From Microcaldota archaeon (GTDB lineage Archaea; Micrarchaeota; Micrarchaeia; Anstonellales; J096), in NCBI GenBank assembly GCA_015522475.1, contig WAMF01000018.1, positions 1 through 64,000 on the forward strand: DNA of 64,000 bases. The letters run 5' to 3'. A program made the position numbers and the translations under genes. The notes under the pieces were generated by a model, which worked only from the letters and a program-made list of their open reading frames with translations, was not told where the DNA came from and did no database searches. Of the stretch, positions 1 to 64,000 are shown piece after piece; the first letter of the stretch is position 1; each line of letters begins with the position of its first letter.

Positions 1-397
1 CATCTAAGCTGCCTTTGAACCAGTTTAAGTCCTTTGCTATGATATAGCGAAGAATTAGATTTTTTTCTCTTTCTCTTCCACCCATCTCCTCTATCCTTTC
101 TTTCTCTTCCTCTGTTATAGTATTTCTCTCTACGAGTTGATTGAGCAGCTTCTTTTGATGATTTTGGTAGTAATAGTAAACACTGGAAGCAAAGCGATCC
201 CCTATAATTTCTTTGTAAGAAACGCGAATGAGCGCTTTCAACCTCTCTTCATAGCTTAGCTTTCCATTCTCTAGCTTAACCTCATCAGGATGCTTCTTAG
301 CCCAGTTTGTGAGGAAGCTTTCTAGAGCTTGCTTTCGCCATTCCTTATCTGAGGGCTTATTTTTGTCAACGGCTGAACTGGGTTCATTTACGTGCAT
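1..397 (-). CDS. hypothetical protein, C-terminus truncated by the window edge
   Basis: Minus-strand open frame from ATG at 397 (MHVNEPSSAVDKNKPSDKEWRKQALESFLTNWAKKHPDEV...) running off the left edge with no stop; absent from the ORF track because it is truncated. Confidence 0.7.
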   Translation of the reverse strand, partial: MHVNEPSSAVDKNKPSDKEWRKQALESFLTNWAKKHPDEVKLENGKLSYEERLKALIRVSYKEIIGDRFASSVYYYYQNHQKKLLNQLVERNTITEEEKERIEEMGGREREKNLILRYIIAKDLNWFKGSLD

Positions 398-588
398 AAG
401 GCTTATTGTGGTTAGAAATGTTTAAAAAGAGTGGTGCAACGTGTACCTATATGTATTTGTATTTATACATAATCGCTCATATCTCAAATATGTGTGACAT
501 GTAAATGACGCCGAGTTAAGCTAATTATGTTAAGCTGCTGTGGGCAGGAGCCTGCAAACTACTTGCCAATTAGAGTTAAAAACCCTCC

Positions 589-1209
589 TTGAGAAAGCTC
601 ACTATGCTTATTGTACTTGAAGGTCTCGACGGCACGGGTAAGTCAACTCAGGTAGAGCTGTTGAAAAAAGCAGGGTGGAAGAGCTTGCGTTTCCCCAACT
701 ACGAACGCGTCCCCATAATTAAGCGATTCTTAGCGGGGGAAGTGAGCTTAGACGAGAGAAGTGCCTTCCTTTTCTTTCTTGGCGACATATATGAAGGGGT
801 GAAGAGCCTAAAGGAACTAGAAAAGCACAGCTCTAATAACAATGCGCCAAATACGGTCATAGACCGCTACATCTTCTCAACGATAGCCTACGCTCATACT
901 CTGCCAATAGAAGATGCCATGGAGATTGTAAAAAGAATCGACTTCCCAAAGCCAGACGCTGTTATATACTTAAGCCTATCTGTAGAAGAGGCGCTCGAGA
1001 GGCGGAAAAAGGCCAATGCAAAGCAAAAAGAGGGGCTAAGCATAAGAGAGGCAAAGGAAAGCCTTGAGGAAACAGAAAAACGCTACGAAAGGCTTTTCAC
1101 AGAGGGCTTTTGGGCAAAGGAGTGGTATCAAGTAGATGCTTCCAAAAGCGTCGAAGATATACACAACGAGATAGTCTCCTTTATAGGGTGGCTGCAAGGG
1201 AAGCAATAA
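589..1209 (+). CDS. tmk: thymidylate kinase (dTMP kinase)
   Basis: P-loop IVLEGLDGTGKSTQ and DRYIFSTIAYA motif typical of dTMP kinase. The internal ATG at about 604 is an alternative start. Confidence 0.9.
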   Translation: MRKLTMLIVLEGLDGTGKSTQVELLKKAGWKSLRFPNYERVPIIKRFLAGEVSLDERSAFLFFLGDIYEGVKSLKELEKHSSNNNAPNTVIDRYIFSTIAYAHTLPIEDAMEIVKRIDFPKPDAVIYLSLSVEEALERRKKANAKQKEGLSIREAKESLEETEKRYERLFTEGFWAKEWYQVDASKSVEDIHNEIVSFIGWLQGKQ

Positions 1210-1327
1210 GATGCAGGAAACAGGGAGCAAGCAGAAGCAAGTTAAAAGCAAAGCCATAAAACAACTGCCAAGCTGCAAAAGGCCATGAAGGCATAGGAGG
1301 TCGTGGACTCCAAAGGGGGTTGAAGGA

Positions 1328-3046
1328 TTGAAAACGGGCAGGGAGACTGCAAAAATAGAGGAAAAGGCTGCCAAAGAAGAGAAAAATGCAAGAGAGCAGG
1401 CAAAACCAACACTTCATGAGCCTAGGCCTTACCAGGCTGAAATCATAGAAGCGGCCCGCAGATACCAGAGGACGATGGTTATACTGCCTACAGGCACGGG
1501 CAAGACGCTCATAGCCTTTTATCTTCTAAAAGACATAGGGCAAGAGAACAAAAAGGCTCTTATGATGGCGCCCACAAAGCCCCTTGTAGAACAGCATTAC
1601 AGGAACTTCACAAAGATTTTTGGCAAAGAGCGCGCAGCTTTAATCACAGGCGAGGTCCCTGCCAAAAAAAGAGCTGAACTCTACAACAAGACATGGATTT
1701 TTGCCACACCTCAAACAGTAAACAACGACGTAGAAAAAGGCCGGCTTGACATTGGGCAATTCTCGCTCATTGTATTCGATGAATCCCACCGAGCTGTTGG
1801 TGACTACGCCTATGCCAAAATAGGCCGCGCCATAAAAGACCTTGACATAAAAGTGTTGGCTTTAACAGCCTCACCGGGCAGTAAAAAAGAGCACATAATG
1901 GAGGTTGTGAAGAACTTAGATATAGATCACATTGAGATAAAAACAGAAGAAGACCTAGAGGCGTTTCTGGCGCGCAAATCCTTTAGGCGCATATACGTGC
2001 CCCTGCCAGCGACTATGATGAAGATAAGACTTCTGCTTAAGCAGCTATACGACGAATATAAGAGCAAGCTGCAAAAGGTGGGCATACGTGTGCCCTTCAG
2101 AAAGGGCGAGCTCATAGCCTTGGGCAACAGAATCATGAACATGCAAGGCCCAGCAAAGTTCGGCCTTATGAAGCTGTACGTGCCCCTTATTCATCTTCAG
2201 CACATGCTTGAGTTGTTAGAGACGCAAGGATTAGGCTCATTTGTACGCTATGCTGAGCATTTAAGGGAAGAAGGCAAAAGCACGACGCAGTCGCTCATAA
2301 AAAGCGAGGCTTTTTTAGAAGCGCTTGTTCTTGCAAAGCAGGCCAGGGAAAAAGGCCTTGACCATCCGAAGATGGAAAAACTGCTCGCCATATTAAAGGA
2401 GCTAAAGGGCATGCAAGCCATCGTGTTCGTTCAATACACAGATCAAATAAAGCGCATCGTCTCTCTCCTAAAAGAAAAGGGTTTCAAGGCAGAGGCTTTT
2501 ATGGGCAAGAAGCACGGCTTCAACAAGAACAAACAAAGAGAAATTATGGATGCATTCAGAAAAAGGGCATTTGACATACTCGTCTCATCCAGCATCGGAG
2601 AAGAGGGTATAGATGTGCCATCCGTCGATGCAGTTATATTTTACGAGCCCATACCCAGCGAGATAAGGAGTATACAACGCAAAGGCAGAACAGCTCGTGT
2701 GAAAGCGGGTGAGATCATCTTCCTAATAACAAGAGGCACAAGAGACGAAGCCTACTTCTACGCGTCTAGCAGAAGTGAGAAGCGTATGAAATACATTATA
2801 GAGAGCATAAAGGGCGAACTTAGAGGAAGAATAACGACGATGAGCAGCGCGAGCAGTGCAAGTAATGACAAAAGCAGTAGGGTCGGTACAAGCAGCGCTA
2901 TAAGTTCAGAAGAGAGGGTAAACAAAAGGAGTAGTAATGAGGGGAAAATAGCTGAAGAGAAGGAAAAAGAGGATAAAAACAAGGGGCAAGAGGAAAAGCA
3001 GGGTAAGAAGAAAGTCAAGCTTAACTCTCTCGACAAGTGGTTATGA
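1328..3046 (+). CDS. Hef/FANCM-like superfamily 2 helicase without a visible nuclease domain
   Basis: RPYQAEIIEAA, LPTGTGKTLIA (Walker A), VFDESHRAVG (DEAH variant), ALTASPG and RKGRTAR motifs. TTG start. Low-complexity tail ending SLDKWL. Confidence 0.88.
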   Translation: MKTGRETAKIEEKAAKEEKNAREQAKPTLHEPRPYQAEIIEAARRYQRTMVILPTGTGKTLIAFYLLKDIGQENKKALMMAPTKPLVEQHYRNFTKIFGKERAALITGEVPAKKRAELYNKTWIFATPQTVNNDVEKGRLDIGQFSLIVFDESHRAVGDYAYAKIGRAIKDLDIKVLALTASPGSKKEHIMEVVKNLDIDHIEIKTEEDLEAFLARKSFRRIYVPLPATMMKIRLLLKQLYDEYKSKLQKVGIRVPFRKGELIALGNRIMNMQGPAKFGLMKLYVPLIHLQHMLELLETQGLGSFVRYAEHLREEGKSTTQSLIKSEAFLEALVLAKQAREKGLDHPKMEKLLAILKELKGMQAIVFVQYTDQIKRIVSLLKEKGFKAEAFMGKKHGFNKNKQREIMDAFRKRAFDILVSSSIGEEGIDVPSVDAVIFYEPIPSEIRSIQRKGRTARVKAGEIIFLITRGTRDEAYFYASSRSEKRMKYIIESIKGELRGRITTMSSASSASNDKSSRVGTSSAISSEERVNKRSSNEGKIAEEKEKEDKNKGQEEKQGKKKVKLNSLDKWL

Positions 3047-3060
3047 AAGGCCTGGAAAGA

Positions 3061-4035
3061 TTAGGATTGTTTTGCCACGAAGACACGCGTGGACTCTGTT
3101 AAATGAAGGCTTCTCTCTTTAGCATTGAAGAGGACACATAAAAGTATGAGATTTCTGCCAGGCACAGGAGAAAAAGGCAAGGGGAACTCAAAGGGATTTG
3201 TTGTCTGAAGAAGAGGCTTATTTAGAGAACAGCCAAGGTAAAGGGGAAATGCAGCATCTTTGCCTTTTAGATAAAATTGGCTCTGTTGGCTGTGTTTACT
3301 TTCGTTAACGACGTTATCAACGTCGCTATAGCTGGATTGGCCAACGTCTGAGCTTGTATTTGAGCTTAAGTTTAAGTTTGAGCTCGGGCTTGGGCCCAAA
3401 TAAAGCCTTCCTTTTACATTTACTTCAGAATAGATAGAATCAGCAGAGTTATTTGAGGCATTTGCATGCAGTAAGAGATCGGAAAGCTCATCTACACTGT
3501 ATATGCGCGCTGGCTTCTCTACATCGATAATGGAGAATCTATTAACGACAACCCTGCCCTTTCTAAACGAGACGTTCCTTAGTGTTATTAGATCACCTTT
3601 CTTTATACGCGTTATTCTGGTAGAATCTTTGTCAAAGAAGAAGACGCGCAAAGAAGGAAAGTTCTTGTGCTCCGGCACAATAGTTATAACACGATACTTG
3701 CCAGCCATTCTCTCTTCGGAGCTGCCTTTCTTGCTGTGGCTGCCGACGTGATTAGAGTGACTTCCGTTGTAGACACGTTCAGAGGAAACGTCGATGACAC
3801 GGACGTGAGGGATCGTTATATGAGAGAGAGTTGATAAAGGCGAAGCTGCTTTAAGCTCTTCAACTGTCTTAACGAATTCAGCGGCTTTAGCCTTTGCATA
3901 TAGTTCTCGCAGCTTATCGTCGAAAATTTCGTTCCATATGCGCGGGTCTGAGAAGGGCGAGCTCGCTACTTCCTTTCGCGCATTTGTGCCTTTATGTGGT
4001 TGAGCTGGCGGTTGCTGTGGTTGGTCTACACTCAC
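3061..4035 (-). CDS. OB-fold (RPA-like) nucleic-acid-binding protein with Ser/Asn-rich linker
   Basis: Central segment YRVITIVPEHKNFPSLRVFFFDKDSTRITRIKKGDLITLRNVSFRKGRVVV resembles an OB fold; low-complexity NSS-rich insert. Confidence 0.5.
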   Translation of the reverse strand: MSVDQPQQPPAQPHKGTNARKEVASSPFSDPRIWNEIFDDKLRELYAKAKAAEFVKTVEELKAASPLSTLSHITIPHVRVIDVSSERVYNGSHSNHVGSHSKKGSSEERMAGKYRVITIVPEHKNFPSLRVFFFDKDSTRITRIKKGDLITLRNVSFRKGRVVVNRFSIIDVEKPARIYSVDELSDLLLHANASNNSADSIYSEVNVKGRLYLGPSPSSNLNLSSNTSSDVGQSSYSDVDNVVNESKHSQQSQFYLKGKDAAFPLYLGCSLNKPLLQTTNPFEFPLPFSPVPGRNLILLCVLFNAKERSLHLTESTRVFVAKQS

Positions 4036-4123
4036 ATTTAAATAAATTACACTACATTCTTTAAGACTAACGCCTCTATGTAACGCCTCTATGCCTTTAA
4101 TTGGCCTTTAATCATTTATTCGT

Positions 4124-4195
4124 GCCGGGGTGGCGTAAGTGGCAGCGTGAGAGGTTGTGGCCCTCTAGATCCGGGTTCAAATCCCGGCCCCGGCC
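4124..4195 (+). tRNA. tRNA-His (anticodon GTG)
   Basis: Acceptor GCCGGGG/CCCCGGC, anticodon stem AGAGG/CCTCT with loop TTGTGGC, T arm CCGGG-TTCAAAT-CCCGG, discriminator C typical of tRNA-His. Confidence 0.93.
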
Positions 4196-4249
4196 CTCTT
4201 ATTCTATCAGCAGGCTCGACCATTTAGAAAAATTCTAGCAGAAGAATTG

Positions 4250-4594
4250 CTAGCCCGCATAAACGACGCGTACAATCTCAACGTTATCGCCATCTCTGCA
4301 TATGTAATCGTCCGGCACGATGCTGCCGTTAACCTTAAACATCACTTCTTGTAGAGAGTAACCATAGCTAAAAGCTAAGCTGCCCACTTCTGTGCCAGCT
4401 TTGCATGCCAGCTCTTCGTCTACGGCCTTCTCTTCAATAATAACATGAATATGAATCTTTTGCTCTTTGGCCTTGGCACTCTTGCTGCTCTTGTTGCTCT
4501 TGCTGCCAGAGGCCTTTTTTGAGTTCCTATCTGTCCTCTTATCAAGTCCAGGATTTTTGTCAGCCATTTTTTCACCTCTTCCTTTTCTTCCCAC
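4250..4594 (-). CDS. MoaD/ThiS-like small ubiquitin-fold (beta-grasp) protein
   Basis: C-terminal half IHVIIEEKAV...SLQEVMFKVNGSIVPDDYICRDGDNVEIVRVVYAG matches the ThiS/MoaD beta-grasp pattern; ends AG instead of GG. Confidence 0.7.
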   Translation of the reverse strand: MGRKGRGEKMADKNPGLDKRTDRNSKKASGSKSNKSSKSAKAKEQKIHIHVIIEEKAVDEELACKAGTEVGSLAFSYGYSLQEVMFKVNGSIVPDDYICRDGDNVEIVRVVYAG

Positions 4595-4622
4595 AATAAT
4601 GCCACTATAGTTTTGGGAAAGA

Positions 4623-5189
4623 TTAAATTATACCTCCAATGTAGAGAAGAAGACCAAATAAAGCTGCCATAAAGGGCACCAAAATGTTGTCATTTATAGG
4701 AGAGAAAAGCTCTGTTAAAGCGACGAGAAGAGCCAAAGTTAGAGAGAAAAGCGGTGAAAAACCCAAAAAAAGCAGAGCTAGGAAATAAGCTAAGAATCCC
4801 CAGAGGGTCCCTTCGAGCGTCTTATTGCCGAAGAGCTTTTTCTCGCCAAACGTGAGGCCAAAAAGTGTGGAGAAGCCATCTTCTATAGCCAAAGCCAACG
4901 TCGCCACTATAATAAGCGAGAGTGGAAGTTCCTTCCAGCTAACTAAGAAGAGCAGGCTAGCCAAATAATAAAGAAGGCCAGCTCCTATTATAGGCCTCTC
5001 TGCTCTGAGAAGGAAAAAAGGGCACGTCTCCACATGACATGCGTTAACAAGCAGAGCAGCTAGAAGAAGAAAAACAAGAAGCATACCTACATTATCTACA
5101 CGCGAAAATAAGAGCAGCGTTATGAAGATAAACAAGCCCAAACCTATGTGAAAGAACTGCCTAATGAGTTCAGCCTTTGACCTTTCCAC
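4623..5189 (-). CDS. dolichol kinase/phosphatidate cytidylyltransferase-like integral membrane protein
   Basis: Polytopic; motif EDGFSTLFGLTFGEKKLFGNKTLEGTLWGFLAY typical of the SEC59/CdsA-like family. Confidence 0.75.
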   Translation of the reverse strand: MERSKAELIRQFFHIGLGLFIFITLLLFSRVDNVGMLLVFLLLAALLVNACHVETCPFFLLRAERPIIGAGLLYYLASLLFLVSWKELPLSLIIVATLALAIEDGFSTLFGLTFGEKKLFGNKTLEGTLWGFLAYFLALLFLGFSPLFSLTLALLVALTELFSPINDNILVPFMAALFGLLLYIGGII

Positions 5190-5685
5190 TGTAACGCCTC
5201 CATAAATACCTTAAATGGATGAGAAGGTTTTCGCCTCCCGACCAAGCACATGTCCAACCCAAAAGCCTGTCTACCTCCAAGAGAAGCGCTGCCAAAGCAA
5301 AGCCTGCAGCCACCTGCGACAATGAATGTAAGCCCAAATACACGCGGCTGTACGCCACAAGCAGTGCCAAGAGTAAGAGAAGGGTAAAGTGCTTCCGTCG
5401 AAGCTGAGAAAAGGCCAAAGCAGCTGCAAGCGTCGTATGACCACTGGGAAAACCGTAGTCTGTTTCGCATGAAGGAGAAGCAAAGCAGGGCCTCGGCTCA
5501 GCTATAAGAGGTTTGAGCACAAGGACAAGCACAATCGCAGCTATAACAAAGTAAAGAGCGCGCTTATTGAGAAGTGCCGCTATAACGAGGATTGTAGGAA
5601 TAAAAAGCATGTCGTTGTTGACAAGAAGAGAAAAGCCTGTGAGCAAGCTGTCCGCATTTAATGAATAGGCCAAAGCCAACGCCAT
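5170..5685 (-). CDS. PAP2-family (lipid) phosphatase
   Basis: KPLIAEPRPCF...FPSGHTTLAAALA...YSRVYLGLHSLSQVAAG: the three PAP2 signature motifs. Confidence 0.87.
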   Translation of the reverse strand: MALALAYSLNADSLLTGFSLLVNNDMLFIPTILVIAALLNKRALYFVIAAIVLVLVLKPLIAEPRPCFASPSCETDYGFPSGHTTLAAALAFSQLRRKHFTLLLLLALLVAYSRVYLGLHSLSQVAAGFALAALLLEVDRLLGWTCAWSGGENLLIHLRYLWRRYSGKVKG

Positions 5686-5884
5686 GAATGAAAAGAGAGG
5701 GAAATGTTTTAAAGTCTATCTAGTAGTTTGTTGGGAAATGACGGGTTAAAGTAGTGTAGTTAGCCCCCACAATTTGAGAACAACAATTTGCAGATAATAT
5801 AAGTGTCTATCGTTCACCTTTTCTCCTTCCTCTATTCTACCTTAACTTTATTTTATTTCTTACCCTGACTTCTTATGTAGCTTA

Positions 5885-7510
5885 TTATATCATAGCCGGC
5901 GATATGCGCAAGTTGAAGTAAATGAAGAGAGTTAGAAAGACAAGCACAAAGAAGTATATGAGCTCCTCTGTGCGCTTGCCTTCAAGACTTGTAATGAATA
6001 TGGCTGTGACTGCGCTCATAATAATAAGATAGGCAGGCACAACGCTTTCCTCTATGCCTTGAAGGGAGACACCCTTTGTAACGCCCAAGCTTGATATGAT
6101 GGAAAAAGCAGAGGAGACAATGAGTGGGACAAGGAGCATACCCATAAGAAGGGAGTACTTCTGTATAGAAATCATAGAAATCTGCTCGCGCTTTAGCTCA
6201 GAGAACATGAGAATGTCTTCAGCTATTTCGGATATCTTCTCACCCACGTTCTTGCCGGACTTGAATGCATAGTCCAAAATTTCTATAACACGCTCAAAGA
6301 GTTTGCTAGGCACTCTCTTCTTAAGGTCATCCATAACGTTGGTTATGTTCATATTGTTATCGAACTGTCGCTTAGCTATGCAAAACTCTTTGCTTATATA
6401 ACCCAGCTTTTCCTTGCAGAGCCTCTCGAAAAGCTCCTTCATATGCACGCCCTTTGGCAGAGTAGATGCCACAAGAAGGGCATCGCCAAGCTTTGCCTCC
6501 AGCTCATCTACACGCTTCCGCTTCCTGTATTCCTTTACAAACTTCGTCGCAGAGAGAAGAAAAGCTAAACCTATAATGACAAAGCGCCACAGTTGAGGGA
6601 TAGGCAAGAAGAAAAGCGCAGCCAGAGGAATAGCGACGTAGAGTGTAAGCAAGCTAAGGCTCTTAGATGCAAATATAACAGAGGGGAAAAGGCTTATACC
6701 CACTATAACCAATAAGAAGGCAAAGAGAGGGATAGCGATGTCCAAAACAAAGATGCTCTGTATGAACAAAGCCTTATTAGCCACATTCAAGGCAGACGAA
6801 GCAGATGCATTGCCATTAAACGAGCCTGCCTGAGATGCATTCAATGCATTGCCCACAACTTGGGCCACGATGAAAAAAGTAGGCCCTACAACCGCTAAAA
6901 CAATAAACAGCAAAGCCATAAGCGAGCTCTTAGCAGCGTACTGTTTTATCGTGTGCCTTTGGCCATTCAGCAACTCGTCGCCGAGCCTCTTAAGCTCATC
7001 TCCGCCGCCGTGCTCATAGACGGATATGATCTGTGCTATAGCTCTTTTTGTCGTGGTTGTGCCAAGCTTCTCTGCAAAGTCAAGAAGCGCCTTGGGTATG
7101 CTCACACCCCTTTCAATCTCCTTTATGACAAAACCCATGTGTTTGGCTAGGTTGCCTTCTTTAGACACAACCTTCAACGCCGTCAAAAAGGGAATACCCA
7201 TCTTAAGCAAAGAGCCCATCTGCCTAAGGAAGAGGGGCATCTCAGCCTCGATTTCCTTCTTGAGAGAGCTTAGCTCTAAATAGGGGAGAGTATATATGAA
7301 GGCGCCTATGAATAGAGCAAGCAAGCTAAGCAGAGAATTGAAGTAAAAGAAAGGAATAAACAGAAGCAGCGTCGTGAGCAAAGAGAAGCTCACCCAAGAA
7401 CGCGCATCTACGAGAAGGCCTAGAGCATAGAAGACATGCTGGAGGCCATCCACTTTCACCTTTATGGGAGGGACCTTTTTAGCTAGAGGAAGAAGCGTCT
7501 CCAGAAGCAT
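5885..7510 (-). CDS. type II/IV secretion or archaellum-type membrane platform protein (TadC/FlaJ-like)
   Basis: Duplicated T2SSF-like segments (EAEMPLFLRQMGSLLKMGIPFLTALK; ELEAKLGDALLVASTLPKGVHMKELFE) with several TM helices; directly downstream of the ATPase. Confidence 0.82.
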   Translation of the reverse strand: MLLETLLPLAKKVPPIKVKVDGLQHVFYALGLLVDARSWVSFSLLTTLLLFIPFFYFNSLLSLLALFIGAFIYTLPYLELSSLKKEIEAEMPLFLRQMGSLLKMGIPFLTALKVVSKEGNLAKHMGFVIKEIERGVSIPKALLDFAEKLGTTTTKRAIAQIISVYEHGGGDELKRLGDELLNGQRHTIKQYAAKSSLMALLFIVLAVVGPTFFIVAQVVGNALNASQAGSFNGNASASSALNVANKALFIQSIFVLDIAIPLFAFLLVIVGISLFPSVIFASKSLSLLTLYVAIPLAALFFLPIPQLWRFVIIGLAFLLSATKFVKEYRKRKRVDELEAKLGDALLVASTLPKGVHMKELFERLCKEKLGYISKEFCIAKRQFDNNMNITNVMDDLKKRVPSKLFERVIEILDYAFKSGKNVGEKISEIAEDILMFSELKREQISMISIQKYSLLMGMLLVPLIVSSAFSIISSLGVTKGVSLQGIEESVVPAYLIIMSAVTAIFITSLEGKRTEELIYFFVLVFLTLFIYFNLRISPAMI

Positions 7511-8945
7511 GGTATACCTCCTTTTGAACGAAGTTGAAGAACGCTTTATAATCTTCGGGTGCCTTCTCCAATAGCTTTTCTCTTCTCTCGAGCTCCTTCT
7601 TAACCGCGGCTTTTCTTAGGCCCATCCTCTCAGAAATGACTGCCAAAGCCTCGTCGAGGTGCTTAACTTCCCATGTATCCTTGTTGACGTTGTATTTAAG
7701 CACGGGTAAAGGCTTACTCTCTGCTACGAGGGCAAACTCAGTCATACGACGCAATTCATGAAGCTCTTTCTCTTCGCCCTTGTATAGAAGCATACGCCTT
7801 TGCACTACAATGGCATCTATACTGTTTATATCAAGGAGAGGTATGCCAAAGCTCACAAGCCTCTTTACAACCTCATCGGCACTCTTACCATGAAACGTAG
7901 CATATGCACCTCTTGCCTGTCCTCCTAGCAACACGTCGAAGAGAGCTCTAGATTCTTCTGCATTTCTCACTTCGCCAACAATAACCCTGTCTGGCCTCAT
8001 ACGCAGGCTGTCGTATACAAGGTCCATAAGAGAGACGCCCATGTCCTTATTCGCCAAAAGACGAATGGTGTGGGACTGAAGAGGTTTTATTTCTGGTGTC
8101 TCTTCGGTTATGAGTATGCGCTCACGCATAGGAAAGAAGGCAAAAAGCGCGTTGAGCAGCGTCGTTTTGCCGCTGGCTGTGTTGCCGGCTACAATAAGGG
8201 AAAAGTCACCCTGAATGAAAAAGCTAAGCAGAGCCGCGGCGTTGCTTGGCAGGGCCTTGAAGGATATGAGCTTCTTCAGTGATAATGGCTTTGATTTGAA
8301 CTTCCTTATGGTCATCTCGCCTTCTGAAATGGGGGGCAAGGAAGCGTGAAGCCTGGAGCCGTCTGGCAGCGTCGTATCTAGGCGGGGATTCTGGAGCGTA
8401 ATGCGCCTACCGAGCGTCTTTGCCATCTTGTTTATGATCTCAGCTAAAAAATCTATAGACGTCACTTCCACGTTAACTGTGAGCCAGCCTTTTCTTACAA
8501 TGTAGACGTAGACTGGCTTATGAAGGCCTATAACCGCTATCTCTTCTATGTCGTCGTCCGCTAACAGCTCCTCAAAAAAAGCCAGGCCGTATATTTGGCT
8601 ATAAGCTACTTTGACAAGATATTTCTCCTGTTCTTCGTCTATAACCAAGCCCTGCTCATCGCACACCCTTAAAAGCGTGTCGTGAAGCAGACTTTCCACT
8701 TCTTCCCTGCTTTTGAACTCATATATGCGTGTGATCTCCCTAAAGTAGCGCTCGACGAGAAAAATAAGGCTTTCCTCCTCAGGCGTAAGCATAGGATATG
8801 AAAGCATGTATTCGCCGCTCTCTCGGATATGCCAGCCAAGAGATTGAGCCGAACCCTCCTCTTTATTAAGTCCCGCTTGTATAGAGTCGTCTCCAGCTTC
8901 TTCAACACCTTGAGCTCCGCTGCTCGCTTCTTTGTCATCTGCCAC
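7479..8945 (-). CDS. type II/IV secretion system ATPase (TadA/FlaI/VirB11-like)
   Basis: Walker A AGNTASGKTTLLNAL; LRMRPDRVIVGEVRNAEESRALFDVLLGGQARGAYATFHGKSADEVVKRL. Confidence 0.92.
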   Translation of the reverse strand: MADDKEASSGAQGVEEAGDDSIQAGLNKEEGSAQSLGWHIRESGEYMLSYPMLTPEEESLIFLVERYFREITRIYEFKSREEVESLLHDTLLRVCDEQGLVIDEEQEKYLVKVAYSQIYGLAFFEELLADDDIEEIAVIGLHKPVYVYIVRKGWLTVNVEVTSIDFLAEIINKMAKTLGRRITLQNPRLDTTLPDGSRLHASLPPISEGEMTIRKFKSKPLSLKKLISFKALPSNAAALLSFFIQGDFSLIVAGNTASGKTTLLNALFAFFPMRERILITEETPEIKPLQSHTIRLLANKDMGVSLMDLVYDSLRMRPDRVIVGEVRNAEESRALFDVLLGGQARGAYATFHGKSADEVVKRLVSFGIPLLDINSIDAIVVQRRMLLYKGEEKELHELRRMTEFALVAESKPLPVLKYNVNKDTWEVKHLDEALAVISERMGLRKAAVKKELERREKLLEKAPEDYKAFFNFVQKEVYHASGDASSSS

Positions 8946-9161
8946 GCAGAGCTTTGCCCCGCTGTATTTAAAAAAGTTGGGGCGCGAAGCGCGAGAAAGT
9001 AGAGAGTCTAGACGATAAAGAGATTAAAAAAGCAGGGCTCCAAGATAACAAAGATAAAAGCAAGAGACGCCTATAATTTTCTACAATTGCCAAATATGGA
9101 GTAAATTAGACACACATAAACATTTATAAACATAGAATGAGAAAAATATATGGGGGATGGC

Positions 9162-9305
9162 ATGTCTGGTACAAAACAAAAGAAGCCCAAAAATGGGCAA
9201 GAGCAGAATAGGCAAGACAACCAAAATATGCAAAACGGGCAAAACGCACAAAATAATCCAGCACAGGAAATAAAAAAGGCTATAGAAAAAATGGGGGCGT
9301 CCTAG
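9162..9305 (+). CDS. short N/Q-rich ORF, probable N-terminal fragment of the following gene (frameshift candidate)
   Basis: ATG at 9162 encodes MSGTKQKKPKNGQEQNRQDNQNMQNGQNAQNNPAQEIKKAIEKMGAS then TAG; the downstream frame continues in the -1 frame without a stop. Confidence 0.4.
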   Translation: MSGTKQKKPKNGQEQNRQDNQNMQNGQNAQNNPAQEIKKAIEKMGAS

Positions 9306-9382
9306 AAGAACCCAATAAAGACACAGAGAAAAAGAAAGATGGAAATGCTGACAACGCAGTTGAGAAGTTCATACCGCCTAAC

Positions 9383-10075
9383 TTGAACGAATTGAACACG
9401 GTTGAAAGTGAAAGCAAGGGTAAAGTTGAAAACAAGGAAAGTAAAGAAGCCACGGAAAGCAAAGAGAAAGACAATAAGGAGGAGAAAGACAAGGACAAGA
9501 TTGTTCTCGATATAGAAAAGGAGAAAACAAAAAAGGAAAAGAAGTTCTCACTGAAGTTTCAGATGAGCTTAGGCTTCCTCACCGCCATAAGGAAGCTCTT
9601 AGAAAATCGTATTGTCCAATGGATCGTAGCTGTAATTATAGGTGGAGCCGGAACATTCGGCATAGACAAAGCTCTTCCAAAAAAAGCTCATACGCCGCCT
9701 ATATCACAACTTCCAATTGTAGGCACGCAAAACGAACAATCATCTGGCAATGAGCTGAGCATGAGGCTTACTGCCCTACCGTCTGCCTTCAAGATAGGCC
9801 AAACCATGACTATCGACAATTATGAAATTGAAGTTGTCGGCACGAAGACAAACACTCAGAAAGGCCTGGGAGGCGTTTACTTTCATATAAACAAAAAAGA
9901 GAACAAAGAGCTAGGCTCTGATTTGTTCGTAGAGGAAGGAAGGACAGCTCTATACGTAGACAACAAAGCTGGCAAGGGCATATTCATAAGCGTGAACAAA
10001 GTGAAAGAAGAGGTTCACACAGCCGAAAAAGAGTGCTGCTCCGTCAGGATAGGCCTCGTGCAGCTGAAGAAATAA
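9383..10075 (+). CDS. hypothetical protein: charged cytoplasmic N-terminus, one TM helix, C-terminal soluble domain
   Basis: ORF with TTG start; Lys/Glu-rich region, IVQWIVAVIIGGAGTFGI TM, then a folded C-terminal domain. Confidence 0.6.
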   Translation: MNELNTVESESKGKVENKESKEATESKEKDNKEEKDKDKIVLDIEKEKTKKEKKFSLKFQMSLGFLTAIRKLLENRIVQWIVAVIIGGAGTFGIDKALPKKAHTPPISQLPIVGTQNEQSSGNELSMRLTALPSAFKIGQTMTIDNYEIEVVGTKTNTQKGLGGVYFHINKKENKELGSDLFVEEGRTALYVDNKAGKGIFISVNKVKEEVHTAEKECCSVRIGLVQLKK

Positions 10076-10271
10076 AGAGATAAGATGGTAGTTGAAATAA
10101 GGTTAAAATAAGCAGTAAGTAGTGAAGACTAATAAATTAAATAGGCTAATAAGATATGAAGGAAGTAGAGAGTCAAGGAGAGCATCTAAGAAGCATCCGA
10201 GAATGCCAGAAGCAATAAAGCAAACGTTGAAATAGGGAAAACTTATTTAATATGTCGTCTCATTATACCGT

Positions 10272-11030
10272 ATGCCATCTCGTGAGTCATCTAGCTCAGC
10301 TAACTTAGCTAACTCAACAGGCTCCTCTCGGCTTAAACAACCTCTTAAGCAACACTCCAAACAGGAAAAGAAGAGAAACTCCACGAATAAAGCAAATAAA
10401 GCAAATAAGGAAATTAGCATTTTGGGTTTGGATACTACAGGGTTTCTCTCGGCATTAGTGGTTGGAGGTATTGTATGGTACTTTGCAGGCCTCGCCTATC
10501 TCACGCTTCTATTCACCTTTCTCTTATTAGCTCTCTACATAACATCTATAGGCTATAAAATAAAGGTCCGTTACGGTGTATTTGACTATGCAAGAGGTTG
10601 GCAAAATGTAGCGTCAAACGGGCTTATTCCATTCATAGCTGCGCTTCTCAGCCCATATATAGGCTCGTTACCGTTCATAGCAAGTGTAGCTGGGGCAACG
10701 GCAGACAAGTTTGCGTCTGAATTGGGCATACTCGGAGGAAAACCCATAGAGCTTTTCACATGGAAGCGCGTTAAGCCCGGGAAGAGTGGAGCTATCTCTT
10801 TGTTGGGCACATTCTTTTCCTTCGTCGGCGCGCTCACAATAACCTTTGCTGCCAAATTCCTTTTTCCCATCTCTTCTTACACAGCCCTTCTTCTAGCATT
10901 GGCAGGTTTCACCGGCAGCTTAGTAGACAGCATAGCCGGCTACTTCGAAGAGCGCGGCCTGGGCACAAAAGAGACAAGCAACTTCATATGCACACTCACG
11001 GCTTTCTTGTTGGCGTTTCTTATAAAGTAA
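10272..11030 (+). CDS. DUF92/TMEM19-family integral membrane protein
   Basis: GATADKFASELGILGGKP...TWKRVKPGKSGAISLLGT...GSLVDSIAGYFEERG: DUF92 signature. Confidence 0.85.
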   Translation: MPSRESSSSANLANSTGSSRLKQPLKQHSKQEKKRNSTNKANKANKEISILGLDTTGFLSALVVGGIVWYFAGLAYLTLLFTFLLLALYITSIGYKIKVRYGVFDYARGWQNVASNGLIPFIAALLSPYIGSLPFIASVAGATADKFASELGILGGKPIELFTWKRVKPGKSGAISLLGTFFSFVGALTITFAAKFLFPISSYTALLLALAGFTGSLVDSIAGYFEERGLGTKETSNFICTLTAFLLAFLIK

Positions 11031-11085
11031 CAAAATAACTACAAATGAATAGAACGTATCTAAAGCGTGGCCACCCAAAACACAA

Positions 11086-11712
11086 ATGCATAGGGGGAAC
11101 AAAACCATGAAAAGGTTAATAACCCTTGCCTTCATAATGCACATAACGTTCATACTAGGAGCGATGCTCATAGTCGCGGGAAGCGCGGGCTGCTTAAACA
11201 AAGCTCAGCCCGCGCGTAGAGCCCAGATGGATGTAAGCAAGCTCAATGGGGAGGTGAGGAATGTGAGCACAATAAATGTAAGTTCTGTATTTAAAAATGG
11301 CGAAAGAATACCTTCTAAGTACACATGCGAAGGTGAAGACGTTAATCCGCCTTTATACTTTGAAGGCCTACCTACAAACACGCAGAGTCTCATCGTGATT
11401 GTTGAAGACCCAGACGCACCTATAGGCACTTTCACCCATTGGATAGCATGGGACTTACCTCCACAAAACATAGACGAAGGAAAAAGTCACAGCATAGGTA
11501 AAGCAGGCAGAAACGACTTCGGCAGCCTAGGCTACGGCGGGCCATGTCCACCTCCTGGCGCGCCCCATAGATATTTCTTCAAAATATACGCGCTCGACAC
11601 AACCTTGGAGTTGCCAGAGGGTTCCACAAAGACAGAGCTCCTCCAAGCCCTAGAAAAAGAGAAAAACCATATTGTAGCAGAAGGAGAACTTATGGGTGTT
11701 TACTCGAGGTAG
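11086..11712 (+). CDS. YbhB/YbcL (PEBP/Raf-kinase-inhibitor-like) family protein, exported
   Basis: N-terminal signal/lipobox-like hydrophobic region; YTCEGEDVNPPLYFEGLP, VEDPDAPIGTFTHWIAWDLP, GGPCPPPGAPHRYFFKIYALD. Confidence 0.92.
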   Translation: MHRGNKTMKRLITLAFIMHITFILGAMLIVAGSAGCLNKAQPARRAQMDVSKLNGEVRNVSTINVSSVFKNGERIPSKYTCEGEDVNPPLYFEGLPTNTQSLIVIVEDPDAPIGTFTHWIAWDLPPQNIDEGKSHSIGKAGRNDFGSLGYGGPCPPPGAPHRYFFKIYALDTTLELPEGSTKTELLQALEKEKNHIVAEGELMGVYSR

Positions 11713-11754
11713 AGCCATATTCCTTTTTAAACATTTTTCCACACAAGGGTATAT

Positions 11755-12801
11755 ATGAAGAAAAGAGAGAGGGGTAAGCTTTACCCAAAGAAGATTTTTG
11801 AAAAAAAATTGGAGAAGATGAAATCCCAAATAGGGCGTGCTTTCTATTCAAGAAAAGAAGGTAAGTTATTAGGGAACTTCGTCTTTAGATGGTACAAAGA
11901 ACGCTTGGAGAGCAACCTAGAGGCATGTATAGATAAGATAGAAAAAAGGTGGCTGTTGTATAAACAGCTCAACGACAAAAACCTATACATAGACAGCAGC
12001 TCTCTGCAAGAGTTAACTAAGGAATATGGGAGAGAAACACGTGCTCCTTTGAAAATATATGAAGTTTTTTGGAAGACACCCATACGCATTTTCATAGGTG
12101 ATGATTGGGACTATAGAATAATCGGCTACATGAAAGAATTGATTGACGAAGCTCAGCCCATACTTTTAGAAGAAAATAACCTCCCTCTACCTCCTTCAAC
12201 GAGGTGGATTGTAGCAAAAGCATTAGCGAACACAGAGAAGAAAATGAAAAACGTGATACAGTGGAATTTTAAGACCTACACACCTGCTTATTTCAAAGGG
12301 ATACCTTCAATGAGAAAAACAAGAGCGAGTGCAAAATACATCTTTGTATTACATTATCTGCTCCAGGACTTATCCTACAGATTTATGTTTGAAGGTGCAG
12401 ATAAAGGTCTCCTTTCAGAGGCTGGCCTTATATTTGCAGACGGTATAATTGAATGGCTAAGTCAAAATGAAGCTTTTTATAGGTATGTAAGGGATATAAA
12501 GCAATGGAGAGCTATTAAGAATGAGGAGTATGAAAAAGAATGGATAAAAGAACTCAACGAGAACAATAAGTTCTTGTCTATGTATCTAAGCCTAATGAGT
12601 GGTAGCATACTTCGAGGATTCAAGGACATTATTGAAAGTGTAGCAGAGGTATACACAGGCAGCGGAGAAATTTTGAACGTATTCATAAGGACAAATATAT
12701 ATCAAAATGTGATATACTTATTTGAGAGTGATGGACGCTACGATGTGAGGGTTCTAGAAGAGAGAGGTAAATACAAAGAGGATGAAAAAGAGACCACATA
12801 G
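11755..12801 (+). CDS. hypothetical protein
   Basis: 348-aa open frame, ATG start, no recognised motif. Confidence 0.6.
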   Translation: MKKRERGKLYPKKIFEKKLEKMKSQIGRAFYSRKEGKLLGNFVFRWYKERLESNLEACIDKIEKRWLLYKQLNDKNLYIDSSSLQELTKEYGRETRAPLKIYEVFWKTPIRIFIGDDWDYRIIGYMKELIDEAQPILLEENNLPLPPSTRWIVAKALANTEKKMKNVIQWNFKTYTPAYFKGIPSMRKTRASAKYIFVLHYLLQDLSYRFMFEGADKGLLSEAGLIFADGIIEWLSQNEAFYRYVRDIKQWRAIKNEEYEKEWIKELNENNKFLSMYLSLMSGSILRGFKDIIESVAEVYTGSGEILNVFIRTNIYQNVIYLFESDGRYDVRVLEERGKYKEDEKETT

Positions 12802-12846
12802 ATCTCCAGATTGATGAATTAAGATGACAATAAAGACAATAAAGAG

Positions 12847-13836
12847 TTAAACATATTGAAAATCTACTACCCAGCGACTGAGCGTAGGAGAATAGCTACC
12901 TACTTCCTTAGTTAAAAGAATGTTTATGGGCCTTCGGGTGGCCTTTTTAATTTCTCTCTCGGATGCTTCTTTATCCTCTGCAAAGATGTATGCGTGCACT
13001 ATGGCAGATGGCTTAGCTATATATTCTGCAACGTCGAAGAAACTTAAAACATCCTTTGGCAAAGGCATAACGATTCTATCTGCCCAGCCCTTAAAGCGCT
13101 CTTCTTTAAGCAAAGCTCTCACATCTGCATTTATCACTTCCACGTTGTCAACTTTGTTAAGCTTGGCATTTTCTTCAGCATACTTGCTGGCAACAGGGTT
13201 GATTTCGACGCTTACAACTTTACATGTAGGGCAACGCTTGCCTATAAGTATAGAATAAGGGCCTACACCTGCAAACAGCACAGCTACATGTTCACCCTCT
13301 TTTACAAGAGAAGCAATTCTCTGCCTTTCTGTGGAGAGACGGGGACTGAAATAAACCTTGTCCACATTCAGCTTCAAGATTATGCCATTTTCTTTATGCA
13401 AAGTCTCTGTTTTGTCCTCTCCTGTCAAGTAGGTGGTTTTCCTAACCCGATATGTCCCACTGACCGCAGTTTCCTTCAAACGGACAGTTTTGAGATGTTT
13501 ATGGCAGTTCAGCAAATTCTCTGCAGCTTTTTTGAGTTCTTCTTTGGAAAAGTTTCTCCCATCTATAATGGCTATATCCCCTATTATGTCGAGAGGCACG
13601 TCAATCATATTGCAGCCTTTTGAAGGATGGGCCTCATGTTCTCTTTCGACAATTTCAAAGTCCTCGGTTATCGAAGAGAGGGCCTGCTCTATAGCATCAT
13701 AATCTGAGCAACTTAGAGGTATGAATACATAATCTCCTTCTCGCTCTATTTTGTAGTTGCCGTCTACCCAGCCGCGTGTTATAAGCTCATCCCTTGCAAT
13801 AGCAGCGTACTCCTTATTTACTTTCAATGAAAGCAT
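12847..13836 (-). CDS. class I SAM-dependent methyltransferase, Trm5/Trm5-like tRNA (guanine-N1-)-methyltransferase
   Basis: YFSPRLSTERQRIA, VLFAGVGPYSI, VSVEINPVASKYAEENAKLN, RIVMPLPKD. Confidence 0.82.
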   Translation of the reverse strand: MLSLKVNKEYAAIARDELITRGWVDGNYKIEREGDYVFIPLSCSDYDAIEQALSSITEDFEIVEREHEAHPSKGCNMIDVPLDIIGDIAIIDGRNFSKEELKKAAENLLNCHKHLKTVRLKETAVSGTYRVRKTTYLTGEDKTETLHKENGIILKLNVDKVYFSPRLSTERQRIASLVKEGEHVAVLFAGVGPYSILIGKRCPTCKVVSVEINPVASKYAEENAKLNKVDNVEVINADVRALLKEERFKGWADRIVMPLPKDVLSFFDVAEYIAKPSAIVHAYIFAEDKEASEREIKKATRRPINILLTKEVGSYSPTLSRWVVDFQYV

Positions 13837-13912
13837 TTTATCCCCTTTCTCCTTTTGTTGCCCAAGTATTGCCCCAAGCCATCACACCATTAGCAAACAA
13901 AACCCCCTCATC

Positions 13913-15331
13913 TCACCACTTTTTTACGCTATCCAAGAGGTCGTAGGTATTTGTATAGAAATCACGTATGTCTTTTCTGCCAAGCAACATCATAAGAGGC
14001 CGCTCTAGGCTAAGCCCCCACGCGAGCACAGGATATTCAGCGCCAAGAGGCTCGACGACCTCTGGCCTAAATATGCCAGCCCCACCTAACTCAACCCATT
14101 CTTTTTTAGGCTCATACCAAACCTCTATTTCAAGACTAGGCTCTGTGTAGGGGAAAAAGCTTGGCCTGAAACGTATCTTCTCGAAGCCCATACGCTTGTA
14201 GAAGACTTTCAACATGCCTAGCAAGTTGGCAAAGTTCACCCGCTTATCCGCTATGATACCCTCAACCTGATAGAACTCCGCTAGATGCTTATAATCCGTG
14301 GCTTCGTTTCTGAAGACTCTGCCTACAGAGAAAAACTTCCCTCTTTTATACTTGTAAAGTGTTCTAGCAGATAGCACGGTTGTGTGTGTTCTAAGCACCA
14401 TCTTCCTAGCTTCCTTCTCACTCCATACATAATGCCAGCCCTTTTCATGAACAGCCTTGATTTTTTCCTCAAGTTCCTTTGGGAAAGTCCCTTCGTACGA
14501 GAAAGGTAGGAAAAACGTGTCTGCTAGCTCCCTGCTTGGGTGGTCCTGAGGCTGAAACAAAGCATCGAAGACCCAAAAAGACTCTTCGACGTAAGAGCCT
14601 GCCATCTCTCTAAAGCCCATGGAAAGGAAAATCTGACGTATTTTTTCTATGGCTCTAGCAAGAGGGTGCTCTAGGCCAGAAGACTCAGCAGGAATATCTT
14701 CTGCCTTAACAAGGTACGGCTGAAAACGCGCCTTCTTCCACGCACCACTTTCTATGAGCTCTCTTGTCAGCTTTCCCAGACCTTCGCTAGACGCGCCTTT
14801 TGAGAGCTCCTCGGCAACTTGCTTGCCTTTTTCTGTAAGTGTAGCAGAAAGCTTTAACTTAGACGACACTTTTGCAAGGCCACGCTTCTCCAAAGCATGC
14901 CTTTCTTCTTCAGACAAGGCTTTGCCTTCTCTAACCCTTTCTATCGCTGCCAAAAGTTTATAGTTAGATGTTGTGGGCTCTGCTTCGAGCGTAAACACGC
15001 CCTTTTCAACCTTAGCTAAGCCCGCTTCTTTCAGCTTACCGACGAAGGACCTAAGATCAGCCGGAATATCCTTCATGGCTTTTCCGCTATAGTTCACAAG
15101 CTTCTCTTCTTCAAGATGCACATCTGGAGAGATAAGCTCCACTCTCATGCTCTTATCAGACGTAAATGTAAGAAGCCCTTTTTCACTTAGAAAGTAAATA
15201 CCCCGCCTAACACCATCCATAGAAAGGCCTGTTGCCTCAACAAACTCCTCATCTACCCAAGATTTGCTTGGGTTGGAAGCCATAGCTTTAAGAATAGCTT
15301 TTTCATTCGATGACAAAGGTTCTTGCATCAT
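13913..15331 (-). CDS. pheS: phenylalanyl-tRNA synthetase alpha subunit
   Basis: N-terminal winged-helix modules; class II motifs HPSRELADTFFLP, FSVGRVFRNEATDYKHLAEFYQVEGI, GGAGIFRPEV. Confidence 0.94.
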   Translation of the reverse strand: MMQEPLSSNEKAILKAMASNPSKSWVDEEFVEATGLSMDGVRRGIYFLSEKGLLTFTSDKSMRVELISPDVHLEEEKLVNYSGKAMKDIPADLRSFVGKLKEAGLAKVEKGVFTLEAEPTTSNYKLLAAIERVREGKALSEEERHALEKRGLAKVSSKLKLSATLTEKGKQVAEELSKGASSEGLGKLTRELIESGAWKKARFQPYLVKAEDIPAESSGLEHPLARAIEKIRQIFLSMGFREMAGSYVEESFWVFDALFQPQDHPSRELADTFFLPFSYEGTFPKELEEKIKAVHEKGWHYVWSEKEARKMVLRTHTTVLSARTLYKYKRGKFFSVGRVFRNEATDYKHLAEFYQVEGIIADKRVNFANLLGMLKVFYKRMGFEKIRFRPSFFPYTEPSLEIEVWYEPKKEWVELGGAGIFRPEVVEPLGAEYPVLAWGLSLERPLMMLLGRKDIRDFYTNTYDLLDSVKKW

Positions 15332-16275
15332 CTCGACCTCTTTTCATACTTTCCTTTAGATCTGCTTCCATGTCTGCCATGAGCACCATGTGCATGCTTA
15401 GCATTTCCCACGGCCCTATTCTTTTCCCTACTCAACTGTCCCTCTGACTGCCCCCATTGCCTAGAGGAGGGTTTAAGCGAATGGGCTTTTGTAAGTACAT
15501 AGAGGTAAGCCAGTAAAAGGAAGAGTGCTATGCCCAAAGTTATTTTCCCCTCTTCTGTAGTCATAAGGCTCGTAGTTTTCTTAGATAAACTTTCAAAGTA
15601 GTCTGAAATTTCCATAGGGATGGTTTCCTCTATATAAACTTTGAGCCTGAAACCCACAAGTATCATGTCCCTCCAATAGACCATGCTTGTCTTGAGGGGA
15701 AACTGGACATTTGTCATGCCCTTTGGAATAGGGTTGACATCAACAATTTCAGAGTTCTTTGGCAGCTTTATAATAAGAACAAGACCGTTGTTTAATATGA
15801 TGTTGCCAGCGTCTGTCCTCTTATAGCTAAGGAGAGAGGAATTAAGCTCGTATATATAAACGCGGGGCTTTATCTGCTCCTTTGTGAAAAGTGGCAGGCC
15901 ATTCTTCCCTATGTCATAACTAATGAGGATTTTCCCTATATAACGAGAGCTTAGCCCCGTCCTTACAGGTTGGGGATTAATCTGCAAATTTTCCACATCG
16001 ACTTTTGACGCATCGACATGCAGCTTGACATTTTCATTGTTGAGCGTCTTTATCCAACCCTCAAATGTGTTCTGCTCGGCTGCTTTATTGTATGTAACTA
16101 CGTCGAGCTCGTTGCTCATGACTATGTTAACGCTTTCCTCTACATGCACTTCTCCACGTGGAGATAAGGTGATAGTTGCAGTTATACTCGTGACATTTAA
16201 AGCTGCCCATAAAGGTGAGATAAGAATAGATGCAGCGAAGAGAACAAACACTAGCTTAGCCACTAAGGAATCCAT
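15328..16275 (-). CDS. hypothetical exported, membrane-anchored protein with His/Lys/Arg-rich cytosolic tail
   Basis: N-terminal signal (LVFVLFAASILISPLWA), beta-rich ectodomain, C-terminal TM (ITLGIALFLLLAYLYVL), basic tail; 4-nt overlap with pheS. Confidence 0.65.
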   Translation of the reverse strand: MDSLVAKLVFVLFAASILISPLWAALNVTSITATITLSPRGEVHVEESVNIVMSNELDVVTYNKAAEQNTFEGWIKTLNNENVKLHVDASKVDVENLQINPQPVRTGLSSRYIGKILISYDIGKNGLPLFTKEQIKPRVYIYELNSSLLSYKRTDAGNIILNNGLVLIIKLPKNSEIVDVNPIPKGMTNVQFPLKTSMVYWRDMILVGFRLKVYIEETIPMEISDYFESLSKKTTSLMTTEEGKITLGIALFLLLAYLYVLTKAHSLKPSSRQWGQSEGQLSREKNRAVGNAKHAHGAHGRHGSRSKGKYEKRSR

Positions 16276-16325
16276 GGCACATAATGACTTATAGGATTTT
16301 TAAACGTTCCGTCTGAAATAACAAC

Positions 16326-16718
16326 ATGTTGGTTAAGACAGAACCATTTCATGATTATAAAGAGGGTGAGTGGCTCGTCATAATAAGCGCTTTTTTGGCA
16401 GTGTTGGCAGGATGGTTTGCATTTAAAGGAACATGCCTCTTAGGTGTACCGCCAGCTTATGTTCCTATTGTTGCTCTAGCAACGCTGCTCCTCATGCTCG
16501 TTGACATATCCTTCGCCTATTCAAATATGATGAGTTACGAGGGTATTATGAGCGCGGGCAGAGTTGTACTTTATAGCTTAGCTTATTCTAGCCTCTTGTC
16601 AAGGCATCTTACAGCATACGTAGCTGTCTTCATAGCATTTGTGGCCGTGTTCTTCATGGCGGACGCCTACAAAAAGCAGCTCATAGCAGCCAACAAGCGA
16701 AGAAGAACAAAAAAGTAA
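16326..16718 (+). CDS. hypothetical small polytopic membrane protein
   Basis: About four hydrophobic helices and a basic C-terminus (NKRRRTKK). Confidence 0.6.
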   Translation: MLVKTEPFHDYKEGEWLVIISAFLAVLAGWFAFKGTCLLGVPPAYVPIVALATLLLMLVDISFAYSNMMSYEGIMSAGRVVLYSLAYSSLLSRHLTAYVAVFIAFVAVFFMADAYKKQLIAANKRRRTKK

Positions 16719-16979
16719 CAAAGCAAAGAAAAAGTAGAGTGGAATAGCAAAGTGTAATCAATAGAAACACGACGAAGGTCGATTTATGTCAAGGGCAGTT
16801 GATCGTGTTTAAAAGCGGGTTTAGAGTGGAGTATTTAAAGTATTGATTGATATTGGTTGTATATTAGTTGGCACAGATTTATAGAGTAGAAAAAGTCTGT
16901 GGCTGAAAAAGAAAAACGGAAAAAACAAGAGGTGGACAAAGAGCGAGAGTGACAAGAGATGCTGAAACCACCAAGCTAA

Positions 16980-17681
16980 CTATACATACTTTTTGATGTC
17001 TTCGTTGCATAGCCTCTTGAAACGCTCATATCCCTTTTTGAACATTGTAACTTCGACAGCATATTTCATCTCGCCGCTTGTATACTCTTTTATAGCATCA
17101 TAGGCCAACTTTATGGCCTCCTTTGCTGATATGTCCTTCTTATAGTGCTTCTCCAAATAAGCATCCACTTCCTTCTTGTTCTCGCCTATGGTATCAGCAT
17201 AGTAGCCTGTTAAAGCTCCGCTTGGCTCTATTTCATAAAGATGGGGTTTTATATCGTAACCCGCTACAAGCAGAGAAACACCAAAGGGCCGTGCTCCCCC
17301 ATATTGAGTATATGCTTGAACGACGTCTGCAACATAAGCAGTTACACTTGGCACACGCGGAGCCTCGTCGTAGAGAAGGCGATGCCTCTCTGAATAATCG
17401 CGGGCGAGACTGACGAGTTTTCTGGCATCTGCTATTAAGCCAGCTGCAACAGTCATGATGTGCCTATCCACTTCAAAGACCTTCTTAACGGAATCTTCGA
17501 CCATGAGGTTGCTAAACTTATACTTTACAGCCGCCAATAGGACACCATCTTTGAATACAACACCCACACTTGTAGCCCCTCTTTTCACAGCCTCCTTAGC
17601 ATATTCTACTTGGAATAACCTGCCATCAGGACTGAATACAGTTATCGCCCTATCATAAGCCTGTTGTGTTGAACCATACAT
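16980..17681 (-). CDS. psmA: proteasome alpha subunit
   Basis: YDRAITVFSPDGRLFQVEYAKEAVKRGATSVGV: 20S alpha signature. Confidence 0.96.
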   Translation of the reverse strand: MYGSTQQAYDRAITVFSPDGRLFQVEYAKEAVKRGATSVGVVFKDGVLLAAVKYKFSNLMVEDSVKKVFEVDRHIMTVAAGLIADARKLVSLARDYSERHRLLYDEAPRVPSVTAYVADVVQAYTQYGGARPFGVSLLVAGYDIKPHLYEIEPSGALTGYYADTIGENKKEVDAYLEKHYKKDISAKEAIKLAYDAIKEYTSGEMKYAVEVTMFKKGYERFKRLCNEDIKKYV

Positions 17682-17770
17682 TCATTCCACCTCTAGTGAG
17701 TTTGAGAAGTAAGGTTTTTAAACATGCCGACGGTTGCCGACGAACGAAAGAAACGATTGAGAACCCCATA

Positions 17771-17780
17771 GTTTTTAAAC
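17771..17780 (+). promoter_or_regulatory. putative TATA box (GTTTTTAAAC) for the 17803 gene
   Basis: Centred about 28 nt before the GTG start at 17803; near-identical element at 17714-17723 in the divergent psmA promoter region. Confidence 0.4.
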
Positions 17781-17802
17781 ACACTCAGACATAATAAGTA
17801 CT

Positions 17803-18162
17803 GTGACAAAAACTGTAAGAAGGGCTAATGAGATCGATGAAAAAAACATATCAAAGAAGTCAAAGAAGTTTGCAAGGTTACCAAGATCTCCAACCTTCGC
17901 AGACGTCTATGTGCAGAAGCTGAAGGAGAGTGAAGAGAAGGTTGAAAAGCTGAAAGCACAAGAGCTTAGCCCAGAAGAGAAGCAAAAGTTGAGGGTTTTG
18001 GAAGACTTCGTTAAGAACAAGATTATGAGTGTTTCTACTTATCCTCCTTTCAAAGAAGTGGAGCCCTACTTAAACACAATGCTTAAGAATCCGACAGTTC
18101 TTGTTCATATGGATAAAAAGCTGCCTATGAATGGTACGAGCTTTTTAGACACTTTTACTTAA
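17803..18162 (+). CDS. hypothetical protein
   Basis: 119-aa charged ORF, GTG start with upstream TATA-like element. Confidence 0.5.
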   Translation: MTKTVRRANEIDEKNISKKSKKFARLPRSPTFADVYVQKLKESEEKVEKLKAQELSPEEKQKLRVLEDFVKNKIMSVSTYPPFKEVEPYLNTMLKNPTVLVHMDKKLPMNGTSFLDTFT

Positions 18163-18164
18163 AA

Positions 18165-18353
18165 TTGGCACACTATTCGCACGTGCCCAAAAAAGTAAAC
18201 GATAAGTTTAAGGAATACGCTGAGCTCTTCGCTAGATACTTGCCTACAAGAGAATTAAGAGCTAAAGCAGAGATGTTGGGCACCGCCTACGGCGAGCTTA
18301 AAGCAGAACTAATAAGAGAGCCTCGAGGCAGAGATCCAAAACCCTTTTGGTAG
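18165..18353 (+). CDS. hypothetical small protein
   Basis: 62-aa ORF immediately downstream with TTG start; composition plausible for a coding sequence. Confidence 0.4.
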   Translation: MAHYSHVPKKVNDKFKEYAELFARYLPTRELRAKAEMLGTAYGELKAELIREPRGRDPKPFW

Positions 18354-18508
18354 TTAGAAGAGCTTCAAAGAAACTTCAAAGAATAATTGTAATTTCCGGA
18401 CCAAGCCCCTTCCTATCTTATACCGTCAAACGTAGGTGGCAATGGAAATAAAGAAAAGTAGAAGATGGAAAAGAGAATAAAAAACAAAATCAATTAGCCA
18501 GCCGACAA

Positions 18509-19378
18509 TTACATGAGCTGCTCGAAGTCCTTGCTTAGGTCGCGCTTGAAGCTCTGTTTAACCAAGGGACCATCGGCGAAGGGATGCAGGTTTTCGTAGA
18601 AAGCGGCGTTTTTATCCGTCTGGTAGAAGATGCCAATGGGCAACTTTTCATACTTCGTCCTGTAAGGCTCCATTGCCTTGTCCATCGCGGCCTTCCAATC
18701 GCTCGTGTCGTGATTTTCCTTCTGCAAATCATAGACGCGCTCTTTATACCAGTCATAGCTGTAATTCTTGTTCCATGTGACACAGGGCTGATAAATATCA
18801 ACGAAGGCGAAGCCCTTATGCTCTATCGCCTTTTTCATCACGGTCTTCATGTGCATTAAATCGCCAGCGAAAGTGGCAGCGACGAATGTGGCGCCGGCTG
18901 CGAGGGCAACGGCCGTTGGGTGAAGAGGCTCTAAATAGGAACCGTTGAGGGTAGTTTTCGTCTTCCTGCCCTTTGGCGTCGTTGGGCTTACTTGGCCCGT
19001 CGTCAATGCGTAAATGAAGTTATCTTGCACAAAGTAGTTGACGTCGTTATTCCTCCTAACAGCGTGTATAAAGTGGTTTGTACCCTCCGAAAGGCCATCA
19101 CCATCTCCGCCTACGGCTACAACTGTTAACTTGTGATTAGCCAGCTTTATACCTTCTGCCAAAGGCAAGAGCCTGCCGTGTATGCCCTCATAGCCATAGG
19201 TGCGTATGTAGTGAGGCAATTTACTACCACAGCCAATTCCGCTAACGACGACTGTCTCATGGGGCTCTTTGTCCAGCTCTGCCAGCGCCTGCTTCAAACC
19301 CATTAAGATGATGTGATCGCCACATCCAGGACACCACTGAGGCTTTTCAGCCACGTTAAAATCTGCTAATCCTGCCAT
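18509..19378 (-). CDS. 2-oxoacid:ferredoxin oxidoreductase beta subunit
   Basis: PQWCPGCGDHIILMGLKQAL, VVSGIGCGSKLPHY, VGGDGDGLSEGTNHFIHAVRRN (TPP binding). Confidence 0.94.
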   Translation of the reverse strand: MAGLADFNVAEKPQWCPGCGDHIILMGLKQALAELDKEPHETVVVSGIGCGSKLPHYIRTYGYEGIHGRLLPLAEGIKLANHKLTVVAVGGDGDGLSEGTNHFIHAVRRNNDVNYFVQDNFIYALTTGQVSPTTPKGRKTKTTLNGSYLEPLHPTAVALAAGATFVAATFAGDLMHMKTVMKKAIEHKGFAFVDIYQPCVTWNKNYSYDWYKERVYDLQKENHDTSDWKAAMDKAMEPYRTKYEKLPIGIFYQTDKNAAFYENLHPFADGPLVKQSFKRDLSKDFEQLM

Positions 19379-19387
19379 GTTTCCACC

Positions 19388-21181
19388 TCAAAAAGAGTAG
19401 CGCCAAGGCGTGTAGAACTCATACTTGTCAAAGCTCTCCGCCTGCCTTACTTCGGCCTTTATGCCGCTCTTCAAAGCATCTTTAACAACAGCTGCGATTT
19501 CCTCGGGAAACCACGGTCTTCCCGTATACTTCAAAGCCTTGCCCTCGGGTTTAAGGCCCGTCTCCATGAAGAGAAGTTTTGTGAAGAGCCCCGTGCTATT
19601 GTTCTCGAAGAATATCGTCTTGTCCTTCCACACGGCCTTAATCTTCTCGGGGTTAAGAGGATAAAGCCAAGAGAAGTGCAAAACCCTTGCTTTAATGCCT
19701 TCGGCTTCGAGGAGCGCCTGAGCATCCAACGCAGGGCCGAGTTGAGAGCCCCATACAGCAATAGTAATATCACCGTCGCCATAAACCGTTGGCTTCGGCT
19801 GCTCTTCGTAAAGGCCTTTCAATTTCGCCAAGCGCTTCTCCACCTGCTTCTTTCTCATGTCGAAATCCTCAGTTGTGAAGCTGTCCTCCCAGTGCTCATA
19901 GCTTGTCCCTACATGCATGCCGTTCTTAACGCCGGGCACGATCCTAGGAGAAACGCCGTCCTCTGTTAAAGCATAGCGATGGAACCTCTTACCCATGGGC
20001 AACTCCGGTTGGTCCTCTAACAAAAGCTTCCCTCTCTCTATCTTCGGCTGTTCTTTGGGCTCGTCCATGGTAAAGTGGCTCTCCGCCAAAAACTTATCGC
20101 TGAGCAGAATAACGGGGAGCTGCCATTTCTCCGCTACGTTCAAAGCTCCAGCAGCCAAGTAATAATTCTGCTCCAACGTGCCCGGAGCCAGGATGACGCG
20201 TAAAAACTCGCCCTGACTAGCCCCCAACATCTGGAATAAATCGCCCTGCTCAGTCCATGTCGGCATACCAGTGGAAGGCCCAACACGCTGCGCCACGTAA
20301 AAGACAACGGGTGTTTCAGCCAAAGCAGCCATACCTACGCTCTCTGTCATCAAGGCGAAGCCTCCGCCGCTGGTCCCTGCCATAGCTCGAACACCTGCGA
20401 AGTTAGCGCCAATGGCCATCTGAGCAGCGGCTATTTCATCCTCTGTCTGGACTACGACTACGTTGTGGCCATCTTTCTCCATCTTAGCGACGAGTGTATG
20501 CAGAACAGCGCTTGCCGGCGTCATGGGGTAAGCTGCATAAAGGCCAAGACCACCTGCAAGAGCTCCCAAAGCCGTTATCTCGTTGCCGCTTGCGTATATC
20601 CTTTTCGGCGCACCCTCGACAGGTTTAAGCTGAATCTCGGCCTTCTCAGTACTCTTCTTGTACATGAGCTGAGCAACCTTCTTATTCAAATTGAGAATCT
20701 CCTCACCCTTCCTCGAGAATTCCTCTTCGAGCACCTTCTCCAAGTAGGAGAGGGGCAAGCCAACAGCTGAGAGGGCAGCAGCCATAACAGCAACGTTCTT
20801 CATTATAACAGGAGCACTGGCCTCTTTAAGCACATCCGAAATGGGCAGAGGGGCTAATTTTACGCCCGGCTTAAACTCCAAACCATCAGTGGAGAACTGC
20901 TTACTGTAGAAGACGATGGCTTTATCTTTGAGGCTGTCCTTGTGGAACAAAAGGGCGTCTCGGCTCACAGCCAATAATACATCTACGTTCTGCCTCGGGC
21001 TATGAACGGGTTTATCACTGACGACAATGGTGTAGGCGTTGTGTCCACCTCTAACCAGCGACGGATATTCGGGATAGCCGTTCACATAATAACCGGCTCT
21101 GGCAAAAATCTTGCCCAACGTCCTTCCCATAACAAAAGCACCCTCTCCGGCGAGGGCCCCTATACGAAATACTACTTCCAT
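19388..21181 (-). CDS. 2-oxoacid:ferredoxin oxidoreductase, fused gamma-alpha subunit
   Basis: Gamma domain (GALAGEGAFVMGRTLGKIFARAGYYV...YPSLVRGGHNAY) followed by alpha domain (ASGNEITALGALAGGLGLYAAYPMTPAS). The ORF track starts at 21208; the ATG at 21181 has a GGTGATGG ribosome-binding-like sequence. Confidence 0.93.
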   Translation of the reverse strand: MEVVFRIGALAGEGAFVMGRTLGKIFARAGYYVNGYPEYPSLVRGGHNAYTIVVSDKPVHSPRQNVDVLLAVSRDALLFHKDSLKDKAIVFYSKQFSTDGLEFKPGVKLAPLPISDVLKEASAPVIMKNVAVMAAALSAVGLPLSYLEKVLEEEFSRKGEEILNLNKKVAQLMYKKSTEKAEIQLKPVEGAPKRIYASGNEITALGALAGGLGLYAAYPMTPASAVLHTLVAKMEKDGHNVVVVQTEDEIAAAQMAIGANFAGVRAMAGTSGGGFALMTESVGMAALAETPVVFYVAQRVGPSTGMPTWTEQGDLFQMLGASQGEFLRVILAPGTLEQNYYLAAGALNVAEKWQLPVILLSDKFLAESHFTMDEPKEQPKIERGKLLLEDQPELPMGKRFHRYALTEDGVSPRIVPGVKNGMHVGTSYEHWEDSFTTEDFDMRKKQVEKRLAKLKGLYEEQPKPTVYGDGDITIAVWGSQLGPALDAQALLEAEGIKARVLHFSWLYPLNPEKIKAVWKDKTIFFENNSTGLFTKLLFMETGLKPEGKALKYTGRPWFPEEIAAVVKDALKSGIKAEVRQAESFDKYEFYTPWRYSF

Positions 21182-21385
21182 TCCATCACCACCTGCCATT
21201 GAAGGCATATGTATTTAAAGCTCGCTGCTCGTCTTTCGCAATACGCCAAACGATTGGTAAGTAGAATACAAAAGAATAAGAGAGATATGAATAGATATCA
21301 ACAAAATGACGGACAAAACATAAAAATGGCAAAAGTAGGAAAATAATTGTGCAGCCAAAAGGGCGCCTAACCAAGAATTAGTAAA

Positions 21386-21835
21386 TTAAAAGGGCAAGCG
21401 AGTGCGTATGAATGCTGAAAGCCCCTCACAAGAAGGTGGTAATTCCAAAGCTGCCACATACCTTTTACTCCCGCATAATTGGGAGAGATCGTGGGGCTTC
21501 ATCGTGTAATACTCTGGAGAAAACATCAATCGACCCTCCACATCTCGTTCTAGAAAGAAAAGCCCCACTGGAAAGGACACGTTGGCCATCCAAAAACACA
21601 TATAGTGTGGCTTTGATGCTGTGAACAAAATAGGCCTGCAGTTTTTCGGCTCTTTGGAGAACATAAAGCCTTTCGCCTTTGCTAACAGGTTATCGGCAAC
21701 GAGTAAGGGGAAATCCATTTCTAACCTAGGGCCATAAACAAGCCCCTTTGCCTCTAAAAAAGGAAAATGAGTAAGCCTATTTCCAAGCCTTTGCCAAAAG
21801 CTATGAGGGAGAAAATATGATAAGTATAACGCCAC
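21386..21835 (-). CDS. DUF192-family protein
   Basis: LLVADNLLAKAKGFMFSKE...MCFWMANVSFPVGLFFLERD...LELPPSCEGL. Confidence 0.75.
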   Translation of the reverse strand: MALYLSYFLPHSFWQRLGNRLTHFPFLEAKGLVYGPRLEMDFPLLVADNLLAKAKGFMFSKEPKNCRPILFTASKPHYMCFWMANVSFPVGLFFLERDVEGRLMFSPEYYTMKPHDLSQLCGSKRYVAALELPPSCEGLSAFIRTRLPF

Positions 21836-22141
21836 AATAACACCTTATTTACCTTCTTTGATAACACCTTTTTATTGCGTTTACCCCATTACTACATACA
21901 TGTGACATGAGACACGATTAAACCAAGAACAACATACTGATAATTCGCTTAATTCGCCTTAGCTATTCACCACCCTCTATTCATCACCCTCCTTACTACT
22001 TTTTACTATCCCTCTGTTATCTTTCATACTCACATACCATCTTATATACTTTTATAACATTAAAACATCCAATCTTCCGTCTCATTATCTTCTCTACATC
22101 CTTTTGTTCTCCTTTTGTTTCCACTTCCACATGTCTTCCCT

Positions 22142-24442
22142 TTATGCCTTCTTAACCATCCCTTTAGCAGCAGCTTTTTTCTCTTTCTTATATTGGGCTA
22201 GACCCTCTGCTAAAAGCTTGGGATAACGCTCGTTCCAAATGGACATAGCTTTAACAAAATCAACATTACCCTCTTTATCCTCCAGAGAATCGACGATTCT
22301 ATTGGCTAACGTATTTGCTCTTAAGAAAAAGTCTAAATGGACAAGCTCCTCTAAATTGTTGTCAACAGCTGCTTTATATATATCGTAGAAAACCTTGCCT
22401 TTAAAGAATGCTTGCAAAATGTACTGCTCAGGTTTTATACCTGTGTCTTCACTTCTCTTTGCTAAAATAGGTGGAACAAATTTCACATCGAGCTCTCTCA
22501 CAATCTTAGCCATGTCAAAATTACTCCAGTCGCGCATAGATGCCTCTTCATTGCCCAAAAAGAGGCAAGAAATGGTTGAGCTGTCGATATCTATACCTCT
22601 CTTGAAGTCGAAGATTTTCTTAAACTTCCGTTGTTCCCTATCTGATTCAAATTCATAACCAAGAACACGGTAGACTTTACCTCGTCTGCCGAACTTTATC
22701 TTTTTAAGGAAAGTATAGCGATCAGTGGCAAACATGCTCGCAGCAGGAATACCAAAGACAAGCTCTAACCTATCACGTATATCTTCTAAGCTTTCGGCAT
22801 GAAGATTGTAGAGAAGGAAGACGCCCGGCTGTGTGTTAAGCAAGTTAATAATACCCTGCATAGCAACCCTGCTTCGAACCTCGTTGACAATCAAAGCAGC
22901 GTCACCCATACGAAGAAGAGCGTTCGCCATGCTAACAAGATCAAGCTCTGGCCCTGTAGGCCGCTCTAAATCAGAAGAGGCAACTTTGGCGGCGCCGACA
23001 TGAAAGCCTCTCTTTCTATAAGCTCTGACAGGGATTTCCCATATATCCTGAACAGGAATTACACGCCTATTTGGCCCTATAGCTGCGATTTTAGCGGCTG
23101 TGAAGCTCGTCTTACCAGAACCCTTAACACCCAAAACAGCTTCGCTACAGCCTAGCGTGACCATAACATCGTCGTAGCCAGCAAAAAACGGTGTGAAAGA
23201 TTTATACCAAAGGTATTGAGCATATGTAAAAGGCTCTTCTGCCAAAAGACGGAGAGCTCCCTGCAACTCGCCGAAAGTAGCGGGTGGCCTTTGAAGATGA
23301 GCCCTCAAAGCTAAGCGCTTAACAACAACATCAACCACCGGGTGCATCTCGTCGAACTTTTTGCCTTTCTCGGTAAAAATGGCATTCTTAAATGCCCTAT
23401 CCAACAGTTCGTGGGGATAGCGATAAAGTGTGTGAAGTATACCATACTCCTTGTGATCTATATAGATAGGTGCATTTTCAGCATCTACGTAAATATCAGT
23501 GACATACCGTCTATCAAGAAAGATGGTTTCAAGAGGGCCGCCCATACCAGCAACCCAATCTGCAGCCTCCTTAGCCATTATAACCGCTTCTCGGGGCGTT
23601 ATCTGTATGTTGCGTTGGAAAGCTGTCTCCATGAGCCATTGTTTGTATTCGTTAAGCTTAAGCAAGTAAACAACATTCAAATCCTTACCCACAAACACAT
23701 TTTTTATTTCACGAGCTATAAGCTCTTTTAAGAGAGTTTTCGCTTCCTTTGAAAGTTTATCAAGTGTAGGCCTAGAAATTACATAGTAGCGCATATCATT
23801 CTCTGCATCTTCATAGATTTGAACATGGTTGTCATAAGGAAGGTCATAATGGGCTTTTGGGCTGTCGATGGGCTTCGCCTGTTTGGGCAACTCCATCTTC
23901 AACATGTCTATAAAGAACAAGCTGTGTAAGCCAATAAGTGTTAAGAATGCTGTGCGGAGATTTCCAAGCTTCTCCACCAACTTAAAGAGCTTCGTCGCTT
24001 TATAGCGTTTCAGAATACCCCTAAGCCAGCCTGCAAAAATCTCTTGTCCTTTAAGAAAGATGCCTTTAGAAGGAGGTGGCTCATGATACTCCTCAAGCAC
24101 ACGCGCAGCCGTCAGAGGCTGAGTATAAGCATAGCCTAAGAACTTCTTAAGCACAGCAACCCTGTTAGGATATTGGGGGTCTGCTGGATTGCCGTAAATA
24201 TCGCGCCGCATGCGCAGCGCCTCGACATTGGCAAGAACACGCGCGTACTCTAATAAAATAGCTGTCTTTTGTTCGTCGAGCTCAAATGAGAGCTCCTCTT
24301 CATAAACAATACGTTTTATAGGCCTCTGAAGAGAAACAAGATCCCTTATATGAAAGTCAATAAATTCGGATGTGGCAAAGCCGAAAGAGCAGCGGCCCAT
24401 ATCCACTACGCCCACGTCGCCCCTAATTTCTAAATTACACAT
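22142..24442 (-). CDS. divergent type II/IV secretion-family ATPase (VirB11/TadA/FlaI-like), no adjacent platform protein
   Basis: Walker A LGVKGSGKTSFTAAKI; RMGDAALIVNEVRSRVAMQGIINLLNTQPGVFLLYNLHAESLEDIRDRLELVFGIP; long unique N- and C-terminal regions. Confidence 0.8.
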   Translation of the reverse strand: MCNLEIRGDVGVVDMGRCSFGFATSEFIDFHIRDLVSLQRPIKRIVYEEELSFELDEQKTAILLEYARVLANVEALRMRRDIYGNPADPQYPNRVAVLKKFLGYAYTQPLTAARVLEEYHEPPPSKGIFLKGQEIFAGWLRGILKRYKATKLFKLVEKLGNLRTAFLTLIGLHSLFFIDMLKMELPKQAKPIDSPKAHYDLPYDNHVQIYEDAENDMRYYVISRPTLDKLSKEAKTLLKELIAREIKNVFVGKDLNVVYLLKLNEYKQWLMETAFQRNIQITPREAVIMAKEAADWVAGMGGPLETIFLDRRYVTDIYVDAENAPIYIDHKEYGILHTLYRYPHELLDRAFKNAIFTEKGKKFDEMHPVVDVVVKRLALRAHLQRPPATFGELQGALRLLAEEPFTYAQYLWYKSFTPFFAGYDDVMVTLGCSEAVLGVKGSGKTSFTAAKIAAIGPNRRVIPVQDIWEIPVRAYRKRGFHVGAAKVASSDLERPTGPELDLVSMANALLRMGDAALIVNEVRSRVAMQGIINLLNTQPGVFLLYNLHAESLEDIRDRLELVFGIPAASMFATDRYTFLKKIKFGRRGKVYRVLGYEFESDREQRKFKKIFDFKRGIDIDSSTISCLFLGNEEASMRDWSNFDMAKIVRELDVKFVPPILAKRSEDTGIKPEQYILQAFFKGKVFYDIYKAAVDNNLEELVHLDFFLRANTLANRIVDSLEDKEGNVDFVKAMSIWNERYPKLLAEGLAQYKKEKKAAAKGMVKKA

Positions 24443-24523
24443 TCAGCCCACCACTAAGAGTTGAGCTTATGATTTTATATAACTATCGTGAGTAATGAAA
24501 CAGAGCAAAAACAACTAAAACAA

Positions 24524-25246
24524 CTAAAGTTTATGGCTCTCGTTATCTATGAGCTTAGTGCTCTTCAATCTAGAAGGCTCAAAGGCCTTGTTAAGCTTAA
24601 CAATCTCAATGTTTCCCACACCCTCTACGGATATAGAGAAGGGCTTTTGGTCATAGCCAAAGACAACTACGTCGGGCTTGACAAGGCTTATGCACTTAGA
24701 CTTATCCTCCTTTCCCAATACAACTACATCAACGACACAAAGAGACGAGAGGAGCTCAGCTCGCTCTTCTTGTGTATGGAGAGGAACTCGCCCTTTAGCT
24801 TTTATATGTGCATCTCTTGCTACAAAGACAACAAGCACATCTCCTTGTTTAGATGCAGCTTCAAGCGTTTTCACATGACCAAGATGAATGCCGTCGAATA
24901 CACCACCCGTTGCTACTACTTTTATCAAAGACCTGAAGGTGGGTTTAAGGTGCCATTCACCACGAGCTTCATCTTCTTTATCTAAACCCTTGGGCTGCTG
25001 TTCAAGCATGGCTTTTTCTTCTTTAGAAAGCGCATCTAAAACAGCTGAAGGCAATGCACGCTCATATTTAAGAAGAAGTAGATAAAGCTGCTTCACTTTC
25101 TCTTTGACACCCTCTCCCTTTTTAGCGTTCAGTTTAGAGCTGGGCTCACGACGAACGTGAAAGACACATTTAGCTCTGCTCCCTTTCCCTATCTTTGACT
25201 TACCTTCCTTTTCTCTCATCCCCATACCTCCATAGCCACGTTCCAC
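24524..25246 (-). CDS. nucleotidyltransferase-superfamily protein, archaeal FAD synthase-like, with about 100-aa N-terminal extension
   Basis: VVATGGVFDGIHLGHVKTLEAASKQGDVLVVFVARD (HxGH) and KPDVVVFGYDQ. Confidence 0.82.
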   Translation of the reverse strand: MERGYGGMGMREKEGKSKIGKGSRAKCVFHVRREPSSKLNAKKGEGVKEKVKQLYLLLLKYERALPSAVLDALSKEEKAMLEQQPKGLDKEDEARGEWHLKPTFRSLIKVVATGGVFDGIHLGHVKTLEAASKQGDVLVVFVARDAHIKAKGRVPLHTQEERAELLSSLCVVDVVVLGKEDKSKCISLVKPDVVVFGYDQKPFSISVEGVGNIEIVKLNKAFEPSRLKSTKLIDNESHKL

Positions 25247-25358
25247 AAGCCACCCCTAAGTTGCCACATTCTAAGCCTAGATAACGACGGTTAAAAAAGG
25301 TTGTGCCCTTACCTTTATATAAGTTTCCCTTCAGAACGGGAAGAATTCTGAAGGATGT

Positions 25359-26009
25359 TTGAATGGTGAGAAAATGGGTATTTTAGAAGAAGATGTGAAA
25401 AAACAAGTTAAAGACTTCCTTAAAGACCTTGAAGGAGAGGTAATTATAGGATTTTACAACGTAAAAAACGGTCCATGCGAGTACTGTGGAGCCATAAAAG
25501 AGCTGATAAATGAAGTGGCGGAACTCAACCCAAAGATAAAGGTGGAGATACGCGAGCCAAAGGCTGGCGGCGAGATTGAAGACGCTCCAGTACTTTCAAT
25601 AGAAGGCAAAGTAAAGGGCAAGGTTTTATACTATGGTATTCCTGCAGGCCATGAATTCAGCGCCTTCCTCGGCGCGATTAAGATAGCTGGCTCTGGCAAT
25701 CCAGATATACTGGACGAAGACACAAAGAAAAAAGCTGCCAGCATAAACAAGCCTGTAAGAATTAGGGTATTTGTCACGCCAAGCTGCCCATATTGCCCAA
25801 CAGCTGCGCTTATAGCATACGGATTTGCAGTCGTTAATCCCAACATACGCTCAGAAACAATAGAAGCGCTTGAGTTCAATGAATTAGCCAACAAATATAG
25901 AGTTAGGGCCGTTCCAAAGATTGTGGCCAACGACATCGTCGAGTTTGAAGGGGCTATGCCTCCGGACATTTTCCTAAAGAAGATTATGGATGGCCTTGGA
26001 CTCCAATAA
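25359..26009 (+). CDS. glutaredoxin-like protein disulfide oxidoreductase (two thioredoxin folds)
   Basis: CEYC in the N-terminal half, CPYC in the C-terminal half, cis-Pro AVPKIV. Confidence 0.9.
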   Translation: MNGEKMGILEEDVKKQVKDFLKDLEGEVIIGFYNVKNGPCEYCGAIKELINEVAELNPKIKVEIREPKAGGEIEDAPVLSIEGKVKGKVLYYGIPAGHEFSAFLGAIKIAGSGNPDILDEDTKKKAASINKPVRIRVFVTPSCPYCPTAALIAYGFAVVNPNIRSETIEALEFNELANKYRVRAVPKIVANDIVEFEGAMPPDIFLKKIMDGLGLQ

Positions 26010-26294
26010 GGCCAAAAATGGTAGGAAAGGTAAAAGGTTGAAGGCAACGATGGCACCAATATACAGGATATATAAGAACATATGAGTTTAGTTTCCGAGC
26101 TCAACTTGGCATCTTTTTTATTCTCTTTTACTACACTTATTACACTTTCGCCCTTTTTCATCCTTTTCTTTTATTTTTCTATTTGCCGTTTTGTTTTTGC
26201 TTTTTGTTTTTGCTATGCCTATTTAGTTTATTGACCCTCTAGCTTTCTTTTTGACTTTATGTATTTTTCCCTAATTTATCTCCGTCGCGCTGCC

Positions 26295-26801
26295 CTAGAA
26301 AAAGCGCATCTCGCCCCTCTCTTTTTGGACCTTGTAGGCGTATATGAAAATCACGTCGCTCATCCTGTTAAGGGCTTTAATGAGTGTTGGGTTCGCATGC
26401 TTAGAAGTGCCTTCTTCTCTTTCCTCTTCCTCTTTTAACTCTACAGCTAAGCTCTCCGCTTGCCGTACTTTTGTTCTGGCGAGGTGTATATAAGCGGCTT
26501 TGCCATAAGGCCTCACAAACCGGTGGAGCTCATCCTCTATACCTTTATCAGCAATCTCGTCGAGCCTTTTAAGTACTGCTGGGCTGCTTTTTTCTCCTCC
26601 GCTGACCTCGACTGCTAAAGCAGAGAGCATATCCTCTAGTCCTTCGAGCTCTCTTAAGCCCGTTTCAGCTTCTGCCACAGCTAGAGCAGCTATGGCCTCG
26701 TCGAGGAAACCTAAGAGCTTGACGCGCGTGCTTGCTTTCGAGAGCTTATTGTCCAAAAGTAAGGTATAGCCACTATCACCCTTTTTTGTTGTTACCTTCA
26801 T
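26295..26801 (-). CDS. PduO-type cob(I)alamin adenosyltransferase-like protein
   Basis: TTKKGDSGYTLLL near the N-terminus, LLGFLDEAIAAL, RTKVRQAESLA, ALNRMSDVIFIYA. Confidence 0.78.
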   Translation of the reverse strand: MKVTTKKGDSGYTLLLDNKLSKASTRVKLLGFLDEAIAALAVAEAETGLRELEGLEDMLSALAVEVSGGEKSSPAVLKRLDEIADKGIEDELHRFVRPYGKAAYIHLARTKVRQAESLAVELKEEEEREEGTSKHANPTLIKALNRMSDVIFIYAYKVQKERGEMRFF

Positions 26802-27574
26802 GATTTCACCTTCAGAAAAGCAGAGATGCGCGTGACGAGCGCCCTGAATGTAGGTGCTGCTTCTTCCCTAGCAAAAAACAGCTCGCCTTCTTCTACAGCT
26901 TCGGCTATTCCCTTGGCAAGAGGCAGCTCAAAAACTGGAGAGACAAGCTTTTCAATCTCCGCCTTTTTAGATGGGAAAACATCCCCAACAAAGTTCTCAA
27001 CCACTGCCAAAATAGGCAAAGAGAAGCGCTCAGCAAGATCCTTCCCGACAAGCAAATCTTCTATAGCTAGTTTAGAAGGAGCAGTCACAAGTATAAGCGC
27101 ATCTAGGCCTATGTCGTGCATGAGCGTCAGAGGGATGTCGGACGTGCCGGGAGGTAAATCCACGACAACTACATCGCTATGCCATTTAACTCTATAAACG
27201 AGCTGCTCTATAGCTTGTGTCAAAAGAGGACCACGCCATGCCAGACTTTTATTCTGCTGTTTTATCATACCCATACTCACAACTTCAACACCGTTATGCA
27301 CATAAGGATAAATCACATTCTCTTCAGCACTGCCAACGAGTGGCGCATTTATACCCAAGTACGTGGTGACATTCGGAGCATCTATGTCTGCATCCAAGAG
27401 GCCCACTTTTAAGCTCTTGCCAAATATTTCTGGGCTTAACGCCTTGAGGGCATAGGCTAAATTGACGGCTACGACTGTCTTTCCAACACCACCCTTTGCA
27501 CTCCATACACCTATAAACTTAGAGGGCTTTTTCTTCTTTACATCTAGAGGGAGCTTTACATCAATCTTCGCCAT
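26798..27574 (-). CDS. Mrp/NBP35-family P-loop ATPase (Fe-S cluster carrier)
   Basis: GVWSAKGGVGKTVVAVNLAYAL, DADIDAPNVTTYLG, MGMIKQQNKSLAWRGPLLTQAIEQL, VDLPPGTSDIPLT. Confidence 0.93.
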   Translation of the reverse strand: MAKIDVKLPLDVKKKKPSKFIGVWSAKGGVGKTVVAVNLAYALKALSPEIFGKSLKVGLLDADIDAPNVTTYLGINAPLVGSAEENVIYPYVHNGVEVVSMGMIKQQNKSLAWRGPLLTQAIEQLVYRVKWHSDVVVVDLPPGTSDIPLTLMHDIGLDALILVTAPSKLAIEDLLVGKDLAERFSLPILAVVENFVGDVFPSKKAEIEKLVSPVFELPLAKGIAEAVEEGELFFAREEAAPTFRALVTRISAFLKVKS

Positions 27575-27995
27575 AGTATCCCAACTTCTTCTTTGCCTCG
27601 TCGCTCATCATATTCACATTCCATGGTGGATCCCAAACAAGCTCGACACCAATCTCGTCGAGCTCTTCTATTTTTGATAAAGCCTCCTCCACTTGCCTCA
27701 GCAACACACCTGCATAGGGGCACGTAGGGGTTGTTAGCGTCATTTTAACGGTGGCTTTCCTATTCTTTACGTCGATATCTACACCATAAATAAGGCCCAG
27801 ACCCACAAGATCAACGCCAAGCTCTACATCTTTGACAGAGGCAAGTGCTTTGAGAATAACGTCCTTAAGCTTACCTTTTAACTTGGCTTCATTTTCCTCA
27901 TTAGCTCTACTGTTTCCACTACTTTCCCCTCTTTCTGCATGCTCCTTCTCCCGCTTGAGCTTTTCCTTTGGTTGTTTATTAGCTTGCTCTCCCAT
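27561..27995 (-). CDS. MIP18/DUF59 (PaaD/SufT-like) Fe-S assembly protein
   Basis: ASVKDVELGVDLVGLGLIYGVDIDVKNRKATVKMTLTTPTCPYAGVLLRQVEEAL. The ORF extends to 28139; MGEQ at 27995 is an alternative start after GGTGAAG. Confidence 0.85.
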   Translation of the reverse strand: MGEQANKQPKEKLKREKEHAERGESSGNSRANEENEAKLKGKLKDVILKALASVKDVELGVDLVGLGLIYGVDIDVKNRKATVKMTLTTPTCPYAGVLLRQVEEALSKIEELDEIGVELVWDPPWNVNMMSDEAKKKLGYYGED

Positions 27996-28176
27996 GCACT
28001 TCACCTTGCTTTTCACCCATTTTTTCTTTTTTCTTTTACTTTGGTCCCTTACTTTGTCACCCCTTCCCCTTTTTTGCAGTCTTTGCAAACTACAACTTCG
28101 CCCAGAACAGTTCCAACAAGCTTCAGAGAGGCGCGACAAATAACTAATAAAGCTCAGGCTCAGAGGCAGTAAGTGA

Positions 28177-29730
28177 CTAACTCTTTTTATTGCCTTTCTG
28201 CTTGCCTTTTTTGATTGACGAAGGGCCTTTTTGGCCGCCGCTTTTTTCTTGCGCCTCTATCTTTTCCATTCTCTTCAAGTTCTTGCTTACAGCCTCTTTT
28301 TGCTTAAGTTGTTTGACTACCTGTTTTATATTTGTGTTGGTCGGACCTGCATTTTGGCTCTGCTCCTTCATTAAGGAGAGATCTTGCGTATTTGACTGTG
28401 TGTTTGACTGTGTGCCTGGCCGTGTAGCGGGTTGCGCAACTGATTTGGATTCAGATGTGGTTAATAGAGCTCGACGTTTATTCCCACTATAAAGCCAGTA
28501 AATACCCCCCGAGGTAAAGAGGTTTGAGAAGAGGATGACGAGGACAGTAAACGCTTCCAACAGATCCATATATGGCTTGATAAGCATATTACCGCCGACG
28601 ATATCTGGCAGAATAGTCACAACAACTATAGCTGCTAATCCACGAGGAATCATTACAGCCGCGAACCATGAAACGAACTCGCTGGTAGATGGATAAAGAA
28701 GCTTAAAGATGCCATAACGGACGAGTATAAATAAAATGCTCACGACAATCGAGAGGATGAGCACAGCCCATGAAATGTTATTCAGAGACAAAAGCAAACC
28801 CGTCAGCACAAAGAGGAAGGTACGTATAAAGAATGTTATCTCCATATCAAAATTCTTTATCTCCGCTATAAGCAGCTTGTATATTTCACCCCTAAGACCA
28901 CCCAAGTAAGAAAAATAACGCTCGACGCTGCCGAAGTTGCCTAGGAGGATGCCAAATACAAATATGGCAAAGCCTCCACTACCACCCGTTCTCTGAGTAA
29001 GCACATATAGAAAAAGCATTATAGCTACGGTGAGCATGTATGAGAACTTATGCGTTTCAACTCTACTGAACAGCCATATCCACGACGCAAAACCTATTAA
29101 GCCCATTATAAGCGAGACTGAGATGTAACGAACGATCAGAATTATGGGATCTGTTGCTTGTGGAGAGGCAGAAGAGCCATAAAGCAATATATTAATCGTC
29201 ATAAGCGAAAAAACAACGACAAAGATATCTGTCAGCGTGGATTCTATAGACAACACAGTCTTCGTGTCCTCATCTACATCTGCACCTTCTAGAAGAGCAA
29301 TGACTATAGCTGAGCTCACGCCGCCGACGATGAAGCCTGCTAACAAAGCAACTAAAACGGGTACGTTGAAAAACAAACTGAAAAGGCCTGCAGCGACGCC
29401 GGCTGAGACTAGATACACTAGTGTCGTAAACAGCGTTGCCTTCCCAACCTCCTCTACAATGTTGCTAAGATTCAAACCCAAACCAGCATCGAACAGAAGG
29501 AAGATCAAAGCCAAAGTGGACATGAAAGGGGCTAAAGACCGAATAAGTGAGCCATAATCTGTGTTTACTAGATGGAAGATTGGACCTATAAGCAAGCCGA
29601 AGATAACAAGAACAATCACTTGGCTCAGCTTCGTTTTTTGAAAGATTTCGAGGGCTATGAAGCCAAGAGTGAGTATGAAAGCTATGAGGAAAATCACTTC
29701 CAACATGCTTTTGCCGTTGTCTGCAATCAA
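28177..29730 (-). CDS. CPA-family cation:proton antiporter
   Basis: About 12 TM helices; LLFDAGLGLNL, GGVSSAIVIALLEGADVDEDTKTVLSIESTLTDIF, MIPRGLAAIVV; low-complexity hydrophilic tail. Confidence 0.9.
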   Translation of the reverse strand: MIADNGKSMLEVIFLIAFILTLGFIALEIFQKTKLSQVIVLVIFGLLIGPIFHLVNTDYGSLIRSLAPFMSTLALIFLLFDAGLGLNLSNIVEEVGKATLFTTLVYLVSAGVAAGLFSLFFNVPVLVALLAGFIVGGVSSAIVIALLEGADVDEDTKTVLSIESTLTDIFVVVFSLMTINILLYGSSASPQATDPIILIVRYISVSLIMGLIGFASWIWLFSRVETHKFSYMLTVAIMLFLYVLTQRTGGSGGFAIFVFGILLGNFGSVERYFSYLGGLRGEIYKLLIAEIKNFDMEITFFIRTFLFVLTGLLLSLNNISWAVLILSIVVSILFILVRYGIFKLLYPSTSEFVSWFAAVMIPRGLAAIVVVTILPDIVGGNMLIKPYMDLLEAFTVLVILFSNLFTSGGIYWLYSGNKRRALLTTSESKSVAQPATRPGTQSNTQSNTQDLSLMKEQSQNAGPTNTNIKQVVKQLKQKEAVSKNLKRMEKIEAQEKSGGQKGPSSIKKGKQKGNKKS

Positions 29731-29983
29731 TTAAAAAGGTTTTGGATTGCTGTTTTGGATTACTGTATTGAAGATATTGGCAGAGTGCTACCGTACTTTA
29801 CTTTACCTTTGGTCTAAACGGGATATAATAAGTACATTGCCACCATCCCCTACATCGTTTTTCGCCTTTCCCCTACTCAACCGCTCAATAAAAGATCAGT
29901 CAATATAACTCACACTCAAGTTCTATAGGGGAACGCCAAAAACTATGAGAGCTTTAAAAATCTTTTTATTCAAAGGAGCATGA

Positions 29984-31648
29984 ATGCCAGGGGCCATTAC
30001 ACCACAGAAAAAGCCGAAGGGCGGGAATTTAGCAGATGCCAAGAAATACTATGACTTAGCTGAAGAGTACTTCGACAGACGCGACTACGAAAAGGCCATA
30101 GAAAATTACAACATGGCTATACTCCTTAATCCCCTTTTCTCAGAGGCATACTTTGGAAGAGCCCTCTCGTACTACAAGCTTAAAGAATATGACAAGGCCA
30201 TAGCAGACTACACAAAGACGCTAGAGCTCGATCCTAAGAATCCCATCATATACAACAACAGAGGAGATTCATATTATAGAAAAGGTGACTTCGTAGCAGC
30301 AATAAAAGACTATGACAAGGCCATCATGCTCAACCCTAACTACATGAAAGCTTATTACAATCGTGGCCTCTGCTATGCGTCTCTCGAGCAATACGACAAA
30401 GCTGTCGAAGATTTTTCAAAGGTCATAGAGCTCCGCCCAGATTTCGCCGAAGCATACCACTTAAGAGGATTAGCCAAGGAGTACAGCGACGATTTAGATG
30501 GGGCAATAGACGATTACAAAAAAGCGCTTGAACTTAAGCCTGATTTGATGGAAGCTAAAGCCCACCTCGACGCCGCAAAGGCCAAACTTGAGCAAGGTGG
30601 AGAAGGTGGAGAAGGCGGCGGCGAAGGCAAAAAGAACCAAATCCAAATGGTAGAAAGGCCCAAGACAAACTTTAAAGATGTAGCGGGCATGGAGAAAATA
30701 AAAGAGAAGATTCGTGAGTCTATAATTTACCCTCTTCAAAATCCAGAGTTGGCTAGAGAATATGGTAAATTTGGTGGTGGGGGTATCCTCCTATATGGAC
30801 CGCCAGGTTGTGGTAAAACATACATCGTCAAAGCAGCAGCAGGCGAAATAGGTTGTGCTTTCATAAATGCCAAGCTCAGTGATTTATTGGATATGTACGT
30901 CGGCAACACCGAGAAGAATATACACAAGGTGTTCGAGCTAGCTAGGAAAAATGCGCCTTCCATCGTGTTCTTCGACGAGATTGATGCTATAGGTGCGAGA
31001 AGAGGTGAAGGACAGCAAAGCCAAGCCATGCGCATGGCTGTCAACCAACTTCTCTACGAAATGGATGGTATAGAAGCCAATAACCAAAATGTTCTTGTCT
31101 TAGCAGCTACCAACGCCCCTTGGGATGTCGATCCGGCCTTGAGAAGAAGTGGCCGTTTCACAGACGCCATATATATACCCGAGCCAGACTTCAAAAGCAG
31201 GCGCGAAATCTTCAGGATCCATTCAAAACACCGCTTTATAGCTAAGCACATAGCATGGAACCGCTTAGCTTTAGCAACCACAGGTTATTCAGCAGCTGAT
31301 ATAAAGGCCATATGCGACGACGCGGCTACATATCCATGGAAGGAAGCACAACTCAAAGGCAAGAAGAGGCCCATAAAAACGGGCGACTTCGTAAGGGCCA
31401 TATGGAAAAGAAAAAGTTCACTGTCTCCCTGGTACGGGCAAGCAAACAAGCAAATAGGTAAACAAGAGGAGGTCTCATGGATCGACGGTAAGAAGCACGT
31501 CCGCTACATAGAGAGTAAGCTTGGTCCCGAAGAGAGAGAGCAATTTGCACCCCTTCTAAAGGAAATAAAGCATAGGAATGGCATTATGTACAAAATAAGC
31601 ACCACCCTTATAAAATACCTTGCGCTTATTTTACCCATTCCGTTCTAA
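29984..31648 (+). CDS. TPR-repeat protein fused to a classic AAA ATPase
   Basis: About five TPRs (e.g. PIIYNNRGDSYYRKGDFVAAIKDYDKAIMLNPNY) followed by LLYGPPGCGKTYIVKAAAGE, VFFDEIDAIGARRG, ATNAPWDVDPALRRSGRF. Confidence 0.93.
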   Translation: MPGAITPQKKPKGGNLADAKKYYDLAEEYFDRRDYEKAIENYNMAILLNPLFSEAYFGRALSYYKLKEYDKAIADYTKTLELDPKNPIIYNNRGDSYYRKGDFVAAIKDYDKAIMLNPNYMKAYYNRGLCYASLEQYDKAVEDFSKVIELRPDFAEAYHLRGLAKEYSDDLDGAIDDYKKALELKPDLMEAKAHLDAAKAKLEQGGEGGEGGGEGKKNQIQMVERPKTNFKDVAGMEKIKEKIRESIIYPLQNPELAREYGKFGGGGILLYGPPGCGKTYIVKAAAGEIGCAFINAKLSDLLDMYVGNTEKNIHKVFELARKNAPSIVFFDEIDAIGARRGEGQQSQAMRMAVNQLLYEMDGIEANNQNVLVLAATNAPWDVDPALRRSGRFTDAIYIPEPDFKSRREIFRIHSKHRFIAKHIAWNRLALATTGYSAADIKAICDDAATYPWKEAQLKGKKRPIKTGDFVRAIWKRKSSLSPWYGQANKQIGKQEEVSWIDGKKHVRYIESKLGPEEREQFAPLLKEIKHRNGIMYKISTTLIKYLALILPIPF

Positions 31649-31857
31649 GTTGGTCGTCTTTAACATTTTAAACATTTTAAGAAGACTTAAAGATAGGACA
31701 CTTTAAGGACATTTTGGAAAAATTGTTGGTAGAGGCAAAGGTAAAAAAGACAAAAGAGGGCTGAGCAGAACTAGCGCATTTTTAATCGTGGGTCAGGTTT
31801 CTATGCCTTCTATGTTTCCCATTATGTGAGCTTCAATCTTCATTCAGCTCCATTCAG

Positions 31858-33201
31858 CTATTCACTTATACTCATTTTAGAACGCCTTTCTAATCTAAAA
31901 CGATGAGCATGCTCCCCTAAAAAGATTGCTCTGTATGCTCGTGGGTTCTTCACCTTAAGCACATGTTTTAGGTTATAGTCGGAGAGTTTAAAGCCCTCTT
32001 TATATCGCTGGCTCCTGTCTCTGAGCTTGGATAGGTACATAGATGGTATCTTCAGCATTTTGTGCAGTTTTTCTGGCCAAGGGTAGAGAAGCTCTTTTAA
32101 GGGCAAAAAGACGTGTTCCGCTCCCTTGCTCAAAGCCAAGCGCTCTAAAGCAGTATAACCCTTTTCATCCCTTTGAAGGAGAGCTTTTTCAAGGTAGTCG
32201 CTCGTCGTCATCAAAAGCAACTTTGTCAACGGGATTCTCTCGTATGTTTTTATGATGGCCTCCAAATCCGCGCCCACCTTTAGAAGGTTTACTCTCTTCC
32301 AATCAAGCTCAGCCAAGCCAGAAGACGGCAGAGAAGGAAGGCTTTGTTCTATCAAAGGTTTATTGTTGACAAACCAGCGCAGCCTTACCTGCACATAGGG
32401 GGGATAAACAAATGTATGCTCAGACGTGCGCGCCCACTTCTGCTCGGCTCTATTGAAAAAGAAAGACATTGAACTCCCAAAAGGGGCTGGGGCAAGAGCA
32501 GCTTCTACCTTTTTATAGTGCTCTTCAACAATATCCTTCAGACTTTCGCTCGTAAAGCGGTTCAAGTAGAGGTGATAAAAAGCAAAGAAATTCACATCAA
32601 GAGGTGAGGGCAAAGCAGTGGTTAAAGAGAATAAGAAATTGGCCCGCGAATCTCTAGCAAAAAACAAGTTAAACACTGAATTGTAATATTCTTGAAGTGT
32701 AACATAGTTTTGCGTTAGCGCTGCTTCCAGATTCAGGCCCGCAAAATAAGAGTAAAGTATCGCTAATTTTTCTAGGGTTTCTTTTTCCATCTCTGTAGGC
32801 AGAGAAGGCATTCCTTCTCTCCCTGTACGATAACCCCTACCATTTTCTATTCCGTTCTCCATTTCCTCCAAGTCCATAGGAATAGCAAAATTAAGCCCCA
32901 TGACAATTTCAGAAAACAAGCTCCTTATGAAGGTGGGAAGTTTTCCTACATTGTTAACACGCACATAGACACCCTCGCTGTTCTGCACATAGTAAGGTTG
33001 AGCCCCATCAAGTGCATCTCCTTCAATAACAAAACATTCTTTTGTGCTTCCCCCTCTTGTGCTTCCCTCTTTTCCTTCCATTTCCAGCCCTCGTAGAAAC
33101 TCCTCTTCTGGCAAAAGAGGCTTAGCGCCCGACGATTCCTCAAATCTCATCTTTAGCTCATCTATTACTTTCCTCTTCTCATCATCTTTCATGTATATCA
33201 C
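31858..33201 (-). CDS. hypothetical protein
   Basis: 447-aa open frame, ATG start, no recognised motif. Confidence 0.6.
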   Translation of the reverse strand: MIYMKDDEKRKVIDELKMRFEESSGAKPLLPEEEFLRGLEMEGKEGSTRGGSTKECFVIEGDALDGAQPYYVQNSEGVYVRVNNVGKLPTFIRSLFSEIVMGLNFAIPMDLEEMENGIENGRGYRTGREGMPSLPTEMEKETLEKLAILYSYFAGLNLEAALTQNYVTLQEYYNSVFNLFFARDSRANFLFSLTTALPSPLDVNFFAFYHLYLNRFTSESLKDIVEEHYKKVEAALAPAPFGSSMSFFFNRAEQKWARTSEHTFVYPPYVQVRLRWFVNNKPLIEQSLPSLPSSGLAELDWKRVNLLKVGADLEAIIKTYERIPLTKLLLMTTSDYLEKALLQRDEKGYTALERLALSKGAEHVFLPLKELLYPWPEKLHKMLKIPSMYLSKLRDRSQRYKEGFKLSDYNLKHVLKVKNPRAYRAIFLGEHAHRFRLERRSKMSISE

Positions 33202-33267
33202 CCTGAGTAGATACGTCCTATTTCCAATAGCTTCTCCAACAATTCCAACAAACAGTTTAAAAATAAT

Positions 33268-36200
33268 ATGGTGTCAAAAAGAGCATATTTAAAAACACAT
33301 CCATCCCTATATTTTCATAGGTGCAAGCCTATGGAGACACAAAAACAATTTGACAGTTATAATGGGCGAGAAATTAGAAAGCATGATAAGCATATGAGAT
33401 TAAGATTAAGGCTAGCAAAGCCTCCTGAAGCCACTGCAAGCAAAAGACAGACGCCAGAAAATACAACGGGAACATTAGAGGCGCCAAAAACGGGAAATAA
33501 AAGCATAAAGGAAAAACTCTTCTACCTCTTCTTGGCAGGTTGGCTTTCAGCTTTTCCTCTAGCAACAACGGCTATGGCAAAAACGGGAAGCACAGCTAGC
33601 ACAGCCTCGCCATCCGTTGGCCAAGCCCTAAATGAAGAGAAAAAAGCTAATGAGCTCATAAAGTGGGCTGACGAAGAGGAAAAAAGCCTTCAGGCGTGGG
33701 AAAGCAATCTCAAAGCCTTCATATACAACACGCCATGGAACTCGCGTGACTATGTCTATAGGGCAAGCAGGCTCGACGACATAGAACAAAGCTTTTACAA
33801 CATAACAAGCAACTACGTACAATTCAAAAAGCGGCCAAAGATACTTGACACACTCAGCTTTCTCAGAGACAGAGCGAGGGAAATAGAACATGCATTCTCT
33901 TCATACGAATCCATCCTAAAAGGAAGGGCCTACAGTAAAAAGGGTGTCAAAACACTAGAAAAAGCCTATGCCAAAATTTTCGCACTGCTTCGCAAGCACG
34001 ATATTCGCCGACGTTCAATAGCAAGAATGCTCTTTCTCTTCCTTCAGCCGGAGGAGATTCAAAGATGGGAAAAGGGCAAGCTCTCTACGCGCGGCCTATT
34101 AAAAACCATATCCTTCACATCCAACATCACATCAGCCATAAAGACCCTCAATGGCTTCCTCAAGATAGATGGCCTTCAGATTAAACGCGTTGAGGAGCTG
34201 TTTGGCAAAGATAGGGCCTCGCTCATAGACTATGCAAGCTATATAAACCTCGGCACCATTGAAAAAATAAGTTTAGCTTCTACGCTCGAGAGCTTACATT
34301 GGCAGCTCAATCCCACATCAGTATTGGCATTCCTAAAAAGCTTAGAAGGCATTCAAGATGTATCCGTGAGAGTGGCTATGATTAAGTACGTGCTGCCTGT
34401 AGTTGCAGCAAGTTATGTAGATCCCGCGGATGTATATAGAGTTAGCTCGACAGTAGCAAACTTCGCCGCCCAAATAGACGGGCAGAACGCGCCCCACTTA
34501 GCCGTCGAATACATAATGTATACTTCCCACATGCTGAAGAGCGTTTATCCAACAACAGAAGAACTTAGAAGAGAAACGCTCAAAGAAATGCCAGCTAGCC
34601 TTTATACATGGCAAAACGTACCCACTCAAATGCAAAGGGCATGGAGCTTTTCTTCATACGGAATAGCCGGCCAACTCATAAGTAGAAAAACAACCCTTTC
34701 TGCAAACGCGGTGCTGCCTCCAGAGAGTGTGGACAATGGAACAGTCTTCAAAAGCAACACAACCATCAAAGCTGAGATGCACGAACCACTTGTAAGTGTA
34801 GACATAACAAAGCCTTATACATACAGCTATAGATGGAGCTCTGCTTACAATATATACGCACTCCAACCGCCACCCCAGTACTACCCTATGGGCGGCATTG
34901 TATTCACGTCGCATGCAGATATGGGCGCTAGTTATGAAAGAGATAGATCATTAGAAGTGAGAAACGGCGAGATAAAAAGGACAGAGAGCGACATGCTCTC
35001 ATGGCAAACCCATGTAAAAGAAGATGAAAGGACAGACGCCAATGCGAATATAAACTGGACATATTCTGCAAGTTCAGTAACCGATACCACAAGCCAAGTG
35101 GGCTCATCCACTTCATTGCACGAGTTCACAGGTGAGGCAAACGCTTATGAAGCTTTCAACAGAGGCACAATGAGCGCTTCGTTCTTTTACAACGAAAATC
35201 AAAGCCCCATAGAGGGAAGCTATTCTACATACGCTTCCATGAATGGAGCTTTCCCCTCCATAAATGCCTCGACAAACTACAGACGAGAAGAGAATGAAAA
35301 GCACAACTTAGACGGCAGTGTGAAAACAGCAGAAGAAGAAGGCAAGGTAGAGATGGTTGCCAACGCGCCATTCATATGGCCCGATTACTTTCTATTCACG
35401 GGCCTACAGACAGACTATAGCTCTACAATAAGCCAATTTCCCGGTGCCGTAACAGACGCGCCCTTGAAAGGGCATAGAGAAGAGCTGGGATGGAACGGTA
35501 AAAAGGCGAAGATCAGTGGGGGCCAAAGTTTCATAGAAAGCGACGATAAAAAGCAAGAGACTGGTTACGTAGAAGGCGGAAACGCAAAGACATGGGGCGT
35601 CGGCTTATACAGTGGCAACGTTAACATGGATGAATATGGGGTGAACGAAGGACAGCCTCCTGCACAAGTCGAAGCAGGCTATATACATAACACCGCTAAT
35701 TCCCAAACGGTTCTGCGCGGTGGCAGCAAAAACGGCGACGCCAACATATACGGAAAACATGCCAATGACACTTCACACATAGAAGGCCAAGCAAGCAAAA
35801 AAGGCAAAAAAGGAAGTGTTGCAGTACTCGCTCAAGGCAACATCTCGTCATATATAACTCATGGTTCGGTGTACGCCGAATACAGCAATGAGAGGGATGT
35901 AGAAAGCTCAGCCATTCAAGCAAATGGAAATGTAGGAGAATGGATAGTCGGCACTTCCTACGCTCACTTGTCTAACTCAGCCAACCATGCAAGACAGAGC
36001 AGCTTCACAGCATATGGAGGAAACGGCACACTGACGGCCATGGTTGGTGAAGCGAATGAGAGCAGCCCAAACAGGGATAAAACATACACACGCTATGGCG
36101 CGCTTCTCGACTATAGATGGGGCAAGGCACAAGGAGATACATTGGGGAATGAAGGCCTAGGCGCTATATACAAGAGAAACCAATTCTACGGCTTGTTATT

Positions 36201-37113
36201 GGGCGGCAGCTTAGACTTAGGTAAGCACTGGACAATCACTGCCCACGCTAGACACATGTTCATGCCCACACATCCCACTCTTTTAGCTACAGAAGTGCAG
36301 AAAAGAGAGCCCGTGTTGTTAGATATAGGCGCATATTCTAGGAGCTCGACGGGCACCGCTAGAGGAGGGGGCATATGGTTATATACCGGAAGCGCAGATT
36401 ACTCTTGGTTTGTCTTCGGTAGTTATGCTGTTGACTACACTTCGCTCAACACGTTTACATACTTTTCGCAAAGTGGTATGAACAGCAGTTCTGCCTTAGA
36501 CGAGCTATTCAAGCCCCTTGCAAGCCTCGACACACAGAGAGAGCTTATACGAAATCTTGAGTTGGCAACGGGCTGGCAGCTCTACAACTACTCCCAATTC
36601 GGCAACTGGAGAGGAAACAGAAAGCGCATAAAATATTGGTACTCAAATAGCAGTGATTGGATGGCAGCTAGATGGCTCTATTCGAAGGACTTCAAAAACA
36701 ATAAAGGGTATGCCGCCATACTTGACTGGTGGCATATATATCAAGAATATGACCTCGTTGAAACAAGAGACCTAAAGTTATTCAGAGATAAAGGCCATAA
36801 AGAAGGCGTGGAGCTGAAATGGGGGCAGTACACCTTGGCGAGACCTAGACCCTTCTATCCTATAGACTTCATGGGCCAAAACATCTTTTCACTCTCTGCC
36901 TATTACGAAAGCCACACATATAACCCTACATACAAAGGATGGGCGCGCATCGAAGGCTTCGGCAAGCTATTATTTGCTCACCAAGAAAACTACACGACAA
37001 GCGGCATATGGAAAGCCAAAAACTGGCGTCTTGGCGTTAAGCTAAAGGCAAGCATAGATATGCTGGGGAGGCTATGGAGAAAAACGTGGCACATTCTCTT
37101 TGGAAGATGGTAG
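33268..37113 (+). CDS. large exported protein: signal/TM, alpha-helical N-terminal half, beta-barrel-like C-terminal half
   Basis: 1281-aa ORF; hydrophobic LFYLFLAGWLSAFPLATTAMA near the N-terminus; residues from about 430 on show alternating polar/aromatic strands (e.g. YGLLLGGSLDLGKHWTITAHARHMF; GGGIWLYTGSADYSWFVFGSYAVDYT); no C-terminal TM helix. Confidence 0.8.
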   Translation: MVSKRAYLKTHPSLYFHRCKPMETQKQFDSYNGREIRKHDKHMRLRLRLAKPPEATASKRQTPENTTGTLEAPKTGNKSIKEKLFYLFLAGWLSAFPLATTAMAKTGSTASTASPSVGQALNEEKKANELIKWADEEEKSLQAWESNLKAFIYNTPWNSRDYVYRASRLDDIEQSFYNITSNYVQFKKRPKILDTLSFLRDRAREIEHAFSSYESILKGRAYSKKGVKTLEKAYAKIFALLRKHDIRRRSIARMLFLFLQPEEIQRWEKGKLSTRGLLKTISFTSNITSAIKTLNGFLKIDGLQIKRVEELFGKDRASLIDYASYINLGTIEKISLASTLESLHWQLNPTSVLAFLKSLEGIQDVSVRVAMIKYVLPVVAASYVDPADVYRVSSTVANFAAQIDGQNAPHLAVEYIMYTSHMLKSVYPTTEELRRETLKEMPASLYTWQNVPTQMQRAWSFSSYGIAGQLISRKTTLSANAVLPPESVDNGTVFKSNTTIKAEMHEPLVSVDITKPYTYSYRWSSAYNIYALQPPPQYYPMGGIVFTSHADMGASYERDRSLEVRNGEIKRTESDMLSWQTHVKEDERTDANANINWTYSASSVTDTTSQVGSSTSLHEFTGEANAYEAFNRGTMSASFFYNENQSPIEGSYSTYASMNGAFPSINASTNYRREENEKHNLDGSVKTAEEEGKVEMVANAPFIWPDYFLFTGLQTDYSSTISQFPGAVTDAPLKGHREELGWNGKKAKISGGQSFIESDDKKQETGYVEGGNAKTWGVGLYSGNVNMDEYGVNEGQPPAQVEAGYIHNTANSQTVLRGGSKNGDANIYGKHANDTSHIEGQASKKGKKGSVAVLAQGNISSYITHGSVYAEYSNERDVESSAIQANGNVGEWIVGTSYAHLSNSANHARQSSFTAYGGNGTLTAMVGEANESSPNRDKTYTRYGALLDYRWGKAQGDTLGNEGLGAIYKRNQFYGLLLGGSLDLGKHWTITAHARHMFMPTHPTLLATEVQKREPVLLDIGAYSRSSTGTARGGGIWLYTGSADYSWFVFGSYAVDYTSLNTFTYFSQSGMNSSSALDELFKPLASLDTQRELIRNLELATGWQLYNYSQFGNWRGNRKRIKYWYSNSSDWMAARWLYSKDFKNNKGYAAILDWWHIYQEYDLVETRDLKLFRDKGHKEGVELKWGQYTLARPRPFYPIDFMGQNIFSLSAYYESHTYNPTYKGWARIEGFGKLLFAHQENYTTSGIWKAKNWRLGVKLKASIDMLGRLWRKTWHILFGRW

Positions 37114-37135
37114 GAATGTGGTTTAGAGGGAAATC

Positions 37136-38119
37136 ATGAGTAAAAAAGATAGCAAAGAGGAAGATTTGCTAAATTTGGAGAATAATATGAAACAGCTCTT
37201 AGAAGAAATTAGAAGTAACAAACTTGCTATAGATAAACTTAGCAATGAAATGCTTGTGAATATAACGATAAATCCTTATGATTTCAACATCGCAAAAAAA
37301 TCCCTTCTTGCAATCTATAGGCGGGAGGAGATAGAGCTCTTAAAGGAAAGCCTTAAAAGTCCCTTTAAGAGCGTTAGAGACCTTGCGAAGACATTCATAA
37401 AAAAGTTAGAGAAAAAGGTGGGAAAAGACCCTATAGAACTCGCCATATCCTCTGTCTTGATACGAGAAGCGTTTCAGGGCCTCGAGCGGGTTTTAGAAGA
37501 AGATGACATAGACGCCCTTGCAAAAATAGGGCGAGAGAGTAAGCACAAAGGCGTAAAGACGCTTGCTTGGGCACTTCATCTAGAGAGTTACTTTGACGTG
37601 TATAATCTGCTAGCCCACTATGCAAAGCTAGGTACACAACTTAGTGGAGGTTTCTTAACATTGTTAGACGCATTGAAGGGAGATGAAAAAGTACTAGACG
37701 ACTTAAAAGACAAGTATGTATACTTAAAAATTGTGGCCACTGTAGGCAAGGAAAACACTGCCGAGAAAGCAGTGGATCTCTTAGCACAATCTGAACACAT
37801 TGAGCAGAACTTGAAGAGAAGTATATTAGAAGATGTTGCCAAATATGCAGAAAACAAATCTGTGAAAGAAAAAGCAAAGGCGAAAATAATTGAGATTACC
37901 AAACTCAAAAGCAACAGTTCATCCAAAGAGAACGGCCCAGATGGCCCCAGCATAATAGAAGACAAGGGTGTGCTCTTAAACGGCGCTTCAGAAACAAACC
38001 GTGCCTTTAAAGGGAAGATCAAAAACCATCCAAAACAATTAGGCCCAAACGACTCAAACATAGCGAACAAAACGTCCGACAAAGCAAAAAAAGCAAGGAA
38101 ACAAACAAGTAACGAGTAG
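37136..38119 (+). CDS. hypothetical alpha-helical (HEAT-like) protein
   Basis: Helical, charged; RREEIELLKESLKSPFKSVRDLAKTFIKKLEKKVG; 22 nt downstream of the large exported protein. Confidence 0.6.
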   Translation: MSKKDSKEEDLLNLENNMKQLLEEIRSNKLAIDKLSNEMLVNITINPYDFNIAKKSLLAIYRREEIELLKESLKSPFKSVRDLAKTFIKKLEKKVGKDPIELAISSVLIREAFQGLERVLEEDDIDALAKIGRESKHKGVKTLAWALHLESYFDVYNLLAHYAKLGTQLSGGFLTLLDALKGDEKVLDDLKDKYVYLKIVATVGKENTAEKAVDLLAQSEHIEQNLKRSILEDVAKYAENKSVKEKAKAKIIEITKLKSNSSSKENGPDGPSIIEDKGVLLNGASETNRAFKGKIKNHPKQLGPNDSNIANKTSDKAKKARKQTSNE

Positions 38120-38209
38120 TAAGAGAGCGAGCCAAAAGCTAAGAGATACGAAAAAGCACACACTATAAAGGCGAAAATCCTTTAAAGCCTTCAATACAAG
38201 TAGGGCGGC

Positions 38210-40219
38210 ATGATATATAAAGCTAAGGATGAAGTTGATAGAAGAGATAATAAACCGCTAGGTTTTGTAGCTTTCACATTTCCCTTAGCAGCCCTAACAA
38301 TTCTCTCTTTAATCATAGGCACTGTTTGGGCCAACCCTTGTAGAGAAGTAACCGCTTACCCCTTAGCTGTTTTATCTGACGTAGGACAAGGCGAGGTTAT
38401 ACCTTTCCACTTTATACCTGTAGACAACGAAACAACGCAAAAACTACCCTCTGTATTCTTAGACGTAGATAAAACACGCTATGGCAAAGACTTTCAGCAA
38501 AGCGTCCAGAATGCCGCTTATTTAGGTGGTAAAATGGCGGGAGGCTTCTGCTCTGCTATAGTAGATGTAGAGAATCCGGGGGAAGAGATGGATGGACCCT
38601 CTGGAGGCCTTCTGTTTACGCTGGCATTCTATTCTATGGATAAGGGTAGAGTCTTACCTCTCAATGAATATGCCATAACTGGAGCAGTAGACAAAGAAGG
38701 GAATGTATTACCTGTAGGGGGTATAATTGAAAAGCTGGAAGCGGCTGAGAAGAAGGGTAGAAAAAAGGCCATCATCCCATTAACATCTCGCTACGATTAT
38801 ATACTAGCACACAAGCTCTTCCCAGACATGCAAATTTACTACGTAAGTACCGCCAAAGAAGCTATCGACGTCATAGAAGGCAGGAAAAACGTGAAACAAA
38901 GCAGTGAAGAAGCTGAGCACGCTCTTTTCAATGTCAACTTGACACTTTCATTGCGGGCAAATTTAACTAATTACAACAACAGCGTCAATTTTACACCTTA
39001 TTACACTTCATTGGAAGAGTTGTATAGAGAAAACCTTGATGCAGTAGAAAACGAGCTCCCTCCAACAGCCAAAGCTTACTACAAAGCCGTCTTAAACAGA
39101 AGTGAAGAGGTTGCCCAAAAAGGGTACATGTACGCAGCTGCAAACGCCCTATTCCTAACAAATGGTGAGCTCATGGCTATGAAAGAGGTCTTCAATGCGT
39201 TAAACAAAGGAGAGTTAAAAGATATCCAACCCAACGAAACAACAACCTACAAAAAAGCTGCTACGTGCATTAGCAAAGTAGAGGAGCTGAGGAAAAATGT
39301 GCAAATTTCAGAGAACAACTTCGAATACATAGGCGGAGCAAATCTGCGTCTAACAAGGGCAGAAACATATCTTCACAGAACAGTGGAAGAGGGGGAAAAC
39401 ACACTTGCATGGAAAGTGTATACTATATACAACTATGCTGAAGCCTACGAATGGTGCGAATTTAGCAAACAGCTTTACGAGACAGCTGAGAAGATAAAAG
39501 AGGCTAATAGAGGAGGGCAGAACAAAGCGGGAAACACCAGTTCATATGCATATTCAGCAAGTTCAACTTCGCCATCTCTACCCTTTCCAAAAGAACTCAT
39601 AAAATCGTGGGTTGTTTATCATATAGATAACATAACATCAAACTATGTAGTCAACAACGAGATAAAACTGGACGGGGAAGAGAAAGAATTCTATTTAGCT
39701 ACACTCATAAGCCTAGCGCACGACGACATACTTACCGCCGCGTATTATACGGCGTACTTAGAAGCAGACCTTAACCATTGTGCAAGCATGAGAAACTTTT
39801 CTTCTTTTTGGGGAAAAGTCTTCCACAGTAGTTACGTATTCTTTGGAAGCAAGAATGCCAGATACGTGGAGTGCTTAGCAAAGAATCTAGAAGAGCTCAA
39901 AACAATCGTAGACGCTGCTTACTATGCTTACGGTGGGGAGCTCACAAACAGTACAGTTCCATCAGAGAAGAACAGAGCTAAAGGCTCAAGCCTCTCAAAT
40001 TGGCCAAGCGAGCAAAGCAAGAAGGGGAGCAAGGCAAATGAAAACAAAGAAGGATATAATGAAAGTGTGCTGTGGATCATTTTGATTATCCTATTTGTAA
40101 TTGCCGTCGTATGGGCATTTTGGCAGAAAGGGAGCATATACGTCGGTAAGAGCAATAAGAACCTACGACCCAGACAGCCATACGGAAAGCCTTATAATAA
40201 GAAGGGAAAGAAGGGCTAA
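38210..40219 (+). CDS. membrane-anchored exported Lon-family (S16) serine protease
   Basis: N-terminal TM/signal; DGPSGGLLFTLAFY (catalytic Ser) and GNVLPVGGIIEKLEAAEKKGRKKAIIP (catalytic Lys); C-terminal TM ESVLWIILIILFVIAVVWAFW. Confidence 0.87.
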   Translation: MIYKAKDEVDRRDNKPLGFVAFTFPLAALTILSLIIGTVWANPCREVTAYPLAVLSDVGQGEVIPFHFIPVDNETTQKLPSVFLDVDKTRYGKDFQQSVQNAAYLGGKMAGGFCSAIVDVENPGEEMDGPSGGLLFTLAFYSMDKGRVLPLNEYAITGAVDKEGNVLPVGGIIEKLEAAEKKGRKKAIIPLTSRYDYILAHKLFPDMQIYYVSTAKEAIDVIEGRKNVKQSSEEAEHALFNVNLTLSLRANLTNYNNSVNFTPYYTSLEELYRENLDAVENELPPTAKAYYKAVLNRSEEVAQKGYMYAAANALFLTNGELMAMKEVFNALNKGELKDIQPNETTTYKKAATCISKVEELRKNVQISENNFEYIGGANLRLTRAETYLHRTVEEGENTLAWKVYTIYNYAEAYEWCEFSKQLYETAEKIKEANRGGQNKAGNTSSYAYSASSTSPSLPFPKELIKSWVVYHIDNITSNYVVNNEIKLDGEEKEFYLATLISLAHDDILTAAYYTAYLEADLNHCASMRNFSSFWGKVFHSSYVFFGSKNARYVECLAKNLEELKTIVDAAYYAYGGELTNSTVPSEKNRAKGSSLSNWPSEQSKKGSKANENKEGYNESVLWIILIILFVIAVVWAFWQKGSIYVGKSNKNLRPRQPYGKPYNKKGKKG

Positions 40220-40245
40220 GAGGTAAAAGAAGTGAAAAGAAATAT

Positions 40246-41100
40246 ATGCAAGGTGAGTTAATGAAAAAGAAGATAAAGGCACTTGCAGAGAGATGGAATG
40301 CTTATATACGGGCCATGCAAAAGGGTGAAGCACTCCCAGAATTAGAGGTGCCAGAGTTTCCCTTAGCGTACGGTATCAAGATAAAAGATTGCTTAAAAAC
40401 ACTCAAAGGCCTTCGACGAGAAGAATTAAAGGAAAAACTAAGCTCAACCCAGTTTAAGAAAAAGCTCCGCTTGTGCTCTTTTCTTATAAAGCACAACTAT
40501 ATTCATGCAAATACATTGGAAAAGCTCCTCAGTGAAACACCTGAAGACATAAGAGAAAGTATAGCCAAGGCATTGAACAAGGGTGTTTGGCCAGATGAGG
40601 AGAATGGTGAAAAAATTGAAGAGGTTAAGCGAAGTAACATAGCCACAGCATTAAGGAAATTATATATAGGTGTATCTTACGATGGCAAGTTAAAATCCAG
40701 CTTCCCCTACGAACTAATAATCCACCCTATAAAAGGTAAAATTATATGGGTACGCGAAGACATAGCACCCAAGTTAGAAGAGCTGGCGAGCAGCTTAGAA
40801 AAGACGAGTGCCCAAATCCAGCTCATGAACGCTCAGAGACAGATTAGAAAATTCAGCGACGAGGAAGAAAAACAATTTGAACATCTTCAAAAGCAATATT
40901 TAGAGCTGTCAAACAAGATAAATAAACTCATCGAAGATGAAAGAGCTAGCGAGCAAGGAGAAGAGCACGAAAACAAAGAAGAAGAAACTGCCAACTCTGA
41001 AGAAAAGGAAAGAGGAGAAAGTGAAGACCAAGAGGAAATCAACGATGAGGAAGAAGATGAGGAGAAGGGAATAGAAAACGATATTGAATTTGAAGATTAA
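40246..41100 (+). CDS. hypothetical protein with strongly acidic C-terminus
   Basis: Helical ORF ending EEINDEEEDEEKGIENDIEFED. Confidence 0.6.
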   Translation: MQGELMKKKIKALAERWNAYIRAMQKGEALPELEVPEFPLAYGIKIKDCLKTLKGLRREELKEKLSSTQFKKKLRLCSFLIKHNYIHANTLEKLLSETPEDIRESIAKALNKGVWPDEENGEKIEEVKRSNIATALRKLYIGVSYDGKLKSSFPYELIIHPIKGKIIWVREDIAPKLEELASSLEKTSAQIQLMNAQRQIRKFSDEEEKQFEHLQKQYLELSNKINKLIEDERASEQGEEHENKEEETANSEEKERGESEDQEEINDEEEDEEKGIENDIEFED

Positions 41101-41279
41101 ATGAAGAACATCAAAGATAGAAAGAACGGTAGATTAATAGAAAAAGTTTTTTGTTTTTGGCACCTTAATGCACCCACTATATCCAATAATTTAATGTCCC
41201 CCTTCTATTGAATAATTTAACCGATTAAATTAAGTCTTATTTAATAGAATATCAGATACTAGGTAAAACAAATCCCTAG

Positions 41280-42083
41280 TTACTCTCTCACAATGAATGA
41301 TTTTTCTTCTGTATTTATAGAGGGAACCTGAGGGGGATCGTAGAGCCAAAAGGCTTGGGGAGAGAAGTATTTGCCCTTTAAGTTCATGTTTGTTATCAAA
41401 GAAACATCGAAGGCTTCTTTGCCGTCCTTCATAACGATGAATGTCCAAAGGCTTGTGAAACTAGGCACATATGCTGCGTATGATAGATGGTGTGAAAAAA
41501 GAGAGCTAACTCTATTCAAAAGTTCTTCATATTTGTAATAATCGACGTGCGTAGCTAGAATACCTCCTTCTGTTAAAAACAACTTATAATGATTAAAAGC
41601 ACTCTGAGAATAAAGTTGAGGCACATCTGCAAAATCTGTCAAATCAATATAAACAACATCAAACTTTTTATCCGTCGTATAAGTAAGGGCATCCCCTATT
41701 ACAACGTGTGCCTTATCCAAAGCCCATGCGCCCATATCATAGAAATATTTTTTTGAAAGTTCCACGACCTCTTTATCCAAATCTACGATGGTCACATCCA
41801 AGCCCAGATTAAGCAACCTGCTCGCCAAAAGACCATCGCCTCCACCTAGGATAAGCACACGCTTCTCACGCTTTGGCGAAAAGAGATAAGGAGGATAAGC
41901 AAGCATCTCATGATATACGTGTTCATCTAGCTCCGAAAACTGTATTTCACCATCTAAAACAAGCAAGCGGCCAAACTCTTCAGCCTCAGCAACAAGGAGG
42001 TGTTGGTAAGGCGAACGCCTTTCTTCTATAGGAGAAAGGGACAAGTCCACTGTAAGTGGACCTCCCGCTACCCTAACCTTCAT
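41280..42083 (-). CDS. speE: spermidine/polyamine synthase
   Basis: EFGRLLVLDGEIQFSELDEHVYHEMLAYPP, VLILGGGDGLLASRLL, YIDLTDF. Confidence 0.93.
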   Translation of the reverse strand: MKVRVAGGPLTVDLSLSPIEERRSPYQHLLVAEAEEFGRLLVLDGEIQFSELDEHVYHEMLAYPPYLFSPKREKRVLILGGGDGLLASRLLNLGLDVTIVDLDKEVVELSKKYFYDMGAWALDKAHVVIGDALTYTTDKKFDVVYIDLTDFADVPQLYSQSAFNHYKLFLTEGGILATHVDYYKYEELLNRVSSLFSHHLSYAAYVPSFTSLWTFIVMKDGKEAFDVSLITNMNLKGKYFSPQAFWLYDPPQVPSINTEEKSFIVRE

Positions 42084-42477
42084 CGAGCGGCCCCCTTTCT
42101 AAATAAACTACATCTACCTTTGTAGCCTCGAACTCTCGTATGAGTGTATCGACCGCTTGTTTAGCATCTCCTCCACAAGTATAAACATCCAGTGCTGCAT
42201 AGCCTAGCTCTGGCCAAGTATGAATGCTTAAATGGCTCTCTGAAAGAAGATAAACTGCTGTAAAGCCTTGTGGGTGAAAACGTTTCGTGGCTCTTCCCTC
42301 AACTGTTAAATTGCCTGCCTTTGCAGCTTTATCTAGAACACGCATAATACCTTCTGGATCATCCAAGAGCTTCCTGTTATTTGTGTGAAGCTCTACGATG
42401 TAATGTTCACCTACGACATTCTTCTTTGGTGTATCGATAACTTTAACGTGTTCTGGACCACGCTTAGAAAGAGCCAT
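42073..42477 (-). CDS. speD: S-adenosylmethionine decarboxylase proenzyme
   Basis: LSESHLSIHTWPELGYAALDVYTCGG (Ser processing site). ATG at 42477 preferred over the longer ORF start at 42573. Confidence 0.93.
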   Translation of the reverse strand: MALSKRGPEHVKVIDTPKKNVVGEHYIVELHTNNRKLLDDPEGIMRVLDKAAKAGNLTVEGRATKRFHPQGFTAVYLLSESHLSIHTWPELGYAALDVYTCGGDAKQAVDTLIREFEATKVDVVYLERGPLDEG

Positions 42478-42610
42478 GTTTCCCTTTTGCACAGAAACTT
42501 TTATAAAGATTCCAGCTTTTGGCAAATCAGCAAAGAAAGATAAACAAACATTACAAGATAACATCGATAACATCTCTATTTTTTAAAGTTTCCCTGCTAA
42601 GGCAAGAGAA

Positions 42611-42683
42611 GGGCCCGTAGTCGAGCGGCTAAGACGTCGCCCTTACAAGGCGAAGATCCCAGGTTCGAATCCTGGCGGGCCCA
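42611..42683 (+). tRNA. tRNA-Val (anticodon TAC)
   Basis: Acceptor GGGCCCG/CGGGCCC, anticodon stem CGCCC..GGGCG-type with loop CTTACAA, T loop TTCGAAT, discriminator A. Confidence 0.93.
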
Positions 42684-42685
42684 TC

Positions 42686-42709
42686 GGAACCTTTTTAAAA
42701 AAAGGTTCC
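42686..42709. terminator. hairpin GGAACCTTTTT-AA-AAAAAGGTTCC immediately after tRNA-Val
   Basis: 11-bp perfect stem with 2-nt loop, 2 nt after the tRNA 3' end; terminator or cruciform candidate. Confidence 0.5.
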
Positions 42710-42741
42710 ATCGAAAAAATTTGGGTGTTTATAAGCTCATC

Positions 42742-42849
42742 TTCTTGATCAAACTTCTTTCTAAGAAGTTTGTAAGAAAAGCTCAACCAAAAGAAATTTT
42801 GAGCACATACGAGCTCATTTCTTGATCAAACTTCTTTCTAAGAAGTTTG
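42742..42849. repeat. two 31-bp direct repeats (42742-42772 and 42819-42849), each containing an inverted repeat
   Basis: TTCTTGATCAAACTTCTTTCTAAGAAGTTTG present twice, 77 bp apart; internal AAACTTCTT/AAGAAGTTT stem. Confidence 0.9.
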
Positions 42850-42876
42850 GGTGGAGCTTCTTTTCTAAAGAAGGTC

Positions 42877-44778
42877 CTACATGTCCTCGACAGGTTCTAT
42901 GCCCAAAAGCGCGAGGCCCTTTTCAAGTGTTGTGGCGAATCTCTCTACTATAACTAAGCGCTTAGCTTCTTCGTCGCTACCTATAACTTTGTGCTTTTCA
43001 TAGAATCTGCTGAATAGAGCTGAAAGATCCAATAAGTACTCTGCTACAACGTTGGGCTCGAAGCTCCTTGCAGCCCCTTCTACATAGAGAGGGAAAAGCC
43101 AAATATGCCGCATAAGAGCCTGTTCTTCGTCGTTGAGTTGATTAAGCCCTTCTTCAACATTGACATTGGAAACCTCTTCTTTGTTGCCCTTTGAAGACTC
43201 CGCTTTTTCCAAGATGTGTTTAGCCCTGACGAGAGAATAAAGTAAGTAGACGCCACTGTCGCCTTCGAATGAAAGAGCCTTGTTCCAATCAAACACAAAA
43301 TCCTTTCTAGCAGAAGGCTTAAGGAAACTGAATTTTATAGCTGCTAAGGCTATTTTTTCTTTGGGTCCCTTCTCGACGCGGCGCTTACCTTCTTCAAGCA
43401 ACTCATCAGCTGTGAAGCCTAGCCATGTACCCTTTCTGCCCGAAAAAGAGCCCTCTTTCTTCCGCACTCTTCCATATGCTACATGAATGTACTGCTTCTC
43501 ATCTTTTATGACACCCAGCTCAAGAAGAATGTTTTTAACGACCTCTTGAGGGAAGCTTTGTTCATTACCCACAATGTTGACAGCAACAACGGGCTGAGAG
43601 AAGCTCACCTCTTCTTTGCCCGGCGTCGCCTTTACAGCAAGATCATTCGGTTGCGTATCAAAAGTGGAAAAACCCATGTGCTTAAGCAAGCCGAACTTCC
43701 ACATATGGAAAATGATGTCTTTACCCGTATATGTGGGCGTGCCATCGCTACGTAGGAGCACTTTATAGGGTTGTTTTAGCTGAGGCATCCATCTGCTTAA
43801 ATCTACAGCCAAACAGCCCTTAAGCTCGCCTTCGTCTATTTTCACGACGTGGTGTGAGCTCTTTATAAAGTCGAAACCTTCCTTGCCTAAAAACTGCAAG
43901 ACATTACTCTCGAATACAATATAATTATGAAAGATGCCATAAGCGTAAGCCGTCTGCCTTTGAGCTTTGACCACGCGTTTGATAAAGGTTCTGAATTCGT
44001 CGGTAGGATGCCCTTCCAAGCGCTTCATCAAAGCTCTTACTTCCTTCTCTATGCCAGTGTTGCTCTCAAAGAGCTTATGCGCCTCTACATATGCCTTACC
44101 AACAAAGAAATCAAACTTCTCTTCCACACTTCCTTTCCCGCTCGCTGTTTTTTCTTCTTTTCCTGCCCTCTGACCTTTTCTGTGCATCCAATACCAAAAA
44201 CTCTCTGCAACCTGCAAGCCCAAATCATTTATATAATCCAAGCGAACAACATCGTAACCAACAGCTTCTAAAAGATTGGCTATAGCAAAACCCAAAAGAG
44301 CATTCCTCAAATGACCAAGATGCCAGGGTTTGTTTGGGTTTACAGACGGCCCTTCTACTATGGCAGTTGTGCTTTTCTTCTCTAGGGGAAACGCGGCCTG
44401 TGCAAAGAGCATAACAGAATGGGCTCTAACGTTTATATAGGAGCCAACAGCCTCTGCCTTTAAGGGCAAGGCTTCATTTACGAAGAAGGAATTTAAGGCC
44501 TTTGCCAAAGAATTAGCTAGCTCTTGAGGTGTTTTTCCTTCAATTTGAATTTGGCTTGTATTGGAATTATTTTCCCCCTTAGCCATGACCTTGGCTAAAA
44601 CGAACGCCATGCGTGAAGAGAATCCGCCAAACTCTGGCTTTGCTATCTCAATAGTTGAGAGTGCTTCCTCTTCGCTTTTCCCTGTAACGTGCGCCAAAGC
44701 AAGGGCAAAGACACGCCTAGCCTCTAGCGCAGTTAGCAGTTTTTTATTACCTTTTACGACGTCAGTGCCGACTGCCAT
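42877..44778 (-). CDS. argS: arginyl-tRNA synthetase
   Basis: GPSVNPNKPWHLGHLRNALLG (HIGH), YINDLGLQVAESFWYW, C-terminal DALR-like anticodon domain. Confidence 0.95.
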   Translation of the reverse strand: MAVGTDVVKGNKKLLTALEARRVFALALAHVTGKSEEEALSTIEIAKPEFGGFSSRMAFVLAKVMAKGENNSNTSQIQIEGKTPQELANSLAKALNSFFVNEALPLKAEAVGSYINVRAHSVMLFAQAAFPLEKKSTTAIVEGPSVNPNKPWHLGHLRNALLGFAIANLLEAVGYDVVRLDYINDLGLQVAESFWYWMHRKGQRAGKEEKTASGKGSVEEKFDFFVGKAYVEAHKLFESNTGIEKEVRALMKRLEGHPTDEFRTFIKRVVKAQRQTAYAYGIFHNYIVFESNVLQFLGKEGFDFIKSSHHVVKIDEGELKGCLAVDLSRWMPQLKQPYKVLLRSDGTPTYTGKDIIFHMWKFGLLKHMGFSTFDTQPNDLAVKATPGKEEVSFSQPVVAVNIVGNEQSFPQEVVKNILLELGVIKDEKQYIHVAYGRVRKKEGSFSGRKGTWLGFTADELLEEGKRRVEKGPKEKIALAAIKFSFLKPSARKDFVFDWNKALSFEGDSGVYLLYSLVRAKHILEKAESSKGNKEEVSNVNVEEGLNQLNDEEQALMRHIWLFPLYVEGAARSFEPNVVAEYLLDLSALFSRFYEKHKVIGSDEEAKRLVIVERFATTLEKGLALLGIEPVEDM

Positions 44779-44838
44779 AGATTCACCTTGCGATTCATCG
44801 CTTCATTTGGCTTATCAGTTAGGTTACTTAAAACTGTG

Positions 44839-45900
44839 TTATCTATATTGAGCGTACTCCCCAACCTTCTTAGGCTTTTTAGCCCTTTCGAGGATTTCCT
44901 GAGCTAGTTTTTCCTCTTCGTCTAACAGCTTGACCTTGCCTTTAACAATCTTCTGCCCCCATGCTGAGAGGGATTTCTCAACCTCTGCTTCTATATCGAC
45001 GCCCTTTATGAGCTCCTTATAGTAGAGAAGGGTATGAAATGCATGCTTTGTCTTCATTTTGCCAAGCAGTGCTATGCCTTTAATGGCAAGTCCTCTGAAT
45101 GAAAGGAAGGGTTGTGAAAGATAACGCGTAATGTGAAATGTAAGGAGCTTCGTCGCGAGTTCATCGTCGAATGCAGCAAGCAGTTCCAAAAAGTAAGCGG
45201 CGCCTTCCACAGACGAGGAGAAGTCCAAAATCTTAGCCGTTATCTCCGCTGGATTAACGCGCTCTGAATGGCGCTTTTCCTTCAAGTAGTCGAGACATAT
45301 AAAGTCACGGTACTCTCGGGCGCTGGAGAGTTTCTCATTCATATAAGCCAATATAGAGCCCTTTATGTTATCATCAACTTTTTTGTAAAGATGCACGAGA
45401 GCCTTACGCGCCTCTTCCCTCTGTTTAAATGAAGCGCCGACGGGATATGCTGAGATTTGCATTATGAGTTCTTTGACCCGTCTGTAATCACGCTCGTGTT
45501 TCGTCAGCTGGGAAGAAGGTTGTGAAAAGGCATTCGCTTGTTGCTGTTGAGCTGGCTTTGAAGAGGGAGTTGAGGACATCGTAGCTTGCAGAGGTGGAGT
45601 TGATTTAGTAGGCACTGTCTGTTGTGCAGATTGAGCGGGTTGGCTCTCTATAGGAAATGGCGCCACGCCAACGGAAACATGTTGTGCATTAGCTGCTCTC
45701 TCCGAACTTTGCCTTTTCTGCATGTTGTGAGGAGAACCTCTCGACTTCTTGCCATCTAACTTCGAATGTAACTTAGAATGCTCTTTAGCCTTCCCTCCTT
45801 TGTTCTCTCCTTTGTCTTTTTTTGCTATCTTAGCGGCTCTAGCCTCTCTAGCCTTCGTACCCCTCTTGCGGTCTTCTTTCTTCTTAACCATAAGCATCAC
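44839..45900 (-). CDS. hypothetical protein: low-complexity N-terminus, alpha-helical (HEAT-like) C-terminus
   Basis: Ser/Gln/Pro-rich first 150 aa and helical repeats after; ATG within 45887-45900. Confidence 0.6.
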   Translation of the reverse strand: MMLMVKKKEDRKRGTKAREARAAKIAKKDKGENKGGKAKEHSKLHSKLDGKKSRGSPHNMQKRQSSERAANAQHVSVGVAPFPIESQPAQSAQQTVPTKSTPPLQATMSSTPSSKPAQQQQANAFSQPSSQLTKHERDYRRVKELIMQISAYPVGASFKQREEARKALVHLYKKVDDNIKGSILAYMNEKLSSAREYRDFICLDYLKEKRHSERVNPAEITAKILDFSSSVEGAAYFLELLAAFDDELATKLLTFHITRYLSQPFLSFRGLAIKGIALLGKMKTKHAFHTLLYYKELIKGVDIEAEVEKSLSAWGQKIVKGKVKLLDEEEKLAQEILERAKKPKKVGEYAQYR

Positions 45901-46158
45901 CCCTTACCTCTCATTCATATCTTTATTCACATCTTAACGTCTTCAGGTTTTCCTTTGCAGTTACCTTCCTCGTGGTGCCCTTTAATCTTCATCTTCAATA
46001 CCCCTAAGTTGTACTGTCAACAGAGGGCATGGCAATCCACAAGGACAGCATTGCCTTTTGAAGCAAGGGCTTTATAAAACTTCCAAATGAGCCCTGGAAT
46101 AAGCGGGCTAGCTAAGCTGCAGCTTGCATTTTAAAGACTCCCTTTCTTAAAGGAGGCA

Positions 46159-48447
46159 ATGATAAAAGCAGTTAGGCTCATTAACTGGCGCTCCCATAAA
46201 GACACATACATTGAATTCGAAAAAGGCGCAAACATATTCGTAGGTAGCATGGGAAGCGGAAAGAGTTCTGTATTAGAGGCTATCTCCTTCGCGCTCTTTG
46301 GCAATCCCTCCGCTAAAAAAGGTGGCAAATTAATGGACCGAGTAAGGAGAGGTGAAGAGAGAGCCAAAGTGGAGCTCATATTAAGCATCGACGGCAAGGA
46401 AGTAAGAATTGAAAGAGAACTCTCTGCAAAAAAGGCCAAGGCTAAGCTATTCATTGACGGCCAACTAAAGGCAGAGATGGCCTCGCGCGTCAACCCAGAG
46501 ATAGAAAAACTCCTTGGCATGAACCGCGAGTTATTTTTAAGAGCTGTCTACGGCGAGCAGAACGAGCTCGACCTCTTCATAAAGATGCCACCAACAGATA
46601 GAAAAAAATACATCGACAGACTTATGGGTATCGAAGAGTTAGAAACTGCTATAGCTGCAGCTAGAGAAGCCATTAGAATCCTAAAAAAGGATGTAGAAAG
46701 GCTTCACGTCGAATACAGAGGAGAGGAGCTCACGAAGATAAGAGAAGAAAGCAAGAAGCTCCACAACACTATAGAAGAACTGTCCAAAAAGCTGGCTGAA
46801 AAAGAAAGCGCCGCTGAAAAAGAAAGAGCTGCTTTCGAAGAGGTAAAGAGGAAATGGCAAGAGTTAAATGAGAAAAGACAGAGGTGGCTTGAGCTTAAGG
46901 CGGAGCTGGAGAGAAAGCGTGGCACCGTCGAGGAGTTAAGTAAGGAAGTGGAAAGCTCAGAGGAAGAAGAGCGCTCATATGAGGCGTTGGAGAAGAAGCA
47001 TGCGGCCATAGCCAAAAAGCTCGCCGAAAAAAGAGTGCTTGTCTCTCAACTGGAAAAAGAGATAGACAAGCTCAAAAAGGCAGCGGCAGAAGCTGAAGCA
47101 ATTGAGAAGCAGATTAAAGAGCTTGTGGAACGCATAGACAAACGAAAGGCAATTTTGGCAAAGTACGACGAGAATGCTCTGGAGAAAGAGGTAAAAAGCT
47201 TAGAAGAAGCACTGAGGAAAGATGAAGCTGAGCTCTCTAGCACAAAAAACGAGCTGGCGAAGATAAAAGAGACACTTACGTACTTAGGAAAGGCCGACAA
47301 AGAAGAGAAGAAATGCCCTGTATGTCAAAGGCCTTTAGAAGACAAAGGGCTTAAAGCCGTAGTTAAGTACTGGGAGGAGCAGAAGAAAAAGTTGGTGGAA
47401 AAAGGCAAAGCTAAGATGACAAAGTTGAACGAAGAGAAAAGCACACTTGAAGAAAAGAAAAAGCTCTTAGACAAAATTAGGCTTATGAGCGAACGGCTAA
47501 AGACAGAAAAAGAGGAACTCGAAGGCTTAGAGCAACGGCTCGATGAATTCAAAGGTGCTGCTAGTAAAGAAAAGCAAGAGACGCTTAAAGCAGAGCTCAA
47601 AGTCGGGCGAGATGAGCTAGAGCAGCTCCTTAAAGATGAAGAAGCGCTTAAAGCGGAGATGCAAGAACAAAGAAGGCGACTCGAAAAGGCTAAGAGGCTC
47701 GAGGCGGCTCGAAAGGATATCAAAAGGCTCGAAAAAGAGTTTGGCAGTTTAGGATACAGTGAAGACGCTTGGAAAGAAGCGGAGGAAGTTTTGAGAGAAA
47801 GGCAAGCAAGGCTAAGGGCAGCAACAGCTGCACTTGACAAGGAAAAAACCCTCCTGAAAGAATTGGCTAAGCGCTATGAGATGCTTCTAAAGAACACCAA
47901 AGAGTTGTTGGAAAAGAAAGAGCGGCTAGAGAAAAGTGAAGCGGCCCTTCACATGGCTCAAGCCATAAAGACGACGCTCGAAGTATTTCAAGCTAAGAAA
48001 AGGAAAGCGGTTATAGAAGCACTGAACACATCTTTAAACGAATTCTGGCAACATCTCTACCCCTATGCAGATTATACTGCAGCTCGAGTGAAGAGCGAAG
48101 AAGGTGCTTATATCTTCGAGGTTTATGACGGCGAAGAATGGCGTGTCCTTGACAATGTAGCCAGTGGTGGTGAGCGAGCAACGTTTGCACTTGCATTAAG
48201 AGTGGCTATGAGCTCTCTCATGGCCGAAAAGCTCAGCTGGCTTATACTGGATGAACCCACACACAACCTAGACAGTCAAGCCATAGACACATTTGTTGAG
48301 GTTATAAAAGAAAAGTTGCCCTCTGTTGTTGAGCAGTTCTTCATCGTCACGCACGACGAGCGCCTGAAGGAAGCGGGTATAGGCAAAGTCTTCATATTCG
48401 ATAGGGGAGCAGAGAAAAAGGAACCCACACAAGTGAAAAAACTGTAA
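46159..48447 (+). CDS. rad50: Rad50-like SMC ATPase
   Basis: INWRSHKDTYIEFEKGANIFVGSMGSGKSSVLEAISFALFG, zinc hook CPVC, long coiled coil, VASGGERATFALALRVAM, LDEPTHNLD. Confidence 0.94.
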   Translation: MIKAVRLINWRSHKDTYIEFEKGANIFVGSMGSGKSSVLEAISFALFGNPSAKKGGKLMDRVRRGEERAKVELILSIDGKEVRIERELSAKKAKAKLFIDGQLKAEMASRVNPEIEKLLGMNRELFLRAVYGEQNELDLFIKMPPTDRKKYIDRLMGIEELETAIAAAREAIRILKKDVERLHVEYRGEELTKIREESKKLHNTIEELSKKLAEKESAAEKERAAFEEVKRKWQELNEKRQRWLELKAELERKRGTVEELSKEVESSEEEERSYEALEKKHAAIAKKLAEKRVLVSQLEKEIDKLKKAAAEAEAIEKQIKELVERIDKRKAILAKYDENALEKEVKSLEEALRKDEAELSSTKNELAKIKETLTYLGKADKEEKKCPVCQRPLEDKGLKAVVKYWEEQKKKLVEKGKAKMTKLNEEKSTLEEKKKLLDKIRLMSERLKTEKEELEGLEQRLDEFKGAASKEKQETLKAELKVGRDELEQLLKDEEALKAEMQEQRRRLEKAKRLEAARKDIKRLEKEFGSLGYSEDAWKEAEEVLRERQARLRAATAALDKEKTLLKELAKRYEMLLKNTKELLEKKERLEKSEAALHMAQAIKTTLEVFQAKKRKAVIEALNTSLNEFWQHLYPYADYTAARVKSEEGAYIFEVYDGEEWRVLDNVASGGERATFALALRVAMSSLMAEKLSWLILDEPTHNLDSQAIDTFVEVIKEKLPSVVEQFFIVTHDERLKEAGIGKVFIFDRGAEKKEPTQVKKL

Positions 48448-48465
48448 AGGGCTCTGATTTTTAAA

Positions 48466-50118
48466 GTGAAAGCTTCATATATGGGCATGCCAAGAAAAAA
48501 GCCCCAAGAGACTAGCCAAGAGATTGGTAAAACTAGTAGAGATGGTACAATGCCAAAACCCAAAACATCATCTAAAGCCAGCAGTTATAAGTCTAAAATT
48601 GATGAAGCCATAGGCAATGAACATGTTGTAGAACTCATGAAGCAAGATGAGGGGGCTGCAGCTTACTTCAAATATCTCATGGATGCTTACGAGACATATG
48701 AAAACACGGCTGAGCTCCGCTTGCCAGCAAACCCACTCCTACGCGTCATAGGGCAAGAGCATGCTGTGCTCATAGCTAGGCTCTCTGCCAAACAGAGAAG
48801 GCACCTTCTCCTCGTAGGTCCGCCGGGCATAGGAAAGAGTATGTTGGCCAAGGGCATAGCCCAACTCTTGGGCAAGCCTCAATGGCAGCTCTCCGTTTAC
48901 CACAACGAGAGAAAACCTGAAAGGCCCATATTAAGGGTAGAGCACCGTTCAGAAGTAGAGAAGGAGCAACCTAAGAATGAAGAACCCATAGGCAAACTAG
49001 TTTCGCCCAGCGAAGTACCTATCTTTGTATCCGAGCAGTTGGGTTATAGATGTAAGCACTGTGGAGAGATAAGTCCGCCCAACGTCGAGTTTTGCCCTGC
49101 CTGTGGAGCAAGAAAGTTCGAATCATCGAGGAATCCTTTCGAGGATTTGATATTAACGGCTATTTCTCCTCAGAGGAAGCGCACAGTAAGAACAACAAGA
49201 ATAACGCAGGATGGCAAAAAAGAAACGATTGTATACGAGGAAGCGGGCGAATTTATAAGAGTTTTGACAGAAAAAGACCTTAGAGCGCTAGCCAAAGGCA
49301 ATCAAGGCGAGAAGAAGAAGGTAATTGTGCCTTTGAACAGGAGCCTCTTTGTCCAAGTAACGGGGGCAAGCGAAAGCGAACTTTTGGGCGATGTGCAGCA
49401 CGACCCCTATGGCGGACATCCTGAGATAGGCGTACCCCCGTATATAAGAGTTGTAGCCGGAGCTGTCCACGAGGCGCATGAAGGCGTGCTCTTCATAGAC
49501 GAGCTTGCTTCATTCAGCCTACAACTCCAAAAGCACATACTGACCGCTATGCAAGAGAAAAAATTCACGATAACGGGAAGAAACACGACGAGCACGGGCG
49601 CTGTCGTCAGAGTAGAGAACGTTCCCTGTGATTTCATACTCGTGGGGGCCATAAACATAAACGACCTTGGTCTGCTTGTTCCACCCCTTAGGAACAGGAT
49701 AAGAGGAAGTGGATACGAGCTCCTTATGAAGACGGTTATGGCAGATACTGTCTTCAACAGAGCCAGGTTTGCCCAGTTTGTAGCTCAAGAAATAAATGAA
49801 GAAAAGAACATTCCACATGCGACGAGAGCGGCTGTGGAAATGATGGAAGGCATAGCCAGAGAAATGGCCAAAAAAATAGACAACAGCGCCGCGGGCCTTA
49901 CGCTAAGGTTAAGAACGCTCTCAGGTATAATAAGGCTAGCTGGCGACATGGCCATTATAGAAGGCTCAGAAGTTATAGATAAAGAGCATGTTGCAAAAGC
50001 CAAGAAAAATTCAAAGCCCATAGAAGAGCAAATTATAGAACAGTATGGCAGCGTTTGGAGGGCAAACGAAGCTGATTATGAATTTTCTCACAAGAAGAAG
50101 GGGAGTGGCGTGGCTTAG
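48466..50118 (+). CDS. LonB-type AAA+ ATPase with zinc ribbon, protease domain absent
   Basis: VIGQEHAV..LLLVGPPGIGKSMLAKGIA, CKHCG..CPACG, GVLFIDELASFSLQLQKHILTAMQEKKFTITGR, PPLRNRIRGSGYE; stops directly after the AAA+ lid (KPIEEQIIEQYG). Confidence 0.86.
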   Translation: MKASYMGMPRKKPQETSQEIGKTSRDGTMPKPKTSSKASSYKSKIDEAIGNEHVVELMKQDEGAAAYFKYLMDAYETYENTAELRLPANPLLRVIGQEHAVLIARLSAKQRRHLLLVGPPGIGKSMLAKGIAQLLGKPQWQLSVYHNERKPERPILRVEHRSEVEKEQPKNEEPIGKLVSPSEVPIFVSEQLGYRCKHCGEISPPNVEFCPACGARKFESSRNPFEDLILTAISPQRKRTVRTTRITQDGKKETIVYEEAGEFIRVLTEKDLRALAKGNQGEKKKVIVPLNRSLFVQVTGASESELLGDVQHDPYGGHPEIGVPPYIRVVAGAVHEAHEGVLFIDELASFSLQLQKHILTAMQEKKFTITGRNTTSTGAVVRVENVPCDFILVGAININDLGLLVPPLRNRIRGSGYELLMKTVMADTVFNRARFAQFVAQEINEEKNIPHATRAAVEMMEGIAREMAKKIDNSAAGLTLRLRTLSGIIRLAGDMAIIEGSEVIDKEHVAKAKKNSKPIEEQIIEQYGSVWRANEADYEFSHKKKGSGVA

Positions 50119-50153
50119 AGGCGGAAACCCAAGAGCATCGTACTATTGCCGGT

Positions 50154-50609
50154 TTACGACCTGTTTAGCTCTTTAAGCCCCTCTCTAAGCCCACCACGGT
50201 TGGTTGGGGATGGCCACCTTGCCAGGAAGAAATACACTTTCTTACCCACATAAGCCTTTTTCAGAAGGCCTATGGAACATAACTTATTGAGTCGAGCAGA
50301 GGCAGCGTTTGTTCCTTTGTAATGAAGCTCTGCTTTCACGTCTGCAGCACTCACTTCACCCCTGCTCTTTACGAGAGACATAATCTGTTCATCTACGGGC
50401 GAGAGAATGGGCTCTTCCAATTCAGCCTTCATACCTCTGGCCTTTCCAGCTTCGAGCTCTTCTATCTTCTTTTCGAGCAGCTCGATCTTTCTTATGAGCG
50501 TCATGATGAGCTTGTTTGTGTCCTCGACGCGCGTGGTGAGCTGATACAGTGAAGTGGCAAGAGAAGCCTCACCCTCGTATGCGGAACGTTTATATTCGTT
50601 TCCTCTCAT
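50154..50609 (-). CDS. winged-helix DNA-binding protein with N-terminal coiled coil
   Basis: ILSPVDEQIMSLVKSRGEVSAADVKAELHYKGTNAASARLNKLCSIGLLKKAYVGKKVYFFL. Confidence 0.65.
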   Translation of the reverse strand: MRGNEYKRSAYEGEASLATSLYQLTTRVEDTNKLIMTLIRKIELLEKKIEELEAGKARGMKAELEEPILSPVDEQIMSLVKSRGEVSAADVKAELHYKGTNAASARLNKLCSIGLLKKAYVGKKVYFFLARWPSPTNRGGLREGLKELNRS

Positions 50610-50626
50610 ATTAGCTCACTCTACAA

Positions 50627-50717
50627 GTCACGCGGTTGTGACATGTCATGTATGTGTCACGCATATCATGAACGTATCAAGACATGTCACGCTTATATCA
50701 TGATATTGTCATGATAG
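50627..50717. promoter_or_regulatory. operator-like array of repeated GTCACGC and TCATGA elements
   Basis: GTCACGC at 50627, 50656 and 50686 (29-30 nt spacing), plus TCATGATATTGTCATGA palindrome; lies just upstream of the divergent wHTH gene. Confidence 0.6.
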
Positions 50718-50934
50718 GTTTTTTAAAGCTTTCGGTTGCTAGGTTGTGTTTTGTCGTGAGACTGAGAAAACAGCGTCGATGGGCAGTTTGGCACTTGAAG
50801 AGGTAGAATTGCCGCTATTATCAAAAAGGCTTAAAAGCTCAAAAGTGCCATTCTTGCAAGAAACATGCACAAATGTCAAAAAAATTCTACGTAATATTTA
50901 TATCGTTGTAAAGAGTGGTCCTTGTGGTGATAAT

Positions 50935-51339
50935 ATGGATAAGGAGAAAATGAAGGGTAAGAAGTGGTATGAGAAATTAAAGGCACCACCCCAACACATA
51001 AGTAGAAGAAGGATTGCTGAACCTCAGCCATTAGCCGAAAAATACAATGTGGCTAAAGACATTAGCTGGTTTGAAACGGAAGATAAAGGAGACATCAAGG
51101 ATATTATAAGCAAACTCGAAGAAAGTGAAAGGAAGTTGAGAGAGCACCTCGTGGTAAGAGAAGGCTTTATCAATGCGCTTGAAGGAATCAGATTGGCTGA
51201 AGGGAAGCTCGGAATACCTCATATCAAGAGAGAAGGAGAGGAGAAAGAAGATGAGATAAGGCAAGAAATAAAAGAAATTAAGGAAAATTTGGCAGAGATC
51301 GCTAAACTGAAGAAGGAACTAAGAGAGAAAGGCTTCTAG
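50935..51339 (+). CDS. hypothetical coiled-coil protein
   Basis: ATG at 50935 (MDKEKMKGKKWYEKLKAPPQH...) after GGTGAT; the ORF track extends upstream to 50746. Confidence 0.6.
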   Translation: MDKEKMKGKKWYEKLKAPPQHISRRRIAEPQPLAEKYNVAKDISWFETEDKGDIKDIISKLEESERKLREHLVVREGFINALEGIRLAEGKLGIPHIKREGEEKEDEIRQEIKEIKENLAEIAKLKKELREKGF

Positions 51340-51520
51340 ATCAATTTAGCCTCCTTCTCCTTTTGTTTTTCATTCTATACTGCCTGCACTTACACTTACT
51401 TCTGCAAATAATGCTAAATTGGTGCCAGTCGGAAGACAAAGCAACAGCTATAAGCATCTCCTTTTTAATACTTTCCTCAAAAGTAAGTAGAGCCAACACA
51501 GATGTGAGAGGTGAACATGA

Positions 51521-51943
51521 ATGATTACACCCTACGACGTAGAACCTAACAAGTTTATAGAGGCGCTAGCCAAAGAGCTAGAGAAGATAGGTATAGAGAA
51601 AGCTGAGTTCGTCGAGTATGTAAAGAGCGGTGCTCATAAGGAGAGGCCTCCGGAACAGGAGGATTTCTTCTACAGGAGATGCGCGGCCATATTGAGGAAA
51701 GCTTACATACAAGGTAAAGTTGGCACAAACAAGCTGAGAAGAGCCTTCGGCGGCAGAAAAAATAGAGGTGTAAAACCAGAACACAAAGTGAAAGCAGGGG
51801 GCAAGATTATACGTGTGGCCTTGCAGTCTCTGGAAAAAGCGGGCCTTATGCAAAAAGGACCAGATGGAAAAGGCAGAGTATTAAGCCCAAAAGGCAGAGC
51901 TCTCCTAGACAAAGTAGCTAAAAATATTGCTGGGAGTAACTAA
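51521..51943 (+). CDS. rps19e: 30S ribosomal protein S19e
   Basis: YDVEPNKFIEALAKEL...DFFYRRCAAILRKAYIQGKVGTNKLRRAFGGRKNRGVKPEHKVKAGGKIIRVALQSLEKAGLM. Confidence 0.95.
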   Translation: MITPYDVEPNKFIEALAKELEKIGIEKAEFVEYVKSGAHKERPPEQEDFFYRRCAAILRKAYIQGKVGTNKLRRAFGGRKNRGVKPEHKVKAGGKIIRVALQSLEKAGLMQKGPDGKGRVLSPKGRALLDKVAKNIAGSN

Positions 51944-52069
51944 AGGATGTAAAGGATAAATGGAATAGTCAAAAAAGCAAAGAAGACCGCAAGAGCGAGG
52001 ATTGGTTTGCCATTCATATTCGCTCATATAGGACAAAGTCCCTATTGAAGAAAGTGAAGAAGGGGAAGT

Positions 52070-52396
52070 ATGACGAGGATTATATCTGGATCAGGTGAGT
52101 CTGAAGGAAGAGGCAATTTGCCAAAGGAAGGCACTTCAGCATCTGACAACGAGCAACTCCTCGTCATAAAAAAGGCAAGCTCCGCCCTCCTAGAACCAGA
52201 GGCACATGCAAGGCTTATGTTCATAGTTCAGACGCACGCCGACGGCATGCAAACGGCTCAACAAATCTTGCAGTTAGCTCAAAGGCGTGTCCTACAGACA
52301 GGGCGAAAGCTTACAGAAGAAGAGCTCATCCGCCTCCTACAGCTCCTTAAGGGGAGCAGGAAGCACGAAGGCAGGATTACTATTCACAGAAAGTGA
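52070..52396 (+). CDS. PDCD5/TFAR19-family DNA-binding protein
   Basis: EPEAHARL...QILQLAQRRVLQTGRKLTEEELIRLLQLLKG; conserved position between S19e and L39e. Confidence 0.75.
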   Translation: MTRIISGSGESEGRGNLPKEGTSASDNEQLLVIKKASSALLEPEAHARLMFIVQTHADGMQTAQQILQLAQRRVLQTGRKLTEEELIRLLQLLKGSRKHEGRITIHRK

Positions 52397-52468
52397 AGGA
52401 TAGAAAAAGTAAAAAATAGAAAGGTACGTAGCCACGAGTACAATAAGTAAAATGGAGAGGTGTTTAGA

Positions 52469-52642
52469 ATGGCAAAAAAGAATCTCACAAGCAAGTTAAG
52501 GCTCAATGCAGCCACACGCCAAAACAGGCGTTTGCCTACCTTTGCAATAGTGAAGAGCGGGAGAAAGGTTAGAGTCAATCCCAAACAGAGGAACTGGCGC
52601 ACAGATAAGATGAATACAAGGAATTGGCGGAAGCGCAAATAA
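52469..52642 (+). CDS. rpl39e: 50S ribosomal protein L39e
   Basis: MAKKNLTSKLRLNAATRQNRRLPTFAIVKSGRKVRVNPKQRNWRTDKMN; ATG at 52469. Confidence 0.93.
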   Translation: MAKKNLTSKLRLNAATRQNRRLPTFAIVKSGRKVRVNPKQRNWRTDKMNTRNWRKRK

Positions 52643-52662
52643 GTAGGTGCGGGTTAAAGTAG

Positions 52663-53133
52663 ATGGGTGAAAGCATGGCTGAAGAAGCAAGCAAGAAAAA
52701 CGAAGAAAGAGCAAAAAAAGACGAGAAAACCAAAGAGGTGGAAAAAGTAAAGGCAGAAGCAAAGCTCGCAAAAACTGCAAATCAAGAGAAAACTAAAAAA
52801 GAGGCTCAAAATAAGGCAGAGGGCAAGAAGGAAAAGAAGAAGGAGACTAAAAAAGAGGCTAAGAAAAAAGTTAAAGAAGAAAAGGAAAAGCCTGTTCTCG
52901 AGCGCGTGTATACTGTCCCCCTAAGGAAAGCTTATGATAAGCCCAGAACCAAGCGTCATAAGAGGGCTGTGAATGTGCTACGCTCATTTATACAGAGACA
53001 CATGAAAGGTATAGCTGTTAAAATCGACAACGCCGTCAACAACATAATATGGAAAGGCCAAAAGCCCCCTCGACGTGTAAAGGTTAAAGCTGTTAAAGAT
53101 AAAGATGGCGTTGTACGTGTAAAGAAGGTCTAA
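52663..53133 (+). CDS. rpl31e: 50S ribosomal protein L31e with long Lys/Glu-rich N-terminal extension
   Basis: LERVYTVPLRKAYDKPRTKRHKRAVNVLRSFIQRHMK preceded by about 75 aa of KEA-rich sequence. Confidence 0.92.
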   Translation: MGESMAEEASKKNEERAKKDEKTKEVEKVKAEAKLAKTANQEKTKKEAQNKAEGKKEKKKETKKEAKKKVKEEKEKPVLERVYTVPLRKAYDKPRTKRHKRAVNVLRSFIQRHMKGIAVKIDNAVNNIIWKGQKPPRRVKVKAVKDKDGVVRVKKV

Positions 53134-53147
53134 GGATACGTGTAAGG

Positions 53148-53807
53148 ATGATAAGGAAGGGACATTTCTTCGGCAACCACTACGTTGGCTTATTCAGTGT
53201 GGCTAACGACAAAGTAGCGCTCTCGCCGAAGGAGGACACAGGAAAATTTGAGCGCCTTCTTAAGGAGACACTAGACGTAGAGGTAAAAAAGGCCAGCATT
53301 GCAGATTCACCCATACTCGGCATTTACGCCGCTATAAGCAACGCTGGCATTGTTTTGCCGGAGTTGACAACAGAGGAGGAGGCGAAATATTTAGCTGAGT
53401 TGTTCGACATAGTCTATGTAAGTGGAGAACCTCTCAATGCATGGGGAAACAACCTTGTTATGACAACAAAAGGAGCCATAATAAATCCAGATATGGAAGA
53501 AGAAGGCAAGCACATAGAAGATGTGTTCGGCATAGAGGTTGTACCCATGAAAATAGCTGGTTACAAAACAGTGGGAAGCGCAGTCGTAGCTACGGAAAAG
53601 GGCTTTATAACCTCTTACAAAGCAAACGACGACGAAATAAAAAGGATAGAAGAGATCTTGCATGTAAGAGGGCGAAGAGCTAGCACAAACATGGGAAGTG
53701 CTCTTCCGTCTATAGGTATAGTGGCCAACTCTAAGGGGGCTATCGTCGGCGAACTCACAACGGGAGTAGAATTAGCCTATATAGAAGAAGGCTTAGACCT
53801 GATTTAA
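53148..53807 (+). CDS. eif6: translation initiation factor aIF6
   Basis: GHFFGNHYVGLFSVANDKVALSP...NSKGAIVGELTTGVELAYIEEGL; pseudo-repeated IF6 fold. Confidence 0.94.
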   Translation: MIRKGHFFGNHYVGLFSVANDKVALSPKEDTGKFERLLKETLDVEVKKASIADSPILGIYAAISNAGIVLPELTTEEEAKYLAELFDIVYVSGEPLNAWGNNLVMTTKGAIINPDMEEEGKHIEDVFGIEVVPMKIAGYKTVGSAVVATEKGFITSYKANDDEIKRIEEILHVRGRRASTNMGSALPSIGIVANSKGAIVGELTTGVELAYIEEGLDLI

Positions 53808-53873
53808 TAATATACTTAACGGTGTGTACTATAATGTATACTTACTCAAAAAGGGAAAGTCGAAGGTGGAAAC

Positions 53874-54218
53874 ATGGCTGACGAGCAAAAAGAGCAGATC
53901 AGTTATGAGGAGTTTGCTAAGCTCGATATAAGGACTGCCAAAGTGCTTGAAGCAGAGCCTCTCGGCGAGAAGCTCATTAAAATGCTCATGGACGTCGGTG
54001 GCGAGAAAAGAACGATTGTTGCCGGCATAAGACGCTGGTACAAACCGGAGGAACTTGTAGGCAAGACAGTCATAATCCTTTATAATCTTAAGGGCAGAAA
54101 GATATTGGGTGTAGAAAGCCAAGGCATGGTCCTTGGTGTTGATGGCTTAGAAGAAGACGGCACATACACTCTCATAGTGCCAGAGAAGGATGTTCCATCT
54201 GGAAGACGAGTTAGATGA
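53874..54218 (+). CDS. tRNA-binding OB-fold protein (MetRS beta-subunit/CsaA-like)
   Basis: ISYEEFAKLDIRTAKVLEAEPL...LLMDVGGEKRTIVAGIRRWYKPEELVGKTVIILYNLKGRKILGVESQGMVL. Confidence 0.92.
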   Translation: MADEQKEQISYEEFAKLDIRTAKVLEAEPLGEKLIKMLMDVGGEKRTIVAGIRRWYKPEELVGKTVIILYNLKGRKILGVESQGMVLGVDGLEEDGTYTLIVPEKDVPSGRRVR

Positions 54219-54366
54219 AAGGTTGGTTGGAGTTGGATAGTGGAGTCAGACAATGTTAATAAGATCAAGTGGTAAAGTTGTAAGTGTAGGTGGACACAAG
54301 AAAGGGTGTGAATGATTAACAGCTGCTCCACTAAAGCTGGAGGATGGAAAAATCAAAGGTGAGAAA

Positions 54367-54585
54367 ATGGTAAATGCAAACAAAAAAGATGCGCATGTTA
54401 AGAAAGATGTGAAGAAGTTTGAGGTTAGTGGCTTCATAAAGAAGCTAAACAGACCATTCAAGAAAGTTGTTGAAGCGGGTAGTGAGAACTTCGCCGTACA
54501 CAAGGTGCTCTCGCTATTCGGTGCTAACAACGGGGTTAAGCGAAGTCAGATTGTCGTGGAGAGCGTGAAAGAGATGAAGGGATAA
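54367..54585 (+). CDS. rplX: 50S ribosomal protein LX (L18Ae)
   Basis: Small protein with VSGFIKK...RPFKKVVEAGSENFAVHKVLSLFGANNGVKRSQIVVESVKEMK, between tRNA-binding protein and prefoldin alpha. Confidence 0.88.
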   Translation: MVNANKKDAHVKKDVKKFEVSGFIKKLNRPFKKVVEAGSENFAVHKVLSLFGANNGVKRSQIVVESVKEMKG

Positions 54586-54586
54586 A

Positions 54587-54991
54587 ATGGCCCCAAATCA
54601 ACAACCAAGCAGAGAGGAAGTTGAGCTCGCTGCTAAAATGAAAGAGCTCGACATAAAGCTCAAGCAGCTCAAAGAAGAGTTGGAGCGCGTTAATAAAGTT
54701 ATGGTCGAGCTTAGCAAGGCAGAGCTGGCCCTTTCCAACGTAAAAGAGGGAGACGAGCTCTTAGTTCCCATAGGCTCGAACGTATTGGGAAAAGTTAAGC
54801 TCGTGGCTGACACCTTCCTAATACCAGTAGGCGCCGGCTACTACGTTGAAGTAGAAAAGGACAAAGCAGTCGAGGAAGTGAAGAGAAGCATAAGTCAAAC
54901 AAAGGAGTATTCCCTTAAGCTGGGCGAGATGACAAAGAATATGGAAAGAGAGTTTGTGCAACTCCTCAAAAAAGCAAGACAATATCTCTAA
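54587..54991 (+). CDS. pfdA: prefoldin alpha subunit
   Basis: Coiled coil flanking ELLVPIGSNVLGKVKLVADTFLIPVGAGYYVE. Confidence 0.92.
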   Translation: MAPNQQPSREEVELAAKMKELDIKLKQLKEELERVNKVMVELSKAELALSNVKEGDELLVPIGSNVLGKVKLVADTFLIPVGAGYYVEVEKDKAVEEVKRSISQTKEYSLKLGEMTKNMEREFVQLLKKARQYL

Positions 54992-55090
54992 TATAAGTTA
55001 TTTATGTTATTTGTTTTTTATCTTCCTCTAAAACATGTTATAACGTATAAACGTTAACTATCCTTTCATTTTCACATACGTCGTGAGACC

Positions 55091-56365
55091 ATGTTTGATG
55101 CACTCAAGAGAAAACTGGCATCTTTTGTCGAAGCTGTCACAAAAGGAGAAGAGGAAAAGAAGGAAAAAGTTGAGAAAGAAGAAATAGGGGAAAAAGAAAA
55201 ACCATTGGAAGAAGGTAAAAATGAAGAGAAGCAACTTATTGTTGAACCCACTGAGTACATCGAAGAGAAAGCTACTCCGGAGCGCGGAGAAGAAGAACAG
55301 AAGATAAGAGAAGCAATCCAGAAAGAGACGAAGGAGGTTAGCACAGAACAAAGCACAAAACAAGAAAAAACAGTGGAGGCACCGAAGCCAAAAGAAGTAA
55401 AAGAAACGAAGACAAACAGAGAGGAAGCGGAAGAAGTCGGCAAAGAGGAAAGCAAAGCTCTTCCAAAGACAAAGGTAAAAGTGGGCTTAGCTAAAAAGGC
55501 CCTGGCCTTGTTTACAAAAAAGGTAAAAATCGAAGCTAAAGAGCTGGATACGGCTCTAGAACAATTAGAGCTAGACCTAATAGAGGCGGATGTAGCTTTT
55601 GAGCTTGTTGAAGAAATAAAGGAAGAAATAAAGGCTCAGCTCGAAGGAAAAGAACTCTCGCCAAAAGAAGTAGAAGAAGCAGTTAGGCACGTCATACACG
55701 ACGTCGTAGAGAAATCCATGAAAGAAGGCTTTAACATAGTGGAGAGAGCTAAGGCCAAAGAGGAAAAGCCCTTTGTTATAGCATTCTTCGGTGTTAACGG
55801 CGTAGGCAAAACAACGACAATAGCAAAAATCGCATACATGTTGAAAAAGGCGGGCCTTAAAGTTGTCCTATGTGCATCGGACACCTTTAGAGCGGCAGCC
55901 ATAGAACAGCTAGAGAAGCATGCTAAGGCACTAGACGTCGATTTCATAAAAGGAGAGTATGGGGCACATCCTGCGAGCGTAGCCTACAATGCCATAGAGC
56001 ACGCAAAAGCAAGGGGATACGACGTCGTATTAATAGACACCGCCGGAAGGCAAGAAGTGAATAGAAACCTCATGAAGGAACTAGAAAAGCTTATACGCGT
56101 GGCAAAGCCGGACTTGAAAATATTTGTAGGAGAGAGTATAGCAGGCAACGCTCTATACGAGCAAGTCAACACATACAAAGAGCTTGTAGGTATAGACGGC
56201 ATTATACTTACAAAGTTGGATTTAGATCCTAAGGGTGGAACGGCCATCTCTGCCAGCAAAGCCACAGGCGCCCCCATACTTTATGTCACAACAGGCCAAG
56301 AATACAAAGACATCGAACCCTTTTCAAAAGAGAAGATTTTGCAGAAGATATTCAGCAACAATTAA
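55091..56365 (+). CDS. ftsY: signal recognition particle receptor FtsY
   Basis: Acidic N-terminus; FFGVNGVGKTTTIAKIAYMLKKAG, DTFRAAAIEQL, DTAGRQEVNRNLMKEL, TKLDLDPKGGTAIS. Confidence 0.96.
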   Translation: MFDALKRKLASFVEAVTKGEEEKKEKVEKEEIGEKEKPLEEGKNEEKQLIVEPTEYIEEKATPERGEEEQKIREAIQKETKEVSTEQSTKQEKTVEAPKPKEVKETKTNREEAEEVGKEESKALPKTKVKVGLAKKALALFTKKVKIEAKELDTALEQLELDLIEADVAFELVEEIKEEIKAQLEGKELSPKEVEEAVRHVIHDVVEKSMKEGFNIVERAKAKEEKPFVIAFFGVNGVGKTTTIAKIAYMLKKAGLKVVLCASDTFRAAAIEQLEKHAKALDVDFIKGEYGAHPASVAYNAIEHAKARGYDVVLIDTAGRQEVNRNLMKELEKLIRVAKPDLKIFVGESIAGNALYEQVNTYKELVGIDGIILTKLDLDPKGGTAISASKATGAPILYVTTGQEYKDIEPFSKEKILQKIFSNN

Positions 56366-56460
56366 AAGCAATAAGATTGGCATGTTAAGATGGTGCCATT
56401 GGTAATATAAGGAACATAAATAAAGAAATCCAACGGGAAAGGAGAAAAGGAGGGCAAAGT

Positions 56461-56904
56461 ATGGTATTGAATAAGATGGATGAAAAAACAGGTGGAGGGG
56501 AAAAAGAAAATGAAGAACAGCCCTTTGTCATATGTGTAGATACAAATTTTCTTATATATATTATAAAGCAAAAGATTGAGCTTTCCTCTATAAAGGAGCT
56601 CTTCAGTGAGCCTGTTGTTATAGCCACTGTGCCTGCAGTTATCAAAGAATTGGAGAGGCTAGCTGAGAATAAAGGTAAAGCAGGCATAGCCGCCCGTATT
56701 GCATTAGATTTGCCCCTCTTTATAATAAAGGGTGAAAGCAACGCTTATCTTTCGCCCTATGCAGACAGTGCCCTCGTCCAAGCTGTGAAAGATAAGCTCT
56801 GTAGGGGCGTAGCAACAAACGACAAAAAACTAAGTAAGGCTATAAAGGAAGCTGGGGGTATTGTTGTTGGTGTTAGAGGTACTCGTCAGCTCCAGAGATA
56901 TTGA
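56461..56904 (+). CDS. PIN-domain protein (Fcf1-like)
   Basis: CVDTNFLIYIIKQ, VIKELERLAENKG, ADSALVQAVKDKLCRGVATNDKKLSKAIKEAG. Confidence 0.87.
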   Translation: MVLNKMDEKTGGGEKENEEQPFVICVDTNFLIYIIKQKIELSSIKELFSEPVVIATVPAVIKELERLAENKGKAGIAARIALDLPLFIIKGESNAYLSPYADSALVQAVKDKLCRGVATNDKKLSKAIKEAGGIVVGVRGTRQLQRY

Positions 56905-57069
56905 CTTCACTCTTAGTAGTTCGGCAGACATTCTCACTTGTTTTTTGTTTTCCGTAATGTTTCTCTTGTTTTTCGCGTTGGTTTTAACTCTATCCCACCA
57001 TTCCTTGGCCCTCTTTACTCTCTTTATGCATTTCTCTCTATACCCAGGTTTTTGTGTCCCTTTTTGTGC

Positions 57070-57765
57070 TTAGGGCTGCGACACCTTGCAATGTTTTTTG
57101 AGCCACTCAAAAAAGTTGGCTGGCTCCATATATGCAACGCCTATATGAGATGCAAAGGACATGAGCCCCTCGTCTGCTGTAACAAGTGTAGCGCCCAGAG
57201 TATGCGCCAAAAGGGCTATATCCACGTCTGCCTTGCTGTCGAGAATGCCAGCTCTTAATGCCTCCCTATACTGCTCACGCATTGCCTTGAGCTTACTGGA
57301 TAGTACAGAATCCTTACCTTCCTTAGCCTCTTCTGGCTTAAGCTGCGCCGCTTCTCTTACATAGCGCTCAGCTATCCTTAAACCTTTATTTGTTCTTTCG
57401 CGCATCTCTCCCACAAATGAGCGAAGGACCTCTGCTGGAATCTGCGTATTTAAAGGGGCGCGCTTGATGAATATAAGAGAACCCAGCACATTTGCAGACG
57501 GTATAAAGTGTATAAGCTCATTATAAGCTGACGGCGGCATGTAGAACTTGGCATTTTTACAATCCAAGGCAAGGTTCGCAAACGTCTCTACGGCAGAGTG
57601 TTTTGTCTTAGCAAAGCCGCTTATAGAAGCAGGATTTACAAAAACGCTTGTATCCAATACAAAACGTTCGTAGCAATGCTGACAATGCAGATTCTTTTTA
57701 ACGGCCTTTTCTTTGACCTCTTCATGTCCTTCGACATTCTTGGCCTTTGCCTTATTGCTTACCAT
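57070..57765 (-). CDS. PIN-domain RNA ligase partner protein-like
   Basis: FVLDTSVFVNPA...KFYMPPSAYNELIHFIP...EMRERTNKGLRIAERYVREAA...REQYREALRAGILDSKADVDIALLAHTLGATLVTADEGL. Confidence 0.82.
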   Translation of the reverse strand: MVSNKAKAKNVEGHEEVKEKAVKKNLHCQHCYERFVLDTSVFVNPASISGFAKTKHSAVETFANLALDCKNAKFYMPPSAYNELIHFIPSANVLGSLIFIKRAPLNTQIPAEVLRSFVGEMRERTNKGLRIAERYVREAAQLKPEEAKEGKDSVLSSKLKAMREQYREALRAGILDSKADVDIALLAHTLGATLVTADEGLMSFASHIGVAYMEPANFFEWLKKHCKVSQP

Positions 57766-57847
57766 TCATATCGCCTTCTTCTTTTTTATTTTTTTGTTTT
57801 TACTCTCTAATGATTCACATTTTATTCTCATTTTTATCTGCACCAAC

Positions 57848-58834
57848 TTATATAAACTTTATAAGACCTCTGCCTATTTCTGATAGGCGGTCACCAAATA
57901 TTGTGGATGTGACGTTTGTAAATGTAAAGGTTATAGCTAAAGCTATGAGAGGTATTAGGCATTGGTCTGTTATGAGGTTGGCTGTATATGTGGAGAGCTC
58001 TGTAAATATGTTGAAAAGTCTGTGTGAGAAGTAAACTTCAAAGAGGTTGGCAAGGGCTGAGACGTTGCTTGTGGCATTAACAAAGCCAGTTATACCTGAA
58101 AGACTAGAAAGTGTGCATGTCTCGTTGCTCCACAGTGTGCCTAGAACATAAATGTAAGATAAAGGAAGGACGTAGTAAAATGCAAGGCCAACTGCCACCA
58201 TGTAGCCACCGGCGCCTCTCGTAGGAGTAAAGGCTCTAAGCATGAATCCTAGGTATATGAATGTAGGCGCAATGAACGTTGAAAATGCAAGAATCTTTAT
58301 GTAGAGAAGAATAACCATAATCATGAACATTGTCAAAGAAAGGGCATTGTTCAACACAGCTAAGAGAAAGCCGGGCTTGTATGAAATGGGTACATAAACA
58401 CCCTTCGCGCGCGTAGAGAAACCGGCTGAGAAGCTAACGATCGTATTGGATATAACCAATGTGGAAAGCACACCAGTAGGACAGCTAGCAGTAGCATCTA
58501 CAAGATAAGTGGCAATAACACCTATAGGGGGATTTGTTGGGGGATATATCCGAGAGTACTTTGCTACTACTTGAGAATAAACGTGTGGAGAAACGCTGTG
58601 GAGAATTTCCATACTGAAAGGCCTAAAGACGTGTATATCAAAGTGGTACAAAAGAACCATTAAAAGTAGGGCTGCAAATATGTTGACAACCCCTTCTAAA
58701 ATTTCTCTCTTATAAATCTTCTTCAGTCTATCAGATTTAAGAATGACACTCACCATATATATGCCTGCAGCTCCTAAAAAGCCTATGATAGAAAGCATAA
58801 TTGTAATTTGTTGCCATTCTTGTAGTGCCATCAT
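57848..58834 (-). CDS. polytopic membrane protein, member 1 of a paralogous cluster
   Basis: About 7 TM helices; FMLRAFTPTRGAGGYMVAVGLAFYYVLPLSYIY shared with the three following ORFs. Confidence 0.8.
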   Translation of the reverse strand: MMALQEWQQITIMLSIIGFLGAAGIYMVSVILKSDRLKKIYKREILEGVVNIFAALLLMVLLYHFDIHVFRPFSMEILHSVSPHVYSQVVAKYSRIYPPTNPPIGVIATYLVDATASCPTGVLSTLVISNTIVSFSAGFSTRAKGVYVPISYKPGFLLAVLNNALSLTMFMIMVILLYIKILAFSTFIAPTFIYLGFMLRAFTPTRGAGGYMVAVGLAFYYVLPLSYIYVLGTLWSNETCTLSSLSGITGFVNATSNVSALANLFEVYFSHRLFNIFTELSTYTANLITDQCLIPLIALAITFTFTNVTSTIFGDRLSEIGRGLIKFI

Positions 58835-59010
58835 TTCCCTCCTTATTTTCTTCCTTTACCTTCTTCCACTTTTTTATTATTCCTCTTATTCCTCCCTGCC
58901 TTTATCCTCCTGTATTCCTTATTTTTGCCTTCCAGCTTTTCCTCTTTTTTCTCACTCTTATTTTCTTTTCACCTTTTTTATTTTTATGCTCGCCATTTAT
59001 CTATATTCAT

Positions 59011-60315
59011 TTACACCAGCCTCGTCAAGTTGGAGATGTCCAAAGGTTCGCCAAAGAAGGCTGTGAACACTTTCAAAGCTGTATTAAGTATAGCGGTTAT
59101 GACCGTAACTGTGAAGGCAAGCTCAAGAACAATGGGTAAGAACTGAATGGAAAAGACTGTCATGGCCATTAATATGCTAAGTGCACCCACTGTAGTAAAT
59201 AATCCCCCTGCAGCCGCGCTCGTCCGCCCGGGAAGCAGGACGCTAATATAAGAGCCCATCATACTTATACCCGCACTACCAAGCGGACCTAGGAGCCACC
59301 ACGGTGAAAGTCCATAGGCTGTAGGCACTAAGCTAGGCTGCTTTGGAGGTGTCACATCCTCTTTTTTAACGGGCTGGCCCGCTTGATCACTCGCTAAATT
59401 CTGGGCATTTTTGCCTACTTTGTTGGTTATATCTTTCGCGAGGTTTTTAATCTTTATAGACGAGATTTTGTTGAGGTTTTTGAGCACATCCCTATAAGCA
59501 GGGGAGGACAGTTCTGGTTTGTTAGTTTGCAAATTGTATCTCACGATCATCTGCCCCGAGAAGAACTCATAGAAGAGGGCTGAAAGAAGAGGCAAGAAAA
59601 GTGCCATGCCCACAGACAAGCCCACAAGCGTCCCACCGATTTTTCTGAATGGAGGGAACGCCCTTAAGATGACACCCAAAGGCAAGAGCACCTCTATGAA
59701 GCCATACGTCATAATATCGTAGAGGTATAGCATGCTAGCGGATACAATCTCTGATGTGGCTATACTTATCATCGTCGTGTTCATCACAGCCTTAATAAGA
59801 CTCCATATACCTTGAAAGGCCATGGGACTAGTGAAGTATATTGTGTGGATGTTTGGTGTAAACACGCCGCCCGCTATAAAGGCCATGATCTGTAAGAAAT
59901 AAAATGAGAGTTTCAGCGTAGCAGTCATCTCCAACCACAGTCTATAGCCTATTGAGTACACGCTTTCTGTGCCTCCGAAGAGAGGTAAGGGTAAGCAGTT
60001 CACTTCGAGCAACACAGGAATTACTACAATAACAAAGATAATGAAGAAGAAGAACTCCGTAAGTTCTGCCTTTGAATAGCTTTGGAGTCGTTTATTACCT
60101 ATAAGAATGCCTAGCAAGTAGAGGAACACCAAAAAGAAGACACCACTCACACCTATGAAGAGGTATGTAGGAAGAAGTGCCTTTAGAGTCCCAACAACGC
60201 TGCCTCCACACACCGCCTTTTCTATGATTGGTGGTCTGAAGACACCCTCAAATCCCAGCATTTCTACGAGTTTTTGCCATAGAGCAGTTGCCGCGCTCCC
60301 TACTGTCCCTGCCAC
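59011..60315 (-). CDS. polytopic membrane protein, member 2 of a paralogous cluster
   Basis: VILRAFPPFRKIGGTLVGLSVGMALFLPLLSALFYEF; N-terminal TM-KAELTE-TM architecture. Confidence 0.8.
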   Translation of the reverse strand: MAGTVGSAATALWQKLVEMLGFEGVFRPPIIEKAVCGGSVVGTLKALLPTYLFIGVSGVFFLVFLYLLGILIGNKRLQSYSKAELTEFFFFIIFVIVVIPVLLEVNCLPLPLFGGTESVYSIGYRLWLEMTATLKLSFYFLQIMAFIAGGVFTPNIHTIYFTSPMAFQGIWSLIKAVMNTTMISIATSEIVSASMLYLYDIMTYGFIEVLLPLGVILRAFPPFRKIGGTLVGLSVGMALFLPLLSALFYEFFSGQMIVRYNLQTNKPELSSPAYRDVLKNLNKISSIKIKNLAKDITNKVGKNAQNLASDQAGQPVKKEDVTPPKQPSLVPTAYGLSPWWLLGPLGSAGISMMGSYISVLLPGRTSAAAGGLFTTVGALSILMAMTVFSIQFLPIVLELAFTVTVITAILNTALKVFTAFFGEPLDISNLTRLV

Positions 60316-61982
60316 TATATCACCTTCATTATTGCCGCTATGTCAATGGGCGTACGCATGGCCCTTGATATAACAAACGTCGCACCTATTACGATGTAAA
60401 CGTTTAAAGCAGTGAGTATAACACTAAATAAACCTATTATGACAGCACTCTGTATAGCCACATAGAGTACAAGTCTAGCTACAAGATAGGCTAAGCTCAA
60501 ACCCGCAAAGAAGCGGAAAACACCTACAAATGCTGAAGAGACAAAATAGCGCAAGTTCCTTACAGTCGTGGCAGAGGGAGAACCACTACGCCCAAAATTA
60601 ATACCTAATTTAGAGAAGAAGCTTGCCAAGACACTTCTTATTGTCTTATCTTTTGTCACTACTTGCAAAGCACCCTTACCTAAAAACGCCGTAGTAGATG
60701 CTCCAAATATTGTAGCAATGATACCGCCAGTAAATGTAAGCTGGTGCATGGGAATAGACATATTGTTGGGTGTGTCCCAGCCTATGAATATGGTATAAAT
60801 AGCTGCGTCTATAGAGAGAAGGAAAGGATACAGGAAAAAGAGAGATAAACTTATAGCGATGAGGTTATTGCCTAAGCCTTCTGTGAGCTTTATAGCCCTA
60901 AATATCATACCTATAGGGAATATAACTGTAAGGAGGTAGCTGTCTGTAAAGCACAGAACCAAATATTTGGCCATCCATTCGCCCATAGCTAGGGTCATAA
61001 ACTCCAATATGAATGACGCGCCGTCTATAAGCGGTCTAACGAAATGACCTAAAGGTAAGTCAAAAGCTAGCAAAGAATCTGACGTGAGAGGGAAGTGCAT
61101 AACGATGCCGTAGAGTTGATATACAAGTTCCAAAGAGAGACCTGTAAATGTAGAATAGGCTGCCATCTCAGACACAAGGTTCATTGTGAAGCGTTTTGCA
61201 AAGTCCATGAGATAATAGTTGCCATTCTTGTCTATGAAAGCCTGCATGAGGAATAAGACAAAAACAAAGAGGACAATATTGAATATGATATGCTCTATGT
61301 AGAGGACGAGTTCTGCATAAGCGGAAGCTCCATTGGGGTCGGTTATCTTCTTAAGGAAGTACTTAAAGATGCCTAAAGCTAGGATGAAAACAGACGCAAC
61401 ACCTACGTAAATGCCCACATCCACCATTAAGTAAGGATTGGGATAGCATACGAACTTCTTGTATATGCTAGTAGCGAGATTAACCCACCACTTATGGGTT
61501 GAGTCATACAAACTTTTGGCGAATTTCTCGAGAGGGGAAGGTTGTTTAGGTGGAGCTGGCGGATTGGACGGCGGAGGATTATTAGTGGGACCTTGAACGG
61601 GGTTGGGGTATGAAGGGGGAATAGAGTTAGAAAGTGAATAAGCACGTGAAGTGGGTGAATAACGGGAGCGGCTGTAATGGGCAAAGTAAGTATTTGAGGA
61701 GGATGCAGACAAAGATGGAGATGAAGGTATAGATGAGTGCGAAAGTGTAGTCGAGGTTGTGGAGATGGAAGAGCCATTAAACTTAACATGCACTACCTGG
61801 CCATGCTCGTGCCCAAGCTCAGAAGCTGCCCAAATAGTGGGAAGCGCAAATACCAGCAAGACAAGGAATATCACAAGCGCTGTGGATAGCTGAGATAGAC
61901 GTGCAAATACAAGCTTTGAAAGCTTTGTAGGTTTTGTAGGCTCATATGAATTGTGTGAGACCCGCGATTTCAAAGTCACCAC
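60315..61982 (-). CDS. polytopic membrane protein, member 3 of a paralogous cluster, with Ser/Pro-rich N-terminal segment
   Basis: MIFRAIKLTEGLGNNLIAISLSLFFLYPFLLSIDAAIY; N-terminal TM then STTSTTLSHSSIPSSPS...PPPSNPPAPPKQPSP. Confidence 0.8.
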   Translation of the reverse strand: MVTLKSRVSHNSYEPTKPTKLSKLVFARLSQLSTALVIFLVLLVFALPTIWAASELGHEHGQVVHVKFNGSSISTTSTTLSHSSIPSSPSLSASSSNTYFAHYSRSRYSPTSRAYSLSNSIPPSYPNPVQGPTNNPPPSNPPAPPKQPSPLEKFAKSLYDSTHKWWVNLATSIYKKFVCYPNPYLMVDVGIYVGVASVFILALGIFKYFLKKITDPNGASAYAELVLYIEHIIFNIVLFVFVLFLMQAFIDKNGNYYLMDFAKRFTMNLVSEMAAYSTFTGLSLELVYQLYGIVMHFPLTSDSLLAFDLPLGHFVRPLIDGASFILEFMTLAMGEWMAKYLVLCFTDSYLLTVIFPIGMIFRAIKLTEGLGNNLIAISLSLFFLYPFLLSIDAAIYTIFIGWDTPNNMSIPMHQLTFTGGIIATIFGASTTAFLGKGALQVVTKDKTIRSVLASFFSKLGINFGRSGSPSATTVRNLRYFVSSAFVGVFRFFAGLSLAYLVARLVLYVAIQSAVIIGLFSVILTALNVYIVIGATFVISRAMRTPIDIAAIMKVI

Positions 61983-63672
61983 CCAAGAAACGGGATGTGC
62001 CCTTCATGGCTCCAATTGTTGCCACTATAGCTATGTATGAAAGAAAACCTCCGAAAAATACAAAGTTCGCCACCATATCGCCCAATGCAATGACTAAATA
62101 GAAGAGGAATTGTGTGTAAGATAAGAAAGACGAAACGCCTATAGCCGCCATGCCTGCAATACCTGCGCCTATAAGAAGGTCTCCTACTGGCGAGGCAGCA
62201 ATAGCTCTCCCTGCACTCACAACAAAGCCGCTGATTCTACCGCCGAAAATTCTGCCAAAGAGAGAACCCACCCCCCTTACAGCTGCCAGACCACCGGATG
62301 CAAGCACGCCCGGCACATAAGGAGCTATTAAGAGTGTGCTTTTAGTGAAGAGGTTGAGAAGCCAGCTTATAACTTTCTTAACTTTGCTTACCCTCTGAGT
62401 TAAGGGAACATTCTTATCAAGAATTTGCTCTGCTGCAGTGATAGCGGGACCTTCTAGCTGCAAAAACTCATTGTACTGTTGCTCAGCTTGCTCTACATCG
62501 TTTTGCTGTTCTTGGGGCAGAGTGGATTGAATGGGAGACGTCGGTATACGACCGTCTGGTGTTAGACGTGTATATGCATAGGCAAAGTTCCAGTTGTTTA
62601 TAGCACCTTTAATTTTTTTGGGTGATCCCGAGAGCCACGTTTGATAATCCTTTACCTCCAGCATAAGCCCACTAGCTCCCGTATATATTCGATTAAGGCG
62701 CATGTGCGTGTGAGGGCTAGGCTCTATAGAAAAGTAAATAGAATCCATGATTGACAACACAGCTGGATAGAAGAAGAAAAGGCTGAGATAGACACCCAAT
62801 ATAGTTCCACCCATCTTTCTCGTTAATGGGAAAGCTCGAAGTATTGAACCCACAAAGACCATTATAACGAACGTCTTCGCTACGAAGTCATATAGGAAGT
62901 ATTGGAAAGCTATGAGTATCATAACCTTCTGGAAGAAGCCCATGTAATATTCAATTATAACGTTGAGAGGCGCGAGATAGCCACCTACCCTTTGAGAGAA
63001 TTCAACACCCTGCTGGCCAAAACTAGAGGCAGTCGTCTCACCCATCTTTGAAAAGATGTAAAAAGAGAGCACATTCCTATAAGCTGCTATGGATTCGACA
63101 AGGAGAGCTCTAAGATATCCATCTCCGACAAGAATAAAGCAAGGATCTATAGTGGAGGATGAAGGAGAAGCTTGAGGAGGTGTAGTGGGTGGCTGCTGGC
63201 CGGGTTGGCCACCATATTGGCTGCCGGAATGACCCCCAGATTGACCTCCTGACTGACCACTAGGCTGGTTGCCAGACTGACCGCCATATATTATACCATT
63301 TAGATATTGCCTGAATATACTCTGTATGCTAACACCTGGACCAAACGATTGACCCCCTGAACTGCCGCCAGAACCTCCAGAAGAAGGTGGCGTTACAAAA
63401 CTCGCTGTGCAGTAGTACTTAGCTCCTATAGGGTCTATGCTTCTCACAGCTGCAGACGATATGTTTGCAAGGCTAGGAAGGAAAAGGCTGAAGAGAAGCA
63501 CGACCAAAACGAGCTCCCATAGCTCGCTCCAAGCAGCCTTTTTATACTTCTCGTTGTTCAAGATATAACCTAAAAAGAGTAGACCCACACCTAGCAGGAT
63601 ACCCCCTACTATTAAATAGGAAAGGTACGAAAGCGCAACGCTATACCAATTGAACCAGCTTACTGCAACCAT
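61942..63672 (-). CDS. polytopic membrane protein, member 4 of a paralogous cluster, with Gly/Gln/Ser-rich extracytoplasmic segment
   Basis: SILRAFPLTRKMGGTILGVYLSLFFFYPAVLSIMDSIY; GGSGGSSGGQS...GGQSGNQPSGQSGGQSGGHSGSQYGGQPGQQPPTTPP. Confidence 0.8.
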   Translation of the reverse strand: MVAVSWFNWYSVALSYLSYLIVGGILLGVGLLFLGYILNNEKYKKAAWSELWELVLVVLLFSLFLPSLANISSAAVRSIDPIGAKYYCTASFVTPPSSGGSGGSSGGQSFGPGVSIQSIFRQYLNGIIYGGQSGNQPSGQSGGQSGGHSGSQYGGQPGQQPPTTPPQASPSSSTIDPCFILVGDGYLRALLVESIAAYRNVLSFYIFSKMGETTASSFGQQGVEFSQRVGGYLAPLNVIIEYYMGFFQKVMILIAFQYFLYDFVAKTFVIMVFVGSILRAFPLTRKMGGTILGVYLSLFFFYPAVLSIMDSIYFSIEPSPHTHMRLNRIYTGASGLMLEVKDYQTWLSGSPKKIKGAINNWNFAYAYTRLTPDGRIPTSPIQSTLPQEQQNDVEQAEQQYNEFLQLEGPAITAAEQILDKNVPLTQRVSKVKKVISWLLNLFTKSTLLIAPYVPGVLASGGLAAVRGVGSLFGRIFGGRISGFVVSAGRAIAASPVGDLLIGAGIAGMAAIGVSSFLSYTQFLFYLVIALGDMVANFVFFGGFLSYIAIVATIGAMKGTSRFLGGDFEIAGLTQFI

Positions 63673-63742
63673 TTATTTCACCACTAAGCTTACTAGGCTT
63701 GCACGCTTACTTGTTTTACTAGCCCACCAACTAGATTACTAC

Positions 63743-64000
63743 TTATTTCATTTCTAAGACGTCTTGCAAGGCCTTTACTAGGCTTATAGTAGATATGAAT
63801 ATAAAGGTCGGCAACATGACTGTCACAGCTCCTAAGAAACCTATTTCTTCGATGGTATTCACTATACCGTAGCCAAAGGCAAAATAAAAGCTACCTAAAG
63901 AATAGTCCCAAAAGGGAAATATGAGTGTGTGAAAGAGGTCCCGTATCTTACTGAGTATGCTTGTATTGGGCGAGTAATACGGCTGGAAAAATGACGGCTG
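63743..64000 (-). CDS. probable fifth membrane protein of the cluster, N-terminus beyond the window
   Basis: Minus-strand frame with no stop up to the right edge: ...QPSFFQPYYSPNTSILSKIRDLFHTLIFPFWDYSLGSFYFAFGYGIVNTIEEIGFLGAVTVMLPTFIFISTISLVKALQDVLEMK*. Confidence 0.65.
   Translation of the reverse strand, partial: QPSFFQPYYSPNTSILSKIRDLFHTLIFPFWDYSLGSFYFAFGYGIVNTIEEIGFLGAVTVMLPTFIFISTISLVKALQDVLEMK

Follow-up and report, generated by a model that had tools for sequence, protein, structure and literature searches.

A candidate contact protein with outer-membrane-protein-like composition in a genus of Micrarchaeota

The window analysed here, a 64,000-nucleotide stretch of DNA from a Micrarchaeota archaeon, carries a gene for a 1281-aa protein that we read, with a probability of about 0.5, as a secreted or envelope-associated, lineage-specific contact protein. 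It combines a signal-peptide-like N-terminus and a helical front with a large C-terminal region whose composition resembles that of outer-membrane proteins (OMPs), and it is both a candidate for host contact in a DPANN genus and a useful protein on which to test barrel prediction beyond bacteria.

The ORF listing returned the same coordinates and length that an initial annotation of this DNA had given (Table 1), and because a 1225-aa relative exists in a second species of the genus, the ORF is a real gene and not a chance frame. The relative (L005:6507-10184) lies on contig JALWQW010000019.1 of a Candidatus Micrarchaeota MAG and has the same architecture, with 26% identity overall and 32% in the aligned N-terminal part. 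Since this named MAG belongs to the same genus, the window belongs to Micrarchaeota, in agreement with the archaeal host already proposed. Translation may in fact begin at Met22 (33331) or Met43 (33394), because a TATA-like element, TATTTAAAAA, sits inside the ORF at about 33286-33295, and because by alignment the relative has only ~46 residues ahead of its signal helix.

Export had been proposed from an N-terminal signal-like helix, and this held up: in both relatives a hydrophobic segment (residues ~80-104 in the window protein) follows a long charged N-terminus and ends in A|KT (AMA|KT in the window protein), which is predicted to be a good signal-peptidase site. The helical stretch, previously put at about 350 aa, comes to ~340 aa, with hydrophobicity correlated at lag 3 and anticorrelated at lag 2 across residues 105-440 and with an AF2 model made of helices only (mean pLDDT 48.6, at which the fold is not trustworthy). 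A Foldseek search of this low-confidence model against the PDB returned helical-repeat matches that were all weak, with none reaching E<=0.001, and no TPR match was found in the domain at E<=10. The C-terminal region of ~740 aa, probably beta-rich, contains no Cys, 2.3% Pro, 13% aromatic residues and 10% Gly. Internal repeats did not exceed those of shuffled sequences. The claim that a C-terminal TM helix is lacking was borne out, and none was seen elsewhere outside the signal (best 19-residue KD window there, 1.40). Neither Pfam, NCBIfam, PHROGs nor PDB sequences gave a family match for the protein, so that the comparison with OMP families suggested in the initial annotation came back empty; hhalign against OMPs did not discriminate, as at this alignment depth real OMPs do not match one another either.

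Table 1. Coordinates of the 1281-aa ORF, its parts and its neighbours in the window
Feature	Position	Strand	Basis
ORF, 1281 aa, ATG start	33268..37113	+	ORF listing; relative of 1225 aa in congener, best segment E 8e-27
N-terminal extension, charged, residues 1-79	33268..33504	+	sequence and alignment with relative
Signal-peptide-like segment, residues 80-104, KEKLFYLFLAGWLSAFPLATTAMA|KTG	33505..33579	+	sequence; A-K-T kept in relative
Alpha-helical domain, residues 105-440, ~340 aa	33580..34587	+	hydrophobicity autocorrelation; AF2 model
Linker with conserved FKS and YYPxGG motifs, residues 441-540	34588..34887	+	alignment
C-terminal region, residues 541-1281, probably beta-rich	34888..37110	+	composition, strand tests, TM scan
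327-aa protein, no family, 22 bases downstream, co-directional	37136..38119	+	ORF listing, profile search
669-aa exported S16 (Lon_C) protease, TM segments at N- and C-terminus	38210..40219	+	profile search; in 38/39 relatives
284-aa protein after S16 gene	40246..41100	+	small proteins similarly placed after S16 in several relatives
447-aa protein, divergently transcribed, no family	31858..33201	-	ORF listing, profile search

Apart from the protein of the congener, searches of 59 relatives, of 296 genomes of the class and 303 of the phylum, and of the genome contigs, viral contigs and plasmids yielded no further homologue; two matches at E~0.05 were discarded as too weak. The gene was likewise not found in the third congener or in the rest of the family, and since the three MAGs are 84-88% complete its absence from the third congener is not certain. 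With such low identity inside one genus, the protein appears to be genus-restricted, patchy and fast-evolving, and patchiness with fast divergence is as expected for a surface or contact protein.

The 327-aa protein encoded just downstream is a probable operon partner, and the S16 gene beyond it, found in nearly all relatives, identifies the locus as archaeal. In the congener the relative's gene sits at another locus, flanked by the genes for malic enzyme and for an SLT/LysM protein, on a 126-kb Micrarchaeota contig that has FtsZ and malic enzyme on one side and the Ile-tRNA synthetase gene on the other, and there is therefore no conserved partner gene. In the genomes inspected, no protein of this kind is encoded ahead of the S16 gene; downstream, the S16/Lon_C gene is often followed across the order by a protein of ~250-280 aa. 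The SLT/LysM protein of the congener, convergent with the relative's gene (L005:10202-12175, minus strand), is 657 aa long; its N-terminus is Tat-like, and besides an SLT (lytic transglycosylase) domain it shows a weak match to LysM. Of the 39 genomes of the order, 22 give SLT-domain matches, 15 of them over the cut-off, and some may be contaminants; to our knowledge archaea have no murein. Elsewhere in the window, three adjoining genes on the minus strand (59011-63672; 434, 555 and 576 aa) have no Pfam match.

The 1281-aa protein is clearly of another kind than the organism's ordinary surface proteins, because those encoded on the same contig (1703, 2018 and 854 aa) differ from it in Cys, sequon density and TM anchor. 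They contain Cys, and where the C-terminus is intact (in two of them) it carries a TM anchor; the mature 1281-aa protein is devoid of Cys, and it and its relative have 0.5-1.3 sequons per 100 aa, against 3.5-5.4 in the same-contig proteins. Two or three such giants (1703, 2018+ and 854 aa), of very high sequon density, are found close together at G000:C18 124001-152832 (L085:14847-19958, minus strand, and L086).

The initial annotation had left two readings for the back half, an outer-membrane-type barrel or a large beta-sheet surface protein, and composition points towards the first. The ratio of V+I to aromatic residues in the C-terminal region is 0.61 in the window protein and 0.68 in the relative, within the 0.42-0.81 spanned by 13 of 14 E. 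coli barrels (the exception being Ag43, at 1.14) and below the 1.03-2.05 of 12 archaeal PKD-containing proteins. A classifier that sets OMPs against soluble and surface beta proteins, with archaeal beta proteins among the negatives, placed both on the OMP side (0.2 to 4.2 for the window protein, 2.0 to 2.5 for the relative), where held-out OMP windows scored 0.2 to 4.7 and held-out archaeal surface proteins were nearly all negative. However, the classifier also gives +1.4 for the helical front of the window protein, so the OMP-side signal is partly one of general composition. An earlier classifier built on E. coli alone was dropped, as it flagged archaeal PKD proteins too.

Strand alternation is less clear. 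The repeated amphipathic strands with aromatic girdles described in the initial annotation were not confirmed: the quoted peptides are present and some align as conserved (WFVFGSYAVDYTSLNTFTYF / WYVFASYNRAYTNIQPFLYI), but in the window protein the alternation is barely above that of shuffled sequences (z=1.6 in a run test, 1.7 in a strand HMM and -0.3 in an earlier symmetric measure, which the other two replaced) and below that of most real OMPs. It is somewhat clearer in the relative. In the run test the relative reached 2.0, so that two diverged proteins score much as FhuA does (1.9), and none of the non-barrel controls exceeded 0.5. The strand HMM, for which 14 E. coli barrels served as training set, gave the relative 2.9, and 4.1 for its last 425 aa, with held-out OMPs at 1.5-7.3; since soluble archaeal PKD proteins reached up to 6.2 and TamB 5.8, strand alternation does not tell OMPs apart from soluble archaeal beta proteins or TamB. 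The lag-1 and lag-3 hydrophobicity anticorrelation is missing in the window protein but negative in 8/8 OMP controls (up to -3.8), and a C-terminal aromatic beta-signal is not conserved, the window protein ending in ILFGRW and the relative in VDRIIK. The AlphaFold check proposed for the back half, run on the C-terminal 812 aa with a two-sequence alignment, was uninformative on the fold (pLDDT 25.2).

What stands of the two readings is a protein that is exported and has no anchor, with helices in its front part and, behind them, a region of OMP-like composition that is probably rich in beta structure. On our preferred reading as a contact protein, it would be exported by Sec and cleaved at AMA|KT, leaving a mature protein in which the helical domain is followed by a large part that is probably antiparallel and beta-rich. 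It would then be released from the cytoplasmic membrane without an anchor, to be located in the pseudo-periplasm, on the S-layer or at the cell exterior, where the helical domain may dock on the envelope of the producer and the beta-rich part may offer a host or partner cell a large surface rich in aromatic residues and Gly. Two independent genes of the same architecture and the lack of an anchor helix support this reading, as do the 39 relatives without Omp85, the soluble archaeal beta surface proteins that equal or exceed the strand-alternation scores, and the single membrane, S-layer and host attachment of cultured Micrarchaeota; a composition unlike that of the organism's own surface proteins and the side on which the classifier places the protein speak against it. 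Since profile searches recognised no adhesion domain, the adhesive role is a guess.

The most serious rival, though we consider it unlikely, is a beta-barrel that spans the membrane and carries a helical domain in the periplasm, laid out as in PgaA or BcsC and inserted by an unknown route into an archaeal outer membrane or a partner's membrane. We give slightly less credence to the full claim, that the C-terminal ~740 aa form an outer-membrane-type barrel in a Micrarchaeota archaeon, assembled without Omp85 and implying an archaeal outer membrane or insertion into the membrane of a partner cell. Such a barrel would be very surprising, and we know of no other OMP-type protein in an archaeon; if true, it would bear on the second membrane of ARMAN-type cells and on barrel assembly without Omp85. 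The signal peptide, the absence of a TM helix, the OMP-like composition and the strand scores of the relative are all consistent with a barrel, but no known insertase family accompanies it: Omp85/BamA was found in 0 of 39 genomes of the order (the window's own being 88% complete), with 7 bacterial controls matching. No OmpA domain passed the cut-off among the same 39 genomes, and the window's genome has no TolC-type match. In another MAG of the order, with 4% contamination, a real TolC-type OEP domain was seen (G011:C51:5099-5626; E 9e-23), probably on a bacterial contaminant contig. A published survey of the Omp85/TpsB superfamily also found none in archaea (PMC4104836). As to the membrane itself, an earlier study reported both an inner and an outer membrane for ARMAN cells (Comolli 2009, as cited in PMC4243693), whereas cryo-ET of two cultured Micrarchaeota, whose cells attach to hosts, showed one cytoplasmic membrane and an S-layer (PMC8975820; PMC11329633). 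An outer membrane in this lineage, which the barrel of the initial annotation would imply, is without genomic support, and the published observations on it conflict.

A minor or lineage-specific component of the S-layer or envelope lattice, attached non-covalently, is quite improbable. The protein is large, exported and anchor-less, and the lineage has S-layers whose anchoring is not known (PMC8975820), but such components should be conserved and abundant, and this protein is not sequon-rich and was found neither in the third congener nor in the rest of the family, the MAGs being incomplete. Contamination by bacterial DNA, or a gene that came recently from bacteria, could account for the OMP-like composition, but we reject it as very improbable in view of the archaeal context of both genes (one 1.1 kb upstream of the order-wide S16 gene on a 153-kb contig carrying genes typical of DPANN, the other on its separate Micrarchaeota contig), of a GC content of 0.458 vs 0.438 and of searches that found no bacterial, plasmid or viral relative.

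Among known systems, PgaA and BcsC of bacteria join a helical N-terminal domain (TPR) to an outer-membrane beta-barrel. The 1281-aa protein shares with them a signal peptide, a helical front, a large C-terminal region of OMP-like composition and the absence of a TM helix, and differs in having no detected TPR, no OMP family match, weak alternation, no BAM insertase and no known outer membrane. The outer-membrane pore protein of Ignicoccus, set beside the window protein by description only, is a small helical pore protein. It is the known example of a pore protein in an archaeal outer membrane (Burghardt et al. 2007, as cited in PMC4243693). The C-terminal TM anchor, high sequon density and Ig/PKD-type domains of archaeal anchored surface and S-layer glycoproteins were not found in the window protein. 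Archaeal multi-domain surface proteins, with PKD or Ig-like domains and a C-terminal TM anchor (for example the 1703-aa and 854-aa proteins encoded on this contig), are like it large, exported and beta-rich; in contrast to them it has no anchor helix, no Cys, few sequons and no PKD or Ig domain, and it is rich in aromatic residues and Arg where they are rich in V, I, T, S and P.
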